DNA of 55,720 nucleotides, from IMG/VR virus record IMGVR_UViG_3300009180_000049, positions 1 through 55,720 of that record. One strand, given 5' to 3'. The stretch is from a virus. Below, one piece after another: positions 1 to 55,720 of this stretch (positions within the stretch are counted from its first letter, which is position 1; every line of letters begins with the position of its first letter). The notes under the pieces are model-generated. The model worked only from the letters and a program-made list of their open reading frames with translations. It searched no databases and had not been told where the DNA came from. The translations under genes were made by a program, and so were the position numbers.

Positions 1-1
1 A

Positions 2-319
2 TTTCTTAAAAACGATAATGGTGGGTTTGATTATAATATGGCAAGTTCTGCAATTGCATTTTGGACCAAACCTTACGTCTATTCAAAAAAACTTACAATA
101 TCACCTCAAGTGTTCACGATGTTCTCACCTATCTCTTGGAATAGTGTCACAGGGGCATCGACAGTTAATAGACATATGGGTTTCTTATTAGGAACCGCAT
201 TTGATTATAAACTTAGTAAGAGATTTGGGTTTGCGTTTAATTACAAAATAAGTGGTAATACTAAACCGTATTCCGTATTTTTAAGCAACTTTCAGATAGG
301 TAGTAGAATGGTATTATAA
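2..319 (+). CDS. C-terminal fragment of a predicted outer-membrane beta-barrel-like protein (5' partial)
   Basis: The frame is open from base 2 through the stop at 317-319, so the gene starts left of the window. An internal ATG at 38 is probably not the real start. The visible residues alternate polar and aromatic/hydrophobic positions, with strand-turn-strand patterns such as FGFAFNYKISG and FQIGSRMVL at the very end, as in the last strands of an outer-membrane barrel. No catalytic motif is visible. It could instead be a beta-rich virion protein. It is convergent with the next gene, and the hairpin at 318-350 lies between them. The family is a guess; the reading frame is secure. Confidence 0.5.
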   Translation, partial: FLKNDNGGFDYNMASSAIAFWTKPYVYSKKLTISPQVFTMFSPISWNSVTGASTVNRHMGFLLGTAFDYKLSKRFGFAFNYKISGNTKPYSVFLSNFQIGSRMVL

Positions 320-350
320 AAAAAATCCCCGAAGTATAAACCTCGAGGAT
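318..350 (-). terminator. Intrinsic terminator for the leftward hypothetical gene
   Basis: On the minus strand an eight-base stem with one mismatch (ATCCTCGA pairing with TCGGGGAT, arms 343-350 and 325-332) is followed by a run of T at 317-325. The T run lies only on the minus side, so it acts on leftward transcription. Confidence 0.65.
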
Positions 351-407
351 GTGACAAAAAATAAATGTACCTCTCTCCTGATACTTTACTAATATATTAA
401 TTAGATT

Positions 408-734
408 TTAAGAAGTCAATTCTTTATATAAATTATTTATCTCAATACAAGTTTCATAATCCTCGATTTCTTCAAAATGTGGAATTAAATCCCTTTTCAA
501 TATTATAGATTCTTGTTTATGAAATTTAAATTCAGTATCCCATTCTTCATTTTTTATTTTTGCCGAGATATAAAAAGTAAGATTTTCTTTACTTGTAGTT
601 TTAAATTCTTCAAAAACATTTAAAATTGATTTATAAATTAACGTTTTATTCTCACTATAAAAATCTTCGTAATTTTTATACTTGTCCTTGATTATCAACG
701 ACTTAAATGGTTCTTCATTTTTATTTTTTCGCAT
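408..734 (-). CDS. Hypothetical protein, 108 aa
   Basis: This is a short, charged, lysine- and glutamate-rich protein with no signal peptide, membrane segment or motif that I recognise. The frame is intact. It has its own host-type promoter (775-805) about 35 bases upstream and a terminator just after it, so it is probably a single-gene unit transcribed by host RNA polymerase. Its position at the end of the leftward accessory block fits an early takeover or accessory gene, but nothing in the sequence tells its job. Confidence 0.6.
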   Translation of the reverse strand: MRKNKNEEPFKSLIIKDKYKNYEDFYSENKTLIYKSILNVFEEFKTTSKENLTFYISAKIKNEEWDTEFKFHKQESIILKRDLIPHFEEIEDYETCIEINNLYKELTS

Positions 735-774
735 TAAATGGTGTTTAGTAAGTTAGTTAATTTAGTTCGTACAT

Positions 775-805
775 CAAAATTACAACATTTTAATAAAACA
801 ACAAA
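775..805 (-). promoter_or_regulatory. Host-type (Bacteroidota sigma-A) promoter for the 108-aa gene
   Basis: Read on the minus strand: TTTG (802-805), 19 bases, then TAATTTTG (775-782), matching the TTTG-N20-TAnnTTTG pattern seen before other genes here. It lies between the cREC stop and the next start. Confidence 0.5.
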
Positions 806-809
806 AAAT

Positions 810-1298
810 TTATTCGTTATCCATAGATTTATCCCATTTTGCTTTTCTAGCCTCTGGGGATAACATTAACGGTTCATCTATTGTATGTTCAATTTTAACA
901 CTTATACAGGTTTGAGGTAACCTACAGTTTTTTAAATAATTGTTAATATATCCCATCATATTGGCACTACCAATAGGATTTGCCGAATGAATATAAATTT
1001 GAGGTAAGGGTATTTTTTCATTCATACTTTCAGCAACCAAATATCTACAACAATCCATACCAGTTTTTTCTTCTATGTTGTTATAATCCAACATATAATT
1101 ATTTTTTACATTTGTATAATATTCTATCATGGCACCTTCACCTAAATCATGATCTAAAGATATAACTTCAAAATTACCTAATCCGTGTAATTTAATTGCA
1201 GCCACAAATTCATCATAATTACGGGCAATTATCCAATCTTTAGCTAATGGTGTTCTTACATCATCAAGATATAATCTCAATTTATTATTAATTTTCAT
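810..1298 (-). CDS. Cyclic-phosphate-processing receiver-like domain protein (cREC)
   Basis: The 162 residues match the cREC family, a receiver-domain derivative found with RNA repair enzymes and predicted to process cyclic phosphate ends. Seen: LYLDDVRTP near the N-terminus (D12, D13, R15), SLDHDLG at about 47-53 (D49, H50, D51), and IYIHSANPIGSANMMGYI at about 100-117 (H103, S104). The start overlaps the end of the RNA ligase gene by 11 bases, so the two are probably translated together. The proposed role is to remove or open 2',3'-cyclic phosphates left by tRNA-cutting nucleases before the kinase and ligase act. The domain call is good; the activity is a prediction for the family. Confidence 0.75.
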   Translation of the reverse strand: MKINNKLRLYLDDVRTPLAKDWIIARNYDEFVAAIKLHGLGNFEVISLDHDLGEGAMIEYYTNVKNNYMLDYNNIEEKTGMDCCRYLVAESMNEKIPLPQIYIHSANPIGSANMMGYINNYLKNCRLPQTCISVKIEHTIDEPLMLSPEARKAKWDKSMDNE

Positions 1299-2409
1299 CT
1301 TTCTTAAATGGTTTTTCGTATTTAGGTTTCATTATTCTCCAAATAATATGTTCATATGGTTTTCCGTCCCACATTGCAAATAATATTGGTCTATAAAATG
1401 TTTCAACATCACATTTTTCTAAATGTAATGCAAAATCTTTTTTTGTTGGTTCAGGGTCTACATCTCCATATTTTCCGTATCTAAAATAATCATGTATCTT
1501 ACCACAATGTTCTCCAATTCTGTATTTGGCATATTCAAAAGAACTCACTTGTTGTTTAACCCACTTGTAAAATTCATCAGGTACCCTATCTAAAAATTCA
1601 TCCATAGGTTTTCCATCCCTCAATAATTCCCAAATATCTTTGGATGAAAAATTGGTTAATATTTTATGTAATCTTTTATACTCTTCCCCTTTGATTTTCA
1701 TACGAAAACCATTCTTAAATTTAATTACATATCCCTCTCTATCCTTTTGTATTTCTTCTTTAAGTAAATCATATCCTTCTCCCCATGTTTTATATGTCAT
1801 TACTAATTCCCAACCACCTTCTTGCATAAAGAATAAAGAACTGTCAGGAACTTCATTTCCACTTTCAGTATGAATGGCACCAAGTAAAACTAACTTTTCT
1901 TCATCACCGTAATTTACTACTATTCGGTTTTCTTTGAAAATTATTTCAAACAAATATGTGTTGTCTTTTCTTAATGAACTAACATCATATTTCTTATCAA
2001 GAATTTCTTTACCCTTAATTGCCTGTTGTGATGTGAAGGATCCGCGTGTTGATAATATCCATTCATTTTCATAATTAAAAAGAATACCTAACGATCCATC
2101 CATCTTTTCATAGACCACATAATCTTCATTAGGTATTTCTTCTGGTTTATGTTCTTCGTAGTTAAAAAATTTCTTAAATGGTCTTGCAACAATCTCACCT
2201 TTTGAATTGGTAACCAATCCACGGCACATAATAGTTATTTCATCCCAAAGACGCTCATATTGAACTTTAGGAGAATAATTCCATATAGTCAAATCTTTAG
2301 TAGGATGTGTTTGTTTATGCAACAAACCATCAGTATAATATTTCTCTAAAATTTCTAACATTAGTTTATTGTTTTGTGAAATCCGATGTTGTAGGTATGT
2401 TTCAACCAA
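1288..2409 (-). CDS. rnlA: T4 Rnl1-like RNA ligase
   Basis: This is an ATP-dependent RNA ligase of the T4 RnlA/Rnl1 family, 373 aa, close to the T4 length. The nucleotidyltransferase motifs are in order: motif I KMDGS with the lysine nucleophile at 102, the RGSFTS segment at 122-127, motif III YLFEIIF (152-158), motif IV EGYVIKF (225-231) and motif V RMKIK (236-240). CRGLVTN and RPFKKFFNYEE upstream of motif I are also typical. It joins 5'-phosphate and 3'-OH ends, classically to repair host tRNA cut during antiphage defence. It sits between a P-loop kinase gene and cREC on one leftward transcript. The ATG at 2409 overlaps the preceding small gene by 49 bases. Confidence 0.92.
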   Translation of the reverse strand: MVETYLQHRISQNNKLMLEILEKYYTDGLLHKQTHPTKDLTIWNYSPKVQYERLWDEITIMCRGLVTNSKGEIVARPFKKFFNYEEHKPEEIPNEDYVVYEKMDGSLGILFNYENEWILSTRGSFTSQQAIKGKEILDKKYDVSSLRKDNTYLFEIIFKENRIVVNYGDEEKLVLLGAIHTESGNEVPDSSLFFMQEGGWELVMTYKTWGEGYDLLKEEIQKDREGYVIKFKNGFRMKIKGEEYKRLHKILTNFSSKDIWELLRDGKPMDEFLDRVPDEFYKWVKQQVSSFEYAKYRIGEHCGKIHDYFRYGKYGDVDPEPTKKDFALHLEKCDVETFYRPILFAMWDGKPYEHIIWRIMKPKYEKPFKKDEN

Positions 2410-2603
2410 TTAAAGGACAAATATACTCCACACATTTTGTTTTTCCAAATTGATACATGAGAATCGGGTTGACATGTTTCAAAATAAAAATAAACAAAAG
2501 GTAATGGATATATTAACCATTGGTTTCTATGTAAGTTAGCGTGAAATTTCATCTTTGGTTTTGGGTTAATTGTTTTAACATAAGAAGAAATAAATTGACT
2601 CAT
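2361..2603 (-). CDS. Hypothetical protein in the RNA repair cassette, 80 aa
   Basis: An intact 80-residue frame whose ATG overlaps the kinase stop (TAATG), with its 3' end running 49 bases into the ligase gene. It is rich in aromatic residues (W, Y, F) and has several histidines and two cysteines. I do not recognise a family. The coupling to the kinase and lack of a better frame in the gap support it as a real gene. Being sandwiched between kinase and ligase suggests a part in RNA repair, but that is inference only. Confidence 0.5.
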   Translation of the reverse strand: MSQFISSYVKTINPKPKMKFHANLHRNQWLIYPLPFVYFYFETCQPDSHVSIWKNKMCGVYLSFNWLKHTYNIGFHKTIN

Positions 2604-3031
2604 TAAAGTTTAACTTGAAATCTATTCTTCATTTGTTGAAGTTTATCTTCGGGAACTCCGTGAACATTTTCATTACCATGTCTATTTTCAACAACCACCG
2701 TATGAACACGATAATTGTACCTTTCTGCCATTTTAAAATATTCGTCCATTTCCCATTCTTGAGTAAAAGTATTTGCAACAACTATCCTTGCCTTTTGTTG
2801 TCTCATCCTTTCTGAACATCTAAATTGACAATAGTTATGCGCTTCTTTTATTTTTTGTGAATCAAAATCGTATTCACTATTTTCGTTGATAAAAAAATCA
2901 TCAGCCGATAAAACCTCAGGTTCATCTGTACTTCTAAGTTGTAATATGATTTTAGCTAACGTTGATTTACCAGAACCAGGTAACCCTCTTAATAATATTA
3001 ATTCGCCCTGAGCTTCGTTTACACTATCCAT
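2603..3031 (-). CDS. P-loop polynucleotide kinase-like protein
   Basis: This 142-aa P-loop kinase has Walker A GLPGSGKST at 16-24, SADDFF at 42-47 as the likely phosphate-acceptor-side acidic motif, and an arginine-rich lid (RCSERMRQQK). It resembles the AAA_33/PNKP kinase module. T4 Pnkp is about 300 aa with a C-terminal HAD phosphatase; here only the kinase half is present, so end phosphatase activity must come from elsewhere, plausibly the cREC protein two genes downstream. It probably phosphorylates 5'-OH RNA ends for the ligase. It is the first gene of the cassette, just downstream of the lipoprotein terminator. Confidence 0.8.
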   Translation of the reverse strand: MDSVNEAQGELILLRGLPGSGKSTLAKIILQLRSTDEPEVLSADDFFINENSEYDFDSQKIKEAHNYCQFRCSERMRQQKARIVVANTFTQEWEMDEYFKMAERYNYRVHTVVVENRHGNENVHGVPEDKLQQMKNRFQVKL

Positions 3032-3048
3032 AGGAGAGATTTAGAATT

Positions 3049-3079
3049 AAAAAATTGGGGTCAGTATGAAACCAACCCC
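3049..3079 (-). terminator. Intrinsic terminator after the lipoprotein gene
   Basis: On the minus strand an eight-pair stem including two wobble pairs (arms 3072-3079 and 3057-3064, loop of 7) is followed by ATTTTTT. It lies between the lipoprotein stop and the kinase start. Confidence 0.6.
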
Positions 3080-3085
3080 GATTTC

Positions 3086-3277
3086 TTATTTTTGTGGTAT
3101 TTCAGTTTTTACTTCACCACCTGTTACAGGTGCCACTGTTGAATCAGCAACTACTGCAGTTGTATCTGCAACAGGAGCCATTGTAGAGTCCGTTGTTTCT
3201 GTTGCGGCTGACCCTGAACCACATGCTGTTAGTGTAAGTGCTACACCAAGAGCTAAGATAAATGTTAATTTTTTCAT
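3086..3277 (-). CDS. Small predicted lipoprotein, 63 aa
   Basis: The N-terminus is a classic lipoprotein signal: MKK, a hydrophobic stretch (LTFILALGVALTL), then the lipobox LTAC with cysteine 19, followed by G and S. The mature part of about 45 residues is low-complexity, rich in T, V, A and D, with no domain. It should be lipid-anchored in the host envelope. The gene is isolated between two terminators and has its own host-type promoter, so it is probably expressed before late genes. A surface lipoprotein of a phage could block superinfection, but this is only a hypothesis. Reverse-strand frames across the same DNA lack any signal. Confidence 0.8.
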   Translation of the reverse strand: MKKLTFILALGVALTLTACGSGSAATETTDSTMAPVADTTAVVADSTVAPVTGGEVKTEIPQK

Positions 3278-3283
3278 ATATAG

Positions 3284-3315
3284 TAAATATACGAAAGTTT
3301 AACGATAAAACCAAA
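3284..3315 (-). promoter_or_regulatory. Host-type promoter for the lipoprotein gene
   Basis: Minus strand: TTTG (3312-3315), exactly 20 bases, then TATATTTA (3284-3291), one base off TAnnTTTG, ending 6 bases before the ATG. Confidence 0.5.
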
Positions 3316-3319
3316 TTCC

Positions 3320-3350
3320 ATAAAAAAACCCCAACGAGATGTCGGGGTTT
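3320..3350 (-). terminator. Intrinsic terminator after the SGNH hydrolase gene
   Basis: A perfect seven-base stem AAACCCC/GGGGTTT (arms 3344-3350 and 3326-3332 read leftward, 11-base loop) is followed on the minus strand by a run of T at 3322-3328. Confidence 0.75.
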
Positions 3351-3456
3351 AAGGTCTTTCGGTGGGTTCAACCCCACTTAATTTAAGAAACGAAAAGGTT
3401 ATCGACAAAGAGAACCTATAGTGATATAAATATATATAACTTTACTAAAAAGTCAA

Positions 3457-4146
3457 CTATTTATTAAAATTTTTATTTAATTCGATATATTTTAAAATTT
3501 CAATCGCAAAATCTTTATGAGCCTCTTCCCCCCAATGAAAATCATCAACAAGATTATTGGTTTCAATTGTAATAGAAGGACGTTTTTTAAACGGAATTAA
3601 AAAATCATAAAATTCTTTTTGGTAATCATCATTATCTAATTGATAATCGTTAGATGGGTCGACCCATGTCCAATGGTAAACCAAATTATTTTTTAAAATA
3701 TGATTAATGACCTTAATGTAGTCGGTAACCTCAGTCCAAAAAACTGAATATTTTAATCTATTCATTGATAAATCAACTAATGATTCAAATGAAACATCAA
3801 TAAAATTGTAAACTTTTTCATTTGCACCGCCAATTAAAATAGGAAAAAGTCTATTATCTTTTGTTGCAGCATTAAATCTCATATTTTGGGTCCAACCAAA
3901 AATAACAATATCACCATCATTTATTCGATTTATATTATCAACAAACCAATGAAATATTGTTTGATTACATGTTCCCGCAATAGATTTATCAATTAAGTTT
4001 ATATTGATGGTTTCACTTATAATTTCAGAAAAAACTTTCGGTGGGTACCCTTTGTATTTTACATAATCATACGAAACTTTACCTTCTTTTTGTAATTTAA
4101 ACGATGAAGTAAACGAATCACCAAAAACCCATAAATTTTTATCCAT
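3457..4146 (-). CDS. SGNH/GDSL-like hydrolase
   Basis: The 229 residues carry the hallmarks of the SGNH hydrolase fold. Block I is FGDSFT with the candidate nucleophile serine at 11. IAGTCNQTI supplies a glycine/asparagine block, VIFGWTQNMRF a block III-like segment, and DDFHWGEEAH near 204-213 the DxxH block V. These enzymes hydrolyse ester bonds, for example acetyl groups on polysaccharides. The gene follows ClpC by 11 bases and precedes a terminator, so the two are one transcript. The substrate cannot be read; it may modify host or virion glycans, as three glycosyltransferases are encoded elsewhere in the window. No signal peptide is seen. Confidence 0.75.
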   Translation of the reverse strand: MDKNLWVFGDSFTSSFKLQKEGKVSYDYVKYKGYPPKVFSEIISETININLIDKSIAGTCNQTIFHWFVDNINRINDGDIVIFGWTQNMRFNAATKDNRLFPILIGGANEKVYNFIDVSFESLVDLSMNRLKYSVFWTEVTDYIKVINHILKNNLVYHWTWVDPSNDYQLDNDDYQKEFYDFLIPFKKRPSITIETNNLVDDFHWGEEAHKDFAIEILKYIELNKNFNK

Positions 4147-4157
4147 AAAACTTAAAA

Positions 4158-6170
4158 TTATTTTTTTGAGATTGTTAATTTTTCGTCTTTATATTTGAGA
4201 TTTATTAATTTACCCTCAACAATATTACCTTTTAAAATTTCTTCACTTAAAAAATCCTCACAAAGATTTTGAATAATTCTTTTTACTGGTCTAGCTCCAT
4301 ATTCTTCTTGCGAATTTAATTCAAATACTCTATTGGTGACTGTTTTATCAAAATTAACTTTATATCCTTTATCTTTTAATCTATTCGACAATCTATTAAT
4401 TTCAAGGTCAATAATTTTTTTCAATGTTTCTTCGTTCAGTGCATTAAATAAGATTATGTCATCAATACGATTTAAAAACTCAGGATTAAAATGTTGTTTC
4501 AACGCTTTTTGTATCATTGTTTTTCTAACTTCATATTTTTGAACTTCGCTTGATGATGTACTAAATCCAACACCACCACCAAATTCAGAAACACGTTTCG
4601 CCCCAATGTTAGATGTCATAATAACCAAACAATTTGTAAAATTAACTTTTCTACCAAATGAATCAGTTAAATGACCTTCATCTAAAATTTGTAATAGTAT
4701 GTTGAACACGTCTTTATGTGCTTTCTCAATTTCATCAAATAAAATGACAGAGAAGGGGTTATTTTTAACTTTCTCGGTTAACTGACCTCCTTCATCATAC
4801 CCAACAAAACCTGGGGGAGAACCAATTAATTTTGATACGTTGTGTCTATCCATATATTCACTCATATCAACACGAATGATTTTATCTTCATCACCAAACA
4901 AGTATTGTGCTAATGTTTTAGCAAGATAAGTTTTACCTACACCAGTTGAACCTAAGAATATGAATGAACCAATAGGTTTATTCGCGTCTTTAATACCTAC
5001 TCTATTTCTTCTGATTGACCTTGATATTGTAGAAATCGCTTCAGGTTGACCAATAACTTTTTCAGATAACAAATCCTCGAGTTGTAATAACTTTTGAGTT
5101 TCTTTTGCATCAAGTTTACTAATTGGAACCCCTGTCATTTGAGAAATGATTTCATAAACATTATCAATAGTAATTGGTATCTTATTGTCTTTTTGTTTTT
5201 CAGACCATTTATATTTCTCATCTTCAAGTTTAGTAACTACTTTCTTTTCTTCGTCTCTCAATTTTGCCGCTTGTTCGTAATTCTGACTTTTAACAACTTG
5301 TATTTTTTTCTCTTTGATTTCATCAATTTGAAATTTTAATTTTTCAATTGATTCAGGAATTCTTGTTGATATTCTTTTTTCAGAACCCAATTCATCTAAT
5401 ACGTCAATTGCCTTATCGGGAAATTGTCTTTCGGTTATGTATCTTCCTGCTAACCTTACAATTACTTCAATTACACCATCCTCATACGTTACTTTATGAA
5501 AATCTTGATATGATGTTGTTAGATTTTTTAAAATTTCAATTGTCTCTAACTCTGTTGGTTCCTTTAGGATTATTTTTTGAAATCTTCTAACGAGCGCACT
5601 GTCTTTTTCAATGTGTTTTTTAAATTCATCAAAAGTTGTTGCACCAATACATTGTATTTCACCTCTTGCTAATGCTGGTTTAAGAATATTTGCGGCATCC
5701 ATAGAACCACTCGCATTTCCTGCACCAACCATGGTATGAAGTTCATCAATAAAAACAATTACGTTCGGTGCTTCAACCAACTCATTTAAAATTGCCTTAA
5801 TTCTTTCTTCAAATTGACCACGATATTTTGTTCCAGCAACAAGTGATGTTAAATCCAAAGACATAATTCTTTTATCTAAAAGATTTGTTGGGCAATCACC
5901 TTTGTGAATCATTAACGCAAGTTTCTCAACTAATGCAGATTTACCGACACCAGCGTCACCAACAATAACTGCGTTGTTTTTCTTTTTACGAGATAGAATT
6001 TGTGCAATTCTTTTTACTTCAACGTCCCTACCAACAATAGGGTCAATCTTACCTTCCTCGGCCATCTTAATAAGATCACGAGAGAAGTTATCTAAAATTG
6101 GGGTGTTAGAACCTTTTCTAACTTTCTTTGGGTTTGTGGTTGGACCATCTTCAAAAAAATCTACTGACAT
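4158..6170 (-). CDS. clpC: ClpC-like AAA+ unfoldase without the N-terminal domain
   Basis: A Hsp100 ATPase with two AAA+ modules. From the ATG at 6170 (670 aa), D1 has Walker A GDAGVGKS at about 71-78, Walker B VFIDELH near 139-145 and arginine-finger region ALVRRF. A UVR-like linker (QAAKLRDEE) is near 300. D2 has Walker A GSTGVGKT at 407-414, GSPPGFVGY and Walker B ILFDEIE at 477-483. A VGF tripeptide at 534-536, about 55 residues past Walker B2, sits where ClpA/ClpC carry the ClpP-docking loop. The Clp-N repeat domain is missing: D1 begins about 45 residues from the start. It probably feeds host ClpP. A longer frame starts at 6206, but the 6170 start gives the better N-terminus and sits beyond the promoter. 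Confidence 0.9.
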   Translation of the reverse strand: MSVDFFEDGPTTNPKKVRKGSNTPILDNFSRDLIKMAEEGKIDPIVGRDVEVKRIAQILSRKKKNNAVIVGDAGVGKSALVEKLALMIHKGDCPTNLLDKRIMSLDLTSLVAGTKYRGQFEERIKAILNELVEAPNVIVFIDELHTMVGAGNASGSMDAANILKPALARGEIQCIGATTFDEFKKHIEKDSALVRRFQKIILKEPTELETIEILKNLTTSYQDFHKVTYEDGVIEVIVRLAGRYITERQFPDKAIDVLDELGSEKRISTRIPESIEKLKFQIDEIKEKKIQVVKSQNYEQAAKLRDEEKKVVTKLEDEKYKWSEKQKDNKIPITIDNVYEIISQMTGVPISKLDAKETQKLLQLEDLLSEKVIGQPEAISTISRSIRRNRVGIKDANKPIGSFIFLGSTGVGKTYLAKTLAQYLFGDEDKIIRVDMSEYMDRHNVSKLIGSPPGFVGYDEGGQLTEKVKNNPFSVILFDEIEKAHKDVFNILLQILDEGHLTDSFGRKVNFTNCLVIMTSNIGAKRVSEFGGGVGFSTSSSEVQKYEVRKTMIQKALKQHFNPEFLNRIDDIILFNALNEETLKKIIDLEINRLSNRLKDKGYKVNFDKTVTNRVFELNSQEEYGARPVKRIIQNLCEDFLSEEILKGNIVEGKLINLKYKDEKLTISKK

Positions 6171-6192
6171 ATGATATAAGTTTAATTCAATA

Positions 6193-6224
6193 CAAACATA
6201 ACACAAATAATACTAAAAAACAAA
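6193..6224 (-). promoter_or_regulatory. Host-type promoter for clpC
   Basis: Minus strand: TTTG (6221-6224), 20 bases, TATGTTTG (6193-6200), a full match to TAnnTTTG. It is 22 bases from the 6170 start and supports that start over 6206, which would lie upstream of the promoter. Confidence 0.65.
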
Positions 6225-6324
6225 CGTGAGACAAATTGTCAAAAAGTTTTTAAATATAATGACAAGTTGTCCAAAAATATATGTTGGTAAAGTATTTGTT
6301 ATTAAAATAAAAAAACATATAACT

Positions 6325-6681
6325 ATGATTACATTATTTAAAGACCCATTTTTTACAGGATTAGATAACAACAGATTCTTATCTACACCTGAAACTAACA
6401 TCGCCAAAAATGAAACTGAATATAAAGTTTCAATATGTGTTCCAGGTTTGACCAAGGAAGACATAAAAATCACAACAAAAGATGGTATACTAAAGATTTC
6501 GTATGAAAAAATTGAAGGTGATAAAACACGTCACTTTATTGGTAGTTTCATTAAATCTTATAACATACCTGATGATGTGAGAGAAAAAGATATTTTAGGT
6601 AAAGTTGAGAACGGAGTATTAGAGTTGGTTTTACCGATTGACAGGAAAAAATCATTAGAAAGACAAATTTCTTTGAATTAA
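6325..6681 (+). CDS. HSP20/alpha-crystallin small heat shock protein
   Basis: The 118 residues from the ATG at 6325 form one alpha-crystallin domain: YKVSICVPGLTKEDIKI, then DGILKISYE, GSFIKSYNIPDDV and ENGVLELVLPI, the last being the conserved GVL/ELxLP strand. Small heat shock proteins hold unfolding proteins in solution. A longer frame starts at 6226, but its extra 33 residues are unlike the family. The gene is divergent from clpC across 154 bases, so the phage brings a holdase and an unfoldase side by side. T4-like phages often carry HSP20 near structural genes, and a head-assembly role is possible. Confidence 0.88.
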   Translation: MITLFKDPFFTGLDNNRFLSTPETNIAKNETEYKVSICVPGLTKEDIKITTKDGILKISYEKIEGDKTRHFIGSFIKSYNIPDDVREKDILGKVENGVLELVLPIDRKKSLERQISLN

Positions 6682-6732
6682 TTTTTTTTTATCAATTTTA
6701 TTTCTTAAATTAGTAATATAAAATTATACACC

Positions 6733-6984
6733 ATGTCAGTAAAAAAAGAAAAAATCAACGGAAAAATGATTTATGCCTCAATTAAATCAACTAGTCTTAA
6801 ATCTGCGTCTTACGACACTTTAAAAGAAAACTTACGAGTTTTGTTCAACAGTGGAGTTGCCTATGAGTACCAAAATGTACCATCAACAACATTTACTAAG
6901 TTTAGATTGGCTAAGTCACAAGGAAAGTTCTTTAATCAGAACATTTCAAACAACTTTACTTATAAAAAAGTAAAAAGTATCTAA
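6733..6984 (+). CDS. KTSC domain protein, copy 1
   Basis: This 83-aa protein is almost entirely one KTSC domain: SASYDTLKENLRVLF, then SGVAYEYQNVP, then the SQGKFFNQNI motif near the end. The family is small, beta-rich and without a proven biochemical role. A strong terminator follows at 6993-7022 and a second, related gene lies right after it. The start at 6733 gives the usual family N-terminus. Function is unknown. Confidence 0.85.
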   Translation: MSVKKEKINGKMIYASIKSTSLKSASYDTLKENLRVLFNSGVAYEYQNVPSTTFTKFRLAKSQGKFFNQNISNNFTYKKVKSI

Positions 6985-6992
6985 TTAAATTT

Positions 6993-7022
6993 AAACCCCT
7001 CTAAATGAGGGGTTTATTTTTT
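6993..7022 (+). terminator. Intrinsic terminator between the two KTSC genes
   Basis: A perfect nine-base stem AAACCCCTC/GAGGGGTTT (6993-7001 and 7007-7015) with a five-base loop is followed by ATTTTTT. Confidence 0.85.
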
Positions 7023-7024
7023 GA

Positions 7025-7032
7025 TATTTATT
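7025..7032 (+). promoter_or_regulatory. Candidate late promoter element upstream of KTSC copy 2
   Basis: TATTTATT preceded by GA, a one-base variant of the recurring TATTTATA element, directly after the terminator and 25 bases before the ATG. Confidence 0.4.
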
Positions 7033-7057
7033 ATCTATAATATATAAACAATATACT

Positions 7058-7303
7058 ATGGGTATCATATCAGAAAAAATTGAGGGTAAACTTATTACAG
7101 TTACTATCCAATCTTCCAACCTTAAAGAATCAACATACAATACAGAAACAGAGGACTTAACCGTCGTTTTTAACAACGGAAGTATTTATGTATACAATAA
7201 AGTTCCTTGGCAGAAGTTCACCAAATTTAGGTTAGCCGAATCCCACGGAAAATACTTCAACGAGAATATCGCCAAAAGTCATAAGTATACAAAACAAGGA
7301 TGA
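7058..7303 (+). CDS. KTSC domain protein, copy 2
   Basis: The 81-aa protein is a paralogue of the gene just upstream: the two share the KTSC layout, the TKFRLA segment and the S-x-GK-F/Y-FN-NI motif. A tandem duplication followed by divergence is the simplest reading. Its stop overlaps the nucleotidyltransferase start (ATGA), so the two are translationally coupled. The terminator between the copies puts them on different transcripts. The biochemical role is unknown. Confidence 0.85.
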   Translation: MGIISEKIEGKLITVTIQSSNLKESTYNTETEDLTVVFNNGSIYVYNKVPWQKFTKFRLAESHGKYFNENIAKSHKYTKQG

Positions 7304-8058
7304 GTTTATTTGAAGAATTAATTGAAGATAAAAAAGGTGATAAGAAAATTATCAAATCTTTTAAATCTAAAGATACCTTATCTAATCAAATTTTTGAGGG
7401 GGATAAAGGTAAATTTTTGATGCGTGATGATATTAAAATCGCATTATTAAAAATTTCGGATGACTTTATTGAATCCCTTGGAGTTGAATTTTTCATACAC
7501 GATATTGTTTTAACTGGTTCATTGGCTAATTACAATTGGTCAAATTTTTCCGATGTTGACCTACATATTGTAATTGATTATAAAGAATCTAAATACAATT
7601 CTGAAATTCTTAAAGAGTTTTTTGATGCTAAAAAGAATATTTGGAATGAAAAACATGATATCGTAATTAAAGGATATGACGTTGAATTATACGTACAAGA
7701 CGTCAATGAAGAACACGTTTCATCTGGCGTTTATTCTATCTTACATAACAAATGGATTATTGAACCTGAACAAAAGAACCCTAATATTGATGATAGAATG
7801 ATTCTTCAAAAGGGAGAGGAGTATATAAAGAAAATAGATAAAATCGTTGAAAAGGGGAATAAGGGTGTGGACGTATTAAATGATATTGAGAACATCAGAG
7901 CTAAGATTAAATCGTTTAGACAAAGTGGATTAGATTCAGGTGGGGAGTACTCTTACGAGAATCTAACATTCAAATTATTAAGACGAAACGGATACATTGG
8001 GAAATTATTAAAACTTAAAATAACACTAACAGATAAAAAATTGTCTGTAGAACAATAA
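7300..8058 (+). CDS. Nucleotidyltransferase-fold protein
   Basis: The 252-aa protein has the core signature of the DNA polymerase beta-like/MNT nucleotidyltransferase fold: VLTGSLANYNW (G73, S74) followed by SDVDLHIVI (D85, D87), and a third possible acidic residue in YDVELYV. Members transfer a nucleotide to RNA, proteins or small molecules; the target cannot be told. The C-terminal half (about 140-252) is helical and charged. It overlaps KTSC copy 2 by 4 bases and is 70 bases from the next operon. The fold call is fairly safe; the acceptor is unknown. Confidence 0.75.
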   Translation: MSLFEELIEDKKGDKKIIKSFKSKDTLSNQIFEGDKGKFLMRDDIKIALLKISDDFIESLGVEFFIHDIVLTGSLANYNWSNFSDVDLHIVIDYKESKYNSEILKEFFDAKKNIWNEKHDIVIKGYDVELYVQDVNEEHVSSGVYSILHNKWIIEPEQKNPNIDDRMILQKGEEYIKKIDKIVEKGNKGVDVLNDIENIRAKIKSFRQSGLDSGGEYSYENLTFKLLRRNGYIGKLLKLKITLTDKKLSVEQ

Positions 8059-8087
8059 CTATACCTATTTTTTTCTATATATCTATG

Positions 8088-8095
8088 TATTTATA
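8088..8095 (+). promoter_or_regulatory. Late promoter element TATTTATA upstream of the acidic head-associated operon
   Basis: The octamer TATTTATA, preceded by TG and followed by GGATAA, lies 33 bases before the ATG at 8129. Confidence 0.55.
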
Positions 8096-8128
8096 GGATA
8101 AGAATAAGTATATCTAACAATTTATAAA

Positions 8129-9103
8129 ATGGCAGAAATAAAACCACTTGGTAGTGAAAAACTTAACTCAGATGAGAAATTAAAAAGGATTCTTGAGTTA
8201 ACATACTACAACAATAATAAGAAATCATCATCTATGAAGGCTGAATTAGTTCAGGAATCAAAAACAGGTGGTGTATATGGTATTGTGAGAGAGAAAGACG
8301 CATACTATGTTAAAAGAGGTTTAAATGAGCAATCGCTTGATTATATCGGTGGAATGTTTATGAAAAACAAAAACAAATTTTCATCTTATGGTGATGCTTT
8401 TAAGAGACTTGAATTGTTAAAAGGTCAAGACGAATTACAAGAAGCAACAAAGTATGTTTTAAAACAAAACAAACCACAAGAAGAAATGCCAATGCCAGAA
8501 CCATCTATGGATGCTCCTGAGGCACCTGTGGACGATATGTCAACTCAACCAGCACCCGATGCTGCACCAACAGATGGCGGTTCTGTACCTTCAGAAACAC
8601 CTCCAACAGATGGTGGAGAAGATATGGGAAAACGTTCAAGTTATATGGCTGAAGCTCAAAAATATGCGGGTAAATTAGGTCAAGAATTAAGAGATTTACA
8701 TGATAGAATGGAAAGTGACGATATCAAATATATTTTAAATATGATTATTTCGGCGGTTGATTTGGATAAATTATCTGATGAAGATATTGAAGATGTTGCT
8801 AAGAAATTTGAAAGAGAGGAAGAAGAAGGTGGAATGGGGTCAGAAGAACCAAGTGCGGAAGTTCCTTCTGAGGAACCGGCTGTAGAACCTGAAGCTGAAA
8901 TGGGTGAATACGATGCTATGGGTTCATTAGAAGAATTTGTTGAAACCCCAATGGACACAGATGAAATTGATTTATCAAAATACTCAATTAAAGAAACAGG
9001 TGACGAATATAACGAAGATAATATTCAAGAACTTGATTTAGATGAAATCAAGAATGAAATCAATAGTAGTATTAGTCAAACTTTACACAAATACTTTAAA
9101 TAA
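8129..9103 (+). CDS. Acidic, proline-rich hypothetical protein, probably head-associated
   Basis: The 324 residues divide into an N-terminal globular part (about 1-110, ending in YVLKQNK), a linker rich in P, E, M, D and A (about 115-170), a helical part (YMAEAQKYAGKL, LRDLHDRM) and a strongly acidic C-terminus with EEPSAEVPSEEP repeats. No family is recognised. It starts a late operon, abuts the next gene (TAA then ATG with no gap) and lies upstream of terminase and portal. The acidic, low-complexity build resembles scaffold or internal head proteins, but that is inference. Confidence 0.65.
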   Translation: MAEIKPLGSEKLNSDEKLKRILELTYYNNNKKSSSMKAELVQESKTGGVYGIVREKDAYYVKRGLNEQSLDYIGGMFMKNKNKFSSYGDAFKRLELLKGQDELQEATKYVLKQNKPQEEMPMPEPSMDAPEAPVDDMSTQPAPDAAPTDGGSVPSETPPTDGGEDMGKRSSYMAEAQKYAGKLGQELRDLHDRMESDDIKYILNMIISAVDLDKLSDEDIEDVAKKFEREEEEGGMGSEEPSAEVPSEEPAVEPEAEMGEYDAMGSLEEFVETPMDTDEIDLSKYSIKETGDEYNEDNIQELDLDEIKNEINSSISQTLHKYFK

Positions 9104-9505
9104 ATGCATCTTATATATGTCAATGAAATCGGTTCGGATTACAAAGGTCAAAAACAGTACGAATTCGTATTTAGTGAAAGTACCGAAATTGACATGGGAG
9201 ATTGGTTTGCAATACCTGCATCGTCTGTCTCAAGGTCTAAATCACCTGACGTCGAATATGTTGATGTAGTTGGATTATTAAAAGATACAGATTTACAATT
9301 AGAACTTATACAAAACTCCGATTTTTTCGGAGTTATTGATGCCGTAGATGGTGTAATATCATTGGCATGGGAAAAGTTCGATTTTGATAACGAATTTGAA
9401 AGATTAACATTTAAATTCGGGGAACCAATTGAATCTGTCACAAAAAAATTAAAAAATAGGAATTATAGTTTATTAAACGAAGAAATTAAAATCAAAGAAT
9501 TATGA
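9104..9505 (+). CDS. Hypothetical protein, 133 aa
   Basis: A small, soluble-looking acidic protein with mixed alpha/beta character. It has no recognised motif. It begins directly after the stop of the preceding gene and overlaps the next by ATGA, so it is in the middle of a tightly coupled late operon. This context makes a structural or assembly role likely. There is no signal or membrane segment. Confidence 0.65.
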   Translation: MHLIYVNEIGSDYKGQKQYEFVFSESTEIDMGDWFAIPASSVSRSKSPDVEYVDVVGLLKDTDLQLELIQNSDFFGVIDAVDGVISLAWEKFDFDNEFERLTFKFGEPIESVTKKLKNRNYSLLNEEIKIKEL

Positions 9506-10677
9506 AAAGAGACGTTATAGTTAGTCAGTTAATCAAAGAAGGATTTTCTGAAAAAACATTGGTTAGATTTAGTGATAAACAACTTTCAGATTTACATGAA
9601 AGAATTGTTATTGATGCTGACAAATTAAAAACAGATCAAAAATTAAAAGATTTGGCAAATGACCCAAATACTGAGGTTGAGGTTGAAGAGGAATTAAAGG
9701 GTAAACAAAAGAACATTGATAAAAACCATAACGGTGAAATTGATGCTGAGGACTTTGCAATTTTAAACAAAGAAAAGAAAGGTGAAGCTAAAGAAGATGT
9801 AAATGAGGCTGATATGGGTTTAACCGTAAAAGGTTCAAAATCAAGTAGTACCTCTCTATTTGGAGGAACACCTAAAAAATCAAGTTCTCCTAAAAAGAAA
9901 TCTACACCAAAGAAAAAAGAAGAAGGTGAAACTGAAGAGGGAGAAGTGGATGAATCATTAAATGGTCTTATGCTTGGTGTAATTAAAGATAAATTAAGTA
10001 AAGATTTAGGTAGAGAACCTGAGGACCACGAAATCGATAAAGCACATGAAGATTTTGTCAATAGTTGGAAAAAAGACAACGAATCAAAAGAAAGAATGAA
10101 AAAAAATCCTTATAAACCAGAAAAACGACCTAGTCCAAATTTTAACGGTCATAAAAAGAAAAAAGAAGAAGATGTGGAAGAAGGTGATTATCACAATGAA
10201 AGAAGTGAAAAGGCGTTAGAGAAATCTAAAGAAGATTTTCCACAACTTAAAAATATTAAAAAATGTGATGATTGTGGAAAGGTGGAATCTAAATGTAAGT
10301 GTAAAAAAGAAGATATTAAAGAAGTAAAAAATTGGGTTAAAGGTTTGGTAGAGAATAAAGAATTTCATAGTTTTACGTCTAAAAGCGAAATTATGGAACT
10401 TATCCAAACTAAACTTACCGAGTCAAATACAATGGTTCAACACGGACCTAAAGTTAAAAAGGGACACAACGGTATTCCTGAGTTTATGTCATATGATGCA
10501 ATTGTAGATGCTGAACCAAAAACAGCACCAAGTAAACCTGCACCACAAACAAAACCAGGTACAAGACCTACACCGACAAGAAGAGAAGACCCAAGAAAAA
10601 CTCCTTTTAAACAACCTGGCCCGGGACCAAACCCAAAACCAAAGGCTAAAATGGCGGAAGAAAAAAAAGTTAACTAA
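9502..10677 (+). CDS. Hypothetical protein with an EF-hand-like loop and a four-cysteine knuckle
   Basis: The 391-aa protein is very rich in K and E. Residues 73-84 read D-x-N-x-N-G-E-I-D-x-x-D (within DKNHNGEIDAEDF), an almost ideal EF-hand or dockerin calcium loop. Residues 255-267 hold C-x2-C-x6-C-x-C (CDDCGKVESKCKC), a possible zinc knuckle. Around residues 115-135 is a lysine/serine/proline-rich stretch, and the last 50 residues are rich in proline and lysine. The N-terminus (VSQLIKEGFSE) contains IKE and has a tag-like look. The gene is coupled by 4-base overlap to the one before. Metal binding is inferred; the family is unknown. Confidence 0.65.
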   Translation: MKRDVIVSQLIKEGFSEKTLVRFSDKQLSDLHERIVIDADKLKTDQKLKDLANDPNTEVEVEEELKGKQKNIDKNHNGEIDAEDFAILNKEKKGEAKEDVNEADMGLTVKGSKSSSTSLFGGTPKKSSSPKKKSTPKKKEEGETEEGEVDESLNGLMLGVIKDKLSKDLGREPEDHEIDKAHEDFVNSWKKDNESKERMKKNPYKPEKRPSPNFNGHKKKKEEDVEEGDYHNERSEKALEKSKEDFPQLKNIKKCDDCGKVESKCKCKKEDIKEVKNWVKGLVENKEFHSFTSKSEIMELIQTKLTESNTMVQHGPKVKKGHNGIPEFMSYDAIVDAEPKTAPSKPAPQTKPGTRPTPTRREDPRKTPFKQPGPGPNPKPKAKMAEEKKVN

Positions 10678-10679
10678 TA

Positions 10680-12077
10680 ATGAGAATATCTAAGAAAAAA
10701 CTCTTATCTTTAATCAAAGAAAATTTGAACGAAATGCCGATGGACTTTGATTCACAAGATAGACCTGACCAAGGGGTACAAGATAAATTATCATCGGGAG
10801 AAACTCCGTTGAAAAAAATACCATTACCACAGACGGGAAATGAACCTAATAAGAACTTCCAAGAACTTTTAGCTTCAGAAAGATATAAACAAGTTGTTGA
10901 GAAAATGAGACAATATACGGGTACCAATTCAACTATAAGTGGTATGCAAGGTATGAGCCCATTGATGCAACAAATGATGAGTGCTCATAATCAAATTTTA
11001 TCGTTTGAACAAAATCATAGAAGAGAATTGGAAGCGTTAGCGGTAGATTTAGTTAAAAAAGAATTAGGTATTCCAGAAGGTTCAGTTCAATATGATGCAA
11101 GAATTATTGGTATGGGTGAATTTAACCCTGAAGATTTTGGTCATGATGAGGAAGAACAAGGTGGTGACGAAGAGGGTGGTGAAGAGGAAATGAATTTTGG
11201 TAATGAAATTGAAATCGTTAATGATTTAGAAAATCTTAATTTAGAGAAAGCAAAAAGAAGATTTATTAATACAATTATACAGGGGGCATCTAAAAGAGGT
11301 CACTATATGTATCATTATGTTGAAGATAGAGTTAGAGAAATTGTGGGTAATGATAGAATCATTGGATTGTACGGTATTATGATGTCAGTAAATGACGCAT
11401 TATATTGGCAATTACCTGATGAAACTATGAAATCAATGGGACAGGCGGGTGCGATTGCAGGTAGAGAAGATGTTGATAGACAAACAGACCCACCAACGGT
11501 TAAAGCAAGAGCGGTAAACTTTCCAGTTTTAATACATGAATTAATTAAAGGAACATTAGAGTTGGTTGCATTACACGGTAGAAAAAGAGATGAAGAAGGT
11601 AATGAAGAAGATTTTACAGCAATTGAAGATAGTGAAGATACATTAGAAAAAGAAATGTGGGATTTACGTTTAGGACCTGTAATTTGGGATAGAATTAGGT
11701 CTAAATTTCCTGAAGATGTATTAACTGACGAAACAAAATCAATTATTCAATTAATGGTTTTCCAACATATTTTCAAAAAACCAGCAAAAGAGTTTTTAGT
11801 GTTTATGAAGGAAGTTGTTTCTAACTCTGAAAGTGGAAATCGTTTAATGGAAACTTTAGTAAGAGCAATTGAAGAAGACATTAACAATTACGATTACGAA
11901 CAGACAATGGCGGAATTTGATGAGGATTTAAATAATGTTTCCGATGAAACAGATAACAATGAATTAAAAGATTTTATATCAGGAATACCTGGTATTAGTT
12001 TATCTAATGATAATGACGAAGAGGATGACGATGATGACCTCTTTAAAGAGTTAGGTTTAGATAGACCTACGAAATAA
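10680..12077 (+). CDS. Hypothetical head-associated protein with an N-terminal tag, 465 aa
   Basis: The N-terminus ISKKKLLSLIKENLNEM resembles short tags at the ends of several other proteins in this window and contains IKE, an (I/L)xE cleavage consensus of T4-like prohead proteases. Residues 150-170 and 440-460 are very acidic; the middle (about 190-420) is a well-behaved mixed domain with conserved-looking tryptophans (LYWQLPDE, MWDLRLGPVIWDRI). I recognise no family. It is the last gene before a strong terminator and terminase. The start is TAATAATG, two bases after the previous stop. Confidence 0.65.
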   Translation: MRISKKKLLSLIKENLNEMPMDFDSQDRPDQGVQDKLSSGETPLKKIPLPQTGNEPNKNFQELLASERYKQVVEKMRQYTGTNSTISGMQGMSPLMQQMMSAHNQILSFEQNHRRELEALAVDLVKKELGIPEGSVQYDARIIGMGEFNPEDFGHDEEEQGGDEEGGEEEMNFGNEIEIVNDLENLNLEKAKRRFINTIIQGASKRGHYMYHYVEDRVREIVGNDRIIGLYGIMMSVNDALYWQLPDETMKSMGQAGAIAGREDVDRQTDPPTVKARAVNFPVLIHELIKGTLELVALHGRKRDEEGNEEDFTAIEDSEDTLEKEMWDLRLGPVIWDRIRSKFPEDVLTDETKSIIQLMVFQHIFKKPAKEFLVFMKEVVSNSESGNRLMETLVRAIEEDINNYDYEQTMAEFDEDLNNVSDETDNNELKDFISGIPGISLSNDNDEEDDDDDLFKELGLDRPTK

Positions 12078-12081
12078 TACA

Positions 12082-12110
12082 AAGGTGGTTTACAATAACC
12101 ACCTTTTTTT
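12082..12110 (+). terminator. Strong intrinsic terminator before terminase
   Basis: A perfect nine-base stem AAGGTGGTT/AACCACCTT (12082-12090 and 12097-12105), six-base loop, then seven T. It ends the 8129-12077 operon. Confidence 0.9.
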
Positions 12111-12111
12111 G

Positions 12112-12119
12112 TATTTATA
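12112..12119 (+). promoter_or_regulatory. Late promoter element TATTTATA for terminase
   Basis: The octamer, preceded by TG, sits between the terminator and the ATG, with only 5 bases to the start codon at 12125. Confidence 0.6.
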
Positions 12120-12124
12120 CATAT

Positions 12125-13900
12125 ATGAATACCAGAGCAGAACAATTAATGGAGTATGCTAAGATTATTAAAGATACCCCATACGCCCTTAGAACATACC
12201 TTCAAACGTTTGACAATACACAGAAGAAGTATGTCCCGATGGATTTGTTTGAGGACCAAATTCAATTAATTAACGATTACGAAAATTACAACGAAAACAT
12301 TACAAGAAAGTATAGACAAGCTGGAGTTACAACTGTAACTGCAGCATGGTTATCAAAAAAATTACAATTAGCAAAACCTGATAATCCTGAAAGGGTTCTA
12401 CTTATCGCGAACAAACGTGATACCGCGGTGGAGATGGCTAATAAGGTTAGACATTTCATAGAACAATGGCCTGATTGGATTAATGTTGGGTTCTCACCTG
12501 ATAAAAACTCAGAAAGTAGATTTAGATTAAATAATGGTTGTGAGGTTAAGGCGGTTGCAACATCGGCGGATGCCCTTCGTGGTTATACACCTACCATACT
12601 TGTATTTGATGAGGCTGCATATATTGAAGCGGGTGATGATTTTTGGGCGGCATCTATGGCATCCCTATCAACGGGTGGTAAGATTATTCTTATCTCCACA
12701 CCAAATGGTTATGATGCTATCTATTACGGTGTTTACGACCAAGCATTACGTGGAATCAATGATTTCCATATAACTGATTTAAGATGGTTTAAAGACCCTC
12801 GTTACACCAAAGATTTACGTTGGGTTAAATGTCAAGACATCTGTCACTACATGTTGAATAGAGAACAATATAATGATGATGAAGTTGTTCTACATGATTT
12901 TGATATGAAAGAGTACAATAAACTAATTGAGGATGGTTATAAACCATTTTCATCTTGGTTTGAATCAATGTCTAAAAAATTCAAATACGATAGACGTAAA
13001 ATTGCTCAGGAGTTGGAATGTGATTTCTTAGGTTCAGGTGATGGGGTTATACCTACTGATATTCAAGAGAACATAGCAAAAAATATGATTCGTATTCCTA
13101 AAGAAAAATACATGCAAGGTACTTTCTGGCAATGGAAAGAACCAATTGAAGGTCATCGTTATATTATGGGTGTGGATGTTAGTAGAGGGGATAGTGAGGA
13201 CTTTTCATCAATTAATATTATTGATTTTGACGATAGAGAACAAGTTGTTGAATATATTGGTAAAATACCTCCAGATGATTTGGCGAATATAGCATACAAA
13301 TGGGGTATTTTATATGACGCTTTCATTGTAATTGATATCACAGGTGGTATGGGAGTTGCAACATCTAGAAAGTTACAAGAAATGAATTATAAAAGTTTAT
13401 TCATTGATGGTATTAACACACAGAACATTTGGGAATACAATAAAAAGGCTTTAGATAAAATACCAGGAATTAGTTTTAACAATAAAAGAACCCAAATCGT
13501 GGCGGCCTTTGAAGAACAACTTAGAAAAGGATTTTTAGTAAGGTCTAGTAGATTATTAAATGAACTCAATACGTTTGTTTATCTGAATGGAAGACCTGAC
13601 CATATGAAAGGAATGCACGATGACTCAATTATGAGTATGTCTATGGCATTATATGCTGGTGATATTTCATTCAATCAATTACAAAAAAATGATTCCAAAA
13701 ATAAAGCAATGATAGATTCATGGGTTATGTCTGAAAGAACTTACGAACCGGCCAAAACTCATTATTCTTATGGTTCATCTTTTGACCAAATAGGGGCTAT
13801 GGGTATGGACACTAACGACATTTATCACAAAGACAACCCAACAAACGTACCTAAAGACGCATATAAAGAACATATGTGGTTATTTGGGAAATCTAAATAA
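12125..13900 (+). CDS. terL: Terminase large subunit (gp17-like)
   Basis: The DNA packaging motor, 591 aa, close to T4 gp17. N-terminal ATPase: a Walker A-like RKYRQAGVTT at 61-70, Walker B ILVFDEAAY at 158-166 and coupling motif ISTPNG near 190-194. C-terminal RNase H-like nuclease: MGVDVSRGDSEDF at 348-360 (D351, D356), a second acidic site in VIDITGGMG and HDDSIMSMSMAL near 500. The order ATPase then nuclease, and portal directly downstream, are as in T4. It probably assembles on the portal vertex and cuts concatemeric DNA. No small terminase subunit is recognised nearby. Confidence 0.95.
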   Translation: MNTRAEQLMEYAKIIKDTPYALRTYLQTFDNTQKKYVPMDLFEDQIQLINDYENYNENITRKYRQAGVTTVTAAWLSKKLQLAKPDNPERVLLIANKRDTAVEMANKVRHFIEQWPDWINVGFSPDKNSESRFRLNNGCEVKAVATSADALRGYTPTILVFDEAAYIEAGDDFWAASMASLSTGGKIILISTPNGYDAIYYGVYDQALRGINDFHITDLRWFKDPRYTKDLRWVKCQDICHYMLNREQYNDDEVVLHDFDMKEYNKLIEDGYKPFSSWFESMSKKFKYDRRKIAQELECDFLGSGDGVIPTDIQENIAKNMIRIPKEKYMQGTFWQWKEPIEGHRYIMGVDVSRGDSEDFSSINIIDFDDREQVVEYIGKIPPDDLANIAYKWGILYDAFIVIDITGGMGVATSRKLQEMNYKSLFIDGINTQNIWEYNKKALDKIPGISFNNKRTQIVAAFEEQLRKGFLVRSSRLLNELNTFVYLNGRPDHMKGMHDDSIMSMSMALYAGDISFNQLQKNDSKNKAMIDSWVMSERTYEPAKTHYSYGSSFDQIGAMGMDTNDIYHKDNPTNVPKDAYKEHMWLFGKSK

Positions 13901-13942
13901 TATTCCAAATACCAAATATTTAGTTTATATTATAAAGAAAAG

Positions 13943-13950
13943 TATTTATA
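13943..13950 (+). promoter_or_regulatory. Late promoter element TATTTATA for the portal gene
   Basis: The octamer preceded by AG in the terminase-portal gap; only 4 bases separate it from the ATG at 13955. Confidence 0.6.
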
Positions 13951-13954
13951 TAGA

Positions 13955-15778
13955 ATGGCAAATCAAAATCCTACCGTCTTTCAGAAACTAACAAGAATGT
14001 TTGGTTTTCCGGGTCAAATTAAAGCTGATCAGGCACCATCATTTAATTTCAACAAAGATGAATTATTAAAAACGGATAGTAAAGAAGATTATGAAAAGGC
14101 AATGTTACAGGCTCAACAGAGTCAATACATTGCTGACAAGTGGACAAAATTAGATCAATCTCTTTATAATCAATCGGTTTATTATGAACCGAATAGAATG
14201 GCAGCATACTACGACTATGAATCTATGGAGTTTACTCCTGAAGTTTCAGCAGCGTTAGATATATACGCTGAAGAATCAACTACAATGTCAGAGAAGGGTG
14301 AAATCCTTACAATATATTCTGAATCAGATAGAATTAAATCAATACTTCAAGATTTATTCCACACAAAAATGGATATCAATACTAACCTACAAATGTGGGC
14401 TCGTGGTATGTCTAAGTACGGTGATGATTTTGTTTATTTAAAGATTGACCCTGAAAAAGGTATTGTTGGAGTTCAACAATTACCAAATATTGAAATTGAA
14501 AGAATCGAAGGTGCTGGAACAAAAACCGCAGGACCTCATGATATTAAAGTTCCAACACGTGAATTAAGATTTCAATGGAAGAATAAAGATTTGGAATTTC
14601 AAGCATGGGAAGTCGCTCACTTTAGATTATTAGGTGATGATAGAAAACTTCCTTATGGAACTTCTATGTTAGATAAAATTAGAAGAATTTGGAAACAACT
14701 TTTACTTGCTGAAGATGCAATGTTAATCTATAGAACATCAAGAGCACCCGAAAGACGTGTGTTTAAAATATTTGTTGGTAATATGGACGATAAAGATATT
14801 GAATCTTACGTACAAAAAGTTGCAAATAAATTTAAACGTAGTCCAATAGCCGACCCACGTAATGGTCAGGTGGATATGAGATATAATCAAATGGCAGTTG
14901 ACCAAGATTATTTTGTTCCTGTTCGTGATGCATCTCAAACAATGCCAATTGAAACTTTACCTGGTGCACAAAACTTAGGTGAAATTGCTGACATTGAATA
15001 TATTCAAAAGAAAATGTTAGCAGCACTTCGTATTCCTAAAGCATTTTTAGGATTTGAAGAAGTAGTTGGTGACGGAAAGAATCTTGCATTAATGGATATC
15101 CGTTTTGCAAGAACAATTAATAAAATACAAAAATCATTAATACAAGAGTTAAATAAAGTTGCATTAATTCATTTATATCTTTTAGGTATGGAAGATGAAT
15201 TGAATAATTTTACTTTATCATTAACTAACCCATCAGCACAATCTGATTTGTTAAGGCTTGAGCAGTGGAAGGAAAAGGTAACACTTTACAAAGATGCGAC
15301 TTCCGACCAGTCACAAGTTGGTATCTTGCCGGTGTCGCATACATGGGCAAAGAAGAATATTTTAGGGTTTAGTGACAGTGAAGTCGTACTTGATTTACAA
15401 CAACAACGTTTAGAAAGAGCTATAGGTTTTGAATTAACTAATACACAGAATATTATTAAACGATCAGGTGTGTTCGATGAGGTTGATTCCAAATACGGAA
15501 TCCCTGAAGAAGAGAGAGAAAAACTTGAAGCTGCCGGTGCATTGGGTGGTGAAAATCCTGAAGGAGGTGGTATGGATATGGGTGGCGGTGGAGCACCTGA
15601 ACCACCAGCAGCAGGTGGAGGAGAACCACCGTTAAGTGAATCTAAATCAAAGAAATCTAAAATATTAGGTATGTTAGGTGAAGAGAAAGAAGATTTTAGC
15701 TCACTATTTGATATGAAACGCGCACAACAGAATATTTATGAGATAGAGAATAAATTGAAGGATATTTTAAATGACTAA
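13955..15778 (+). CDS. Portal protein (gp20-like)
   Basis: The 607-aa portal subunit of a T4-like phage. Seen: YYDYESMEFTPEVSAALDIYAEES near 85-108, typical of this family; KLPYGTSMLDKIRRIWKQLLLAEDAMLIYR around 230-260; a DYFVPVR segment and the LPGAQNLGEIADIEYIQKKMLAALRIPKAFL core. The C-terminus is a glycine/proline-rich tail followed by a short charged segment (about 525-607) that would face the capsid interior or be processed. It forms the dodecameric DNA channel at one vertex and nucleates prohead assembly. The next gene follows after 2 bases. Confidence 0.93.
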   Translation: MANQNPTVFQKLTRMFGFPGQIKADQAPSFNFNKDELLKTDSKEDYEKAMLQAQQSQYIADKWTKLDQSLYNQSVYYEPNRMAAYYDYESMEFTPEVSAALDIYAEESTTMSEKGEILTIYSESDRIKSILQDLFHTKMDINTNLQMWARGMSKYGDDFVYLKIDPEKGIVGVQQLPNIEIERIEGAGTKTAGPHDIKVPTRELRFQWKNKDLEFQAWEVAHFRLLGDDRKLPYGTSMLDKIRRIWKQLLLAEDAMLIYRTSRAPERRVFKIFVGNMDDKDIESYVQKVANKFKRSPIADPRNGQVDMRYNQMAVDQDYFVPVRDASQTMPIETLPGAQNLGEIADIEYIQKKMLAALRIPKAFLGFEEVVGDGKNLALMDIRFARTINKIQKSLIQELNKVALIHLYLLGMEDELNNFTLSLTNPSAQSDLLRLEQWKEKVTLYKDATSDQSQVGILPVSHTWAKKNILGFSDSEVVLDLQQQRLERAIGFELTNTQNIIKRSGVFDEVDSKYGIPEEEREKLEAAGALGGENPEGGGMDMGGGGAPEPPAAGGGEPPLSESKSKKSKILGMLGEEKEDFSSLFDMKRAQQNIYEIENKLKDILND

Positions 15779-15780
15779 AA

Positions 15781-16518
15781 ATGAACAAATTCGGAACAAT
15801 AAAAAGTAAATTATTAACTAAATTAACTGAGTCTTACGCTAATGAAAATAAAGCCGAGATAAAGGATATACTAACTACAATTAAAGAAAACAAAGATTTT
15901 AAAGAAATGTATTTGTTCTATGAAGAAATTGAAAACAAATATATTGAAGATAAAGAAACTGCAAAATTATATGTCGAGGGGGTTATTGGAATCTTAAAAC
16001 AACAAATGGAAGATTTAACAACATTTTGTACATCATTAAATAAAATGATTAATGTAGAGACAATTAATGAAAATGAAATTTATAGTTCTTTAGACGTATT
16101 AATAGAAAACGATAAATTATCTAATATTGAAAAGAAAGTAATTGCAAAGAAGAAATTAGTAGAACATTTAACAACTAAAAAGGAAATAAAGGAATCTAAA
16201 GATTCAACATTAATCCCAAATGAAAATTTATTAAATGCCGTTTTAACAAATAACTTTAATGTTCTTTATTCTAATACATTATCGGAACAACAAAAAGAAG
16301 AGTTAAAGAACATCCTTTCTTTATCTCATGAAGATGTATTAACTAAAACAACTGAATTAAAGGAATCTATTATCAATCAAGTATCTACACTTATAAGTGA
16401 ATCAAATGAAACTGATTTATCAACTAAATTAAAGAAAGTGAAAGATGAGGTTAACGAAATGTTCCCATCCAAATTAAATTATTACAGATTAACAGAATTA
16501 AAAAATGGACTTAACTAA
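15781..16518 (+). CDS. Helical hypothetical protein, possible prohead core component
   Basis: The 245 residues are almost all helix-forming and charged, with coiled-coil potential throughout and no globular motif. The N-terminus FGTIKSKLLTKLTES contains LTE, matching the (I/L)xE cleavage consensus. It lies between portal and prohead protease, the place where T4 encodes the small core proteins gp67 and gp68, so a prohead core role is plausible. Position is the main evidence; sequence similarity to gp67/68 is not evident. Its last bases form one arm of a bidirectional terminator and overlap the stop of the reverse bS21 gene by 8 bases. Confidence 0.6.
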   Translation: MNKFGTIKSKLLTKLTESYANENKAEIKDILTTIKENKDFKEMYLFYEEIENKYIEDKETAKLYVEGVIGILKQQMEDLTTFCTSLNKMINVETINENEIYSSLDVLIENDKLSNIEKKVIAKKKLVEHLTTKKEIKESKDSTLIPNENLLNAVLTNNFNVLYSNTLSEQQKEELKNILSLSHEDVLTKTTELKESIINQVSTLISESNETDLSTKLKKVKDEVNEMFPSKLNYYRLTELKNGLN

Positions 16519-16533
16519 GTCCATTTCTTTTTT
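16503..16533. terminator. Bidirectional intrinsic terminator between the convergent core-protein and bS21 genes
   Basis: Arms AAATGGACT (16503-16511) and AGTCCATTT (16518-16526) with a six-base loop. A T-rich run follows on the plus side, and a run of A before the left arm gives T on the minus side. Both stop codons lie in the hairpin. Confidence 0.75.
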
Positions 16534-16702
16534 GTTGTAGATATACCGCTTTCAATTTTTCAGTTCTTTTCTTAACAGAAGGTTTAACAAACTGTTGTCT
16601 CTCCCTTAATTTTTGAACTTGTTTTGTTTTCTGAACTTTTTGTTTATAAGTTCTTAACGCAGTCTCAATACTTTTCTCTTTTTGTAAATCAATTATAATC
16701 AT
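16511..16702 (-). CDS. rpsU: Ribosomal protein bS21 homologue
   Basis: The 63 residues match bS21 end to end: an ALRTYKQKVQKT segment (15-26), LRERQQFVKPSVKKR (32-46) and KAVYLQQKR (51-59). The FxKPSxxxR core is diagnostic, and the form is close to Bacteroidota bS21 rather than the longer proteobacterial one. Tyrosine 54 is present, the position described in Flavobacterium as contacting the anti-Shine-Dalgarno. bS21 is a small-subunit protein at the platform that exchanges easily, so a phage copy may enter host ribosomes. The gene is alone, reversed relative to its neighbours, and has its own host-type promoter. Confidence 0.88.
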   Translation of the reverse strand: MIIIDLQKEKSIETALRTYKQKVQKTKQVQKLRERQQFVKPSVKKRTEKLKAVYLQQKRNGLS

Positions 16703-16720
16703 ATATAAATAAATATATTA

Positions 16721-16753
16721 CAAATATATGAAAGTATTTTTGGAATAATCAAA
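16721..16753 (-). promoter_or_regulatory. Host-type promoter for the bS21 gene
   Basis: Minus strand: TTTG (16750-16753), 21 bases, TATATTTG (16721-16728), a full TAnnTTTG match, 18 bases from the ATG. A TATTTATT lies closer to the start, so late transcription cannot be excluded. Confidence 0.55.
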
Positions 16754-16807
16754 TATTTTATTTATTTTTTATAAAACACCATAAAATAAAAATAATATGA
16801 AATTATA

Positions 16808-17233
16808 ATGAAAATTGGTAAGTATATTCCATTGGGAACGTACAATGAAGTAAAAATCGGTTATGGTACCGTAGATTTTAAAAATCTGAAAACCATATAT
16901 CTTAAATTAAATTCGTGGTTACAACCCGAAAACGAAACGGACGACTTCAACCATTTGATTGGAAAATCAAGAAGAAAGATTAAAGAAATAATTTACAACT
17001 TAAAAAGTCCGTATTTTAAAGACCAATCTATTGTAGATTTAGATGTTAGAACTAAAGGGATTAAGTTAGAAAAGAGGTCCTTTATGAATTTGGAGGTAAC
17101 ATTATATGTTAACAATCAATTCGACATTAAATCAAAAGATGTTAAAATAATCATTAATGATTTATTCGAACATATCATAGATGAAGGGTTATCTGATAAA
17201 AAACTATTCAATTTTTACAAAACAAAGAAATAA
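16808..17233 (+). CDS. Hypothetical protein, 141 aa
   Basis: A basic, mixed alpha/beta protein with no motif that I know. Its position between the portal/core genes and the prohead protease suggests an assembly or connector role. The 105 bases upstream are extremely AT-rich and hold the bS21 promoter on the other strand plus a TATTTTTG on this strand without a clear -33 partner. The frame is long and uninterrupted and the codon use is like its neighbours. Confidence 0.65.
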   Translation: MKIGKYIPLGTYNEVKIGYGTVDFKNLKTIYLKLNSWLQPENETDDFNHLIGKSRRKIKEIIYNLKSPYFKDQSIVDLDVRTKGIKLEKRSFMNLEVTLYVNNQFDIKSKDVKIIINDLFEHIIDEGLSDKKLFNFYKTKK

Positions 17234-17247
17234 GTTAGATATTGATG

Positions 17248-17255
17248 TATTTATA
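17248..17255 (+). promoter_or_regulatory. Late promoter element TATTTATA for the prohead protease
   Basis: The octamer preceded by TG, 16 bases before the ATG at 17272. Confidence 0.6.
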
Positions 17256-17271
17256 GTAATAAAAACTATAA

Positions 17272-17955
17272 ATGAAGGTATTAGGACCAAAAGAAACCGG
17301 CAGAGGATTATTAATTGAGTATGATGCTGGTCACGTATCTCCAGAAGAGAATAAAAAAATAATTTCAGAAATGAAGAACATGGACTTTTCACAGGACATG
17401 ATTCTTTATGCTGTTTTACAAAAATACGACACTCCGAATAAGAACGGAAGGATTTATCCTGAGATGTTACTTAAGAGAGAAAACGAAAAATACCAAACAA
17501 TTATTAAGAAGGGTGGAGCTTTAAATGAATTAAATCACCCAACATCTTCACTTATCGATTTAGATAGAATTTCACATTCAATTCTAGAAACATGGTGGGA
17601 TGGTAAAATCCTTATGGGTAAGATAAAACTATTCACTTCGCCAGGTTGGAAGAAGATGGGTATTGTTTCTACCAAAGGAGACCAAGCGGCTATGTTATTA
17701 ATGAACGGAGCAACTTTGGGTATCTCTTCACGTGGAGTAGGTTCACTTAAACAAGTTAAAGGTGAGAACATTGTACAAGACGACTTTGAATTAGTTTGTT
17801 TTGATTTAGTTTCATCTCCATCTACACCTGGTGCATATGTTTTTAGTGACCCATCTGAAAGAGACCAATATCAAGAATCTACAATTGAAAAACCCGTAGT
17901 TGAGGACAGAATGAAAAAACTAATGGGTAGATTAGATACATTTCTATCTAAATAA
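17272..17955 (+). CDS. Prohead core protease (gp21-like, peptidase family S80)
   Basis: The 227-aa serine protease matures the T4-like prohead. Seen: QKYDTPNKNGRIYPEMLL at 50-67, ALNELNHPTSS with candidate catalytic histidine 89, and TLGISSRGVGSL with candidate serine 152 or 153, followed by FELVCFDLVSSPSTPGAY, a strongly conserved family block. It is expected to cut head proteins after (I/L)xE; the capsid protein here has INE followed by AA at residues 58-62, fitting such a site. It lies directly before the scaffold and major capsid genes, as in T4. Confidence 0.93.
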   Translation: MKVLGPKETGRGLLIEYDAGHVSPEENKKIISEMKNMDFSQDMILYAVLQKYDTPNKNGRIYPEMLLKRENEKYQTIIKKGGALNELNHPTSSLIDLDRISHSILETWWDGKILMGKIKLFTSPGWKKMGIVSTKGDQAAMLLMNGATLGISSRGVGSLKQVKGENIVQDDFELVCFDLVSSPSTPGAYVFSDPSERDQYQESTIEKPVVEDRMKKLMGRLDTFLSK

Positions 17956-18009
17956 TTAATTTATTAGGGGTGGGAATATTGAAATAGTCAATTTTTCCAA
18001 ATTTCCAAG

Positions 18010-18017
18010 TATTTATA
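18010..18017 (+). promoter_or_regulatory. Late promoter element TATTTATA for scaffold and capsid genes
   Basis: The octamer preceded by AG and followed by AGGTAA, 26 bases before the scaffold ATG at 18044. Confidence 0.6.
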
Positions 18018-18043
18018 AGGTAATAAAACAACAAATTTTACAA

Positions 18044-19276
18044 ATGAGCGAAAAATCTATTTTAGAACAAGCGTTACTTCAAGTGCAAAACCTTGAAGAA
18101 GCTGTTAAGCAAAATGCAAAAGGTATACTTGCTTCAACAATGAAACAAGAACTAAGCGACTTGCTTAAAGAATCGTTAGAAGAAGAGGAGAAGTTAGATC
18201 CAATGGGTGAACAACCTGAAGACGAAACTAAACCTGACGAAGAGGAAGATGATGTAACAACAGATGATGAAGCTGACACCGATGGTGAAGATGCTGACAC
18301 TGATGTTGAAGATGATGACACAGACCTCGATAATGAACCAAGTAAAGGAATCGATGACTTAGATTCTGAAGCTGGTGACGATACCGACACATCTATGGAT
18401 GATTTAGGTACTGAACCATCTCCAGAAGAAGGTATGGATGACGAAGACGTTATGGACATGACAGGAGCTTCAGATGATGAGGTTCTTAAAGTTTTCAAGG
18501 CTATGAAACCAGAAGATGGTATTGTAGTTAAGAAAGATGGTAATAACGTTGAATTTGCTGACGGTCAAGATGAGTATATCATCAAACTTGATAGTGAGGA
18601 AACTCCTGATGTTGATGCAGATATGGACACAGATTTAGATACTGATATGGGTTCTGAAATGGACGCAGATTTAGATACTGAAACTGACGAAACTTCTGAC
18701 GAAACAGATATGGATGAAACTTTATATGAAATTGAGTTAGGTGAAGACGAAGATGAAGTTAAGGAAGTAGAAGCTTCTGAAGGTGAAGCTAAAGAAGTTG
18801 AAGTTGGTGAAGCGGCAAGAACATTGGGTAACGATGTTAGAAAGCCAGCTGACCAAGGTAAAAAATATAAAGCAGGTCGTCATGAAATGAACGAAGAAGT
18901 TGAAAAGTTGAAGAAACAAAATTCTGAATACAAGAAAGCTTTAATTCTTTTCAAAGACAAGCTTAATGAAGTTGCTGTATTCAACGCAAACTTAGCTTAC
19001 GCTACTCGTTTATTCACTGAACATTCTACAACAAAACAAGAGAAATTGAATATTTTAAAGAGATTTGATTCTATTTCCTCTATGAATGAAGCTAAAACTT
19101 TATTCAACACAATAAAAACTGAATTAGGTACTAAAACAACTGTAACTGAATCAGTGGCTGAAAAAATCACTAACATGCCATCAACATCTACTTCTACTGA
19201 GGTTTTAGCTGAGTCAAAAGCTTACGAAAATCCACAGTTCAAAAGAATGAAAGATTTGATGACAAAAATAAAATAA
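18044..19276 (+). CDS. Prohead scaffold protein (gp22-like)
   Basis: The 410 residues start with a short helix (ILEQALLQVQNLEEAV), followed by about 200 residues dominated by D, E and T, then a coiled-coil-like helical part (EVEKLKKQNSEYKKALILFKDKL, about 285-310) and FNANLAYATRLFTEH, the segment that resembles the conserved core of T4-like scaffold proteins. The acidic part is expected to be degraded by the gp21-like protease as the head matures. It is placed between protease and capsid genes as in T4. A 25-base gap separates it from the capsid gene, which has no promoter element of its own. Confidence 0.85.
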   Translation: MSEKSILEQALLQVQNLEEAVKQNAKGILASTMKQELSDLLKESLEEEEKLDPMGEQPEDETKPDEEEDDVTTDDEADTDGEDADTDVEDDDTDLDNEPSKGIDDLDSEAGDDTDTSMDDLGTEPSPEEGMDDEDVMDMTGASDDEVLKVFKAMKPEDGIVVKKDGNNVEFADGQDEYIIKLDSEETPDVDADMDTDLDTDMGSEMDADLDTETDETSDETDMDETLYEIELGEDEDEVKEVEASEGEAKEVEVGEAARTLGNDVRKPADQGKKYKAGRHEMNEEVEKLKKQNSEYKKALILFKDKLNEVAVFNANLAYATRLFTEHSTTKQEKLNILKRFDSISSMNEAKTLFNTIKTELGTKTTVTESVAEKITNMPSTSTSTEVLAESKAYENPQFKRMKDLMTKIK

Positions 19277-19301
19277 ACTAAAAAAACAAAATATTTTAAA
19301 A

Positions 19302-21041
19302 ATGGGAGCATTATTAGAATCAGGTATGGTTGGTAACATCGGATTAAAACATTTACGTGTTATCAAGGAAGATACCATTAAAAAATGGGACGAATTAGGT
19401 TTCTTAGAAAACTTAGAAGGTCACCAAAAAGATAATATCGCGCAATTGTATGAAAACCAAGCGTCATATTTGATTAACGAAGCGGCAGTAGCAGATTCTT
19501 CAGGTTCTTTTGAAACTGTAGTTTTCCCTATCATCCGTCGTGTATTCTCTAAATTATTAGCGAATGACATCGTATCAGTACAAGCAATGAACTTACCAAT
19601 TGGTAAATTGTTCTTCTTCGTACCTAAAATCCAAGAAAGAGATAATAGTAATAATCACTATTCTCCTTATGGATATCCAAATACAGGTGCAACAAGTCAA
19701 GGTTATGACACAGGTGCTAAGAATCTTTACGATCGTTTCTACGAAGGTAGTGACGCAGTAGGTGAAGGTCTTTTTGATTATTCAAAAGGTTCATTCACTG
19801 ATGTTTCTTTAACTGGTACATCTATTGTAACTTTTGCAAATGGTGTTGAAAGTAACGCAGTAACTATCGCTACAGGTACCGATGTTTCATCAGTTATCTT
19901 AAAGTTAACAGGTTTCTCTAGATTAGGTCAAGGTAAATTAGCTGGTCCAGACGGTAACGAAATGGATACAGAAGAGTTTTTAGCTTCATTAACAATCACT
20001 GCACCTCGTGCAAATGCGTTAAGTGGTAGAACTTTCTTACCTTTCAACGTTGTAACTCAAAAATATGGTAAAGGTATCGTATCTTACGGACAAAAATCTG
20101 CAGGTACAAACGGTAACTTATTCAATGATATTTGCGATGAAGCTGGTACAATCTACTTAAATGTTGATTTACAAACTTACAGTTCAACTGAAGGTTTTGC
20201 AGATACGGAAATTACAGTTACAACATTACAAGGTGATGACTTTACAGCGACTTATCGTCGTTATGCAACTTTAGAATTTGAAGATCAAATTGGTGAGGTT
20301 TCTTTTGATTTAGAATCAGTAACAGTTTCTGTAACTGAAAGAAAATTAAGAGCTAGCTGGTCTCCTGAATTGGCTCAAGACGTTAGTGCATTCCACAACA
20401 TTGATGCTGAAGCTGAATTAACAGCTTTATTATCAGAGCAAATTGCAGCTGAAGTTGACCGTGAAATCTTACGTGATTTACGTAAAGGTGCAGCATGGAA
20501 ATCTAAATGGGATTACAATGAGTGGAAATACGGTGGAACTGGTGGTGCAACTTTACAAGGTTACACACAAAAAGACTGGAACCAAACTTTAGTTACTAAA
20601 GTTAACCAAATTTCAGCTCAAATCCATAAAACAACCTTAAGAGGTGGTGCTAACTGGATTGTAGTTTCTTCTGAAGTTTCTGCAGTATTTGATGATTTGG
20701 AATATTTCCACGTATCAAACGCAGCTCCTGAGCAAGATTCTTACAACATGGGTATTGAGAAAATCGGTTCTTTGGCAGGTCGCTACCAAGTATACCGTGA
20801 TCCTTACTTCCCAGCTAACAAAATCTTGATTGGTCATAAAGGAAAATCTTTATTGGATGCAGGTTATGTATACGCACCATATGTGCCATTACAATTGACT
20901 CCAACAATGTACAATCCTTTCACAATGACTCCTATCAAAGGTATCATGACTCGTTACGCAAAGAAAATGGTGAACAACCGTTACTTTGGTATCATCGATG
21001 TACAAGGTATTGCAACATTTGATATGAATACATTAAGATAA
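19302..21041 (+). CDS. Major capsid protein (gp23-like)
   Basis: The 579-aa HK97-fold shell protein of T4-like type. Seen: VVFPIIRRVFSKLLANDIVSVQAMNLPIGKLFFF near 70-105, the conserved segment just after the T4 cleavage point; SWSPELAQDVSAFHNIDAEAELTALLSEQIAAEVDREIL around 355-395; GANWIVVSSEVSAVFDDL and YRDPYFPANKILIGHKG further on, all gp23-like. INE then AA at 58-62 is a likely prohead-protease cut site that would remove about 60 residues. Codons are more C-ending than in the neighbours, consistent with very high expression. A strong terminator follows. Confidence 0.95.
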   Translation: MGALLESGMVGNIGLKHLRVIKEDTIKKWDELGFLENLEGHQKDNIAQLYENQASYLINEAAVADSSGSFETVVFPIIRRVFSKLLANDIVSVQAMNLPIGKLFFFVPKIQERDNSNNHYSPYGYPNTGATSQGYDTGAKNLYDRFYEGSDAVGEGLFDYSKGSFTDVSLTGTSIVTFANGVESNAVTIATGTDVSSVILKLTGFSRLGQGKLAGPDGNEMDTEEFLASLTITAPRANALSGRTFLPFNVVTQKYGKGIVSYGQKSAGTNGNLFNDICDEAGTIYLNVDLQTYSSTEGFADTEITVTTLQGDDFTATYRRYATLEFEDQIGEVSFDLESVTVSVTERKLRASWSPELAQDVSAFHNIDAEAELTALLSEQIAAEVDREILRDLRKGAAWKSKWDYNEWKYGGTGGATLQGYTQKDWNQTLVTKVNQISAQIHKTTLRGGANWIVVSSEVSAVFDDLEYFHVSNAAPEQDSYNMGIEKIGSLAGRYQVYRDPYFPANKILIGHKGKSLLDAGYVYAPYVPLQLTPTMYNPFTMTPIKGIMTRYAKKMVNNRYFGIIDVQGIATFDMNTLR

Positions 21042-21064
21042 TCTTAGGATTCACAATACAAAAG

Positions 21065-21092
21065 ACCCTCGTAGAAATACGGGGGTTTTTTA
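21065..21092 (+). terminator. Intrinsic terminator after the major capsid gene
   Basis: A nine-base stem ACCCTCGTA/TACGGGGGT with one wobble and a GAAA tetraloop (21065-21086), followed by a run of T. Confidence 0.88.
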
Positions 21093-21094
21093 TT

Positions 21095-21126
21095 TTTGGG
21101 ATATTCCAGAATATTACTTATATTTG
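21095..21126 (+). promoter_or_regulatory. Host-type promoter for the 102-aa gene
   Basis: TTTG (21095-21098), exactly 20 bases, TATATTTG (21119-21126), then 5 bases to the ATG at 21132. It partly uses the T run of the capsid terminator. Confidence 0.65.
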
Positions 21127-21131
21127 CTATT

Positions 21132-21437
21132 ATGTCAGAAATTAACTATGAAATATTAAGATTGGACGTATTAACCAAACTCATTGATGAGAGGGGGATT
21201 TCTTGTAAAAACAAGAAAGATGTGATGATTGAATACCTTAAAATGGACGATGAGGGTAAGTATATCCGTGAGACAACCTACGAAAAGGAAGGAGGTCGGT
21301 TTTTGGTGGGTATAGACCTCAAAAATCACTCTCAATTGATTCAAATGGGTAAGTTAGTGGAAAAGAAAGAGGCACACCCTAAAGGTCTGTATGCGTCAGA
21401 TAGGATATATTTCATATCAAATCAAAAATTAATATAA
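21132..21437 (+). CDS. Small hypothetical protein with a SAP-like N-terminus, about 101 aa
   Basis: Starting at the ATG at 21132, the protein opens with a helix-turn-helix pattern (LRLDVLTKLIDERGISCKNK, then KDVMIEYLKMD) that recalls a SAP motif, a short fold that often binds DNA. The rest has a few beta segments and no known motif. A longer frame starts at 21096, but that start would be inside the promoter. The host-type promoter suggests expression before the late genes around it. It abuts the reverse gene at 21438 with no gap. The SAP resemblance is weak. Confidence 0.6.
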   Translation: MSEINYEILRLDVLTKLIDERGISCKNKKDVMIEYLKMDDEGKYIRETTYEKEGGRFLVGIDLKNHSQLIQMGKLVEKKEAHPKGLYASDRIYFISNQKLI

Positions 21438-22190
21438 TTACCAGCTACGACAGGCCCAATATCTTGGTTTCCAACGTGGACCTGGATTATCACAATTCAT
21501 ACGTGCCCTGAATGATTTACGTCTTGCAGGGTTATTTTTCTTAATAACCATTCTTTTACCTTTGGCAGATTTACCACCAAATCCAAAATTAACCTTAACG
21601 ACTTTACCTTTGTCGTTTTTAACATATACTTTTGATTTCTTTACATCACCTTGCATGATTTTACCTAATTGAACTTTACGTCCTTGGTATTCTGCTTCAT
21701 TTAATAAACCACCGTTATATTCAAAATTGGTGTTTTCAACGGAACCGTCCTCATCTTCATATATTAATACGGGAGTTTCTTCGTTGTATTCAAATAATCT
21801 TTGGAATTGTTCTTCAGATATTTGAATTATTGTTCTTTTTTTCATACTCTCATCAAATTTAGTCATTGTTGGTTTATTACCCTTACCTACTTTTGGGTCT
21901 TTCTTTTCGGCTCTTCTTTTTTGTGATGTCATAGCCTTCTTTTCTTTTTTATCATATGAAGATGCAACTTTTGGTGTTTCTTTTGAAACTTTCTTAGATG
22001 GACGACATTTAGGATATGATTTACCATCGGCATCTTTTCTACCACAAGGTGGGTGTTTACCATCTACCTTTTTACTAACATCTACCCACTTCTCTTTAAA
22101 CCACCTTGTAAGATCTTCTTTTAAAACCTCACCTGATTTAAGACATTCGTTTATATATTCTTTATCTTCCTTTGAAACAATAATTTTCAT
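21438..22190 (-). CDS. Modular protein: DUF5872-like region, internal tag and C-terminal cysteine domain
   Basis: The 250 residues have three parts. Residues about 25-110 contain RWFKEKWVDVSKK, HPPCGRKDADGKSYPKCRPS and a lysine-rich helix, which I associate with the DUF5872 region of large phages and viruses. Residues about 118-135 hold a tag-like segment (IIQISEEQFQRLFEY, with LFE). The C-terminus has KVNFGFGGKS and ends NCDNPGPRWKPRYWACRSW, a compact Cys/aromatic motif. The very N-terminus (MKIIVSKEDKEYI) also looks like a tag. It is the last gene of a coupled four-gene set. Role unknown; likely basic and nucleic-acid binding. Confidence 0.65.
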   Translation of the reverse strand: MKIIVSKEDKEYINECLKSGEVLKEDLTRWFKEKWVDVSKKVDGKHPPCGRKDADGKSYPKCRPSKKVSKETPKVASSYDKKEKKAMTSQKRRAEKKDPKVGKGNKPTMTKFDESMKKRTIIQISEEQFQRLFEYNEETPVLIYEDEDGSVENTNFEYNGGLLNEAEYQGRKVQLGKIMQGDVKKSKVYVKNDKGKVVKVNFGFGGKSAKGKRMVIKKNNPARRKSFRARMNCDNPGPRWKPRYWACRSW

Positions 22191-22191
22191 G

Positions 22192-22470
22192 TTATATAAT
22201 TTTATTTACCTCATTAACAAATTTATGACACTTATCGGACACCTTACCCTTATCGTGGTCTGTAATTGATAACTTTACATTATCATAATGAACCGTCATA
22301 TCGGGGTGATGATTTTGTTTGTTGGCAATTTTCATCACCTCATTCGCAAATGACATAACCTCCTTATAATCTTTAAAATAAAATGTTTTAATTAGTTTAC
22401 CACTTACTTCCTCCCAATTATTACTATTCATAATTGTATTTTTTTGGTCTTCAGTTATTATTATTCTCAT
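22192..22470 (-). CDS. Pterin-4a-carbinolamine dehydratase with an N-terminal tag
   Basis: Residues about 18-92 are a PCD/DCoH domain: NNWEEVSGKLIKTFYFKDY, KQNHHPDMTVHYDNVKLSIT, then DHDKG. The active-site histidine pair (H54, H55) followed by P56, and H72, are all kept, so it may be active. The enzyme dehydrates 4a-hydroxytetrahydropterin, recycling the cofactor of aromatic hydroxylases; it can also take part in folate-related metabolism. The first 16 residues (IIITEDQKNTIM) are not part of the domain and resemble the tags on the neighbours. It is one base from both adjacent genes. Confidence 0.88.
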   Translation of the reverse strand: MRIIITEDQKNTIMNSNNWEEVSGKLIKTFYFKDYKEVMSFANEVMKIANKQNHHPDMTVHYDNVKLSITDHDKGKVSDKCHKFVNEVNKII

Positions 22471-22471
22471 A

Positions 22472-23233
22472 TTATAATTTAGTATCTTTTATAAATTTTT
22501 TGTGAGAATCTTTATATGATTTTAATGATTCATCATTTACATTTTTAGTATATTGCCAATTCCAATATAAATCGTCATTTGTTTTGAAACCGTAAAATTC
22601 ATGAACTTTCTTTTGTAAATCATTAACATTAACACCGTTAAAATTTTGTCCCGTACATATAAATCCAGTTTCAATATCTTTAACTAAATTAGATTCACCT
22701 AACGCTGTGTGTCTATTTTCTATCCAAGTTAGACGTTCAATTAGATTTTGGTAAAACATATTTGTTTGTCCCCATCTAACAGAACTAAGGAATATCACAG
22801 CATCGGATTCAAACAATTCTTTACTTATTTTCCAAAGTTCATCTTTAGGGTTATTAACACTGGCCCAACATCTATGATGACCAGTTGGGTTTTTATCTTT
22901 ATCCTTAAGTTTTGCCTTTAATAAACCGCAACTATTACCATCTTTTCTTGATACATTACCCTCACAAGGAACAATATTTAGTTCTGAAACGTCCATTAAT
23001 GTTGAGTTATCACCTAATTCTTCATTAAGGTACATTGCAATCATTTTAGATTTTGGTATATCAATATCATTTTTGTCCCAATTGTGTCTATTAGAACAAC
23101 TTAATAATAAAACTTTTTTCTTCTTTTTAAGAACATCCAATGTTTTCTTTAAAGATTTCCAAGCATCAGATTGTACCATCTCCTCAGAAATCATCATTTG
23201 TCTAATCCTTTGTATGTTCTCTTCTAAATTCAT
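22472..23233 (-). CDS. Flavodoxin-fold NAD(P)H-dependent reductase with an N-terminal tag
   Basis: The 253-aa protein has an N-terminal tag-like helix (LEENIQRIRQMMISEEM, with ISE) and then a flavodoxin-like FMN reductase domain: VLLLSCSNRHNWDKN as the first strand and phosphate-binding loop, IPKSKMIAMYLNEEL, LMDVSELNIVPCEG, and SDAVIFLSSVRWGQTNMFYQNLIERLTW as the flavin-contact block. Cysteines in the EGNVSRKDGNSCG/HHRCW region are notable. It is expected to bind FMN and reduce flavin or quinone-like substrates. TAG-ATG coupling ties it to the gene upstream, and it lies next to the pterin dehydratase, hinting at a shared redox theme. Confidence 0.75.
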   Translation of the reverse strand: MNLEENIQRIRQMMISEEMVQSDAWKSLKKTLDVLKKKKKVLLLSCSNRHNWDKNDIDIPKSKMIAMYLNEELGDNSTLMDVSELNIVPCEGNVSRKDGNSCGLLKAKLKDKDKNPTGHHRCWASVNNPKDELWKISKELFESDAVIFLSSVRWGQTNMFYQNLIERLTWIENRHTALGESNLVKDIETGFICTGQNFNGVNVNDLQKKVHEFYGFKTNDDLYWNWQYTKNVNDESLKSYKDSHKKFIKDTKL

Positions 23234-23890
23234 CTATTTACATTTTCTCCAACCACCACCTTTTGCTTTATAATCTTTTGCCGCGAATCCATTTGCATAA
23301 GCTGAGGGGTATACGTCAAATTTTGATTTAGCTTTAGCTTTAGATGCTGCCCATTTTGCAGGGTCTGTTGGACAATTCTTACTTTCATCTATTTCCATAG
23401 CTTCATACATTTCCTTTTCTGATTCATTCTTAGGTTTCTTACCGGCTTTTTTCATAGCAATTGCAATAGCGGCTTGTTGTGTAAGATTTTTTGCTTCACT
23501 TACAGGTACACAATTTGGTACCATTTTTCCACCTTTTTTCTTACTACCAACTTGTTTGTAACCATCCCAACATTTTTCGTCAAGTTGTCCTTCTTCGTTC
23601 ATACTAAACTGATCCACGTCAGCAGTTACATCTTGTTTATCTTTACTTTTAGTTTCATTCATGAAGAAATCAAAAACTTGGTCCATATTGTTCTTCGCCT
23701 CAGATACGTGATCGTCCGCCCAATCGTGACCATTTTTAATAATGTTATCCAATTCTTGTGGATTCATTTTCATCAACATTTCACATTGTCTATGTATTTG
23801 TTGTAAATTACCAAAAAACATATAGTTTTCAGTTGTTTGACTTTCAATTATTTTCTTTAATTGAGCTTCGCTGATTATAATTTTCTTCAT
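23234..23890 (-). CDS. Modular tagged protein with short repeat motifs, 218 aa
   Basis: From the ATG at 23890 the protein starts KKIIISEAQLKKIIESQ, the clearest tag in the window (ISE and IIE). Then come a helical part (LQQIHRQCEMLMKMNPQEL, NNMDQVFDFF), a short CWDGYKQVG...MVPNCVP element near 125-145, and a C-terminal YPSAYANGFAAKDY...GGGWRKC element. These small Cys/Lys/Gly modules look like structural peptides of large marine phages. A longer frame starts at 23926, inside the previous gene; the 23890 start follows a TATTTATT element by 3 bases. First gene of the coupled set to 21438. Function unknown. Confidence 0.65.
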   Translation of the reverse strand: MKKIIISEAQLKKIIESQTTENYMFFGNLQQIHRQCEMLMKMNPQELDNIIKNGHDWADDHVSEAKNNMDQVFDFFMNETKSKDKQDVTADVDQFSMNEEGQLDEKCWDGYKQVGSKKKGGKMVPNCVPVSEAKNLTQQAAIAIAMKKAGKKPKNESEKEMYEAMEIDESKNCPTDPAKWAASKAKAKSKFDVYPSAYANGFAAKDYKAKGGGWRKCK

Positions 23891-23893
23891 ATT

Positions 23894-23901
23894 AATAAAT
23901 A
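23894..23901 (-). promoter_or_regulatory. Candidate late promoter element TATTTATT for the tagged-protein operon
   Basis: Read leftward: AG-TATTTATT, 3 bases before the ATG at 23890, just past the stop region of the upstream gene. Confidence 0.5.
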
Positions 23902-23903
23902 CT

Positions 23904-25292
23904 TTATTTTTCTGATACGATTTCAAAATTTATTGATTCTTTATAGTATATCTCTTCAGTGTGAGTTTTTCCTTTAATCTGTAGGAAATACTGTCTTGGT
24001 ATTAAATAAGAACTATCTAATTGAAATGAGTTTTCATTCGTTTTATCTAATAACGTCCAATCGTGTACAATTACTTGAGTCGCACCTTCTTCGATATAAA
24101 TTCTATAATAAACCTCATCTAACAATACCGTTTTAGGTACGTCAATAGATTTAAATGTAATAACTACTTTTCTTATTTCACCACTTACTATTTTTTCATT
24201 TTGTTTAATTCCAAAAAATTGAATGGCATACCTTTGTAATTCTGTTTGATTTTCACCTACCGTAAATCCGGCGGTATATGGTTTTGGAATGAACTTTTGT
24301 CTTACTCCACCAGAAATTGTATTACCATCTAAAATAACACCTTTCCAATGGTCAGTAAAGAATTTCTTTCCGTCACATTCTGGTGTGGTTATTGTAAATG
24401 TAACCTTATAGATACCTTTTCTAATTAATGTTGTGGTTAAACCTGAAAGACCTGTAATAACAGCACCGTCAGAGTTTAATATGTCAACCGTTGGGTTTGA
24501 ATCTAAATTATAAAAATTGGTTCCTTTTGTAACGTATAGATATAAATTCTGTGATACTTTCTCAACAAAATTATTTCTATCGTCCATTATGGTATCTTCA
24601 AAATGTGTGTCAACGTATGGTTCAAAGAATGTTTGTGTGTATTTGGTAAAAAATGCTACTGATTGGTCTCTATCAGGTGTTAAATATTGATAAACAACAG
24701 CGAATGATAATCCTAAACCATGATTTGTATTACCTGTAATAATACCATTTACATAATCGGTAATATCAAAATCAATGTTTTCACCACCATTATCCATATG
24801 TATTTTATTACCTGTGTACCCTGAAATGACTGTTGGGGAGTCATGAAATACACCTGCAGTTGACCATTGATTCAATGTTGTTCTATAATACCAGTTTGAC
24901 GGTCTTTCGTCAAATGTTCTATTTCCAGTTACAAAGTCATAACCAGAATCTGCATAATCAAACCCTAAACCTTCATCCCAAAATTGATCTAATTTAAATA
25001 ATATTAAATCAAATGAACTTGTTCTGTCTCTACCGGTAGTTCTGTTTAAACCCTTTTGACCCTCATCACCAAAGATTGTATTTGTTAAATGTAAAGTATG
25101 TCTAGTGTTAGAATCTACCACTAATTCATCATTATTAACTTTATTTTTTAAATCGGTAAAGTCAACTTTAAATAAAAATTTAGAAAATGAAGAACCATAA
25201 AAAATCTCTGTTGCAGGGTTTTTTGCGGTGTTAACCTGTGAATCCTTAATAATAGTATTATTCTTTTCAAAATAGGAACGAAAATATGACAT
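23904..25292 (-). CDS. Virion structural protein, probably tail or baseplate
   Basis: The 462-aa protein is beta-rich throughout. Its middle (FDITDYVNGIITGNTNHGLGLSFA, about 175-200) resembles DNRLRE-type beta domains that stabilise surface proteins. Preceding segments (RHTLHLTNTIFGDEG, DRTSSFDLILFKLDQFWDEGLGFDYADSGYD) also read like such a domain. The C-terminal third looks like Ig-type strands. It is downstream of an OB-fold hub protein on the minus strand and has its own late promoter element. Exact baseplate position is unknown. Confidence 0.65.
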   Translation of the reverse strand: MSYFRSYFEKNNTIIKDSQVNTAKNPATEIFYGSSFSKFLFKVDFTDLKNKVNNDELVVDSNTRHTLHLTNTIFGDEGQKGLNRTTGRDRTSSFDLILFKLDQFWDEGLGFDYADSGYDFVTGNRTFDERPSNWYYRTTLNQWSTAGVFHDSPTVISGYTGNKIHMDNGGENIDFDITDYVNGIITGNTNHGLGLSFAVVYQYLTPDRDQSVAFFTKYTQTFFEPYVDTHFEDTIMDDRNNFVEKVSQNLYLYVTKGTNFYNLDSNPTVDILNSDGAVITGLSGLTTTLIRKGIYKVTFTITTPECDGKKFFTDHWKGVILDGNTISGGVRQKFIPKPYTAGFTVGENQTELQRYAIQFFGIKQNEKIVSGEIRKVVITFKSIDVPKTVLLDEVYYRIYIEEGATQVIVHDWTLLDKTNENSFQLDSSYLIPRQYFLQIKGKTHTEEIYYKESINFEIVSEK

Positions 25293-25302
25293 CTCTTTTT
25301 TA

Positions 25303-25310
25303 TTATAAAT
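25303..25310 (-). promoter_or_regulatory. Late promoter element TATTTATA
   Basis: Read leftward: GA-TATTTATA-ATAAAAAAGAG-ATG, 10 bases before the ATG at 25292, in the short gap after the stop at 25317. Confidence 0.55.
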
Positions 25311-25316
25311 ATCAAA

Positions 25317-26828
25317 TTAATTGGTTCTAATCGATTTGTTTAACATGTCATTTTCTAAAGTCGTGATTTTTTTCATTAAATTAACGAAACTCGGGTCAGT
25401 TTGGACTAATGGACCCATCAAATTGTGTTGGTGACTAATCATTAATTTAATTATTGATTGAAGTACGTCAATTAAAACTTCCCCCCTAACTAACGCATAT
25501 GTATTTGGTTCAATGTCTTTAATATAATTCTCGTGGGTAGGTTCATACTTATCAATTTTGGTAAAATCAATTGGTATGTTATATTCGTTGGTATCTGTTG
25601 AAATTAGGTATATTTTGTCAGATTTAACGGTTGCAAATGTTTGTTCAACAGTATCATCACTTTCTTCCAAAACATTCTTTTTTGTTACACTAGTTACTGT
25701 TGGAGCATCAAAACTTGATTTTGAGAAAACGATACCTTCTTGGATTCTTTTACCAAAAGTAACGTTTGTTAATAGTGTTTTTCTATTTGTTAATTCAAAT
25801 GGATTCGCTAAATCTCTCTCTTTACATTCTTTTGTACATCTAAAATAAAATGGATGCATTTCAGTTTCTCCGTAAATTGGGTTGAAGTAGTTTAATCCAT
25901 CGTGATGTAATTTATAGAGGTTTAATCGTATTTTAACACACGCTTCCGTTAAATCTGCAGCCGTAAATGTGAGTGTTGCGCCTGTCGAAGTATTTACTCT
26001 ATTATTAATGTTATATTCGTTGATTAACGTACAACCAGTGGTTAAAATTGTATCTTCTAATTTTGAGTTTGAACTTAAAAATTGTGGTCCAGCATTTCTA
26101 GTGTCATAAACATAAAATTCAATATTAACTCCACCACCATAAAAATTAGTAACGTTATATTCAACAAAATATTTTATTTGTTGGATTTGTAAGGTATTAG
26201 TGATAACATCTTGGTTGTTATATTCTAATTTTTTTGGATATTTTTTTAAATGTATTGTTGATGAATTGTCCGACATTGTCGGGTGCGTTATCAATACCTT
26301 TTTTTGTGCACTTGTTGCAAATGATTTACTTAACAATTTACCACCTCTAATATTCACACCATTTTCTGTAAAAATAACATCAGAACCGTATTTCCCATAA
26401 ACACCATAATCAGTATTTTTTGCTAACGAACCATTAGATTTTGGTTTAATATAATTTCCGTCTTTATCTTTAACATCTTCACCATGCACCGCTCCTTTAT
26501 GGTAAGTTGTATTTTCAAGTTGTGCGGAATGTGTTTGTCCGTTAAAATCGTGAACAGTTGTAAAGGGACCTGCAATATATTCAAGATTAACAGTATCTTT
26601 TTCAGTATCGTAATTTATAATTTTAACTGACTGTCCTTTTTCAGGTATAAAATTCAGATTTGTTGGTAAAAATGGAATTGCAGTAAATAAATCCTTATCA
26701 TCCCAAGCATTATAATCAAAAGCTTTTTCTAATTCACCTGTATATGAACTATACCTAACTGCACGGATACGACCAATACCTTTTGGGTCATTATTATCAA
26801 TACAAATTGCAATATCTATTATTTTCAT
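25317..26828 (-). CDS. Baseplate hub-like protein with an N-terminal OB fold (gp5-like)
   Basis: The first 80 or so residues (ICIDNNDPKGIGRIRAVRY, AIPFLP, PEKGQSVKIINY) follow the gp5/VgrG OB-fold pattern, in which a DPxGxGRIRV strand is followed by a P..G..V strand. The remaining 420 residues are beta-rich with no lysozyme motif, so the cell-wall-cutting domain of T4 gp5 is not seen here. It ends in a long helix (LMKKITTLENDMLNKS) that may trimerise. It overlaps the small coiled-coil gene upstream by ATGA. The hub role follows from the OB fold and the neighbours; other baseplate parts are possible. Confidence 0.65.
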   Translation of the reverse strand: MKIIDIAICIDNNDPKGIGRIRAVRYSSYTGELEKAFDYNAWDDKDLFTAIPFLPTNLNFIPEKGQSVKIINYDTEKDTVNLEYIAGPFTTVHDFNGQTHSAQLENTTYHKGAVHGEDVKDKDGNYIKPKSNGSLAKNTDYGVYGKYGSDVIFTENGVNIRGGKLLSKSFATSAQKKVLITHPTMSDNSSTIHLKKYPKKLEYNNQDVITNTLQIQQIKYFVEYNVTNFYGGGVNIEFYVYDTRNAGPQFLSSNSKLEDTILTTGCTLINEYNINNRVNTSTGATLTFTAADLTEACVKIRLNLYKLHHDGLNYFNPIYGETEMHPFYFRCTKECKERDLANPFELTNRKTLLTNVTFGKRIQEGIVFSKSSFDAPTVTSVTKKNVLEESDDTVEQTFATVKSDKIYLISTDTNEYNIPIDFTKIDKYEPTHENYIKDIEPNTYALVRGEVLIDVLQSIIKLMISHQHNLMGPLVQTDPSFVNLMKKITTLENDMLNKSIRTN

Positions 26829-27025
26829 TTCTTAAGCCTTTTTTCAATTTCTTTATTAACTTTATTATATGAATTTTCAACACTCTCCATATGTCTTGTT
26901 AAATCAATTATTAATTGTTTTGTCTTTTCAAATTCTTCGTATAATTCATTAACAACGATAAATAAATCTTTATTTGATTTATTTTCGACGTCATACACCA
27001 CTTCTATAATTTTTTCTTTTTCCAT
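26825..27025 (-). CDS. Small coiled-coil protein, 66 aa
   Basis: The whole protein is one charged helix with heptad-like spacing (LFIVVNELYEEFEKTKQLIIDLTRHMESV). Coupled to the hub gene downstream by a 4-base overlap and 3 bases from the gene upstream. Probably a tail or hub assembly factor or chaperone. No family recognised. Confidence 0.6.
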   Translation of the reverse strand: MEKEKIIEVVYDVENKSNKDLFIVVNELYEEFEKTKQLIIDLTRHMESVENSYNKVNKEIEKRLKK

Positions 27026-27028
27026 ATA

Positions 27029-29074
27029 TTATGCTAGTCCTCCGGTCGCTTTAAGTAATCCTTGTGGTATTAGTACCATTCCACCAACAACTGGAAACTT
27101 TAGCGTTTTTTTATTTGCGACGTGTACGTAAGAGTTATTATTCACTTCTTTAGTGTGTTGTTGAACTGTTGTTGCCAAAACACTTAATAAGTTATTATCT
27201 TTACCAAATATTGGTTGAGATGCGTTTATACCTTGTTCTTCTAATTGGTTCACAATATTAACAATAGTTCTAATACCACTAAATCCTGATTTTTTATCGG
27301 CAAAGGAATCAATAATACCAGGAACTTCAAAATTAGGACCACCAAATAATGCAGCATCTATTGTTTTGTCAATCACAGTAAATAATGCGTTACAGTTATT
27401 AAGCTTTGTGTCCAACAGTCCACGTAATAAATTTATAATAGAAAGAATATAATCTCTATATTTTTTAATTTTTTCTTTTAATATATTATATGCTGTAATT
27501 TTTAAAAATTCAAGTAAATCTTTTTTAACCAATTTCCAAAACTCACTTATAAATTTCCATAAAATATCCTTAATTATTTTAAAAAATAATTTATGTAATT
27601 TTTTCATTATTTCTTTCGCCAATAAAACAACATTACCACCTGCTGAATTTACATATTTATAAATTATTACAATTGGTAATATATACTTTGGTGATAAAAT
27701 AGAACCAATTAATGCTTTAGGTAAGTTTAAAATATAATTGTTTAATAACGATATTTGAAAATTAACTAATGGTATTGTTCCACCGGCTTCTTGATATGAC
27801 GTTGTTGCAGTATTTAAAAAGACGTCATTTACCGCATCATCTAAATTGTTTTTTGAAAGGTACACAAAATCTTCATAGTGTGATGGATTTGATGGTATTG
27901 TAAAATTATTACAGTCTGTAAATTTTAAAACTTTATTAAATCTATTCGCCTCGTCGTCTAAATCAATACCTTCCATATCATCAAAATCAAAGAAAGATTC
28001 TATATCATCATCATCTTCATTAAATTGATTTTCCGCACTTTGATTTAATCCTTGACTTGGGTTATTACAAACCCTCATCAATTTATTTAATAATCTATTT
28101 AAATCATTCATACCGATATCAAATAACGGGGGTTCAGATTTATCACCCTTCAAAACCATCATCGTTGCAGTTTTAACTACCGCAGATAAATCTAACTGTT
28201 CAATATTACTATAATAATCATTAAAAAAACCACCAACAGTGGTTCCTGTTTGAGTTGTGGTTGTCATCCCTGTTAATCCAGATAATTCAAATTCTTGATT
28301 TGCTTCATCCCAATGTAAATCAAATAATTTTTTTTCATCAGATGTTTCAACCGATTGATCTGATGTAAATCCAGAATATAATGTACGATTCATCTTAATT
28401 AATTTCCTATCTGGATTTTGTGGTTCATACACAATTTGACCACTATTACTAGTTGGGTTTACTGTCAAAACATTCATAAAATCAAATTCACCAGGACGTA
28501 TAGTTAATGTATTACCCGTGATTGGTGTTGATGATCCACAAATACCATCACCAGCAAAAAGAATATTTTTAACATTATCCATCACAATGTTTTTAGAAGA
28601 CGTTATTGTTGTATTAATGGCTTCATGTGCTAAAAAATGTAATCTGTCTTTAGATACAAAGTTTTGTCTTGTAAATTTAGACCCGTAAGTTTTTTTAACT
28701 GTAAAAGTTGTAGATTTTTTTTTATCTAAAAAAGTATCAACCAAATCAAGAATTTGACTAAAAATATCAGTTTTTAATTTTCCAGCATCTTTTTTCTTTT
28801 TTTTCTCTTTTAAATCTGTAATTTTTTTCTTTAATCTTTTTTTTGCGTCCGCAAGTAATGGACCATCTCCATTAAAATCAATAATAGACCCAAAACCATC
28901 CTTATCTATAGTATTGTTAAAGTTCCACTTATCGGCAAATTCCTTAACAGCCCCAATTTTTCTTTTAATTTTAGCGATTAAAATCTTTGTTTTACTTTTA
29001 GTTGGTAAATCATTTGCAGTCGCATATGAAAATGGAATAATTGGGTTACTACTAACATTAAAATATTCTCCCAT
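27029..29074 (-). CDS. Large tail/baseplate hub protein, 681 aa
   Basis: A large protein with a lysine-rich N-terminal third (residues about 85-100 are almost all K/E/D), a beta-rich middle, an acidic stretch (EDDDDIESFFDFDDMEG, about 350-370), and a strongly hydrophobic, amphipathic helical part around 450-560 (LPIVIIYKYVN, LHKLFFKIIKDILWKFI). The C-terminus is GGMVLIPQGLLKATGG. The size, position before the gp5-like hub and hydrophobic helices suit a hub or tape-measure-associated protein. There is no clear family match. It starts TAATG at the stop of the preceding gene. Confidence 0.6.
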   Translation of the reverse strand: MGEYFNVSSNPIIPFSYATANDLPTKSKTKILIAKIKRKIGAVKEFADKWNFNNTIDKDGFGSIIDFNGDGPLLADAKKRLKKKITDLKEKKKKKDAGKLKTDIFSQILDLVDTFLDKKKSTTFTVKKTYGSKFTRQNFVSKDRLHFLAHEAINTTITSSKNIVMDNVKNILFAGDGICGSSTPITGNTLTIRPGEFDFMNVLTVNPTSNSGQIVYEPQNPDRKLIKMNRTLYSGFTSDQSVETSDEKKLFDLHWDEANQEFELSGLTGMTTTTQTGTTVGGFFNDYYSNIEQLDLSAVVKTATMMVLKGDKSEPPLFDIGMNDLNRLLNKLMRVCNNPSQGLNQSAENQFNEDDDDIESFFDFDDMEGIDLDDEANRFNKVLKFTDCNNFTIPSNPSHYEDFVYLSKNNLDDAVNDVFLNTATTSYQEAGGTIPLVNFQISLLNNYILNLPKALIGSILSPKYILPIVIIYKYVNSAGGNVVLLAKEIMKKLHKLFFKIIKDILWKFISEFWKLVKKDLLEFLKITAYNILKEKIKKYRDYILSIINLLRGLLDTKLNNCNALFTVIDKTIDAALFGGPNFEVPGIIDSFADKKSGFSGIRTIVNIVNQLEEQGINASQPIFGKDNNLLSVLATTVQQHTKEVNNNSYVHVANKKTLKFPVVGGMVLIPQGLLKATGGLA

Positions 29075-29451
29075 TATAATGAATAATTATTTGGTTTATT
29101 ATCTGAACCATCATTTACCAGTTTATCTAATAACTCCCTATCTTCATCTGACAATGTAAGTTTACCCATTGGACCACCTCCATTACCACCACTTGTAGTT
29201 TGTTTTAATAGTAAACTTTGTAATTTAACTAATGAAATTTTCTTCTCGGTACAATCGTTTAAAATCTTCTGTTGTTCTTTAATAACAGGTCCAATTGTAC
29301 TCATATCTTCAGCGTCCTTCATAAATCCCATCATTTTTCTCAAAATTTGGGATGCAGTATTTCTATTCTCAACAACATCGTTGTAGATTTCCTGCATTAG
29401 GGCTAACGCCGAATCAACATCTAAAGTAATATTGTTTCTTTGTGTTCTCAT
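29074..29451 (-). CDS. Helical hypothetical protein, possible baseplate assembly factor, 125 aa
   Basis: Mostly helical (VDSALALMQEIYNDVVE, ASQILRKMMGFMKDAEDM), with a glycine-rich loop near 92-98 and an acidic C-terminus. No motif recognised. It shares one base with the start of the large hub gene and has a late promoter element 3 bases ahead of its ATG. The position at the head of the hub operon suggests an assembly role. Confidence 0.6.
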   Translation of the reverse strand: MRTQRNNITLDVDSALALMQEIYNDVVENRNTASQILRKMMGFMKDAEDMSTIGPVIKEQQKILNDCTEKKISLVKLQSLLLKQTTSGGNGGGPMGKLTLSDEDRELLDKLVNDGSDNKPNNYSL

Positions 29452-29454
29452 ATC

Positions 29455-29462
29455 TATAAATA
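29455..29462 (-). promoter_or_regulatory. Late promoter element TATTTATA for the hub operon
   Basis: Read leftward: TC-TATTTATA-GAT-ATG, the octamer ending 3 bases before the ATG at 29451, in the 14-base gap after the sigma factor gene. Confidence 0.55.
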
Positions 29463-29465
29463 GAT

Positions 29466-30164
29466 TTATTCTAAAAATCCAACCAAAATACCGTCATACA
29501 TCTTTTTAAAACGTTTTAGGGATACTCTAATCTCTTTTGTGGATAATGAGGTCATTTCTCGTAATGAGAGTAAGATAAGGTTCTTATTGAATTTATTACC
29601 ATCACCAACTTGGAATATTTTATCAAAATTGCTAAAAATCTCTAACAATGCATATCCCAATTTTTGTTCGTTTTCTGTTAGGTTTTCCTTCTCAATAAAG
29701 TTTTCTAAAGAAATGGTTAATTTAATTATAACACTTTGGTAATCAATAATGTGTTCGTCAATAACATAAGACAAATCTTTCCTATCTTCAATATCGGATG
29801 ATATGTCATCGTAAGATACTTGTCTATTCTGTTCTTTAGTGTCTTTCTGTATTGCCCCCATAAGGTAGTTTTTACAGATAGTACCAAAGTATGAATACGC
29901 TTTAGTGTTCTTTGTGTGGTCGAATTTATTAATTTTAGTGATTAAAAAAGACATAGTATCGGTGTGAATTTCTTCAAATTCCATATCCTTCCTATATAAT
30001 TTATATCTTCTAATAATACTCTCAACCATAATAACTAATGGTTCTCTTAAAAACTCATTGAATATTTTGTTTTTTTCATCTTCATCGGTACTCTCTAGAT
30101 ACTTAACGACGGCTTTTTCTTGATCCTCACCAAAGTATATTTTTTGGGTTCGTGGTCTCGGCAT
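29466..30164 (-). CDS. Late-transcription sigma factor (gp55-like)
   Basis: The 232-aa protein has a sigma-70 region 2-like core: VIMVESIIRRYKLYRKDMEFEEIHTDTMSFLITKINKFD, then TKAYSYFGTICKNYLMGAIQKD, the part that contacts core polymerase and the -10 element. A C-terminal helical segment (LSTKEIRVSLKRFKKMY) resembles a recognition helix-turn-helix, weakly. It is short, as in T4 gp55, which needs a sliding clamp and coactivator. It is the obvious candidate to read the TATTTATA elements of this window. It abuts the glycosyltransferase gene (TAA-ATG). Confidence 0.82.
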   Translation of the reverse strand: MPRPRTQKIYFGEDQEKAVVKYLESTDEDEKNKIFNEFLREPLVIMVESIIRRYKLYRKDMEFEEIHTDTMSFLITKINKFDHTKNTKAYSYFGTICKNYLMGAIQKDTKEQNRQVSYDDISSDIEDRKDLSYVIDEHIIDYQSVIIKLTISLENFIEKENLTENEQKLGYALLEIFSNFDKIFQVGDGNKFNKNLILLSLREMTSLSTKEIRVSLKRFKKMYDGILVGFLE

Positions 30165-30944
30165 TTAAACTGTTTCATAATTTACATCTCGTTTATTCTT
30201 AAAAAAGAATTCCTTTTTGGCCGTCTCCAACCAAAATTTAACCTCATTTTCTGACAGTTTTTGTTTTTCATTATTCTTGTAACTCCAAAATAATGAATCT
30301 TCTCTTAAGTTAACATGTTGATAACCAATTTTAGGAACTGTCATGACCCTAATACCATTGTGTGTTAATCTTAAAAAGAATTCGTATGCGAATGTTAATT
30401 TGATATTTTCTTTTAAGCTACCATTATCCTTAATAACTTGGGTTCTATATAAACCACCACTTATTTGATAATTTTGGAAATCTAATAATACTTCATTGTC
30501 AATGAATCCTTGCATTTCAGTAAAACCATATGCCCAAGCTGATTCATTTGTAAAACTTACAAATTTACCATCAGTATTAATGTCTCTTACAATAGGTAAA
30601 AATACATCAACATCTTTATAAATTTTCATATAATCGTTGATTGATTTTAACCAAATAGGTCTAAATTCATCATCAACTTCTAAAATAGTAAACCATTCAG
30701 TATCACATTTCTCAATACCTAAATTAACTTGTGAACAAAAATCTGTTTCACCTTTATTAACCACTATTTCAATTTCTAATTTTTCAGAAAGATTTTCTAA
30801 ATCTTTTTTTAATTTACTTGGACAAACAATTGATACTTTAACATCATTGTGGAAATCCTCAATAGACGATAACGCGTTATCTAACATAACTTTATAATCG
30901 TCATCTAATTTATGTAAAGGTAAAATTACTGTTATATTTTTCAT
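30165..30944 (-). CDS. Family 2-like (GT-A) glycosyltransferase
   Basis: The 259-aa protein begins ITVILPLHKLDD, the first strand of a GT-A fold, continues with NLGIEKCDTEWFTILEVDDEF, in which EVDDEF is the DxD-like metal/nucleotide-sugar site (about 93-98), and has ISGGLYRTQVI and a late LRLTHNGIRV segment as in GT2 enzymes. No membrane segment. It transfers a sugar from a nucleotide donor; the acceptor is unknown and could be a virion protein, DNA or a host glycan. It is coupled to a second glycosyltransferase upstream (TAATATG) and the sigma factor downstream. Confidence 0.82.
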   Translation of the reverse strand: MKNITVILPLHKLDDDYKVMLDNALSSIEDFHNDVKVSIVCPSKLKKDLENLSEKLEIEIVVNKGETDFCSQVNLGIEKCDTEWFTILEVDDEFRPIWLKSINDYMKIYKDVDVFLPIVRDINTDGKFVSFTNESAWAYGFTEMQGFIDNEVLLDFQNYQISGGLYRTQVIKDNGSLKENIKLTFAYEFFLRLTHNGIRVMTVPKIGYQHVNLREDSLFWSYKNNEKQKLSENEVKFWLETAKKEFFFKNKRDVNYETV

Positions 30945-30945
30945 A

Positions 30946-32010
30946 TTATACTGTTTCTTCTTGTTTTAATTTGTCTAATGCTGATTGAATAGATTCAACT
31001 CTTTTATTTATTAATGAACCAAATATTGATAAAATATTATTTTTTGTAATTTCAGTGTCATAAGGTAATAACGTTTCTTTCATTTTATCTTTAACTTCAT
31101 CAGTTAATTCAACACCCTCAATCCACGCTAAAATATATGAACCTAATAATTCAACTAATTTATTACCGTCGTATGTCCACATACCATTTTCACTTAACCA
31201 ATCTGGTTCAGTGTCAGGAATTTTACCAACTACAGGTACACCACATTTCATAGATTCTAATGGAAATGTACCGAACGTACTTTCATCATCAACCCATACC
31301 GATACCATACATTCCTTTAAGTTTGACGAAAATTCATCATAAGACATTTGGACCATATCTCTAAATGTAATCCAACGTAATTGTGGAAACTTCAAATAAA
31401 ATTCAGAAATTAATTTTCTATGTACCGCTCTATCTCTACAACTGATTGCCACATAAGGTTTTAATGGTAAATTAATTGGTTTAAAATCATCTCCGATAAT
31501 CGGTGGAATAATATACACTAAACTTTCAGGGAAGTAATCTAAAATGTATTTTTTTGTACTTTCAGTTGTGGTAATAACTTTATCAAATCCATATTCGCTA
31601 TACCTACTACCAATTGGTAATGTCTCAAACATATATTCTTTTTGTTGTATCAATAAAACTTTAATACATCTAATACTTGATAATTGTTGTAATGTGTTTC
31701 CGTAATACTCGGGAACAACTAAAACATCTTCAATTTTAATTTCAACTTTATCTTCTTTGATAGATACAATCTCTAATTCACTATATTCTTCACTTAACCA
31801 AGAACTAACCCCAACATAGTTTTTATCTTCAACTAAAATTTTGGACTTTCTACCATTTCTATTAAGTGTTAATGCCAAATCGTAAATGTATTTTACAGAT
31901 GCTCTCGCGTTTGTTTTAGTGTCGTATGTTAAAAAATACACAACACTTTCATTGTTATTTAATCTACCTAAAGCAGATTCTAATTTTTCTATGTTTTCGT
32001 TATTACTCAT
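30946..32010 (-). CDS. GT-B fold glycosyltransferase
   Basis: The 354 residues fit a GT-B fold: an N-terminal Rossmann-like half (VVYFLTYDTKTNARASVKYIYDLALTL), a linker with IPPIIGDDFKPI, and a C-terminal half containing STFGTFPLESMKCGVPVVG (about 245-263), the E-x7-E-like donor-binding block of GT4 enzymes. No membrane helix. It overlaps the 93-aa gene upstream by 8 bases and precedes the GT2-like gene, so the two probably act on the same glycan. Target unknown. Confidence 0.8.
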   Translation of the reverse strand: MSNNENIEKLESALGRLNNNESVVYFLTYDTKTNARASVKYIYDLALTLNRNGRKSKILVEDKNYVGVSSWLSEEYSELEIVSIKEDKVEIKIEDVLVVPEYYGNTLQQLSSIRCIKVLLIQQKEYMFETLPIGSRYSEYGFDKVITTTESTKKYILDYFPESLVYIIPPIIGDDFKPINLPLKPYVAISCRDRAVHRKLISEFYLKFPQLRWITFRDMVQMSYDEFSSNLKECMVSVWVDDESTFGTFPLESMKCGVPVVGKIPDTEPDWLSENGMWTYDGNKLVELLGSYILAWIEGVELTDEVKDKMKETLLPYDTEITKNNILSIFGSLINKRVESIQSALDKLKQEETV

Positions 32011-32284
32011 CGTCTTCTATTAATATTTGATTTTTTATTAGTGTGTTAAATGCAATTTTAAATGATGTGGTTGTGTTGTTTTGTGCGAATTCACCAAGTT
32101 CTTCATCTACTTGTTCAAACTCGGCCAACACTCTATCTAAACACATTTTTATAATTTCATATTTGAAAATGTTTACCTCGGTAACATCTTCTCCATCCTC
32201 GTCTTTTATATTTTTTCCTGTTCTACATTTGTCTGTGACTCCGTCAAGGTCAATGTAGTAGGTTTTTCCAAAGATTTCAACCAT
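32003..32284 (-). CDS. Hypothetical protein, 93 aa
   Basis: A small acidic protein with IFGKTYYIDLDGV at the N-terminus and helical rest. IDLDGV superficially resembles a HAD motif I, but the protein is far too short for that fold and nothing else fits. It overlaps the end of the preceding gene by 79 bases in another frame and the next gene by 8 bases. No internal ATG would remove the large overlap without losing half the protein. Function unknown. Confidence 0.6.
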   Translation of the reverse strand: MVEIFGKTYYIDLDGVTDKCRTGKNIKDEDGEDVTEVNIFKYEIIKMCLDRVLAEFEQVDEELGEFAQNNTTTSFKIAFNTLIKNQILIEDDE

Positions 32285-32850
32285 GGTTCTTGTATTTCAG
32301 TTAATTTAGTTATTTCTTTTTTATTTGTAAAGTATTGATTATAAGTCGTGTTAAATTTAATTACAACTTTATCACTTGGACACGAGTCAACAATTTTTTT
32401 ACAATCAGTAATCCAAACATCACACTTGTTCCAATTCTCATCTAAGTTTTCAGTTTTAATTGATTTAATATTGTTACCCATAAATCCATTTTTTGATAAG
32501 AAGAAAAGTGTTGCAGGTTTTGCTTTACCTAATTCATCTAAACCAACTAATGTAAAATTATGTTCTGGATTGTCAAAAATCATTTTATGTAAATCCGTAA
32601 ATGTGGTGGAATAACTCAATCCGGCGTGACCAAATATTTCAATTGGATACTCAACAAATAAAAAATATTCAAATTCTTCTTGTGATTGAAATTTATAAGA
32701 ATTTAATAAATTATCGTTTTGAATTGGTTCCGTTATGTCGTATTCAAAGACATCTTCACTTTCACTATCTAAATAAGAATCCTTATAATGAAAGTCAAAT
32801 TTTTGAATTGTGTTTCTTATAACACCATCTATACTAATAAAAATTTCCAT
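32206..32850 (-). CDS. HAD-like protein lacking the nucleophile aspartate
   Basis: From the ATG at 32850 the protein is 214 aa. Its start MEIFISIDGVIRN matches motif I of HAD phosphatases (DxDG) except that the first aspartate is serine. A later block, KCDVWITDCKKIVDSCPSDKVVIKF, resembles the region after motif II. With the nucleophile lost it is probably not a phosphatase, though it may still bind a ligand. It lies directly upstream of two glycosyltransferase genes. A 6-residue longer start (32868) is possible but less likely. The HAD call is moderate. Confidence 0.6.
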   Translation of the reverse strand: MEIFISIDGVIRNTIQKFDFHYKDSYLDSESEDVFEYDITEPIQNDNLLNSYKFQSQEEFEYFLFVEYPIEIFGHAGLSYSTTFTDLHKMIFDNPEHNFTLVGLDELGKAKPATLFFLSKNGFMGNNIKSIKTENLDENWNKCDVWITDCKKIVDSCPSDKVVIKFNTTYNQYFTNKKEITKLTEIQEPWLKSLEKPTTLTLTESQTNVEQEKI

Positions 32851-32882
32851 AATAAAAATATAACACATTCATAATCATAAGT

Positions 32883-32922
32883 AAATAATAAACCCACACC
32901 ATTATGATAAACGGTGTGGGTT
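32883..32922 (-). terminator. Intrinsic terminator after phoH
   Basis: A perfect ten-base stem AACCCACACC/GGTGTGGGTT (32891-32900 and 32913-32922), loop of 12, followed on the minus strand by a T-rich run. Separates phoH from the HAD-like/glycosyltransferase operon. Confidence 0.75.
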
Positions 32923-32946
32923 CAATTATATAATCTAATAATTATT

Positions 32947-33678
32947 TTAATCGTATCTATTCAATATTTCACCAATGATTGGGTTTCGTACAATGTCTTG
33001 CATTCCAAATTCAAAAATCCCAATTCCCTTAACATCTTGTAATCTCATTTTAGCATCAAATAAACCAGATTTAGTTTTATCTCTAAATTTATCTGATTGT
33101 TCCAAATCACCTGATAAGAAAAATTTGGAATTAAATCCAATACGAGTTAATAATAACTTAATCTGTGATGGGGTGGCATTTTGTGCTTCCTCAAAAACAA
33201 GGATTGTATTATCTACGTTCCAACCTCTCATGTAAGCGAGTGCGGCAACTTCAATATAACCTTGGTCTTTTAGTTCTTCTCTCGCTTCCTTACCAATAAT
33301 CTTATTTAAAAGGTAATATGACGGATAAATGTATGGGTCTAATTTCTCCTCTAAACCCCCTGGAAGTGACCCTAATTTCTCTTCAGCTTCAACTGCGGGC
33401 CTAACTATGATAATCTTCTCATACTTGTTAGAATCGTCGTATAATAGGTCCACAGCACGTTTCATTGCTATGTAGGACTTACCTACACCTGCGGGACCGA
33501 AACATAATGTTATTTGATTTTCTCCAAGAATGTTCCAATAAATTTCTTGGTTTTTCGTTAGGAACTTTTCTTTAGGACGTTTGATGATTTGTCTTATCCT
33601 ATCCTTATGTGATATCTTCTTCTCTTCTACTAATACGGGTGGGTGGTTGGTTGTTTTGGTTCTAGTTTTATATGCCAA
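32947..33678 (-). CDS. phoH: PhoH-like P-loop ATPase
   Basis: The 243-aa protein has a full PhoH domain: Walker A GPAGVGKS at 61-68, VRPAVEAEEKLGSLPGGLEEKLDPY at 92-116 (family signature), and Walker B TILVFEEAQN at 158-167 followed by LLTRIGFNSKFFLSGDLEQSD. PhoH proteins are ATPases linked to phosphate stress and RNA metabolism, and are common in marine phages. The start is a TTG codon at 33678; there is no ATG in frame ahead of the domain. A late promoter element lies 32 bases upstream and a terminator follows the stop. Confidence 0.9.
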   Translation of the reverse strand: MAYKTRTKTTNHPPVLVEEKKISHKDRIRQIIKRPKEKFLTKNQEIYWNILGENQITLCFGPAGVGKSYIAMKRAVDLLYDDSNKYEKIIIVRPAVEAEEKLGSLPGGLEEKLDPYIYPSYYLLNKIIGKEAREELKDQGYIEVAALAYMRGWNVDNTILVFEEAQNATPSQIKLLLTRIGFNSKFFLSGDLEQSDKFRDKTKSGLFDAKMRLQDVKGIGIFEFGMQDIVRNPIIGEILNRYD

Positions 33679-33710
33679 AATTGATAGTTTTAAAAGTTCT
33701 GTTTATTGTT

Positions 33711-33718
33711 TATAAATA
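33711..33718 (-). promoter_or_regulatory. Late promoter element TATTTATA for phoH
   Basis: Read leftward: GA-TATTTATA-AACAATAAACAG, 32 bases before the TTG start, in the gap after the dUTPase stop. Confidence 0.55.
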
Positions 33719-33721
33719 TCA

Positions 33722-34375
33722 TCAAACACCGGTAGATCCAAATCCTCCCTCGCCTCTTTCTGTATTAGATAATTCAGGAACCTCCGTCATATATATGGTA
33801 GGATAAGGTAATATGATGATTTGAGCTCCTCTATCTCCAACTTTGTATTTAATTGAGTCCAAACCATTTGTTTTCTTAAAGGTGGCTTGTAATTCTCCTC
33901 TATATCCACTATCAATTACACCAACACAATTTGATAATATTAAATCTTGGTTTCTAACTGAAGAACGAGGGAATACTAACCCAACATAACCTTTAGGAAT
34001 TTCTATTGCAATACCAAATCCATATGATACGCTAAATGATGTATTTTCAATTTCTTTTGTGATTGTTAAATCCATACCAGCATCCCCAACTTTTGAATAT
34101 GATGGAATTACAGCTTCAGGAACTAATTTTTTAACTTTAACTAAAGTACCACCTCCCGTCATTGTTGGTTGAGTGTTAATTATGTTTTGTCTGTTAACAG
34201 GGGTATTAATATTTTTTGAAACTTCGTCATTAGTAATTTCACCAGATAATTTATTTAGAACTTCTTCTAACTCACTTAAATAACTCATATCCTGACTTTC
34301 ATCAGTATCGTCATTAAGTGTTTTTTCAATCTCTTCTAATTTTTTTAGGTACTGTTCTATTTCTTCTTTTTCCAT
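33722..34375 (-). CDS. dut: dUTPase (dut-like) with an N-terminal helical extension
   Basis: The trimeric dUTPase fold starts near residue 75 and shows all five motifs: GDAGMDL (97-103), PRSSVRNQ (136-143), NCVGVIDSGYRGEL (149-162, with D155), GDRGAQIIILP (180-190), and RGEGGFGSTG (207-216). It hydrolyses dUTP to keep uracil out of phage DNA. The first 70 or so residues are an acidic, coiled-coil-like helix with a Q/N-rich linker not normal for the family (about 150 aa). That extension may bind another protein or set the oligomer. It follows the 70-aa gene by one base. Confidence 0.93.
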   Translation of the reverse strand: MEKEEIEQYLKKLEEIEKTLNDDTDESQDMSYLSELEEVLNKLSGEITNDEVSKNINTPVNRQNIINTQPTMTGGGTLVKVKKLVPEAVIPSYSKVGDAGMDLTITKEIENTSFSVSYGFGIAIEIPKGYVGLVFPRSSVRNQDLILSNCVGVIDSGYRGELQATFKKTNGLDSIKYKVGDRGAQIIILPYPTIYMTEVPELSNTERGEGGFGSTGV

Positions 34376-34376
34376 T

Positions 34377-34589
34377 TTATTTTTTCTTTTCTTCCAACCA
34401 TTTATCTAACGCCTTTATTCTTCTTTTAAGGTCATCATCTTGGGGTCTTAAACATATTTCTACGAATAAATCAGTTATTCGAATTAATTCTTCTAAAGTA
34501 ACAGAAACACCAACTGTTGTGACATACTCTAAAGCCATTTTACTTTGTGATTGACGCATAATTTGTATTTCACGACTATAGAATTCCAT
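34377..34589 (-). CDS. Hypothetical helical protein, 70 aa
   Basis: A small, mostly helical and charged protein with no recognised motif. It precedes dUTPase by one base and follows the 78-aa gene by 19, so it is part of the same leftward transcript. Function unknown. Confidence 0.6.
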   Translation of the reverse strand: MEFYSREIQIMRQSQSKMALEYVTTVGVSVTLEELIRITDLFVEICLRPQDDDLKRRIKALDKWLEEKKK

Positions 34590-34608
34590 ATCAGTTGGTG
34601 TTTAATTG

Positions 34609-34845
34609 TTATTTACTTTTGTAATACTCTGGTGTGTTCTTACTGTCAATGATACATTCAATTGCCATTTTTGCAACTGAAATACTTTCACTTGAACGTG
34701 TGTCACCAGCTCTGTATTTTGATGCAACAATGGTTGCCTCTTCTACTGATTCCGCTTCGATAATGTACTTGTACTTTTTAACACGAGGGTTTCCTTCTCT
34801 GTCCATTTGTTCGGTTTCATAACCGATTGTAACTAAATAATGCAT
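34609..34845 (-). CDS. Hypothetical protein, 78 aa
   Basis: A compact alpha/beta protein: beta start HYLVTIGYETEQM, then KKYKYIIEAESVEEATIVASKY, the strand-helix pattern seen in small phage proteins of unknown function. No catalytic motif. It begins 6 bases after the upstream glycosyltransferase stop. Function unknown. Confidence 0.65.
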   Translation of the reverse strand: MHYLVTIGYETEQMDREGNPRVKKYKYIIEAESVEEATIVASKYRAGDTRSSESISVAKMAIECIIDSKNTPEYYKSK

Positions 34846-34851
34846 GTTGTT

Positions 34852-36072
34852 TTATTTTATTATTGATTTAAAAAATTCTACTCTATCTTGACAAACTTTT
34901 TTTAATGAATATTTGTCTTTAACTGTTTCATATAAACGATTACCTAAATCTTCAATCATATTTGGATTTTCAACTAAACGTTTCATATGTTTTGCCCAAT
35001 CCTTATGATTTCTTCTTGGGTTAACTAATAATGCGTTACCGTTATCATTAAACTTACCGTCGTTAATTGCTGAAATTAAATCTAATGTATATGGGTCAGT
35101 TTCACTTGCAATAATTGCTTTCTTATGAAACCCCGCTTCAATAACTTTTAATTGTGATTTGTTAGCGTTAAATTGAGATTCAACTAATGGTGCCAAAGAC
35201 ACATCAAATGTATTATAATTTGATGCATATGTTTTAATGTCCTTTGTCCACCTTCTTCTATATGATTCATTTTCATCATCATATGGCGTATCAACAAATG
35301 TATTTAAAAAACTTTTATATTGAGGACTTAATACTTTATAATCTTCAGTAAAGAATTTTTCATACTTATACCAAACAGTTTCTGTTGGTTGAATTGAACG
35401 TTGTCTTTGTTTTCCTTCTTGGTCAATTTCAGTCACAGTACCTCTTAAGTCAAACCCACATAACACAAATTGTACTTTATCTTTGAAACTGTTATGTGTT
35501 GAAGAAATACCATTTGACATTAATTCAATATCATGTAAATGTGATGAACCACCTAACCAACCAAATCTAATTTTATCTGACTTAATTGTTTCTCTTTTAA
35601 ACTGAGGTTCATCTTCATTAACCGCATTTGGAAAAATTTCAATATTTTTTATATGTAATTTATCTTTGATGGTTTTAGTGAAAATTGGTGTTGTCGTTGT
35701 AACATAATCAACTACTTTTAACATGTCAATTTTCATTTCACCAATCTTAGATGCTTTAACGTGATGATACATTGGGTGTCTTTGATCAACAAACCACAAA
35801 TCATCAATATCCATAATAACTTTAATACCTTTGGATTGTAACCATTTTATTCTTCCAATGTTTTGTTCGTGATTTGTTTGATGTATGAATGTATGAAATA
35901 CGACGATATCGTAATTTAAAAAATATTCATCATTGTTATCTGCATTATATGAGATATCAACATGGACATCATCCGAATGATTATCACCAATAAATTGGTA
36001 AGGGTCCATCATCCTAAACTTACCTACTCCGTGTTTATCCGAGGGAATTGCTAAAATTCTAATTTTTGACAT
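34852..36072 (-). CDS. GT-B fold glycosyltransferase, third in the window
   Basis: The 406-aa protein looks like a GT4-type enzyme: GVGKFRMMDPYQFI at the N-terminus, YDIVVFHTFIHQ, IKVIMDIDDLW, IEIFPNAVNED at the linker, then RFGWLGGSSHLHDI, which starts the second domain, and FDVSLAPLVESQFNANKSQLKVIEAGFHKKAIIAS (about 305-340), the donor-binding block. No membrane anchor. It is a separate unit from the two glycosyltransferases at 30165-32010. Sugar and target are unknown. Confidence 0.82.
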   Translation of the reverse strand: MSKIRILAIPSDKHGVGKFRMMDPYQFIGDNHSDDVHVDISYNADNNDEYFLNYDIVVFHTFIHQTNHEQNIGRIKWLQSKGIKVIMDIDDLWFVDQRHPMYHHVKASKIGEMKIDMLKVVDYVTTTTPIFTKTIKDKLHIKNIEIFPNAVNEDEPQFKRETIKSDKIRFGWLGGSSHLHDIELMSNGISSTHNSFKDKVQFVLCGFDLRGTVTEIDQEGKQRQRSIQPTETVWYKYEKFFTEDYKVLSPQYKSFLNTFVDTPYDDENESYRRRWTKDIKTYASNYNTFDVSLAPLVESQFNANKSQLKVIEAGFHKKAIIASETDPYTLDLISAINDGKFNDNGNALLVNPRRNHKDWAKHMKRLVENPNMIEDLGNRLYETVKDKYSLKKVCQDRVEFFKSIIK

Positions 36073-36123
36073 TAATTACTATTATATGTCTATAATATAA
36101 GAAATAAAAATGAGAAAACAAAA

Positions 36124-36696
36124 TTACTTTGCTTTATTTACGCCAGTGATTTTACCTTTGAATATGGAATCACCCACTTTTAATACTAAATTTTCGTTAA
36201 TTGACGCAGTGGTTGATGCTGATAATATTTGATTTAACTTTTCGTCCATTACTTTACGAACTGTATTTTCAATAAGTGTGGCAATTGCCCCCATATCAAT
36301 ATTATTATTATATTGTACTACTTGTTTTTGTTGTGGTTGTTTTTTACCAACACCTTCTTGTTCCATTAATCTTTTAGCACCTTTTAAGAAATCCATATCA
36401 AGTGTGTCATTTAAAGATATTTGTTGAATTGGATTCTCAATCATTGCTTTTTTAATTGCGTCAGGTAATTTAGAATTTTGTATTTTATCAACTGACGGCA
36501 TTCCCATTTGTTTTGTAGAAGATTGTTGTGGTAAATCTTGACTATTCATTAAATCTTCAGGGTTAGACCTTAACATTTCTTCATTTACATGACCTCTTTC
36601 GTAGTTTCCGCCGTCTACTTTATTCATAACCTTTTTAGCGTTAACTAATTTTTGCATTAAATCGTTAGATGATATTGTTCCTTTTCCTTGTGACAT
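36124..36696 (-). CDS. Hypothetical virion-associated protein, 190 aa
   Basis: Low-complexity start with Q/N/S/M-rich segments, then a helical part (IATLIENTVRKVMDEKLNQIL, about 135-155) and a beta end VLKVGDSIFKGKITGVNK. AIKKAMIENP is another helix. I know no family. The late-type element 3 bases before its ATG and the neighbouring structural genes suggest a virion or assembly protein. Confidence 0.6.
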   Translation of the reverse strand: MSQGKGTISSNDLMQKLVNAKKVMNKVDGGNYERGHVNEEMLRSNPEDLMNSQDLPQQSSTKQMGMPSVDKIQNSKLPDAIKKAMIENPIQQISLNDTLDMDFLKGAKRLMEQEGVGKKQPQQKQVVQYNNNIDMGAIATLIENTVRKVMDEKLNQILSASTTASINENLVLKVGDSIFKGKITGVNKAK

Positions 36697-36699
36697 ACT

Positions 36700-36707
36700 A
36701 ATAAATA
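36700..36707 (-). promoter_or_regulatory. Candidate late promoter element TATTTATT
   Basis: Read leftward: AA-TATTTATT-AGT-ATG, ending 3 bases before the ATG at 36696. Confidence 0.45.
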
Positions 36708-36729
36708 TTTTATTTTAATATAATATTTT

Positions 36730-37485
36730 TTATGAAAACATTAAACGCTTAATGTTTTTAATACTTTCTTGAAGTTTTTTATTTTCATCCTCTTCTGGAT
36801 TAACTTCAGGTTTTTCCTGTGGTTTTGGTTGAGGAGGTTCTTGTGTTTTAGGTTCTTCGGGTGTTGGTTGAGTCGGTTCTTTCGGTGGCGTTGGTGTCTT
36901 TGTTGGTTTTGTTTGTGGTGTTGGTTGTGGTAATTCTGTTGGTGTTGGTTCCGTAGGTTCCGTAGGTTTAACTTCAGGCTCAACTGGTTGAGGTTCTGTA
37001 GGTTGTGGTTGAACTGGTTTAGGTGTTGGTTTACTAACTGTAGGTTTAACAATCCTTGGTTTTTTAACTTCAGGTTTATTTGTCCAATCAGCAGTTACAT
37101 AAGTAACACTCATAGATTTATCATCACCTTCTTTATAGTCAGGTCTTTTTTGGTCAAACTTACTATCACTAACCTTTAAATTACTCATACGACCAACCAT
37201 AAAAGTTCTCCAACCTGTTTTATCAAATCCTTTTTTGGATACTGATGGTGGTTGAACATACGCACGAACAACTAAATTACCTTTTTTATTTAAACCTAAT
37301 GCAACAGCTTCTGCGTCAATTCTATTACCTGGTTTAACACTATTTTTTGCGGGTTTTCTTGGACCACTATAAAAAAAAGATATTTTATTCCTACTTTTGA
37401 TTGCGTCAACAATAGGTTTTGTTTTAGTCGTCTTTAATATATTTTGTTCTTCAATAACATCGAAGAATGTTTGATTAAAATTCAT
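36730..37485 (-). CDS. WYL-like domain protein with a proline-rich tail and a C-terminal tag
   Basis: Residues about 22-120 resemble a WYL-type SH3-like fold: IVDAIKSRNKISFFYSG, RIDAEAVALGLNKKGNLVVRAY, GWRTFMVGRMSNLKVS. WYL domains sense ligands or nucleic acids and regulate host genes or defence systems. Residues about 130-235 are almost pure P/T/E/K/Q repeats, a long extended arm. The last residues (ESIKNIKRLMFS) resemble the tag-like ends of other proteins here. There is no DNA-binding helix-turn-helix. It abuts the repeat protein upstream by one shared base. A structural role is as likely as a regulatory one. Confidence 0.6.
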   Translation of the reverse strand: MNFNQTFFDVIEEQNILKTTKTKPIVDAIKSRNKISFFYSGPRKPAKNSVKPGNRIDAEAVALGLNKKGNLVVRAYVQPPSVSKKGFDKTGWRTFMVGRMSNLKVSDSKFDQKRPDYKEGDDKSMSVTYVTADWTNKPEVKKPRIVKPTVSKPTPKPVQPQPTEPQPVEPEVKPTEPTEPTPTELPQPTPQTKPTKTPTPPKEPTQPTPEEPKTQEPPQPKPQEKPEVNPEEDENKKLQESIKNIKRLMFS

Positions 37486-37880
37486 TATTCGAAATCAGGA
37501 TATTTGTTGGATTCACCAAATTTATTTTTATTAATAACTTGTATTCTTGTATTAATATCAGTTAATGAACCAACTTGTCCGTTATCACCAATTTGTCCTT
37601 TACCAAATTCGTCACCATCTGACATAGCATTAGGATTTGTAACACCATATCCATTTTCACCACTATATTTATTGGTTGCCATAATTTGAATTCTTGTGTT
37701 AATATCAGTTAAAGAACCGACAGTACCCGTATCACCAACTTGTCCTTTACCTAATTCATCTCCATCGGAAAGTGCGTTTTTACTTGTGATACCATAACCA
37801 TTTTTTTCTGAATATCTATTAATAACAACTTCTTGTGTTCTTAATTTTTCAGCGATAACTTCTAATTGTGTCTTTGCCAT
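37485..37880 (-). CDS. Two-repeat hypothetical structural protein, 131 aa
   Basis: The protein is built from two copies of a unit with a period of 49 residues: NGYG (27-30 and 76-79), then SDGDE, LGKGQ/FGKGQ, and SLTDINTRIQ (56-65 and 105-114). The first 20 residues are a helix. No known family. Its place among late structural genes suggests a virion component. It shares one base with the next gene's start and is one base from the gene upstream. Confidence 0.65.
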   Translation of the reverse strand: MAKTQLEVIAEKLRTQEVVINRYSEKNGYGITSKNALSDGDELGKGQVGDTGTVGSLTDINTRIQIMATNKYSGENGYGVTNPNAMSDGDEFGKGQIGDNGQVGSLTDINTRIQVINKNKFGESNKYPDFE

Positions 37881-37881
37881 A

Positions 37882-38376
37882 TTATAACATTAATTTTTTT
37901 ATTCTTTGTAATTGTTCAAACAAACCCGATAATTTAATACTTGATATTGAAGATTTATGTGAATTACTTTTCATCATATTCAACGGAGGTAAGAAATCTG
38001 GTTTTTTTGAATGTTTTTTCAAATGACTATTTTTTCTTTCTCCAGTTATCCCACCAATATCATCAGCCTGTTTTCTTCCGTCTTTTCTATTACTCACCAT
38101 ATCTCTTTCACCTTGTAGGTATTGTTTGGACCATCTATCCATTAACTCACCACCAGCCAAGTCATACCTAACTCTATCACCAATTTTATCAATATTTTGT
38201 AAGTCATGTATAATTCTTTTTAACTGTCCGTATTTAACTTTTTTATCCATTAAAAGTTTCTTGGCTCTTTGTACACCATGAACATGTGTTCCGTTAAGAC
38301 CAACGATTGTATGGTTAATCTTATCTAAAATGTTCTGCGGTATATCAAATATCCTATGTTTTAAATCCTTATTCAT
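37882..38376 (-). CDS. Hypothetical basic protein with a C-terminal tag, 164 aa
   Basis: A basic, histidine- and lysine-rich protein with a helical N-terminal half (VQRAKKLLMDKKVKYGQLKRIIHDL) and a less ordered middle. The C-terminus is IKLSGLFEQLQRIKKLML, a tag-like helix containing LFE and similar to the helical tags ENIQRIRQMM and ESIKNIKRLM of other proteins in the window. Shares its first base region with the stop of the upstream gene. Function unknown; may bind nucleic acid because of charge. Confidence 0.6.
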   Translation of the reverse strand: MNKDLKHRIFDIPQNILDKINHTIVGLNGTHVHGVQRAKKLLMDKKVKYGQLKRIIHDLQNIDKIGDRVRYDLAGGELMDRWSKQYLQGERDMVSNRKDGRKQADDIGGITGERKNSHLKKHSKKPDFLPPLNMMKSNSHKSSISSIKLSGLFEQLQRIKKLML

Positions 38377-39161
38377 TATTTTTTCAAATTAACTTCGACG
38401 TCAGATAAATATTTTACAATTGTTTCCATTGATAAATTATGATTATCCATACTATTTTTTAATGAATTAAGTTGTCTTTTAATAATTGGATGTATCTCTT
38501 TTGGTTCAACTTCTTCCTTTTCCTTTTCTAAAACATCATTATCTTTACTTCTACCTTTAAGAATACTCTCAATATATTCCTCCATATACTTCTTTGGGTT
38601 CTCAACTAATCTAACTTTATCGTCAGGTAAATTTTCGTCATATCCCATTTGATCCATTCTATCTTTAGTTTCTTCACTATCCAAACCTAAATCTTTTTCA
38701 AAATATTCTTCAGCCTCTTCGTAATCTGCGTCATTTCCCATTGTAGCGTCAAATCCAAGAGCATCTTTCATTGCAATTTCAATTAGTTCTCCTTTGGTTA
38801 ATTTACCCTCTCCCCAAAACTTTGTGTAGTTTTGAACCTTGGTCATACCATAATTACCCATCATACCTTTACCCGTTCTCACCACTTCGTCACTTGTTGA
38901 ATCGGAACTAACACCTTTAGCATCTAAATCCGAAGGTTTTTTACTTGTTAAGATATTACCATTTTTATCTATAATCTCATCCACTTCTTCTTCTTTCTCT
39001 ACCTTATCAGGTATTTTACTATAATCCGTCTTATCAGAAAACTCTTTGGCCCATTTGGACCACTTCTTATTTTTACCCCCTTTGGCTTTTGCATAGAAGA
39101 ATCTTTGTTGTGCTTTTGATGCAAATTTCTCCTCAATTACCTGTTTTATAAAATTATTCAT
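38376..39161 (-). CDS. Hypothetical protein with an N-terminal SKAQQRFFYAKA module, 261 aa
   Basis: The start NNFIKQVIEEKFASKAQQRFFYAKAK contains a tag-like helix with VIE/IEE, followed by a short basic motif known from many phage virion proteins, KWSKWAKEFSDKT. The rest is acidic and helical with DADYEEAEEYFEKDLGLDSEETKDRMDQMGYDENLPDDK near the middle. No enzymatic motif. First gene of the leftward 36730-39161 group, transcribed from one half of a divergent promoter pair. Confidence 0.65.
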   Translation of the reverse strand: MNNFIKQVIEEKFASKAQQRFFYAKAKGGKNKKWSKWAKEFSDKTDYSKIPDKVEKEEEVDEIIDKNGNILTSKKPSDLDAKGVSSDSTSDEVVRTGKGMMGNYGMTKVQNYTKFWGEGKLTKGELIEIAMKDALGFDATMGNDADYEEAEEYFEKDLGLDSEETKDRMDQMGYDENLPDDKVRLVENPKKYMEEYIESILKGRSKDNDVLEKEKEEVEPKEIHPIIKRQLNSLKNSMDNHNLSMETIVKYLSDVEVNLKK

Positions 39162-39176
39162 CTAAATGGACTTTTA

Positions 39177-39184
39177 TATAAATA
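39177..39184 (-). promoter_or_regulatory. Late promoter element TATTTATA, leftward half of the divergent pair
   Basis: Read leftward: GA-TATTTATA-TAAAAG, 15 bases before the ATG at 39161. Confidence 0.6.
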
Positions 39185-39201
39185 TCAAATGTTATGAAAG
39201 A

Positions 39202-39209
39202 TATTTATA
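39202..39209 (+). promoter_or_regulatory. Late promoter element TATTTATA, rightward half of the divergent pair
   Basis: GA-TATTTATA-TAAAC-ATG: 5 bases before the ATG at 39215. An earlier ATG at 39194 lies upstream of the element and is unlikely to be transcribed. Confidence 0.6.
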
Positions 39210-39214
39210 TAAAC

Positions 39215-42085
39215 ATGGCTAATCAGAATATTTTAAGATTTTACGGTTCCAAACTCGATTTGAAGGTAGATTATTCCGAATTATATGACTATGAACTATC
39301 AAAAGTTCAAATGGATTATAATGAAGAGGTCTTAGATTTCGATACGGAAATAACATATACAGGACTAACAATAGATTCTTCTTGTTTAACAGGACTAACT
39401 TCACCTTGGGAAGTAGAGGTAAATAAACCATACACTGGCGGTACCTGTGATTTTACTGTTCGTAGAAGAACAGAGAAGGGTTGGACATTAGATTTAGTTT
39501 TCGATAGATTAGTAACTGGATCGACATTTTACTATTTAGGAATTAAAGATGATTTAGCCAATGGGAATTACGCGGATAATAATTTAACATTCTCATTTAC
39601 CAATAATAAAAAAATAAAATGGGAATCTTACCATTATTCGGGGTCGTGTAATCCAGATAGCGGGTACACGGAGTCATATTACACATTAACAGGTAATACT
39701 CCTGAATTGTGTGCGAATGGAATATATGACGATTTTAATATTACAATCACATTTGATAGATACACATATCTTTATGATTGTGAGATTGAGAATGAGGGAG
39801 GATTTAATGATTTAATATTAGGTCCGCACGCGGTTAGTTATACTGATGAATTATGGGCTCCGACGACTGGAGATACTGGTAGTTTCTTTTCGGGTTCATT
39901 TATAGGACATTCAACACAAATCACCACAGGATACACAATGACTACAGGTTCATTAAATTGGATTACGGGTGATACTGAATATAGTTATGTTGAAGAATTA
40001 AATAAGAAATGGGCCAGCGAAAAACAAAAAAGATTAGGAACACTTAAAATTTATCATAACGGTAAAAGAATATATAAATTAGAAAACTTTGAGGAAATAA
40101 TTCCATCATTAAGGTCTTCTGAAAATGAAATCGTACAAATTTTTGGTAGTAATGGTCTTAATGGTGTTTTAAAACAAGTTAAGTATTTTGAAGAACCGTT
40201 GGATTTTGTTCATGTTAATCATCATTATTTAACATCAATTAAACCAAATTATTCAATATATGGTTGTTCAGATGTTTTACCAAGTCCTACACCAACACCA
40301 ACTCCGAGTATTACTCCAACTAAAACGGTAACACCGACCCCAACACCTACACAGACAGGAACACCAACACCAACACCAACACCTAGTATCACACCAACCA
40401 ATACTGTAACGCCAACCAATACACCAACTATAACCCCATCACCTACACAGGCACCAGTATTTGAAACAGGGTTATTTAATTTTGATTTTGATTATATGTT
40501 ATGTGAATATTTCTTTAGTGATGGTTCTGATATGGATACTATGACTTATGTATCTAATCCATTAATAATGAATAATGACTTTACCAATGGTTTACCTGGT
40601 GATTATGTTGGAACATGTGCATCATCGTCTAATGGACCGTCTAATGGAAATTGGATTGATCCATTTTTACTTTATGGTGGTGATAATTTAGGAACAGGAA
40701 CTGAGGCAATTTTATTTGATTTAAATAAATTTAAAACACAGTATCCCTCCACAACAGATTTAGAATTAACGTTTACGGCAACATGGTACGGTTCAAAAGG
40801 ATTTATACCTGTTATTATGAAATCAACAATGTGGAAAGGAGGAACACCGATTCAAGATGGTTACACATTTATTAATACAGGTGCCACTCAAACAAAATTA
40901 GTTAAATCTAACGGTACAATTATAACAAGTAATACACAAAATTGCGAGGCATTTGAAATTGTTGATAAATTTGAATTTAATATATCATCCAAAAATGGTT
41001 ACTTCTTAAATGGTAATCAAACTCCAACACCAACACCTACACCAACAAATACTGAAACTCCTACCTCAACGCCAACACCTACGGTTACACCTACCAATAC
41101 ACCAACACCAACAGGAAGTGAAACTCCAACACCAACACCTACTGTTACTGAAACTCCAACTAATACACCAACACCTACTGTTACTGAAACCCCTACTAAT
41201 ACCCCAACACCTACGGTTACGCCTACCAATACACCAACACCAACAGGAAGTGAAACTCCAACACCTACACCAACAAATACGGTTACACCTACGGAGACAC
41301 CTACAAATACACCAACACCAACTATAACGCCAACAAACACGGTAACACCTACTCCAACTATATTGAGTACATATACTAACACCGCAGAGATTTTTTACGA
41401 CGCTGCAAATGCTTTGTCATACTCTGGTGGTACAACATTAACAAATATTGGTACATTGGGAAATGTTAGTGGAACGTTAGGTACTATAAGTGGTGTAACA
41501 TTTGAAAGTGGAATTGCTCGTGGAGTATTTAATTTTAGTGGAAACACTTTTGCAAACTTAAGAAATAAAATTACATTTGACACATTTGATTTTGGAAATG
41601 AAATGACAACTACAGCTTGGATTTATCCTCGTGATTACGAACATAACGATTATTTCATTACATTAATGTCAAATGCTGTACAAAATTCATCTAGCCCTGG
41701 ATTTAAAATGGTGTGGAGACTTAATTATAATGATATTAACGCCTATTCTAATCAAATGTTGTTTGAAAATGCGGGTGCAAGCGGTGGTTCAACACGTTTT
41801 ACAAGTAGCCAACCAATAATAGGAAATACTTGGCAACATATTGCATATAAGTTTGATAAGACCAATAGAAAAATTAGTTTTTACCATAATGGTATTCTTT
41901 TAGGTGCTGAACAGATTACATCTGTTGGTGTTATAACAAACCAACCTTGGGTTATTGGGTCATTTATTGATGATGCGTTCTTTATGAATGCTAATTTAGG
42001 TGAATTTAGAGTATATAAAACATTGAGAAGTGATTCCAATATTTCAGACGAATATAATAACACCAAGTCAAGATACGGTTTATAA
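39215..42085 (+). CDS. Large tail adhesin: Pro/Thr-rich spacers and a C-terminal LamG/ConA-like lectin domain
   Basis: The 956-aa protein begins [16 protein letters not shown] and has a beta-rich N-terminal part (to about 350). Two long P/T repeat spacers follow, encoded at 40283-40455 and 41021-41360, with a beta domain between them. The last 200 or so residues form a LamG/concanavalin-type lectin fold: [41 protein letters not shown] and [12 protein letters not shown], ending NTKSRYGL, nearly the same ending as the next lectin gene. It probably binds host surface sugars. The first ATG at 39194 is rejected because the promoter element lies after it. Confidence 0.8.
40283..40455 (+). repeat. 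Pro/Thr-coding repeat tract 1
   Basis: Degenerate repeats of ACCAACACC-like units encode TPTPTP-type spacers. Such tracts can change length by slippage or recombination. Confidence 0.7.
41021..41360 (+). repeat. Pro/Thr-coding repeat tract 2
   Basis: A longer tract of the same type, with higher-order repeats: the unit coding [12 protein letters not shown] occurs twice in tandem, and the segment coding [19 protein letters not shown] occurs twice. Confidence 0.75.
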
Positions 42086-42095
42086 TAAAAATATA

Positions 42096-42103
42096 TATTT
42101 ATA
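42096..42103 (+). promoter_or_regulatory. Late promoter element TATTTATA for the 117-aa gene
   Basis: TATTTATA-ACAT-ATG: 4 bases before the ATG at 42108. Confidence 0.5.
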
Positions 42104-42107
42104 ACAT

Positions 42108-42461
42108 ATGGAATTCTTTATAAGACAAGGGGCATCTGACCCAATATTAAAATTGAGGATGATTGATGATGGTAAAAACGACAAATCATCATTTAACGAT
42201 TTATTGGAAAATGCAACAATCACATTTGACATGTTTGATGTTAGTACCGGTGAACCCGTGTTATTAAATGAAACTTGTAATATCACAACAAGAACAAAAC
42301 TATATAACCAAACGACTGATGAATATTATATCATTTATAGATTTACCGAAGAACAGACATCTGAAATAGGTAAATTTGAAGGAAAGGTAAATGTGTCGTT
42401 TGATAATGGTAATAAACTTATATTACCTGTTAAAGAAAAACTTTACATTAATATTTTTTAA
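42108..42461 (+). CDS. Small Ig-like structural protein, BppU-like, 117 aa
   Basis: An all-beta protein: FFIRQGASDPILKLRMIDD, ATITFDMFDVSTGEPVL, EYYIIYRFTEEQ, GKFEGKVNVSFDNGNKLILPVKEKLYINIF. This run of strands with a final xGxxLxLPxxxxLxIxI pattern resembles the N-terminal Ig-like domain of baseplate upper proteins (BppU), which anchor receptor-binding proteins. It lies between adhesin and fibre genes, fitting an adaptor role. The match is by pattern only. Confidence 0.65.
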   Translation: MEFFIRQGASDPILKLRMIDDGKNDKSSFNDLLENATITFDMFDVSTGEPVLLNETCNITTRTKLYNQTTDEYYIIYRFTEEQTSEIGKFEGKVNVSFDNGNKLILPVKEKLYINIF

Positions 42462-42487
42462 TTTCATTTCATTAGTAGAATTTATAC

Positions 42488-42495
42488 TATTTATG
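42488..42495 (+). promoter_or_regulatory. Candidate late promoter element TATTTATG for the first fibre gene
   Basis: AC-TATTTATG-ATAA, a one-base variant of the octamer, 15 bases before the ATG at 42511. Confidence 0.4.
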
Positions 42496-42510
42496 ATAAA
42501 CAAAAAATAG

Positions 42511-43581
42511 ATGCCATCAACAAATCATTTTAAATTCGGAGCCTCAGGAATAAGTTCAGCAACTAGAGGCGGTTTTAGTGTTGGAGTAAAAGAAGGGGCC
42601 GATTACGGACCAACATCAACAACAGGTTTTTGGAACGGAGTAACTCCACCAGTAAGTGGATACACCATTTACGTAGATAAAGCTTCACAAGGTCCTAGTA
42701 TACACGTTGCGTCTAACAATTCACAATGTATTGGTATGTTATTGGCGATGGGTGCCACAGGTAGTACAATAGAAAATGTATTGGCGTGGGCTGATGGTCA
42801 AGCAAATATGGTAGTTTTAAGTGAAGAATTAGTTATAGGTGATTTACCAGGTGCGGGACCAAGTATTGTAACATCAGGTTTAGTATTAAACTTGGATGCT
42901 GGAAATGTTTCTTCATATTCCGGAACTGGAACAGTTTGGAATGACTTAAGTGGAAATGGATATACAGCTACAATGACTAGTTCTAACCCAACATTTGTAA
43001 GTAACGGTGCAGCTAGTTACTTTAACTTATCTAATAACAATAAATACATATACAACCACGATACAAGTGTACAAGGATTTACATTTGCAACTAATACTGG
43101 AATACCACAAACTAATGGTTTCACAATTGAATTTATGTATTATATATCATCTTACAACTTTGGGAATGGACAAAATTCTATATTCTTAAATTCAGGTACA
43201 GGTGATGGTTATAGATTTGGTATTCTTAATGATGATTCTTTATACTTTATGATTGGAGATGGTAGTGGAACTGATAATGCAACTGTAGGTAACGGAAGTG
43301 TAACTGTTGGAGCATGGTATCATATTGTTGGAGTATTTGATAGAACGAACGCATTAGGTGGAGGTGTTAATATATATGCATATTCAAACGGTATATCAAA
43401 AGGATCAACGGGTATTTCGCCACGTTCAGGAATGTCATTAGCAGCACCTAACATATCTTATGATGGTTGTTGTTCAGCATTTGACGGACGATTAAATACA
43501 TTAAGAGTTTATAATCGAGCATTAAATTCAACTGAAGTCACTCAAAACTTTAACACTGTAAAATCAAGATTTGGATTATAA
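42511..43581 (+). CDS. Tail fibre A: shared N-terminal module plus LamG-like lectin domain
   Basis: Residues 1-116 form a module (FKFGASGISSATRGGF, GFWNGVTPP, GPSIHVASNN, NVLAWADGQANM) that is repeated almost unchanged in the next gene. Residues about 118-356 are a LamG-type jelly roll: LVLNLDAGN, VWNDLSGNG, TIEFMYYISS, WYHIVGVFDR, GRLNTLRVYNRAL, ending VKSRFGL. The first module probably attaches to the virion and the second binds a glycan. 17 bases separate it from fibre B. Confidence 0.8.
   Translation: MPSTNHFKFGASGISSATRGGFSVGVKEGADYGPTSTTGFWNGVTPPVSGYTIYVDKASQGPSIHVASNNSQCIGMLLAMGATGSTIENVLAWADGQANMVVLSEELVIGDLPGAGPSIVTSGLVLNLDAGNVSSYSGTGTVWNDLSGNGYTATMTSSNPTFVSNGAASYFNLSNNNKYIYNHDTSVQGFTFATNTGIPQTNGFTIEFMYYISSYNFGNGQNSIFLNSGTGDGYRFGILNDDSLYFMIGDGSGTDNATVGNGSVTVGAWYHIVGVFDRTNALGGGVNIYAYSNGISKGSTGISPRSGMSLAAPNISYDGCCSAFDGRLNTLRVYNRALNSTEVTQNFNTVKSRFGL
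42514..42858 (+). repeat. Duplicated fibre N-terminal module, copy A
   Basis: Codes residues 2-116 of fibre A. It is near-identical at protein level and strongly similar in DNA to 43608-43952; similarity stops sharply at GDLPGA. Confidence 0.85.
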
Positions 43582-43598
43582 AATAAAACAAAAAATAT

Positions 43599-44426
43599 AT
43601 GTCACAACCAAGTACAAATCATTTTAAATTCGGAGCATCCGGAATAAGTTCAGCCACAAGAGGTGGCTTCAGCGTTGGAGTAAAGGAGGGTGCCGATTAT
43701 GGCCCAACCTCATCAACAGGTTTTTGGAACGGAGTAAAACCACCAGTAGGTGGATACACCATTTACGTAGATAAAGCATCACAAGGTCCAAGTATTCATG
43801 TGGCATCTAACAATGCTCAATGTATTGGTATGTTATTAGCAATTGGTGCTACAGGTAGTACAATAGAAAATGTATTGGCGTGGGCTGATGGTCAAGCAAA
43901 TATGGCAGTTTTAAGTGCAGAATTAACTCTTGGTGATTTACCAGGTGCTCCAGTAACTTATACTATAGGTCAAGCAGCCTTAGGTGGTATAATCGCTTAT
44001 ATTGATGGTGGTGGTTCTACAGGTACATCAGGATTAGTTGCTACAGTTGCAGATGTTTCTTCAGGTAATGCATCATGGGGATGTATTGGAACGGCGATAT
44101 CGGGTGCAGATGGTACCGCTATAGGAACTGGAAATCAAAATACAATAGATATAATGGCTGGATGTGCTACCGCAGGAATTGCAGCTAGAATTTGTGGAGA
44201 TTTAACACAAAGTGGATATTCTGATTGGTATTTACCAAGTAAAGATGAGTTAAATGCATTATATACAAACAAAGCTTCTATTGGAGGTTTTGCGAATGAC
44301 GCCTATTGGTCTTCTACGGAATATCACATTGCATCTGCAGCATATTACCAAGATTTCACTAATGGTTTTGTAACTGCAACACCTAAGAACTCTGATTTAT
44401 ATGTACGTGCAGTGAGAAGCTTCTAA
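43599..44426 (+). CDS. Tail fibre B: shared N-terminal module plus DUF1566/Lcl-like domain
   Basis: Residues 4-118 repeat the N-terminal module of fibre A. The C-terminal half is different: IGQAALGGIIAYIDGGG, GNQNTIDIMAGC, GYSDWYLPSKDELNALYTNK, DAYWSSTEY and a final LYVRAVRSF, which match the DUF1566 (Lcl C-terminal, C-type-lectin-like) domain of bacterial adhesins. It probably binds another receptor than fibre A. A strong terminator follows. Confidence 0.82.
   Translation: MSQPSTNHFKFGASGISSATRGGFSVGVKEGADYGPTSSTGFWNGVKPPVGGYTIYVDKASQGPSIHVASNNAQCIGMLLAIGATGSTIENVLAWADGQANMAVLSAELTLGDLPGAPVTYTIGQAALGGIIAYIDGGGSTGTSGLVATVADVSSGNASWGCIGTAISGADGTAIGTGNQNTIDIMAGCATAGIAARICGDLTQSGYSDWYLPSKDELNALYTNKASIGGFANDAYWSSTEYHIASAAYYQDFTNGFVTATPKNSDLYVRAVRSF
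43608..43952 (+). repeat. Duplicated fibre N-terminal module, copy B
   Basis: Second copy of the module at 42514-42858, with scattered, mostly silent changes and about a dozen amino-acid changes. Confidence 0.85.
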
Positions 44427-44446
44427 ACGTAAAACAAATAATTCAC

Positions 44447-44478
44447 AAGGAGGACCCAAAAAGTCCTCCTTTTTTTTA
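44447..44478 (+). terminator. Strong intrinsic terminator after the fibre genes
   Basis: A perfect nine-base stem AAGGAGGAC/GTCCTCCTT (44447-44455 and 44463-44471), seven-base loop, then at least eight T. Confidence 0.9.
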
Positions 44479-44497
44479 TTACCGATTTTTTTATGTA

Positions 44498-44505
44498 TAT
44501 TTATT
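44498..44505 (+). promoter_or_regulatory. Possible promoter element upstream of DNA polymerase
   Basis: GTA-TATTTATT lies 64 bases before the polymerase ATG. It matches the late-type variant; the overlapping TATATTTA lacks a TTTG 20 bases upstream. Class uncertain. Confidence 0.3.
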
Positions 44506-44523
44506 AATGTAAACAAGGCAAAC

Positions 44524-44537
44524 TGTGGTTATCCACA
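44524..44537 (+). promoter_or_regulatory. Small hairpin in the DNA polymerase leader
   Basis: TGTGG-TTAT-CCACA in a 91-base untranslated leader. T4 DNA polymerase represses its own mRNA by binding a leader hairpin; whether this one works so is unknown. Confidence 0.3.
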
Positions 44538-44569
44538 AGCTAATACGTCACATTAAAAAAATATAAAAC

Positions 44570-47467
44570 ATGAAAGAGGTTATCTCTCAGGAAGTTATTG
44601 AAGGCTTCCTCAATGGTGGTGACGACGAAATGTATATCGTCGGAGTTGAATATGACTACCCAACCAATACAATTTGGAAAATTATCCAAGACCCAATTGA
44701 AGGAAAAATTATTAAATCTGATACATTTACACCGTTTATATGGGTGGGTGATTTAACAGGATTAAATTTCTATAACAACTCAAAGGCCATGCAAAAGAAA
44801 CGTATGGGTGAGTTTGGAATATTAATTGAGAAGTTAGATACTCACGGCAACGAACGTTTAGAAAATGGTATGACCCATATCGTTAAGAGTATTAAATCAT
44901 ATACGGATTTAGTATCGTTCTTTAGAATGGGCGGATTAAATCCATGGGACGAAAAAGTAAGACATCATTTTACTGTATTAAACCCTGTTGAACAATATCT
45001 TATACAAAAGAAAAAAAGATTATTTAAAGGTATTGATGAGTATAGTGGTGTTAATAGATTTGTATTTGATATTGAGACCACTGGTCTTGACCCTGAAACT
45101 TGTGTTATTATATTAATAGGGGTTAAAGATAATCGTGGTATGAATGAAACCATTGCTGCATTTGGTGAAGATGGGGAAAAGAAATGTATTGAAAGATTTT
45201 TCAAATATATTAAAGATTTAAAACCAACCATTGTTGCAGGTTATAACTCCGCGTTCTTTGACTGGCCATTTATATTAAAACGTGCAGAAATACTTGGTGT
45301 TGACGTTAATGGTCTTACACAAATATTCACAACGCAAGGAATGAAAGAGAAAGAAGGAATGTTAAAACTTGCAAATGAAATTGAACCATATAAACAACAC
45401 GTTATATGGGGATTCAATATTATTGATATTGCACATTCCGTAAGACGTGCTCAGGCAATCAACTCTGAAATTAAAAGTTGGGGGTTGAAATATATTACCA
45501 CATATTTGGAGAAAGAAAAACCTAATCGGGTTTATGTGGATGGTGCAAAGATTTCCAAAATATATCTTGATAACGAAAGTTATTATGTAAATCCAAAGAC
45601 AGGAAATTATAAACAAATTGGAGAACCTGGTACAGAAAATTTAACACAGAAATATCCTGGTAAATTTGAGATATGGACAGGAAGAAAAATTGTAGAACAA
45701 TATCTTGATGATGACTTGTACGAGACCATGGTTGTAGATGATTCATTTTCTCAATCAACATTCTTATTATCAAAACTCGTACCTACCACGTATGAAAGAA
45801 TTGCAACAATGGGAACTGCAACACTATGGAAAATTATTATGTTAGCATGGTCTTATGAAAACAATTTAGCAATACCAGCAAAAGACGAGAAACGTGCAAT
45901 CACTGGTGGTTTATCAAGATTACTTAACGTAGGTTATTCAAAGAATATTGTTAAGTTTGACTATGCATCACTCTATCCATCTATTCAACTTGTATATGAT
46001 GTGTTTCCTGATTGTGATGTGATGGGTGTTCAGAAATCAATGTTAAAATATTTCCGTGATATTCGTATCAAATATAAATTACTTGCCGGTGAATTAAAAA
46101 ATAGTGATCCAGTTCTTGCTGAAATGTATGATAGAAAACAATTACCAATTAAGATTTTTATCAATGCGTATTTCGGTAGTTTATCCGCACCACAAGTATT
46201 CCCTTGGGGGGATATGAATATGGGTGAAACCATTACCTGTGTTGGTCGTCAGTGTTTAAGAATGATGATTATGTTTTATATGAAGAAAGGTTATAAACCT
46301 CTCGTAATGGACACGGATCGTGTAAACTTTGAAACACCACCGAATATTGATGATACGGTTTATATTGGTAAAGGATTAAATGAAATGGTTACATTAGGAA
46401 AAGAATATAAAGGTATTGAAGCGGATACTGCAGAGTTCAATGATATCTTTATGAGAAATGAAATGGGATTAGATATTGATTATGTTGCACCATCATGTAT
46501 TAATGTTTCTCGTAAGAACTATATCATTAAGATGATGAAGAAAGGAAAAGAGAAAATTAAATTAACAGGTAATACAATTAAATCAAAAAAATTACAAACA
46601 TATATTGTAGAGTTTTTAGATGAAGGATTAAAGTATTTGTTAAATGGTGATGGATTATCTTTTGTGGAATTATATTATGAATTTGTAAGTAAAATTTATA
46701 ATAAAGAAATTCCGTTATCAAAAATTGCAAATAAAGCTCGTGTTAAACAATCTATTAATGATTATAGAAAGTATGTTCAGAAGACAACTAAAGCTGGTTC
46801 ATTAATGTCTCGTCAAGCACATATGGAATTAATTATGAGAAGTGATTATCCGGCAGGATTAGGAGACACAATCTATTATATAAACAATGGTACAAAGAAA
46901 TCATCAGGAGACGTTCAGAAAGTTAGTAGACCAAGTAAGAAAGTTTTAGAAGAATATCTTACAAAACATGGTACACCAATGCCAGAAGATTATATTGAAG
47001 TGAATTGTTATATGATTGATGAAAAAGAAATATTAAACAATCCTGATTTAAAAGGTGATTATAATGTTCCTCGTTATCTTAATAATTTTAACAAACGTGT
47101 GGAACCATTGTTAGTTGTTTTTCATCCGTCAATTAGAGAAGATATATTAATTGAATCTCCTGACCAAAGACAATTCTTTACAAAATTACAATGTGAATTA
47201 GTTAATGGATTTCCATTAAAAGAAGAAGGTCAAGATAAATTAGATGAAGTAATGACTTTATCGGATAGTGAAGTTTTGTTTTGGAATCGTGTGGGTAGGG
47301 ACCCTTACTTTATGTATGTGGAAAATAGTTTAGAACTTGCTGACCCATTTTGGGTGGACCATAATAGAAAAGTAATTTCGTTCCAAGAACAAAGTACCAA
47401 ATCCAATGAAGAGGAGATTATTGAAACTAATGGTAATGATTATGCATTACACGCAATAGAAAGTTAG
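44570..47467 (+). CDS. Family B DNA polymerase (gp43-like)
   Basis: The 965-aa replicative polymerase. Proofreading exonuclease: Exo I FDIETTGL (D167, E169), Exo II YNSAFFDWPF (N226, D231), Exo III probably around YLDDDLYE (378-385). Polymerase: motif A FDYASLYPS (463-471, D464), motif B KIFINAYFGS (528-537, with NAYFG rather than NSxYG) and motif C VMDTDRVNF (579-587; D581, D583), where the usual DTDS is DTDR. The two metal-binding aspartates are kept, so it should be active. Located between fibre and structural genes, unlike the replication clusters of T4. Its stop overlaps the reverse gene by 4 bases. Confidence 0.94.
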   Translation: MKEVISQEVIEGFLNGGDDEMYIVGVEYDYPTNTIWKIIQDPIEGKIIKSDTFTPFIWVGDLTGLNFYNNSKAMQKKRMGEFGILIEKLDTHGNERLENGMTHIVKSIKSYTDLVSFFRMGGLNPWDEKVRHHFTVLNPVEQYLIQKKKRLFKGIDEYSGVNRFVFDIETTGLDPETCVIILIGVKDNRGMNETIAAFGEDGEKKCIERFFKYIKDLKPTIVAGYNSAFFDWPFILKRAEILGVDVNGLTQIFTTQGMKEKEGMLKLANEIEPYKQHVIWGFNIIDIAHSVRRAQAINSEIKSWGLKYITTYLEKEKPNRVYVDGAKISKIYLDNESYYVNPKTGNYKQIGEPGTENLTQKYPGKFEIWTGRKIVEQYLDDDLYETMVVDDSFSQSTFLLSKLVPTTYERIATMGTATLWKIIMLAWSYENNLAIPAKDEKRAITGGLSRLLNVGYSKNIVKFDYASLYPSIQLVYDVFPDCDVMGVQKSMLKYFRDIRIKYKLLAGELKNSDPVLAEMYDRKQLPIKIFINAYFGSLSAPQVFPWGDMNMGETITCVGRQCLRMMIMFYMKKGYKPLVMDTDRVNFETPPNIDDTVYIGKGLNEMVTLGKEYKGIEADTAEFNDIFMRNEMGLDIDYVAPSCINVSRKNYIIKMMKKGKEKIKLTGNTIKSKKLQTYIVEFLDEGLKYLLNGDGLSFVELYYEFVSKIYNKEIPLSKIANKARVKQSINDYRKYVQKTTKAGSLMSRQAHMELIMRSDYPAGLGDTIYYINNGTKKSSGDVQKVSRPSKKVLEEYLTKHGTPMPEDYIEVNCYMIDEKEILNNPDLKGDYNVPRYLNNFNKRVEPLLVVFHPSIREDILIESPDQRQFFTKLQCELVNGFPLKEEGQDKLDEVMTLSDSEVLFWNRVGRDPYFMYVENSLELADPFWVDHNRKVISFQEQSTKSNEEEIIETNGNDYALHAIES

Positions 47468-48579
47468 ATAATATTAATAGGTGCTGGCATAGCTCTAAAC
47501 TTAAGAGATTTGTTTAGATTCTCTGCCTCACCTGCTTTTCTTTCAAGTATTTTGTCAGGACGTAATCTTTCTAATCTTGCCATAAGTTCTTCAACCAATT
47601 TAGATTTTTCATCTTTACCTTCAGTAATTAATGAACTGTAATCTAATTTAATTGTACTATCAGGAACTTGTAAATCACCTGAAAACTTACCCCATATACG
47701 ACCTAAACCTTCTTTAGAATAACCGATTAGATATTTTCTAACCCAATTCTGTGAAGGTTTATTTAAACTACCCCATGTTAATTCTTCCGTCATAACATCT
47801 GAAGGTAATTTAATAACATCTTTGTTTTTCTCTAAACAAGTATCTCTATCCATAGTTTCATAGTACCAATACCAAACGTTGTAGTTGTTTTTAGCGATAG
47901 AACCAAAGTCAAATTTACCACCTGGTACATTATAAAGGTGTACCAATTTCTTACCTTCAGGACCTGCAGTAATTTTATATGTCAAATCACCACCAATCAT
48001 TCTACTCTTGAAGTTTCTGTCTTGCATCCTTAATAATAGGTCAAAACCTGGCGTCATAAAATATGAGCCAGCGGTTCCAACTTGAGCGTATCCACCCACA
48101 CCACCGAAACCAACACCACCAAGTGCTCCAAAACCACCTAAAAATGGATCTACGATTGAGTCATTCAAAGTTGCACGTGTAAAGTATAATAACTCGTTAA
48201 TTTCACGACCAGCAGGAATTTCATATACTTGTTGATTTTGTGAAACTGTAAAATAATCCTTCTTTAATTCACTTGTTCCACCAGCCTGTAAACCTACAAT
48301 TTTGGAATACGAGTGAGTATATTGAGTTTCGTAATCTAAACTTCTTGTTGTAAAAGCCCTTGAAAGGGATTGTGTGTCTAAATCAAGACCCGCTAACGCC
48401 GACCATTGAGATTCAATTAACCAATCACTAACGTATTGTTCGTATTCTGATAGAGATAACTCTAAAAAGGTATCCATTTGTTCTTGTGTAAGTTCAATTC
48501 CACGAACTGGCATCCCCAAAAGGTGAAAAACCTGTGTATATAATTTATCTCTTTCTTCCGGTGTAATAATAGTGGGCAT
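47464..48579 (-). CDS. Virion structural protein, possibly neck, 371 aa
   Basis: The N-terminus is helical (ITPEERDKLYTQVFHLLG, LTQEQMDTFLELSLSEYEQYVSDWL), followed by YEIPAGREINELLYF, a glycine/phenylalanine-rich loop (about 145-170), and a C-terminal part with NVWYWYYETMDRDTCLE and a long final helix. The N-terminal pattern resembles DNA-packaging/neck adaptor proteins, so a head-tail connector is the best guess. A late promoter element lies 15 bases upstream, on the strand opposite to a host-type promoter for the divergent gene. Identity with a T4 gene is not established. Confidence 0.6.
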   Translation of the reverse strand: MPTIITPEERDKLYTQVFHLLGMPVRGIELTQEQMDTFLELSLSEYEQYVSDWLIESQWSALAGLDLDTQSLSRAFTTRSLDYETQYTHSYSKIVGLQAGGTSELKKDYFTVSQNQQVYEIPAGREINELLYFTRATLNDSIVDPFLGGFGALGGVGFGGVGGYAQVGTAGSYFMTPGFDLLLRMQDRNFKSRMIGGDLTYKITAGPEGKKLVHLYNVPGGKFDFGSIAKNNYNVWYWYYETMDRDTCLEKNKDVIKLPSDVMTEELTWGSLNKPSQNWVRKYLIGYSKEGLGRIWGKFSGDLQVPDSTIKLDYSSLITEGKDEKSKLVEELMARLERLRPDKILERKAGEAENLNKSLKFRAMPAPINII

Positions 48580-48581
48580 AA

Positions 48582-48613
48582 TTTGGTATATTCTTATAAA
48601 TATCTTATATTTG
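48582..48613 (+). promoter_or_regulatory. Host-type promoter for the nuclease-like gene
   Basis: TTTG (48582-48585), exactly 20 bases, TATATTTG (48606-48613), 4 bases from the ATG at 48618. It overlaps the divergent late element on the other strand. Confidence 0.65.
48595..48602 (-). promoter_or_regulatory. Late promoter element TATTTATA for the 371-aa structural gene
   Basis: Read leftward: GA-TATTTATA-AGAATATACC, 15 bases before the ATG at 48579. Confidence 0.55.
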
Positions 48614-48617
48614 TGTT

Positions 48618-49499
48618 ATGTCTAACACTAAACTAACTGAACTTAAAAATTATTCATCTGAAGATACGTCAGATTTTGACTATATTTTGTCTGATGATAC
48701 ATTAAAAAATAAAATAATAGAACTTTGGGGTAATTTATTCTTTAGTGTTTATAGTAAACAAAAAGGAAGATGGACTAAAAGAATTAAAGAAAATGGCGGT
48801 TCTTATTATGGAGTTGTGGAGATAATAGAAGATGAAGAATATTGGGGACATATTAATAGAGGAAATACTAATTTTACGGCATTAACTCATTTTAAAAATG
48901 AAGTTAATTTTCTATTATTAAAAGATGAGATAAACGATACAATTAAATTTGATAGGGATTATACTAATAATTTTAACAATATTAAAAAGATGTTTAGATA
49001 TGCTGAAACATATAAAACACATTTAATATCTGATAAAAATGAGTTTTATTGGGAACTAAGAGAATATTGTTTTCGTTCATGGTTAGCAGGACAAGAACAT
49101 ACTAAAGATTGGAAAAAAAATTGGAAATATTATTTTCCTGAAGCATTTGCGATGGAGATGAAAGACGATTTACCTGGAGACCCAATTGATATGTTTAACG
49201 GACACGATTGTATTATGTATGTTAAAGGTAAAAATACGGGAGAAACAATTTTTTGTGGAACACAAATTAAAGGAGTTTCTAAATGTGAATTGAGGGGAGA
49301 AGATTACTATGTTAGAGTTTCAATGACATTAAAGAATTATAATGATGTAATATTATTTGTTTTTTATGTCCCAAAAGAAAAAGAAATTTACATTTTTAAA
49401 AATGATAAAAAAAGTATTGAAAGATTAACTGAATATGGAAAACCTGTTTTTAAATTTCCATCTAAATTATTTATTAAAAAAGTAAGTAAAAATGACTAA
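48618..49499 (+). CDS. Possible PD-(D/E)XK nuclease-like protein, 293 aa
   Basis: Residues about 145-240 show a helix with many aromatic residues (ELREYCFRSWLAGQEHTKDWKKNW), then DMFNGHDCIMYVKGK (D197) and IFCGTQIKGVSK (Q216, K218). D followed about 20 residues later by QxK between two strands is the pattern of PD-(D/E)XK nucleases with Q in place of E. The C-terminal strand region (VILFVFYVPKEKEIYIFKND) also fits that fold. Residues 1-140 are helical. The host-type promoter suggests early expression. I see no close family; the nuclease call is tentative. Confidence 0.55.
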   Translation: MSNTKLTELKNYSSEDTSDFDYILSDDTLKNKIIELWGNLFFSVYSKQKGRWTKRIKENGGSYYGVVEIIEDEEYWGHINRGNTNFTALTHFKNEVNFLLLKDEINDTIKFDRDYTNNFNNIKKMFRYAETYKTHLISDKNEFYWELREYCFRSWLAGQEHTKDWKKNWKYYFPEAFAMEMKDDLPGDPIDMFNGHDCIMYVKGKNTGETIFCGTQIKGVSKCELRGEDYYVRVSMTLKNYNDVILFVFYVPKEKEIYIFKNDKKSIERLTEYGKPVFKFPSKLFIKKVSKND

Positions 49500-49692
49500 C
49501 ACATTATTAGATTTATTTGAAACTGCGGGTAAGAACAATTTTGAATTTAACTACAAAACAGGTGAAGGTGAAAACGTTCTAACTTTGGATTTGGAAAATA
49601 AAATAGTAACTTTATTAATAGGTAACCCTGAAGATAAAGATTTAGAATTGACTTTAAGGGACGCAATAATAAAGATTAAAGGAGGCTTTTAA
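49492..49692 (+). CDS. Hypothetical protein, 66 aa
   Basis: A small acidic protein with TLDLENKIVTLLIGN as a beta hairpin and no known motif. It overlaps the nuclease-like gene by 8 bases and runs 17 bases into the end of the reverse helicase gene, so it is probably translated together with the former. Function unknown. Confidence 0.6.
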   Translation: MTNTLLDLFETAGKNNFEFNYKTGEGENVLTLDLENKIVTLLIGNPEDKDLELTLRDAIIKIKGGF

Positions 49693-51427
49693 GTAAATCC
49701 TTACTAAACGATTCAGAGTATTCTCCATCTCCCATAACTTGGTCTATAATTCCTTTTTTCTTTTGTAATATATTATAGATAATTTTTTCAACCGTATTCT
49801 CAAACACGGGATAATAAACCAACACACTATTCTGTTGACCGTAACGATATGCTCTATCTTCGGCTTGACTGTGATGAGCTGGTACAAATGATAAATCATT
49901 CATTACAACAACCTCACCTGCAGTTAATGTAATACCAACACCACCTGCAATAATATTTGAGATAAATATTTTTACCTTATCTTCATTTTGAAATCTATCA
50001 ACACTCTCTTGTTTCTTTTCTTTAGACATACTACCATTCAATATTACAGAGTTCTTTTTATATTTCTCATGTAACATATCTAATGACATTGTAAAGTTAG
50101 TGAATACAATTACTTTCTTTCCTTGATCTAAACATTTATCTATAATTTCACAAGTGTATGGAATTTTTTCGTAAGCAATAAGTTGTCTAATTTTCATTAA
50201 ACGATTTAAGGTTACACTAATAGTTTCGTTGTCCTTCTTATCATTACTAATTCTTGTAAACTCTTCTAACTCCTCATCATACATTTTACTACTTAATTCT
50301 ACAAAGACAGGTGTAACAATTTTTTCAGGTAAATCTAAAATATCTGTTTTCATTCTACGAAGAACATATGACTTTGTTCTTTCTCTTAACTCATCCAAAT
50401 TACTTGCCCCACTTGTGTTCCACACTTTTCTATTTCCAACAGTGAATTGATAACCTTTACAATATCTACGAACATAAGATTGCCAATTTAATGTTAAAGG
50501 TGAATCAACAATCTTTAATAAATTAAAATAATTTATTGGTCTTGATGTCATTGGGGTTCCCGTTAATAACCAAACTCGTGGTATGGTTTCTAATACGTCA
50601 TTTAATAAACGAGTTCTGTTCGCGGTACTATTACTTACATAATGTGCTTCATCCACAATTGCTAAATCAAACTTTTCATTTACTAATAATTTATAGTCAT
50701 CACTATCTTCACTTTTTTCTGTGGTGTGATAATTTTTTAATATATCATAATTGATAATATAATAATCAAAAGTAGACCCCCATTTACGACCTTCAACTAT
50801 TAAAACTTTTCTATCTGTGTAATTTTTAATCTCTCTATCCCAATTTATTTTAAGAGATGCAGGACAAACAATTAAAACTTTCTTTGCTCCACTTTCCATC
50901 GATGCAATAACCGCTGCCGTCGTTTTTCCGAGACCCATATCGTCAGCTAATATAAACTTATTGTTAGCCAATAACTTCTCAATGGCAACCTTTTGATGTT
51001 CCATAGGAGGACGATTATCATACGGACTATAATCAATTACACGATTTAACTTTTTCTCATCTTGAACAATTGCAGACTTAGGTAACCACATTGCACTCAT
51101 TTGGTCACTATCTAAAACTTTACCCCATATATGAAACGCTTTATCAGATTCACATAACAATTTTTCACACCAAATTTTTTCAGGGGGAATGGGTAATAAC
51201 CTTTCTTCCATAATTTTTTCTCCAAATGTGGAAACCAAATTAATATATTTTCTAGCGACCTTTGGACTCAATTCGTAATATTTCATTACATATTCAGATT
51301 GGGGTCTGGTTAACTTAAAATTTTTAACCTCATCTATCTTTCTTTTCCAATCCAATAATTGGTTATTGGAACCTTCGTAAGTTAATAATATTGTTCTCGC
51401 TTCAATCTCGGGAATTTTTATCTCCAT
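49676..51427 (-). CDS. SNF2-family DNA translocase/helicase
   Basis: The 583-aa superfamily 2 ATPase has motif I ADDMGLGKTT (161-170), VLIVCPASLKINWDRE (motif Ia, 184-199), DEAH (259-262), LLTGTPM (motif III) and, in the second RecA-like domain, KVIVFTNFTMSLDML, IIAGGVGITLTAG and QAEDRAYRYGQ (motif VI). The gap and motifs are those of SNF2/SMARCAL1-like remodelers. It may anneal or remodel replication forks, in the way of T4 UvsW, though it is a different subfamily. No clear late or host-type promoter is visible in the 54 bases before the start. Confidence 0.88.
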   Translation of the reverse strand: MEIKIPEIEARTILLTYEGSNNQLLDWKRKIDEVKNFKLTRPQSEYVMKYYELSPKVARKYINLVSTFGEKIMEERLLPIPPEKIWCEKLLCESDKAFHIWGKVLDSDQMSAMWLPKSAIVQDEKKLNRVIDYSPYDNRPPMEHQKVAIEKLLANNKFILADDMGLGKTTAAVIASMESGAKKVLIVCPASLKINWDREIKNYTDRKVLIVEGRKWGSTFDYYIINYDILKNYHTTEKSEDSDDYKLLVNEKFDLAIVDEAHYVSNSTANRTRLLNDVLETIPRVWLLTGTPMTSRPINYFNLLKIVDSPLTLNWQSYVRRYCKGYQFTVGNRKVWNTSGASNLDELRERTKSYVLRRMKTDILDLPEKIVTPVFVELSSKMYDEELEEFTRISNDKKDNETISVTLNRLMKIRQLIAYEKIPYTCEIIDKCLDQGKKVIVFTNFTMSLDMLHEKYKKNSVILNGSMSKEKKQESVDRFQNEDKVKIFISNIIAGGVGITLTAGEVVVMNDLSFVPAHHSQAEDRAYRYGQQNSVLVYYPVFENTVEKIIYNILQKKKGIIDQVMGDGEYSESFSKDLLKSLL

Positions 51428-51468
51428 ATAATATATATAATATAACTAAATAGAATGAAATATTAAAC

Positions 51469-51476
51469 TATTTATA
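51469..51476 (+). promoter_or_regulatory. Late promoter element TATTTATA for the pre-sheath operon
   Basis: AC-TATTTATA-AGGAT-ATG: 5 bases before the ATG at 51482. Confidence 0.6.
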
Positions 51477-51481
51477 AGGAT

Positions 51482-51994
51482 ATGAATAATAAATTACCGA
51501 TAACGAGAATGTCCAAATTCCTTTCTCAGGATGACTTTGATTTAAATATTCAAATGGGTCAGGAATACCTTCATGGTGATTTGGGGATAAAATTGGTATT
51601 ATATCGTGTAGATAAACAAAAAACAGAAAACGACGACGTTTACGCTGAAGTTGGGGTGGATGAAATTAAATATTTCCCACCAATTGAGTTTTATGCATTA
51701 GTTAAAATAGAGGAACCAAAGAACAGTTCATATAAAGGTGGATTATTAAGATACAACGAACCGGGTAATATGACATTATCAGTTTATATAAAACATTTGG
51801 AAGAATTAAAGGTTGATATAAAATACGGAGATTTTATTGGATACCCTGAATCTGAAACAAGAACAAGATATTATAACGTTTCAAACGACGGAAAAGTAAC
51901 ATCAGATAATAAACATAATATGTTTGGTTACAAACCATATTATAGAAACATTGTATGTACAGCAGTACAAGACAATACATTTAGAGGAGTATAA
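51482..51994 (+). CDS. Predicted head-tail connector/neck protein, 170 aa
   Basis: A beta-rich protein: LGIKLVLYRVDKQ, EFYALVKIEEP, MTLSVYIKHLEELKVDIKYGDFIGYP, RTRYYNVSNDGKVTSDN and YYRNIVCTAVQD. The run of strands with a GDF-I-GY turn and a Y-x-V segment recalls head-closure proteins. It begins the operon that leads to the tail sheath gene, where T4 has its neck and tail-completion genes. No close family is recognised and the T4 counterpart is open. Confidence 0.6.
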   Translation: MNNKLPITRMSKFLSQDDFDLNIQMGQEYLHGDLGIKLVLYRVDKQKTENDDVYAEVGVDEIKYFPPIEFYALVKIEEPKNSSYKGGLLRYNEPGNMTLSVYIKHLEELKVDIKYGDFIGYPESETRTRYYNVSNDGKVTSDNKHNMFGYKPYYRNIVCTAVQDNTFRGV

Positions 51995-51995
51995 C

Positions 51996-53276
51996 ATGGG
52001 AATACCTAAAAGAAAAACAAATATTGAAATCTATAAAGGTTCTGAACTCACTAAAAGGAGACAGGAACTTTTGGATAATATTACCAAATCAGATACGAAT
52101 CTTCCCGATTCTATATTACACGATGATTTAGATAGGGGTATGTTAGATTATGTTACGAAAACATTTAAGGTCGTAACTGATGGTAAACAAATCCCAATTA
52201 TAAATAAAATTCTAACAATACAAAGATGGGGAGAGTTTATGCAGAATTGGTCGTTTAGTGATGAAGACGGTAACATGCAACTTCCATTTATTGCAACCAT
52301 TAGAAAACCCGACGTTCAATTTGGAACAAATCCATCGGTTCAAAGAACAATACCTGACAGATATCAAGTTTATTACGCTTCAGTTCCGAATTGGAATGGT
52401 TCACAATTGGGCGCGGACATTTACACAATACCACAACCTATCCCTGTGGATATTACATATGACGTAACAATTATATGTAATAAATTTAGAGATTTAAACA
52501 AGTTTAATAAAATCATATTACGTCACTTTGCGTCAAGACAAGATTATACAACAATTAAAGGACATTACATTCCTATTGTTCTTGATAAGATTGAAGATAA
52601 TAGTCCAATTGAAACGATTGACGGACGTAGATTTTACGTTCAGAATTATCAATTTACAATGTTAGGTTATTTGATAGATAGTGAGGAGTTTGAAGTGAAA
52701 CCCGCCATTAATAGATTATTTACCATGTTTGAGTTTATAAAAGATAACCCCAAATTTGGTGTCAATAAAGTTGTTAATACTAATGATATAATACAAACTG
52801 TAAATTTAGTTTGTGACGGAATTCAAAGTGTTTTTGATGTTGGTGAAAGTATTGGTACATTATTCGGTGTTTATGTAAATGATGTATTACAAACAAAAAA
52901 TACAAATTATTTACATATTGCTTACACTTCAAAAATAGAATTTGTTTCTCCATATATCCCAACCGCCGGAAGTAAACTCACTATTGTTTATTATAAAAGT
53001 AAGAATAGTAGAATAGTAGGAACATCAGGTACAATTTTTAGTTTTGTTAGAGAAGAGTTTCAATTCACAGGTTCGGGATCTTTTTTTGACCCACCAACCA
53101 ATAATAGACCAATGTTTGATACAAATGAAATGATTAATAGTGTTGTTACAGTTGAGATTAATGGATTGGCGGAACAACAAGGTATCGGATTTATCGTTTC
53201 AGATGATAACTCGTATATTATTTTATCAGATAAACCATCCATAAATTCAAATATATCAGTAGGATATTTGTATTAA
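51996..53276 (+). CDS. Predicted tail completion/connector protein with a C-terminal beta domain, 426 aa
   Basis: The start is the ATG at 51996, one base after the previous stop; a longer frame from 51924 would overlap that gene by 71 bases. Residues 1-243 hold SILHDDLDRGMLDYVTKTFKVV, FIATIRKPDVQFG, PVDITYDVTIICNKFRDLNKFN and FYVQNYQFTMLGYLIDSEEFEV, a pattern of a conserved T4-like tail structural protein. Residues 244-426 are a separate beta domain starting MFEFIKDN that recurs as the next gene. Located just upstream of the sheath gene, so a tail terminator or sheath-completion role is likely but not proven. Confidence 0.65.
   Translation: MGIPKRKTNIEIYKGSELTKRRQELLDNITKSDTNLPDSILHDDLDRGMLDYVTKTFKVVTDGKQIPIINKILTIQRWGEFMQNWSFSDEDGNMQLPFIATIRKPDVQFGTNPSVQRTIPDRYQVYYASVPNWNGSQLGADIYTIPQPIPVDITYDVTIICNKFRDLNKFNKIILRHFASRQDYTTIKGHYIPIVLDKIEDNSPIETIDGRRFYVQNYQFTMLGYLIDSEEFEVKPAINRLFTMFEFIKDNPKFGVNKVVNTNDIIQTVNLVCDGIQSVFDVGESIGTLFGVYVNDVLQTKNTNYLHIAYTSKIEFVSPYIPTAGSKLTIVYYKSKNSRIVGTSGTIFSFVREEFQFTGSGSFFDPPTNNRPMFDTNEMINSVVTVEINGLAEQQGIGFIVSDDNSYIILSDKPSINSNISVGYLY
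52725..53276 (+). repeat. Duplicated beta-domain coding region, copy 1 (gene end)
   Basis: Codes residues 244-426 of the preceding protein. Aligns along its length with the protein of 53287-53790: F-EFIKDN at the start, IGTLF, ITVE/VTVE-NGLAE, and a final ISxGYLY/ISISYLY. Confidence 0.75.
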
Positions 53277-53286
53277 ACCATAATCT

Positions 53287-53790
53287 ATGTACGAATTTAT
53301 AAAAGATAATGTTGTTTCAAGTCAGAGTCAAAACATGCCGATTAATATAATGACGGTCAGTTTTATTGCAGACGGAACACAAACTAATTTTAGTGTTGGA
53401 ACTAATATCGGAACCTTATTTTCAGTTTCAATGAACGGTATTGGTCAAATAAGAGATTTAAGTTTTACGTTTATAAACTTTACAAGTACGATTACTTTTA
53501 TTGAACCTCCAATAAATAACTCAATAATAACGATACAATTTTATAAAGGAATTAATAGTGTAATTTTAGACAATAAGGGTAAATTATTACAATTTGAAAA
53601 ACAAGAGTTTATTTATACCGCATCAAGAGTGTTTAACTTAAGTAATTCCATCAATAGTTTAATAACGGTTGAAACCAATGGATTAGCTGAAGAAGAGTCA
53701 GTTGGGTTTGATATTACTGGAGACGATGAAATTACATATCTCTCCAATCCTAAAGTTGGGTCAAAAATTAGTATATCTTATTTATACTAA
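53287..53790 (+). CDS. Stand-alone copy of the beta domain, 167 aa
   Basis: The whole protein is a diverged copy of the C-terminal domain of the gene before it. MYEFIKDN parallels MFEFIKDN, then FSVGTNIGTLFSV, ITIQFYKGINS, LLQFEKQEFIYTASRVF, NSLITVETNGLAEEESVGF and a SISYLY end line up in order. The beta-rich, repeated build suggests a decoration or Ig-like structural piece of the tail or neck. It starts 10 bases after the preceding stop and ends 4 bases into the reverse gene. Confidence 0.75.
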   Translation: MYEFIKDNVVSSQSQNMPINIMTVSFIADGTQTNFSVGTNIGTLFSVSMNGIGQIRDLSFTFINFTSTITFIEPPINNSIITIQFYKGINSVILDNKGKLLQFEKQEFIYTASRVFNLSNSINSLITVETNGLAEEESVGFDITGDDEITYLSNPKVGSKISISYLY

Positions 53791-53945
53791 TCGTCACCAT
53801 AAATGTCTTTCTTTTTAGGTTTACAAAGTTCCTCAATGTGTTTTTCCAATACTTTATAAATTTTTAATCCATTTTTATCACAATAATTTTTTAACATTTC
53901 GTGGTGTTTCTGACCTATTTTAACATTTTTTTGTTTGTTTTCCAT
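53787..53945 (-). CDS. Small ribbon-helix-helix-like protein, 52 aa
   Basis: A short frame from the ATG at 53945 to the TAG at 53787 codes for 52 residues: a strand-like KNVKIG, helix HHEMLKNYCDKN, turn G, helix LKIYKVLEKHIEELC, and a charged tail. This is the layout of ribbon-helix-helix DNA-binding proteins, often small repressors. The stop overlaps that of the convergent gene by 4 bases. Its promoter is not clear. The fold is a reasonable guess; the target is unknown. Confidence 0.55.
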   Translation of the reverse strand: MENKQKNVKIGQKHHEMLKNYCDKNGLKIYKVLEKHIEELCKPKKKDIYGDD

Positions 53946-54015
53946 ATAAAAGATAATTAAAGATAAATAACTATCTTTTTAAGAAAAGTTCGGAAATCTT
54001 TGGTGAAAACAAAGA

Positions 54016-54023
54016 TATTTATA
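54016..54023 (+). promoter_or_regulatory. Late promoter element TATTTATA for the tail sheath gene
   Basis: GA-TATTTATA-AGATAAG, 38 bases before the ATG at 54062, in a 116-base gap. Confidence 0.6.
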
Positions 54024-54061
54024 AGATAAGTAATAAAAACAATTTAACCAAACAACAATCG

Positions 54062-55720
54062 ATGGCAAATTCAAACAGAGTATTCGTTTCTCCAGGTGTT
54101 TATACATCAGAGAAGGATTTAACATTCGTAGCACAAAGTATAGGTGTTACAACATTGGGATTAGTGGGAGAAACCTTAAAAGGTCCAGCTAATGAACCAA
54201 TATTAATTTCAAATTTTGACGAATTTAAAACATATTTCGGAAGTACATCACCTGAAAAAGATGGTAATGGTAATCCAAAATATGAATTAGGTTATGTCGC
54301 TAAATCTTATTTACAAGAGTCAAATCAATTATTTGTAACAAGAGTATTAGGTAAGACAGGTTATAAAGCAGGTAAAACATTCGGTATTAAAACATTAGGT
54401 ACAGATGCAGATATTGTAGTGGTAGCATTAAGATCAAGAGGACATTATTCAGGAGAAACTTTAGTATTTGAAGTTACTGGAAATACATCCTTCGTTCTTA
54501 GTGGTGCAACATTAACAACTAATCCATTATCTGAATTTGATATTCATGTTACAGGTGCAACAGGTGGAGCTAAAGTTTTTACTTGTAGTTTAGACGTTAC
54601 ATCATCAAAATATATAACTAAAGTTTTAGGAACAAGTCCATATGATAAAGATAGAAGTGATGTTCCTTTATATGTTCACGAAGTATATCCAAACTTAACT
54701 AAAAATTTATATCACCAAGGTATGATTAGTGGTTTAAGTTTTACTGAAGTATATAACGCTGAAGGTGACAATTTTTCAAATCCTTGGGCTTTTCCAACGT
54801 CACCTACTATAGTTTCTGAAGTAAGAGGTGGTAAAGTTGATGATTTATTTGATATAACCACAATTTCAGACGGAAACGCTGCAAATGAAGAAGTTAAAAT
54901 TACAATTCAAAATATCAATATTGAAACAGGTGAATTTGACATACTAGTTAGAGATTTTAACGATACAGATGAAAACATGTCAGTTTTAGAAAAATTCTCA
55001 AGATGTTCAATGAATCCTGATGTTGCGGGATATGTTGCTAGAAAGGTAGGAACATCAAATGGTGATTATACTTTGAATTCTAAATATATTATGTTAAGTA
55101 TGGACCCTAATGCACCATCAAATGCGTTCCCTGCTGGATTTAAAGGGTTTACAAACGCAACTTTATCAGGGTCAACAAAATTAGGTAATGTTCTTTATAA
55201 AACTGAATTTTTTGATTCAGGAGATGCGATTGGTCCAGCTGGATCACCATATTCAGCAACAACAAGTAACGGAGACAAATATAGAAAAACATCTTTAGGT
55301 TTATCTTCAGATAGTAATTTTAGTTTTGACGCAGATTTGTTCAAATATAAAGGTTCAGGAACATTGAATAGTACTGATGGATTTCACTTATCAACTAATG
55401 CATCTTCAATTACAGGTACAACATATCAAACAACGGGTTATGATTTGGAAGGTCAAACAGACGCCGCTAACAACAAATTAACCAATATTAATTATCGTAA
55501 ATTTACATTTGCAGTATGTGGTGGTTTTGATGGTTGGGATATCTACAGAAGAGTAAGAACATATGGAGATGCGTATATATTTGGAAAAACAACATACATT
55601 TCAGGTCTTACAACAAATGGTGGATTGTTTGACACTGCAAATGGAAACTCCGATTATTATGCTTATTTAGAAGGAATTCAAACATATGCAAACCCTGAAG
55701 CAATAGATATTAACGTATTC
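54062..55720 (+). CDS. Tail sheath protein (gp18-like), 3' partial
   Basis: The frame is open from the ATG at 54062 to the window edge, 553 codons, with no stop. The N-terminus NSNRVFVSPGVYTSEKDL followed by VTTLGLVGETLKGPANEPILISNFDEFKTYFG is diagnostic of contractile-tail sheath proteins, as are the later KFTFAVCGGFDGWDIYRR (from about 481). The middle is a long beta-rich protrusion region. Sheath subunits wrap the tail tube and contract at infection, showing that this is a myovirus. It lies after the connector genes as in T4, and the tail tube gene probably follows beyond the edge. Confidence 0.93.
   Translation, partial: MANSNRVFVSPGVYTSEKDLTFVAQSIGVTTLGLVGETLKGPANEPILISNFDEFKTYFGSTSPEKDGNGNPKYELGYVAKSYLQESNQLFVTRVLGKTGYKAGKTFGIKTLGTDADIVVVALRSRGHYSGETLVFEVTGNTSFVLSGATLTTNPLSEFDIHVTGATGGAKVFTCSLDVTSSKYITKVLGTSPYDKDRSDVPLYVHEVYPNLTKNLYHQGMISGLSFTEVYNAEGDNFSNPWAFPTSPTIVSEVRGGKVDDLFDITTISDGNAANEEVKITIQNINIETGEFDILVRDFNDTDENMSVLEKFSRCSMNPDVAGYVARKVGTSNGDYTLNSKYIMLSMDPNAPSNAFPAGFKGFTNATLSGSTKLGNVLYKTEFFDSGDAIGPAGSPYSATTSNGDKYRKTSLGLSSDSNFSFDADLFKYKGSGTLNSTDGFHLSTNASSITGTTYQTTGYDLEGQTDAANNKLTNINYRKFTFAVCGGFDGWDIYRRVRTYGDAYIFGKTTYISGLTTNGGLFDTANGNSDYYAYLEGIQTYANPEAIDINVF

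Follow-up and report, generated by a model that had tools for sequence, protein, structure and literature searches.

Among the ribosomal proteins carried by phages bS21 is reportedly by far the commonest (PMC9976891), which raises the question of why phages carry it so often. The rpsU-like gene described here lies in a 55,720-base virus record (the window, meaning the whole stretch analysed) and raises this question in a concrete form, namely what a phage copy of bS21 would do to the ribosomes of its host and to the host's own rpsU. The gene (16511-16702, minus strand) starts with ATG, encodes 63 amino acids with a tyrosine at position 54, and was identified from its open reading frame, profile matches and a two-helix model; no further S21 match occurs in the record (n = 1). 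The product scored above the curated cut-offs of both PF01165 (44.8 bits, cut-off 27) and TIGR00030 (38.9 bits, cut-off 28.95), and reached 30.5 bits with phrog_21469, the S21 family of PHROGs. Its top PDB sequence match was 7jil (44.4 bits), the Flavobacterium johnsoniae ribosome according to Chen et al. (PMC9723584), and the alignment with the bS21 of F. johnsoniae gave 44% identity across the aligned length, which bears out the earlier note's claim of a 63-residue bS21 homologue. The AlphaFold2 model (pLDDT 88.1, pTM 0.52) contained helices at residues 12-36 and 41-60, and Foldseek returned three PDB matches with it, all of them ribosomal small-subunit entries, at weak E values of 0.97-1.4.

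The same note had assigned the protein to the Bacteroidota type with Tyr54 retained. Residue 54 is indeed tyrosine, in the window and in 81/81 rows of the near-phage set, and codon 54 showed zero amino-acid changes among 53 distinct near-relative genes. The pN/pS ratio of rpsU over these 53 genes was 0.196 (uncorrected proportions), and the phage rpsU is under purifying selection. We read the frame as a Bacteroidota-type bS21 of a T4-type phage, which acts as a working protein in the explanation preferred below; that explanation as a whole has, in our estimate, an even chance of being right.

The gene is reversed within the head gene cluster, as had been claimed: it lies between the portal gene (13955-15778, plus strand) and the prohead protease gene (17272-17955, plus strand), and the genes for TerL (12125-13900) and a Gp23-type capsid protein (19302-21041), both recognised by profile matches, are also on the plus strand. 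Its immediate neighbours are a convergent gene of 245 amino acids (15781-16518, plus strand), which overlaps rpsU by 8 bases (16511-16518), and a divergent gene of 141 amino acids (16808-17233, plus strand), which adjoins rpsU in relatives too; both are without an assigned function. The 141-aa protein was modelled with a pLDDT of 89.9, and the idea of a known fold was dropped because a comparison with the PDB gave nothing at or below E 0.001; its single viral structural match, A0A8S5L9A5 (TM 0.80), is itself without known function.

This arrangement recurs in relatives. A scan of IMG/VR yielded 170 stretches encoding a bS21 relative, of which 80 were kept, and three further scans gave 11, 21 and 80 loci, with contigs partly shared among the scans. 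In the near set (81 sequences including the window) 80 sequences carry the 245-aa gene and 79 the 141-aa gene, in every case on the strand opposite to bS21, and in the wider phage set (n = 114) they were found in 83 and 84, respectively. A search that started from the 141-aa gene found bS21 at 72/80 loci, one of the other eight ending too early for a judgement, and seven loci carry both neighbours and no rpsU (L431, L432, L441, L442, L446, L447 and L448). On the tree of the 141-aa protein, whose rows include loci retrieved via bS21 itself, these seven loci correspond to three gains or losses of rpsU, at least two of them forced by well-supported branches, in a tree whose bootstrap had not yet stabilised.

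A relative with 92% bS21 identity (L024) lies in a 335,630-base record, and the window is a 55.7-kb fragment. The capsid protein of the window, which had 2502 matching records, shares 40% identity over 58% with that of the cultured Flavobacterium phages vB_FspM_immuto, and a search of the phage collection gave no bS21 match for these phages. A Bacteroidota host is thus suggested indirectly by the type of bS21 and by the likeness of the capsid to that of Flavobacterium phages. None of seven phage records searched for it, which may be fragments, contained a phage-borne bS18. Elsewhere on the minus strand the window encodes a ClpB-like AAA ATPase (4158-6170), a T4-type RNA ligase (1288-2361), a PhoH-like protein (32947-33465) and a dUTPase (33722-34375). 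McNutt et al. (PMC9976891) speculated on a phage protease acting against host bS21; a connection of any of these four genes with that idea would be conjecture.

Much of this is known from similar phages. In 2022 Chen et al. (PMC9723584) described 47 genomes of Bacteroidetes phages (293-331 kb in their clades a-e) that encode bS21 in reverse orientation inside the same head cluster, found residue 54 to be aromatic in all phage bS21 and Tyr in 54/61, reported that related phages transcribe bS21 late together with the capsid genes, and put forward a model in which phage bS21 replaces host bS21. The window shares with those phages the reversed gene in the TerL/portal/protease/capsid cluster, the aromatic residue 54 and the Bacteroidetes-like bS21, and on their published description it differs by nothing in kind. 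The kind of gene, where it lies, Tyr54 and the model of replacement have all been published before. What appears to be new here, relative to the papers at hand, is that the phage rpsU lies outside the host Shine-Dalgarno (SD) loop, and that the bS21 tail is written over a predicted shared terminator. Neither the missing host SD nor the terminator-coded tail occurs in the available text of Chen et al. (PMC9723584), whose main text does not use the words 'promoter', 'leader' or 'autoregulat', and the leader contrast and the overprinted tail were likewise not found in the available open-licence PMC literature.

In F. johnsoniae the host rpsU has an extended SD and is translated preferentially by bS21-free ribosomes, and rpsU mRNA is better served by ribosomes that lack bS21 or carry a Y54A or truncated form of it (McNutt et al. 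2023, PMC9976891). To compare leaders on the same footing, the pairing energy of 22 bases (-25 to -4 of each rpsU) was calculated against the 16S tail ACCUCCUUUCU, which lies within GGCTGGAACACCTCCTTTCT, found in 5/10 chosen host assemblies; an earlier 16S-tail pattern matched 1/10 and was replaced. The 25-base leader of the window's rpsU (16703-16727, minus strand) contains no SD and gave 0.9 kcal/mol, and the extended SD of the Bacteroidia type was absent from it as from the near phages, in which 0/35 distinct leaders reached -9 kcal/mol or lower (3/82 in phages overall). In contrast, all 32 distinct leaders of the Flavobacterium scan (query F. johnsoniae bS21) did so, with a range of -16.0 to -17.2 kcal/mol, as did 24/36 distinct leaders from the remaining Bacteroidota hosts whose bS21 is aromatic at residue 54 and 46/68 of Bacteroidota hosts without such a residue. 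Base-shuffled leaders reached -9 in 7.5-10.9% of cases for the Flavobacterium scan (two runs) and in 0.6% for the phages. Host SDs are well above chance, and phage leaders follow their own base composition. When leaders associated with an aromatic residue 54 were clustered at 70% identity to lessen the effect of shared ancestry, the difference persisted (hosts 18/29, phages 2/34; Fisher p 1.6e-6).

The contrast has exceptions on both sides. Three phage leaders are SD-like, two with aromatic residue 54 (L273, -12.1 kcal/mol; L309, -9.7) and one without (L281, -16.6); L273 comes from a 735-kb phage record (LR756501), and its leader holds GGAGG. Conversely, 12/36 Bacteroidota hosts with Y/H54 are also without a strong SD, and the hosts compared may not include the phage's own. 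The extended SD of rpsU is common in Flavobacteriales and is not universal. These comparisons excluded the window itself (L001) and 4/386 sequences that had no usable start (L222, L223, L225, L227). The phylum genomes comprised 148 listed, which gave 110 loci from 108 genomes (30 taken automatically and 80 picked by hand); the 114 rows of other phages overlap some near-set contigs and were merged only where leaders were identical. L288 was retained though it resembles a host fragment, and so were a few rows of the Flavobacterium scan with other titles (e.g., L134, L136, L143); a structural alignment left out L272, L273 and L074.

The absence of an SD is not peculiar to rpsU. With genes called simply by ATG, the window has 61, of which five have leaders that pair at -6 kcal/mol or below and one at -9 or below; shuffled window leaders reached these values in 5.4% and 1.2% of cases, so that the proposal that most genes of this phage lack SD sequences agrees with what we measured. 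The sole called gene at or below -9 is at 26825-27025 on the minus strand (-10.0 kcal/mol, containing GGAGG). In seven phage records AGGAGGT-N3-12-ATG occurred 25 times and the reversed pattern 18 times, counted for the most part irrespective of gene starts, which gives no firm sign of strong SDs elsewhere in these phages. Since window genes as a rule have leaders without an SD, the lack of an SD at rpsU need not have been selected and may be a default state; the regulatory consequence would be identical either way. The products of the F. johnsoniae and phage genes share Tyr54 and 44% identity over the aligned length, and differ in their C-terminal tails; of the two genes, the host's is autoregulated and preceded by an extended SD (PMC9976891), the phage's by no SD. 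Without the extended SD, the phage rpsU is therefore outside the self-regulation loop of host bS21.

Upstream of the start codon, where the earlier note had seen a host-type promoter, three elements stand on the minus strand: TATTTAT at -13 from the ATG (16709-16715), a candidate late promoter box that is enriched before other window genes; TATATTTG at -26 (16721-16728), a putative promoter that resembles the Bacteroidota -7 element; and CCAAAAAT at -41 (16736-16743), kept in syntenic relatives. The consensus of the Bacteroidota -7 element is TAnnTTTG, and this motif alone is no promoter evidence because its count in the window is at background (100 occurrences, shuffle mean 94.46). The host-type promoter was thus rejected as a window-wide signal but retained as a positionally conserved element, with TATATTTG near -25 in 33/62 distinct syntenic leaders and in 0.55 in shuffles. 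Likewise, CCAAAA was present in 41/62 of these leaders (2.9 in shuffles) and TA[TCA]TTAT at about -12 in 42/62 (1.6 in shuffles), and 19 non-syntenic phage leaders contained CCAAAA once and the other two patterns never; all these patterns were picked after inspection of near leaders. A phage promoter class of the form CCAAAAA-N5-9-TATATTTG was discarded (eight matches in seven records, seven before rpsU and one elsewhere), as was CCAAAAATA as the -7 element of a divergent promoter on the opposite strand, present in just 18/62 distinct syntenic leaders. A sigma-70 scan of 15700-17400 found 12 sites where 12.4 were expected.

TATTTAT precedes 18/60 window genes (e.g., TerL at 12125 and portal at 13955), compared with 3.6 in shuffles, and the commonest 7-mer across 100 shuffles of the window leaders reached up to 16. 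It often lies 11-13 bases ahead of the ATG, and its reverse complement, TATAAATA, stands before two genes only. TATTTAT is a possible phage late promoter with very short leaders. The T4 late box lies at -13 to -6 from the transcription start; if TATTTAT acts in a similar way, which we regard as a lead only, late rpsU mRNA would start at or near the ATG. At 29466-30164 on the minus strand the window weakly matches phrog_234, a family of late sigma transcription factors (E 6e-4, 20.9 bits).

The explanation that we prefer, with as much to be said for it as against it, is that phage bS21 keeps ribosomes in the state with a hidden anti-SD and at the same time lowers host rpsU, the ribosome pool drifting to phage bS21. 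Its SD-less leader would allow bS21-replete, SD-blind ribosomes to translate the phage rpsU, probably late in infection by analogy with related phages. Phage bS21 would enter host 30S subunits that lack bS21, either new or having lost it; Tyr54 would hold the 3' tail of the 16S rRNA hidden, and the hidden tail would preserve the initiation mode needed by SD-less phage mRNAs. Filling by phage bS21 would remove the bS21-free ribosomes on which host rpsU is efficiently translated, and translation of host rpsU would therefore drop; host bS21 synthesis would fall, the pool would shift toward phage bS21, and the phage would benefit. From published biochemistry and the measured leaders we infer that phage bS21, by keeping ribosomes replete, probably silences host rpsU.

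For ribosome entry the nearest precedent is the bS21 of pelagiphage HTVC008M, which Mizuno et al. (2019; PMC6375957) showed to be incorporated into ribosomes of E. coli. Both proteins are encoded by myoviruses, and most viral bS21 come from aquatic samples; however, the host of HTVC008M belongs to another phylum, and for the bS21 of the window entry is a prediction. Several observations count against the preferred explanation: the phage leaders match shuffles, a strong SD is missing from those 12 hosts with Y/H54, three phage leaders are SD-like, and the sole phage bS21 tried in ribosomes, that of HTVC008M, left E. coli ribosomes with about 5% of their activity in vitro (PMC6375957).

Doubtful, though the best placed of the alternatives, is the proposal of specialised ribosomes in the model of Chen et al. 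(PMC9723584), according to which a changed N-terminal helix and loop would give ribosomes a preference for phage mRNAs. When the commonest residues of 80 host proteins (with aromatic residue 54) and 90 phage proteins, all distinct, were compared, the greatest difference lay in the N-terminal half (R21/Q, F23/V, G27/K, T28/Q), and Chen et al. (PMC9723584) find the same region of phage bS21 divergent, which is compatible with the preferred explanation as well. Such divergence would also be expected from drift if the mode of binding is conserved, and no mRNA feature that could be selected was found, the window leaders being shuffle-like for SD. The kept Tyr54 favours a hidden anti-SD state over an altered choice of mRNAs, with which it is also compatible.

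We consider it somewhat less probable still, and on the whole unlikely, that the gene provides plain supply, topping up bS21 at high demand or after host expression has stopped, with the missing SD passive and host rpsU not materially affected. The loose, exchangeable binding of bS21 (review PMC10931766) and the rule of SD-less leaders in the window both fit such a role. However, a top-up with Tyr54-competent bS21 would still repress host rpsU, and supply alone would do little to explain why the gene is kept, because host rpsU would itself be derepressed on bS21-free ribosomes (PMC9976891). That phage bS21 inactivates host ribosomes and so shuts off host translation, as the 5% activity with the pelagiphage protein might suggest, is very improbable, since that figure comes from a mismatched host, as its authors state (PMC6375957), and bS21 is expressed together with capsid genes (PMC9723584), unlike a general poison.

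The C-terminal end of the phage bS21 calls for a separate explanation. Its last codons lie in a 24-base palindrome (16503-16526) with 11-base arms, a 2-base centre and a T-run beyond each arm, a predicted bidirectional intrinsic terminator that encodes NGLN-stop of the 245-aa protein on the plus strand and NGLS-stop of bS21 on the minus strand. The terminator scan of 15700-17400 gave two sites, both being this palindrome read on each strand (0.2 in shuffles). The stops of the two genes overlap by 8 bases in 74/80 near loci and by 4 bases in six. Across 39 distinct 38-base phage 3' ends with the overlap, the median hairpin energy was -13.9 sense and -13.3 antisense, compared with -2.0 after shuffling, and in 32/39 bS21 ended in NGL with no more than one residue after it. 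Such an end was found in 2/31 cases where the 245-aa gene was apart or not found, one of which (L330) has the palindrome on a contig that stops before the partner gene, and in 0/175 distinct host ends. Of the seven overlapping ends without NGL, only those of L314 and L311 form a strong hairpin; the remaining five do not. At the loci that lack rpsU a hairpin of this kind spans the stop of the 245-aa gene in 5/7, being absent from L431 and L432.

Constraint on the nucleotides is visible in the alignment of 14 distinct 32-mers from loci with the 8-base overlap, in which 12/16 pairs are always Watson-Crick and two pairs covary (A-T in 4 and T-A in 10; T-A in 13 and C-G in 1). Moreover, of the five-codon windows along rpsU (n = 59) the five with the lowest synonymous change, 0.07-0.22 against a median of 0.57, start at codons 55-59, and Leu62 is CTT in 52/53 genes, a codon used for 74/511 leucines in 12 window genes. 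The hairpin, the covariation and the low synonymous change therefore offer nucleotide constraint from the shared predicted terminator as an alternative account of the conserved tail, with which a role in the protein is also compatible; Chen et al. (PMC9723584) suggested that the conservation of the tail serves ribosome entry. The combined reading, in which a safety loop of the host is turned against it and the pool is converted, with the bS21 tail a by-product of the shared terminator and not a ribosome-binding feature, falls somewhat short of an even chance.

Conserved C-termini of overlapping convergent genes can mirror nucleotide constraint, and this gives another reading of one published inference. 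McNutt et al. (PMC9976891) proposed the replenishment loop as a host counter-defence against phages; if the preferred explanation is true, host bS21 would be silenced without a protease and that counter-defence would be defeated. To the question of why phages carry bS21 so often the leader contrast adds a concrete test in F. johnsoniae, for which rpsU'-gfp reporters and bS21 mutants exist: phage bS21 would be expected to lower rpsU'-gfp and to spare SD-less reporters.
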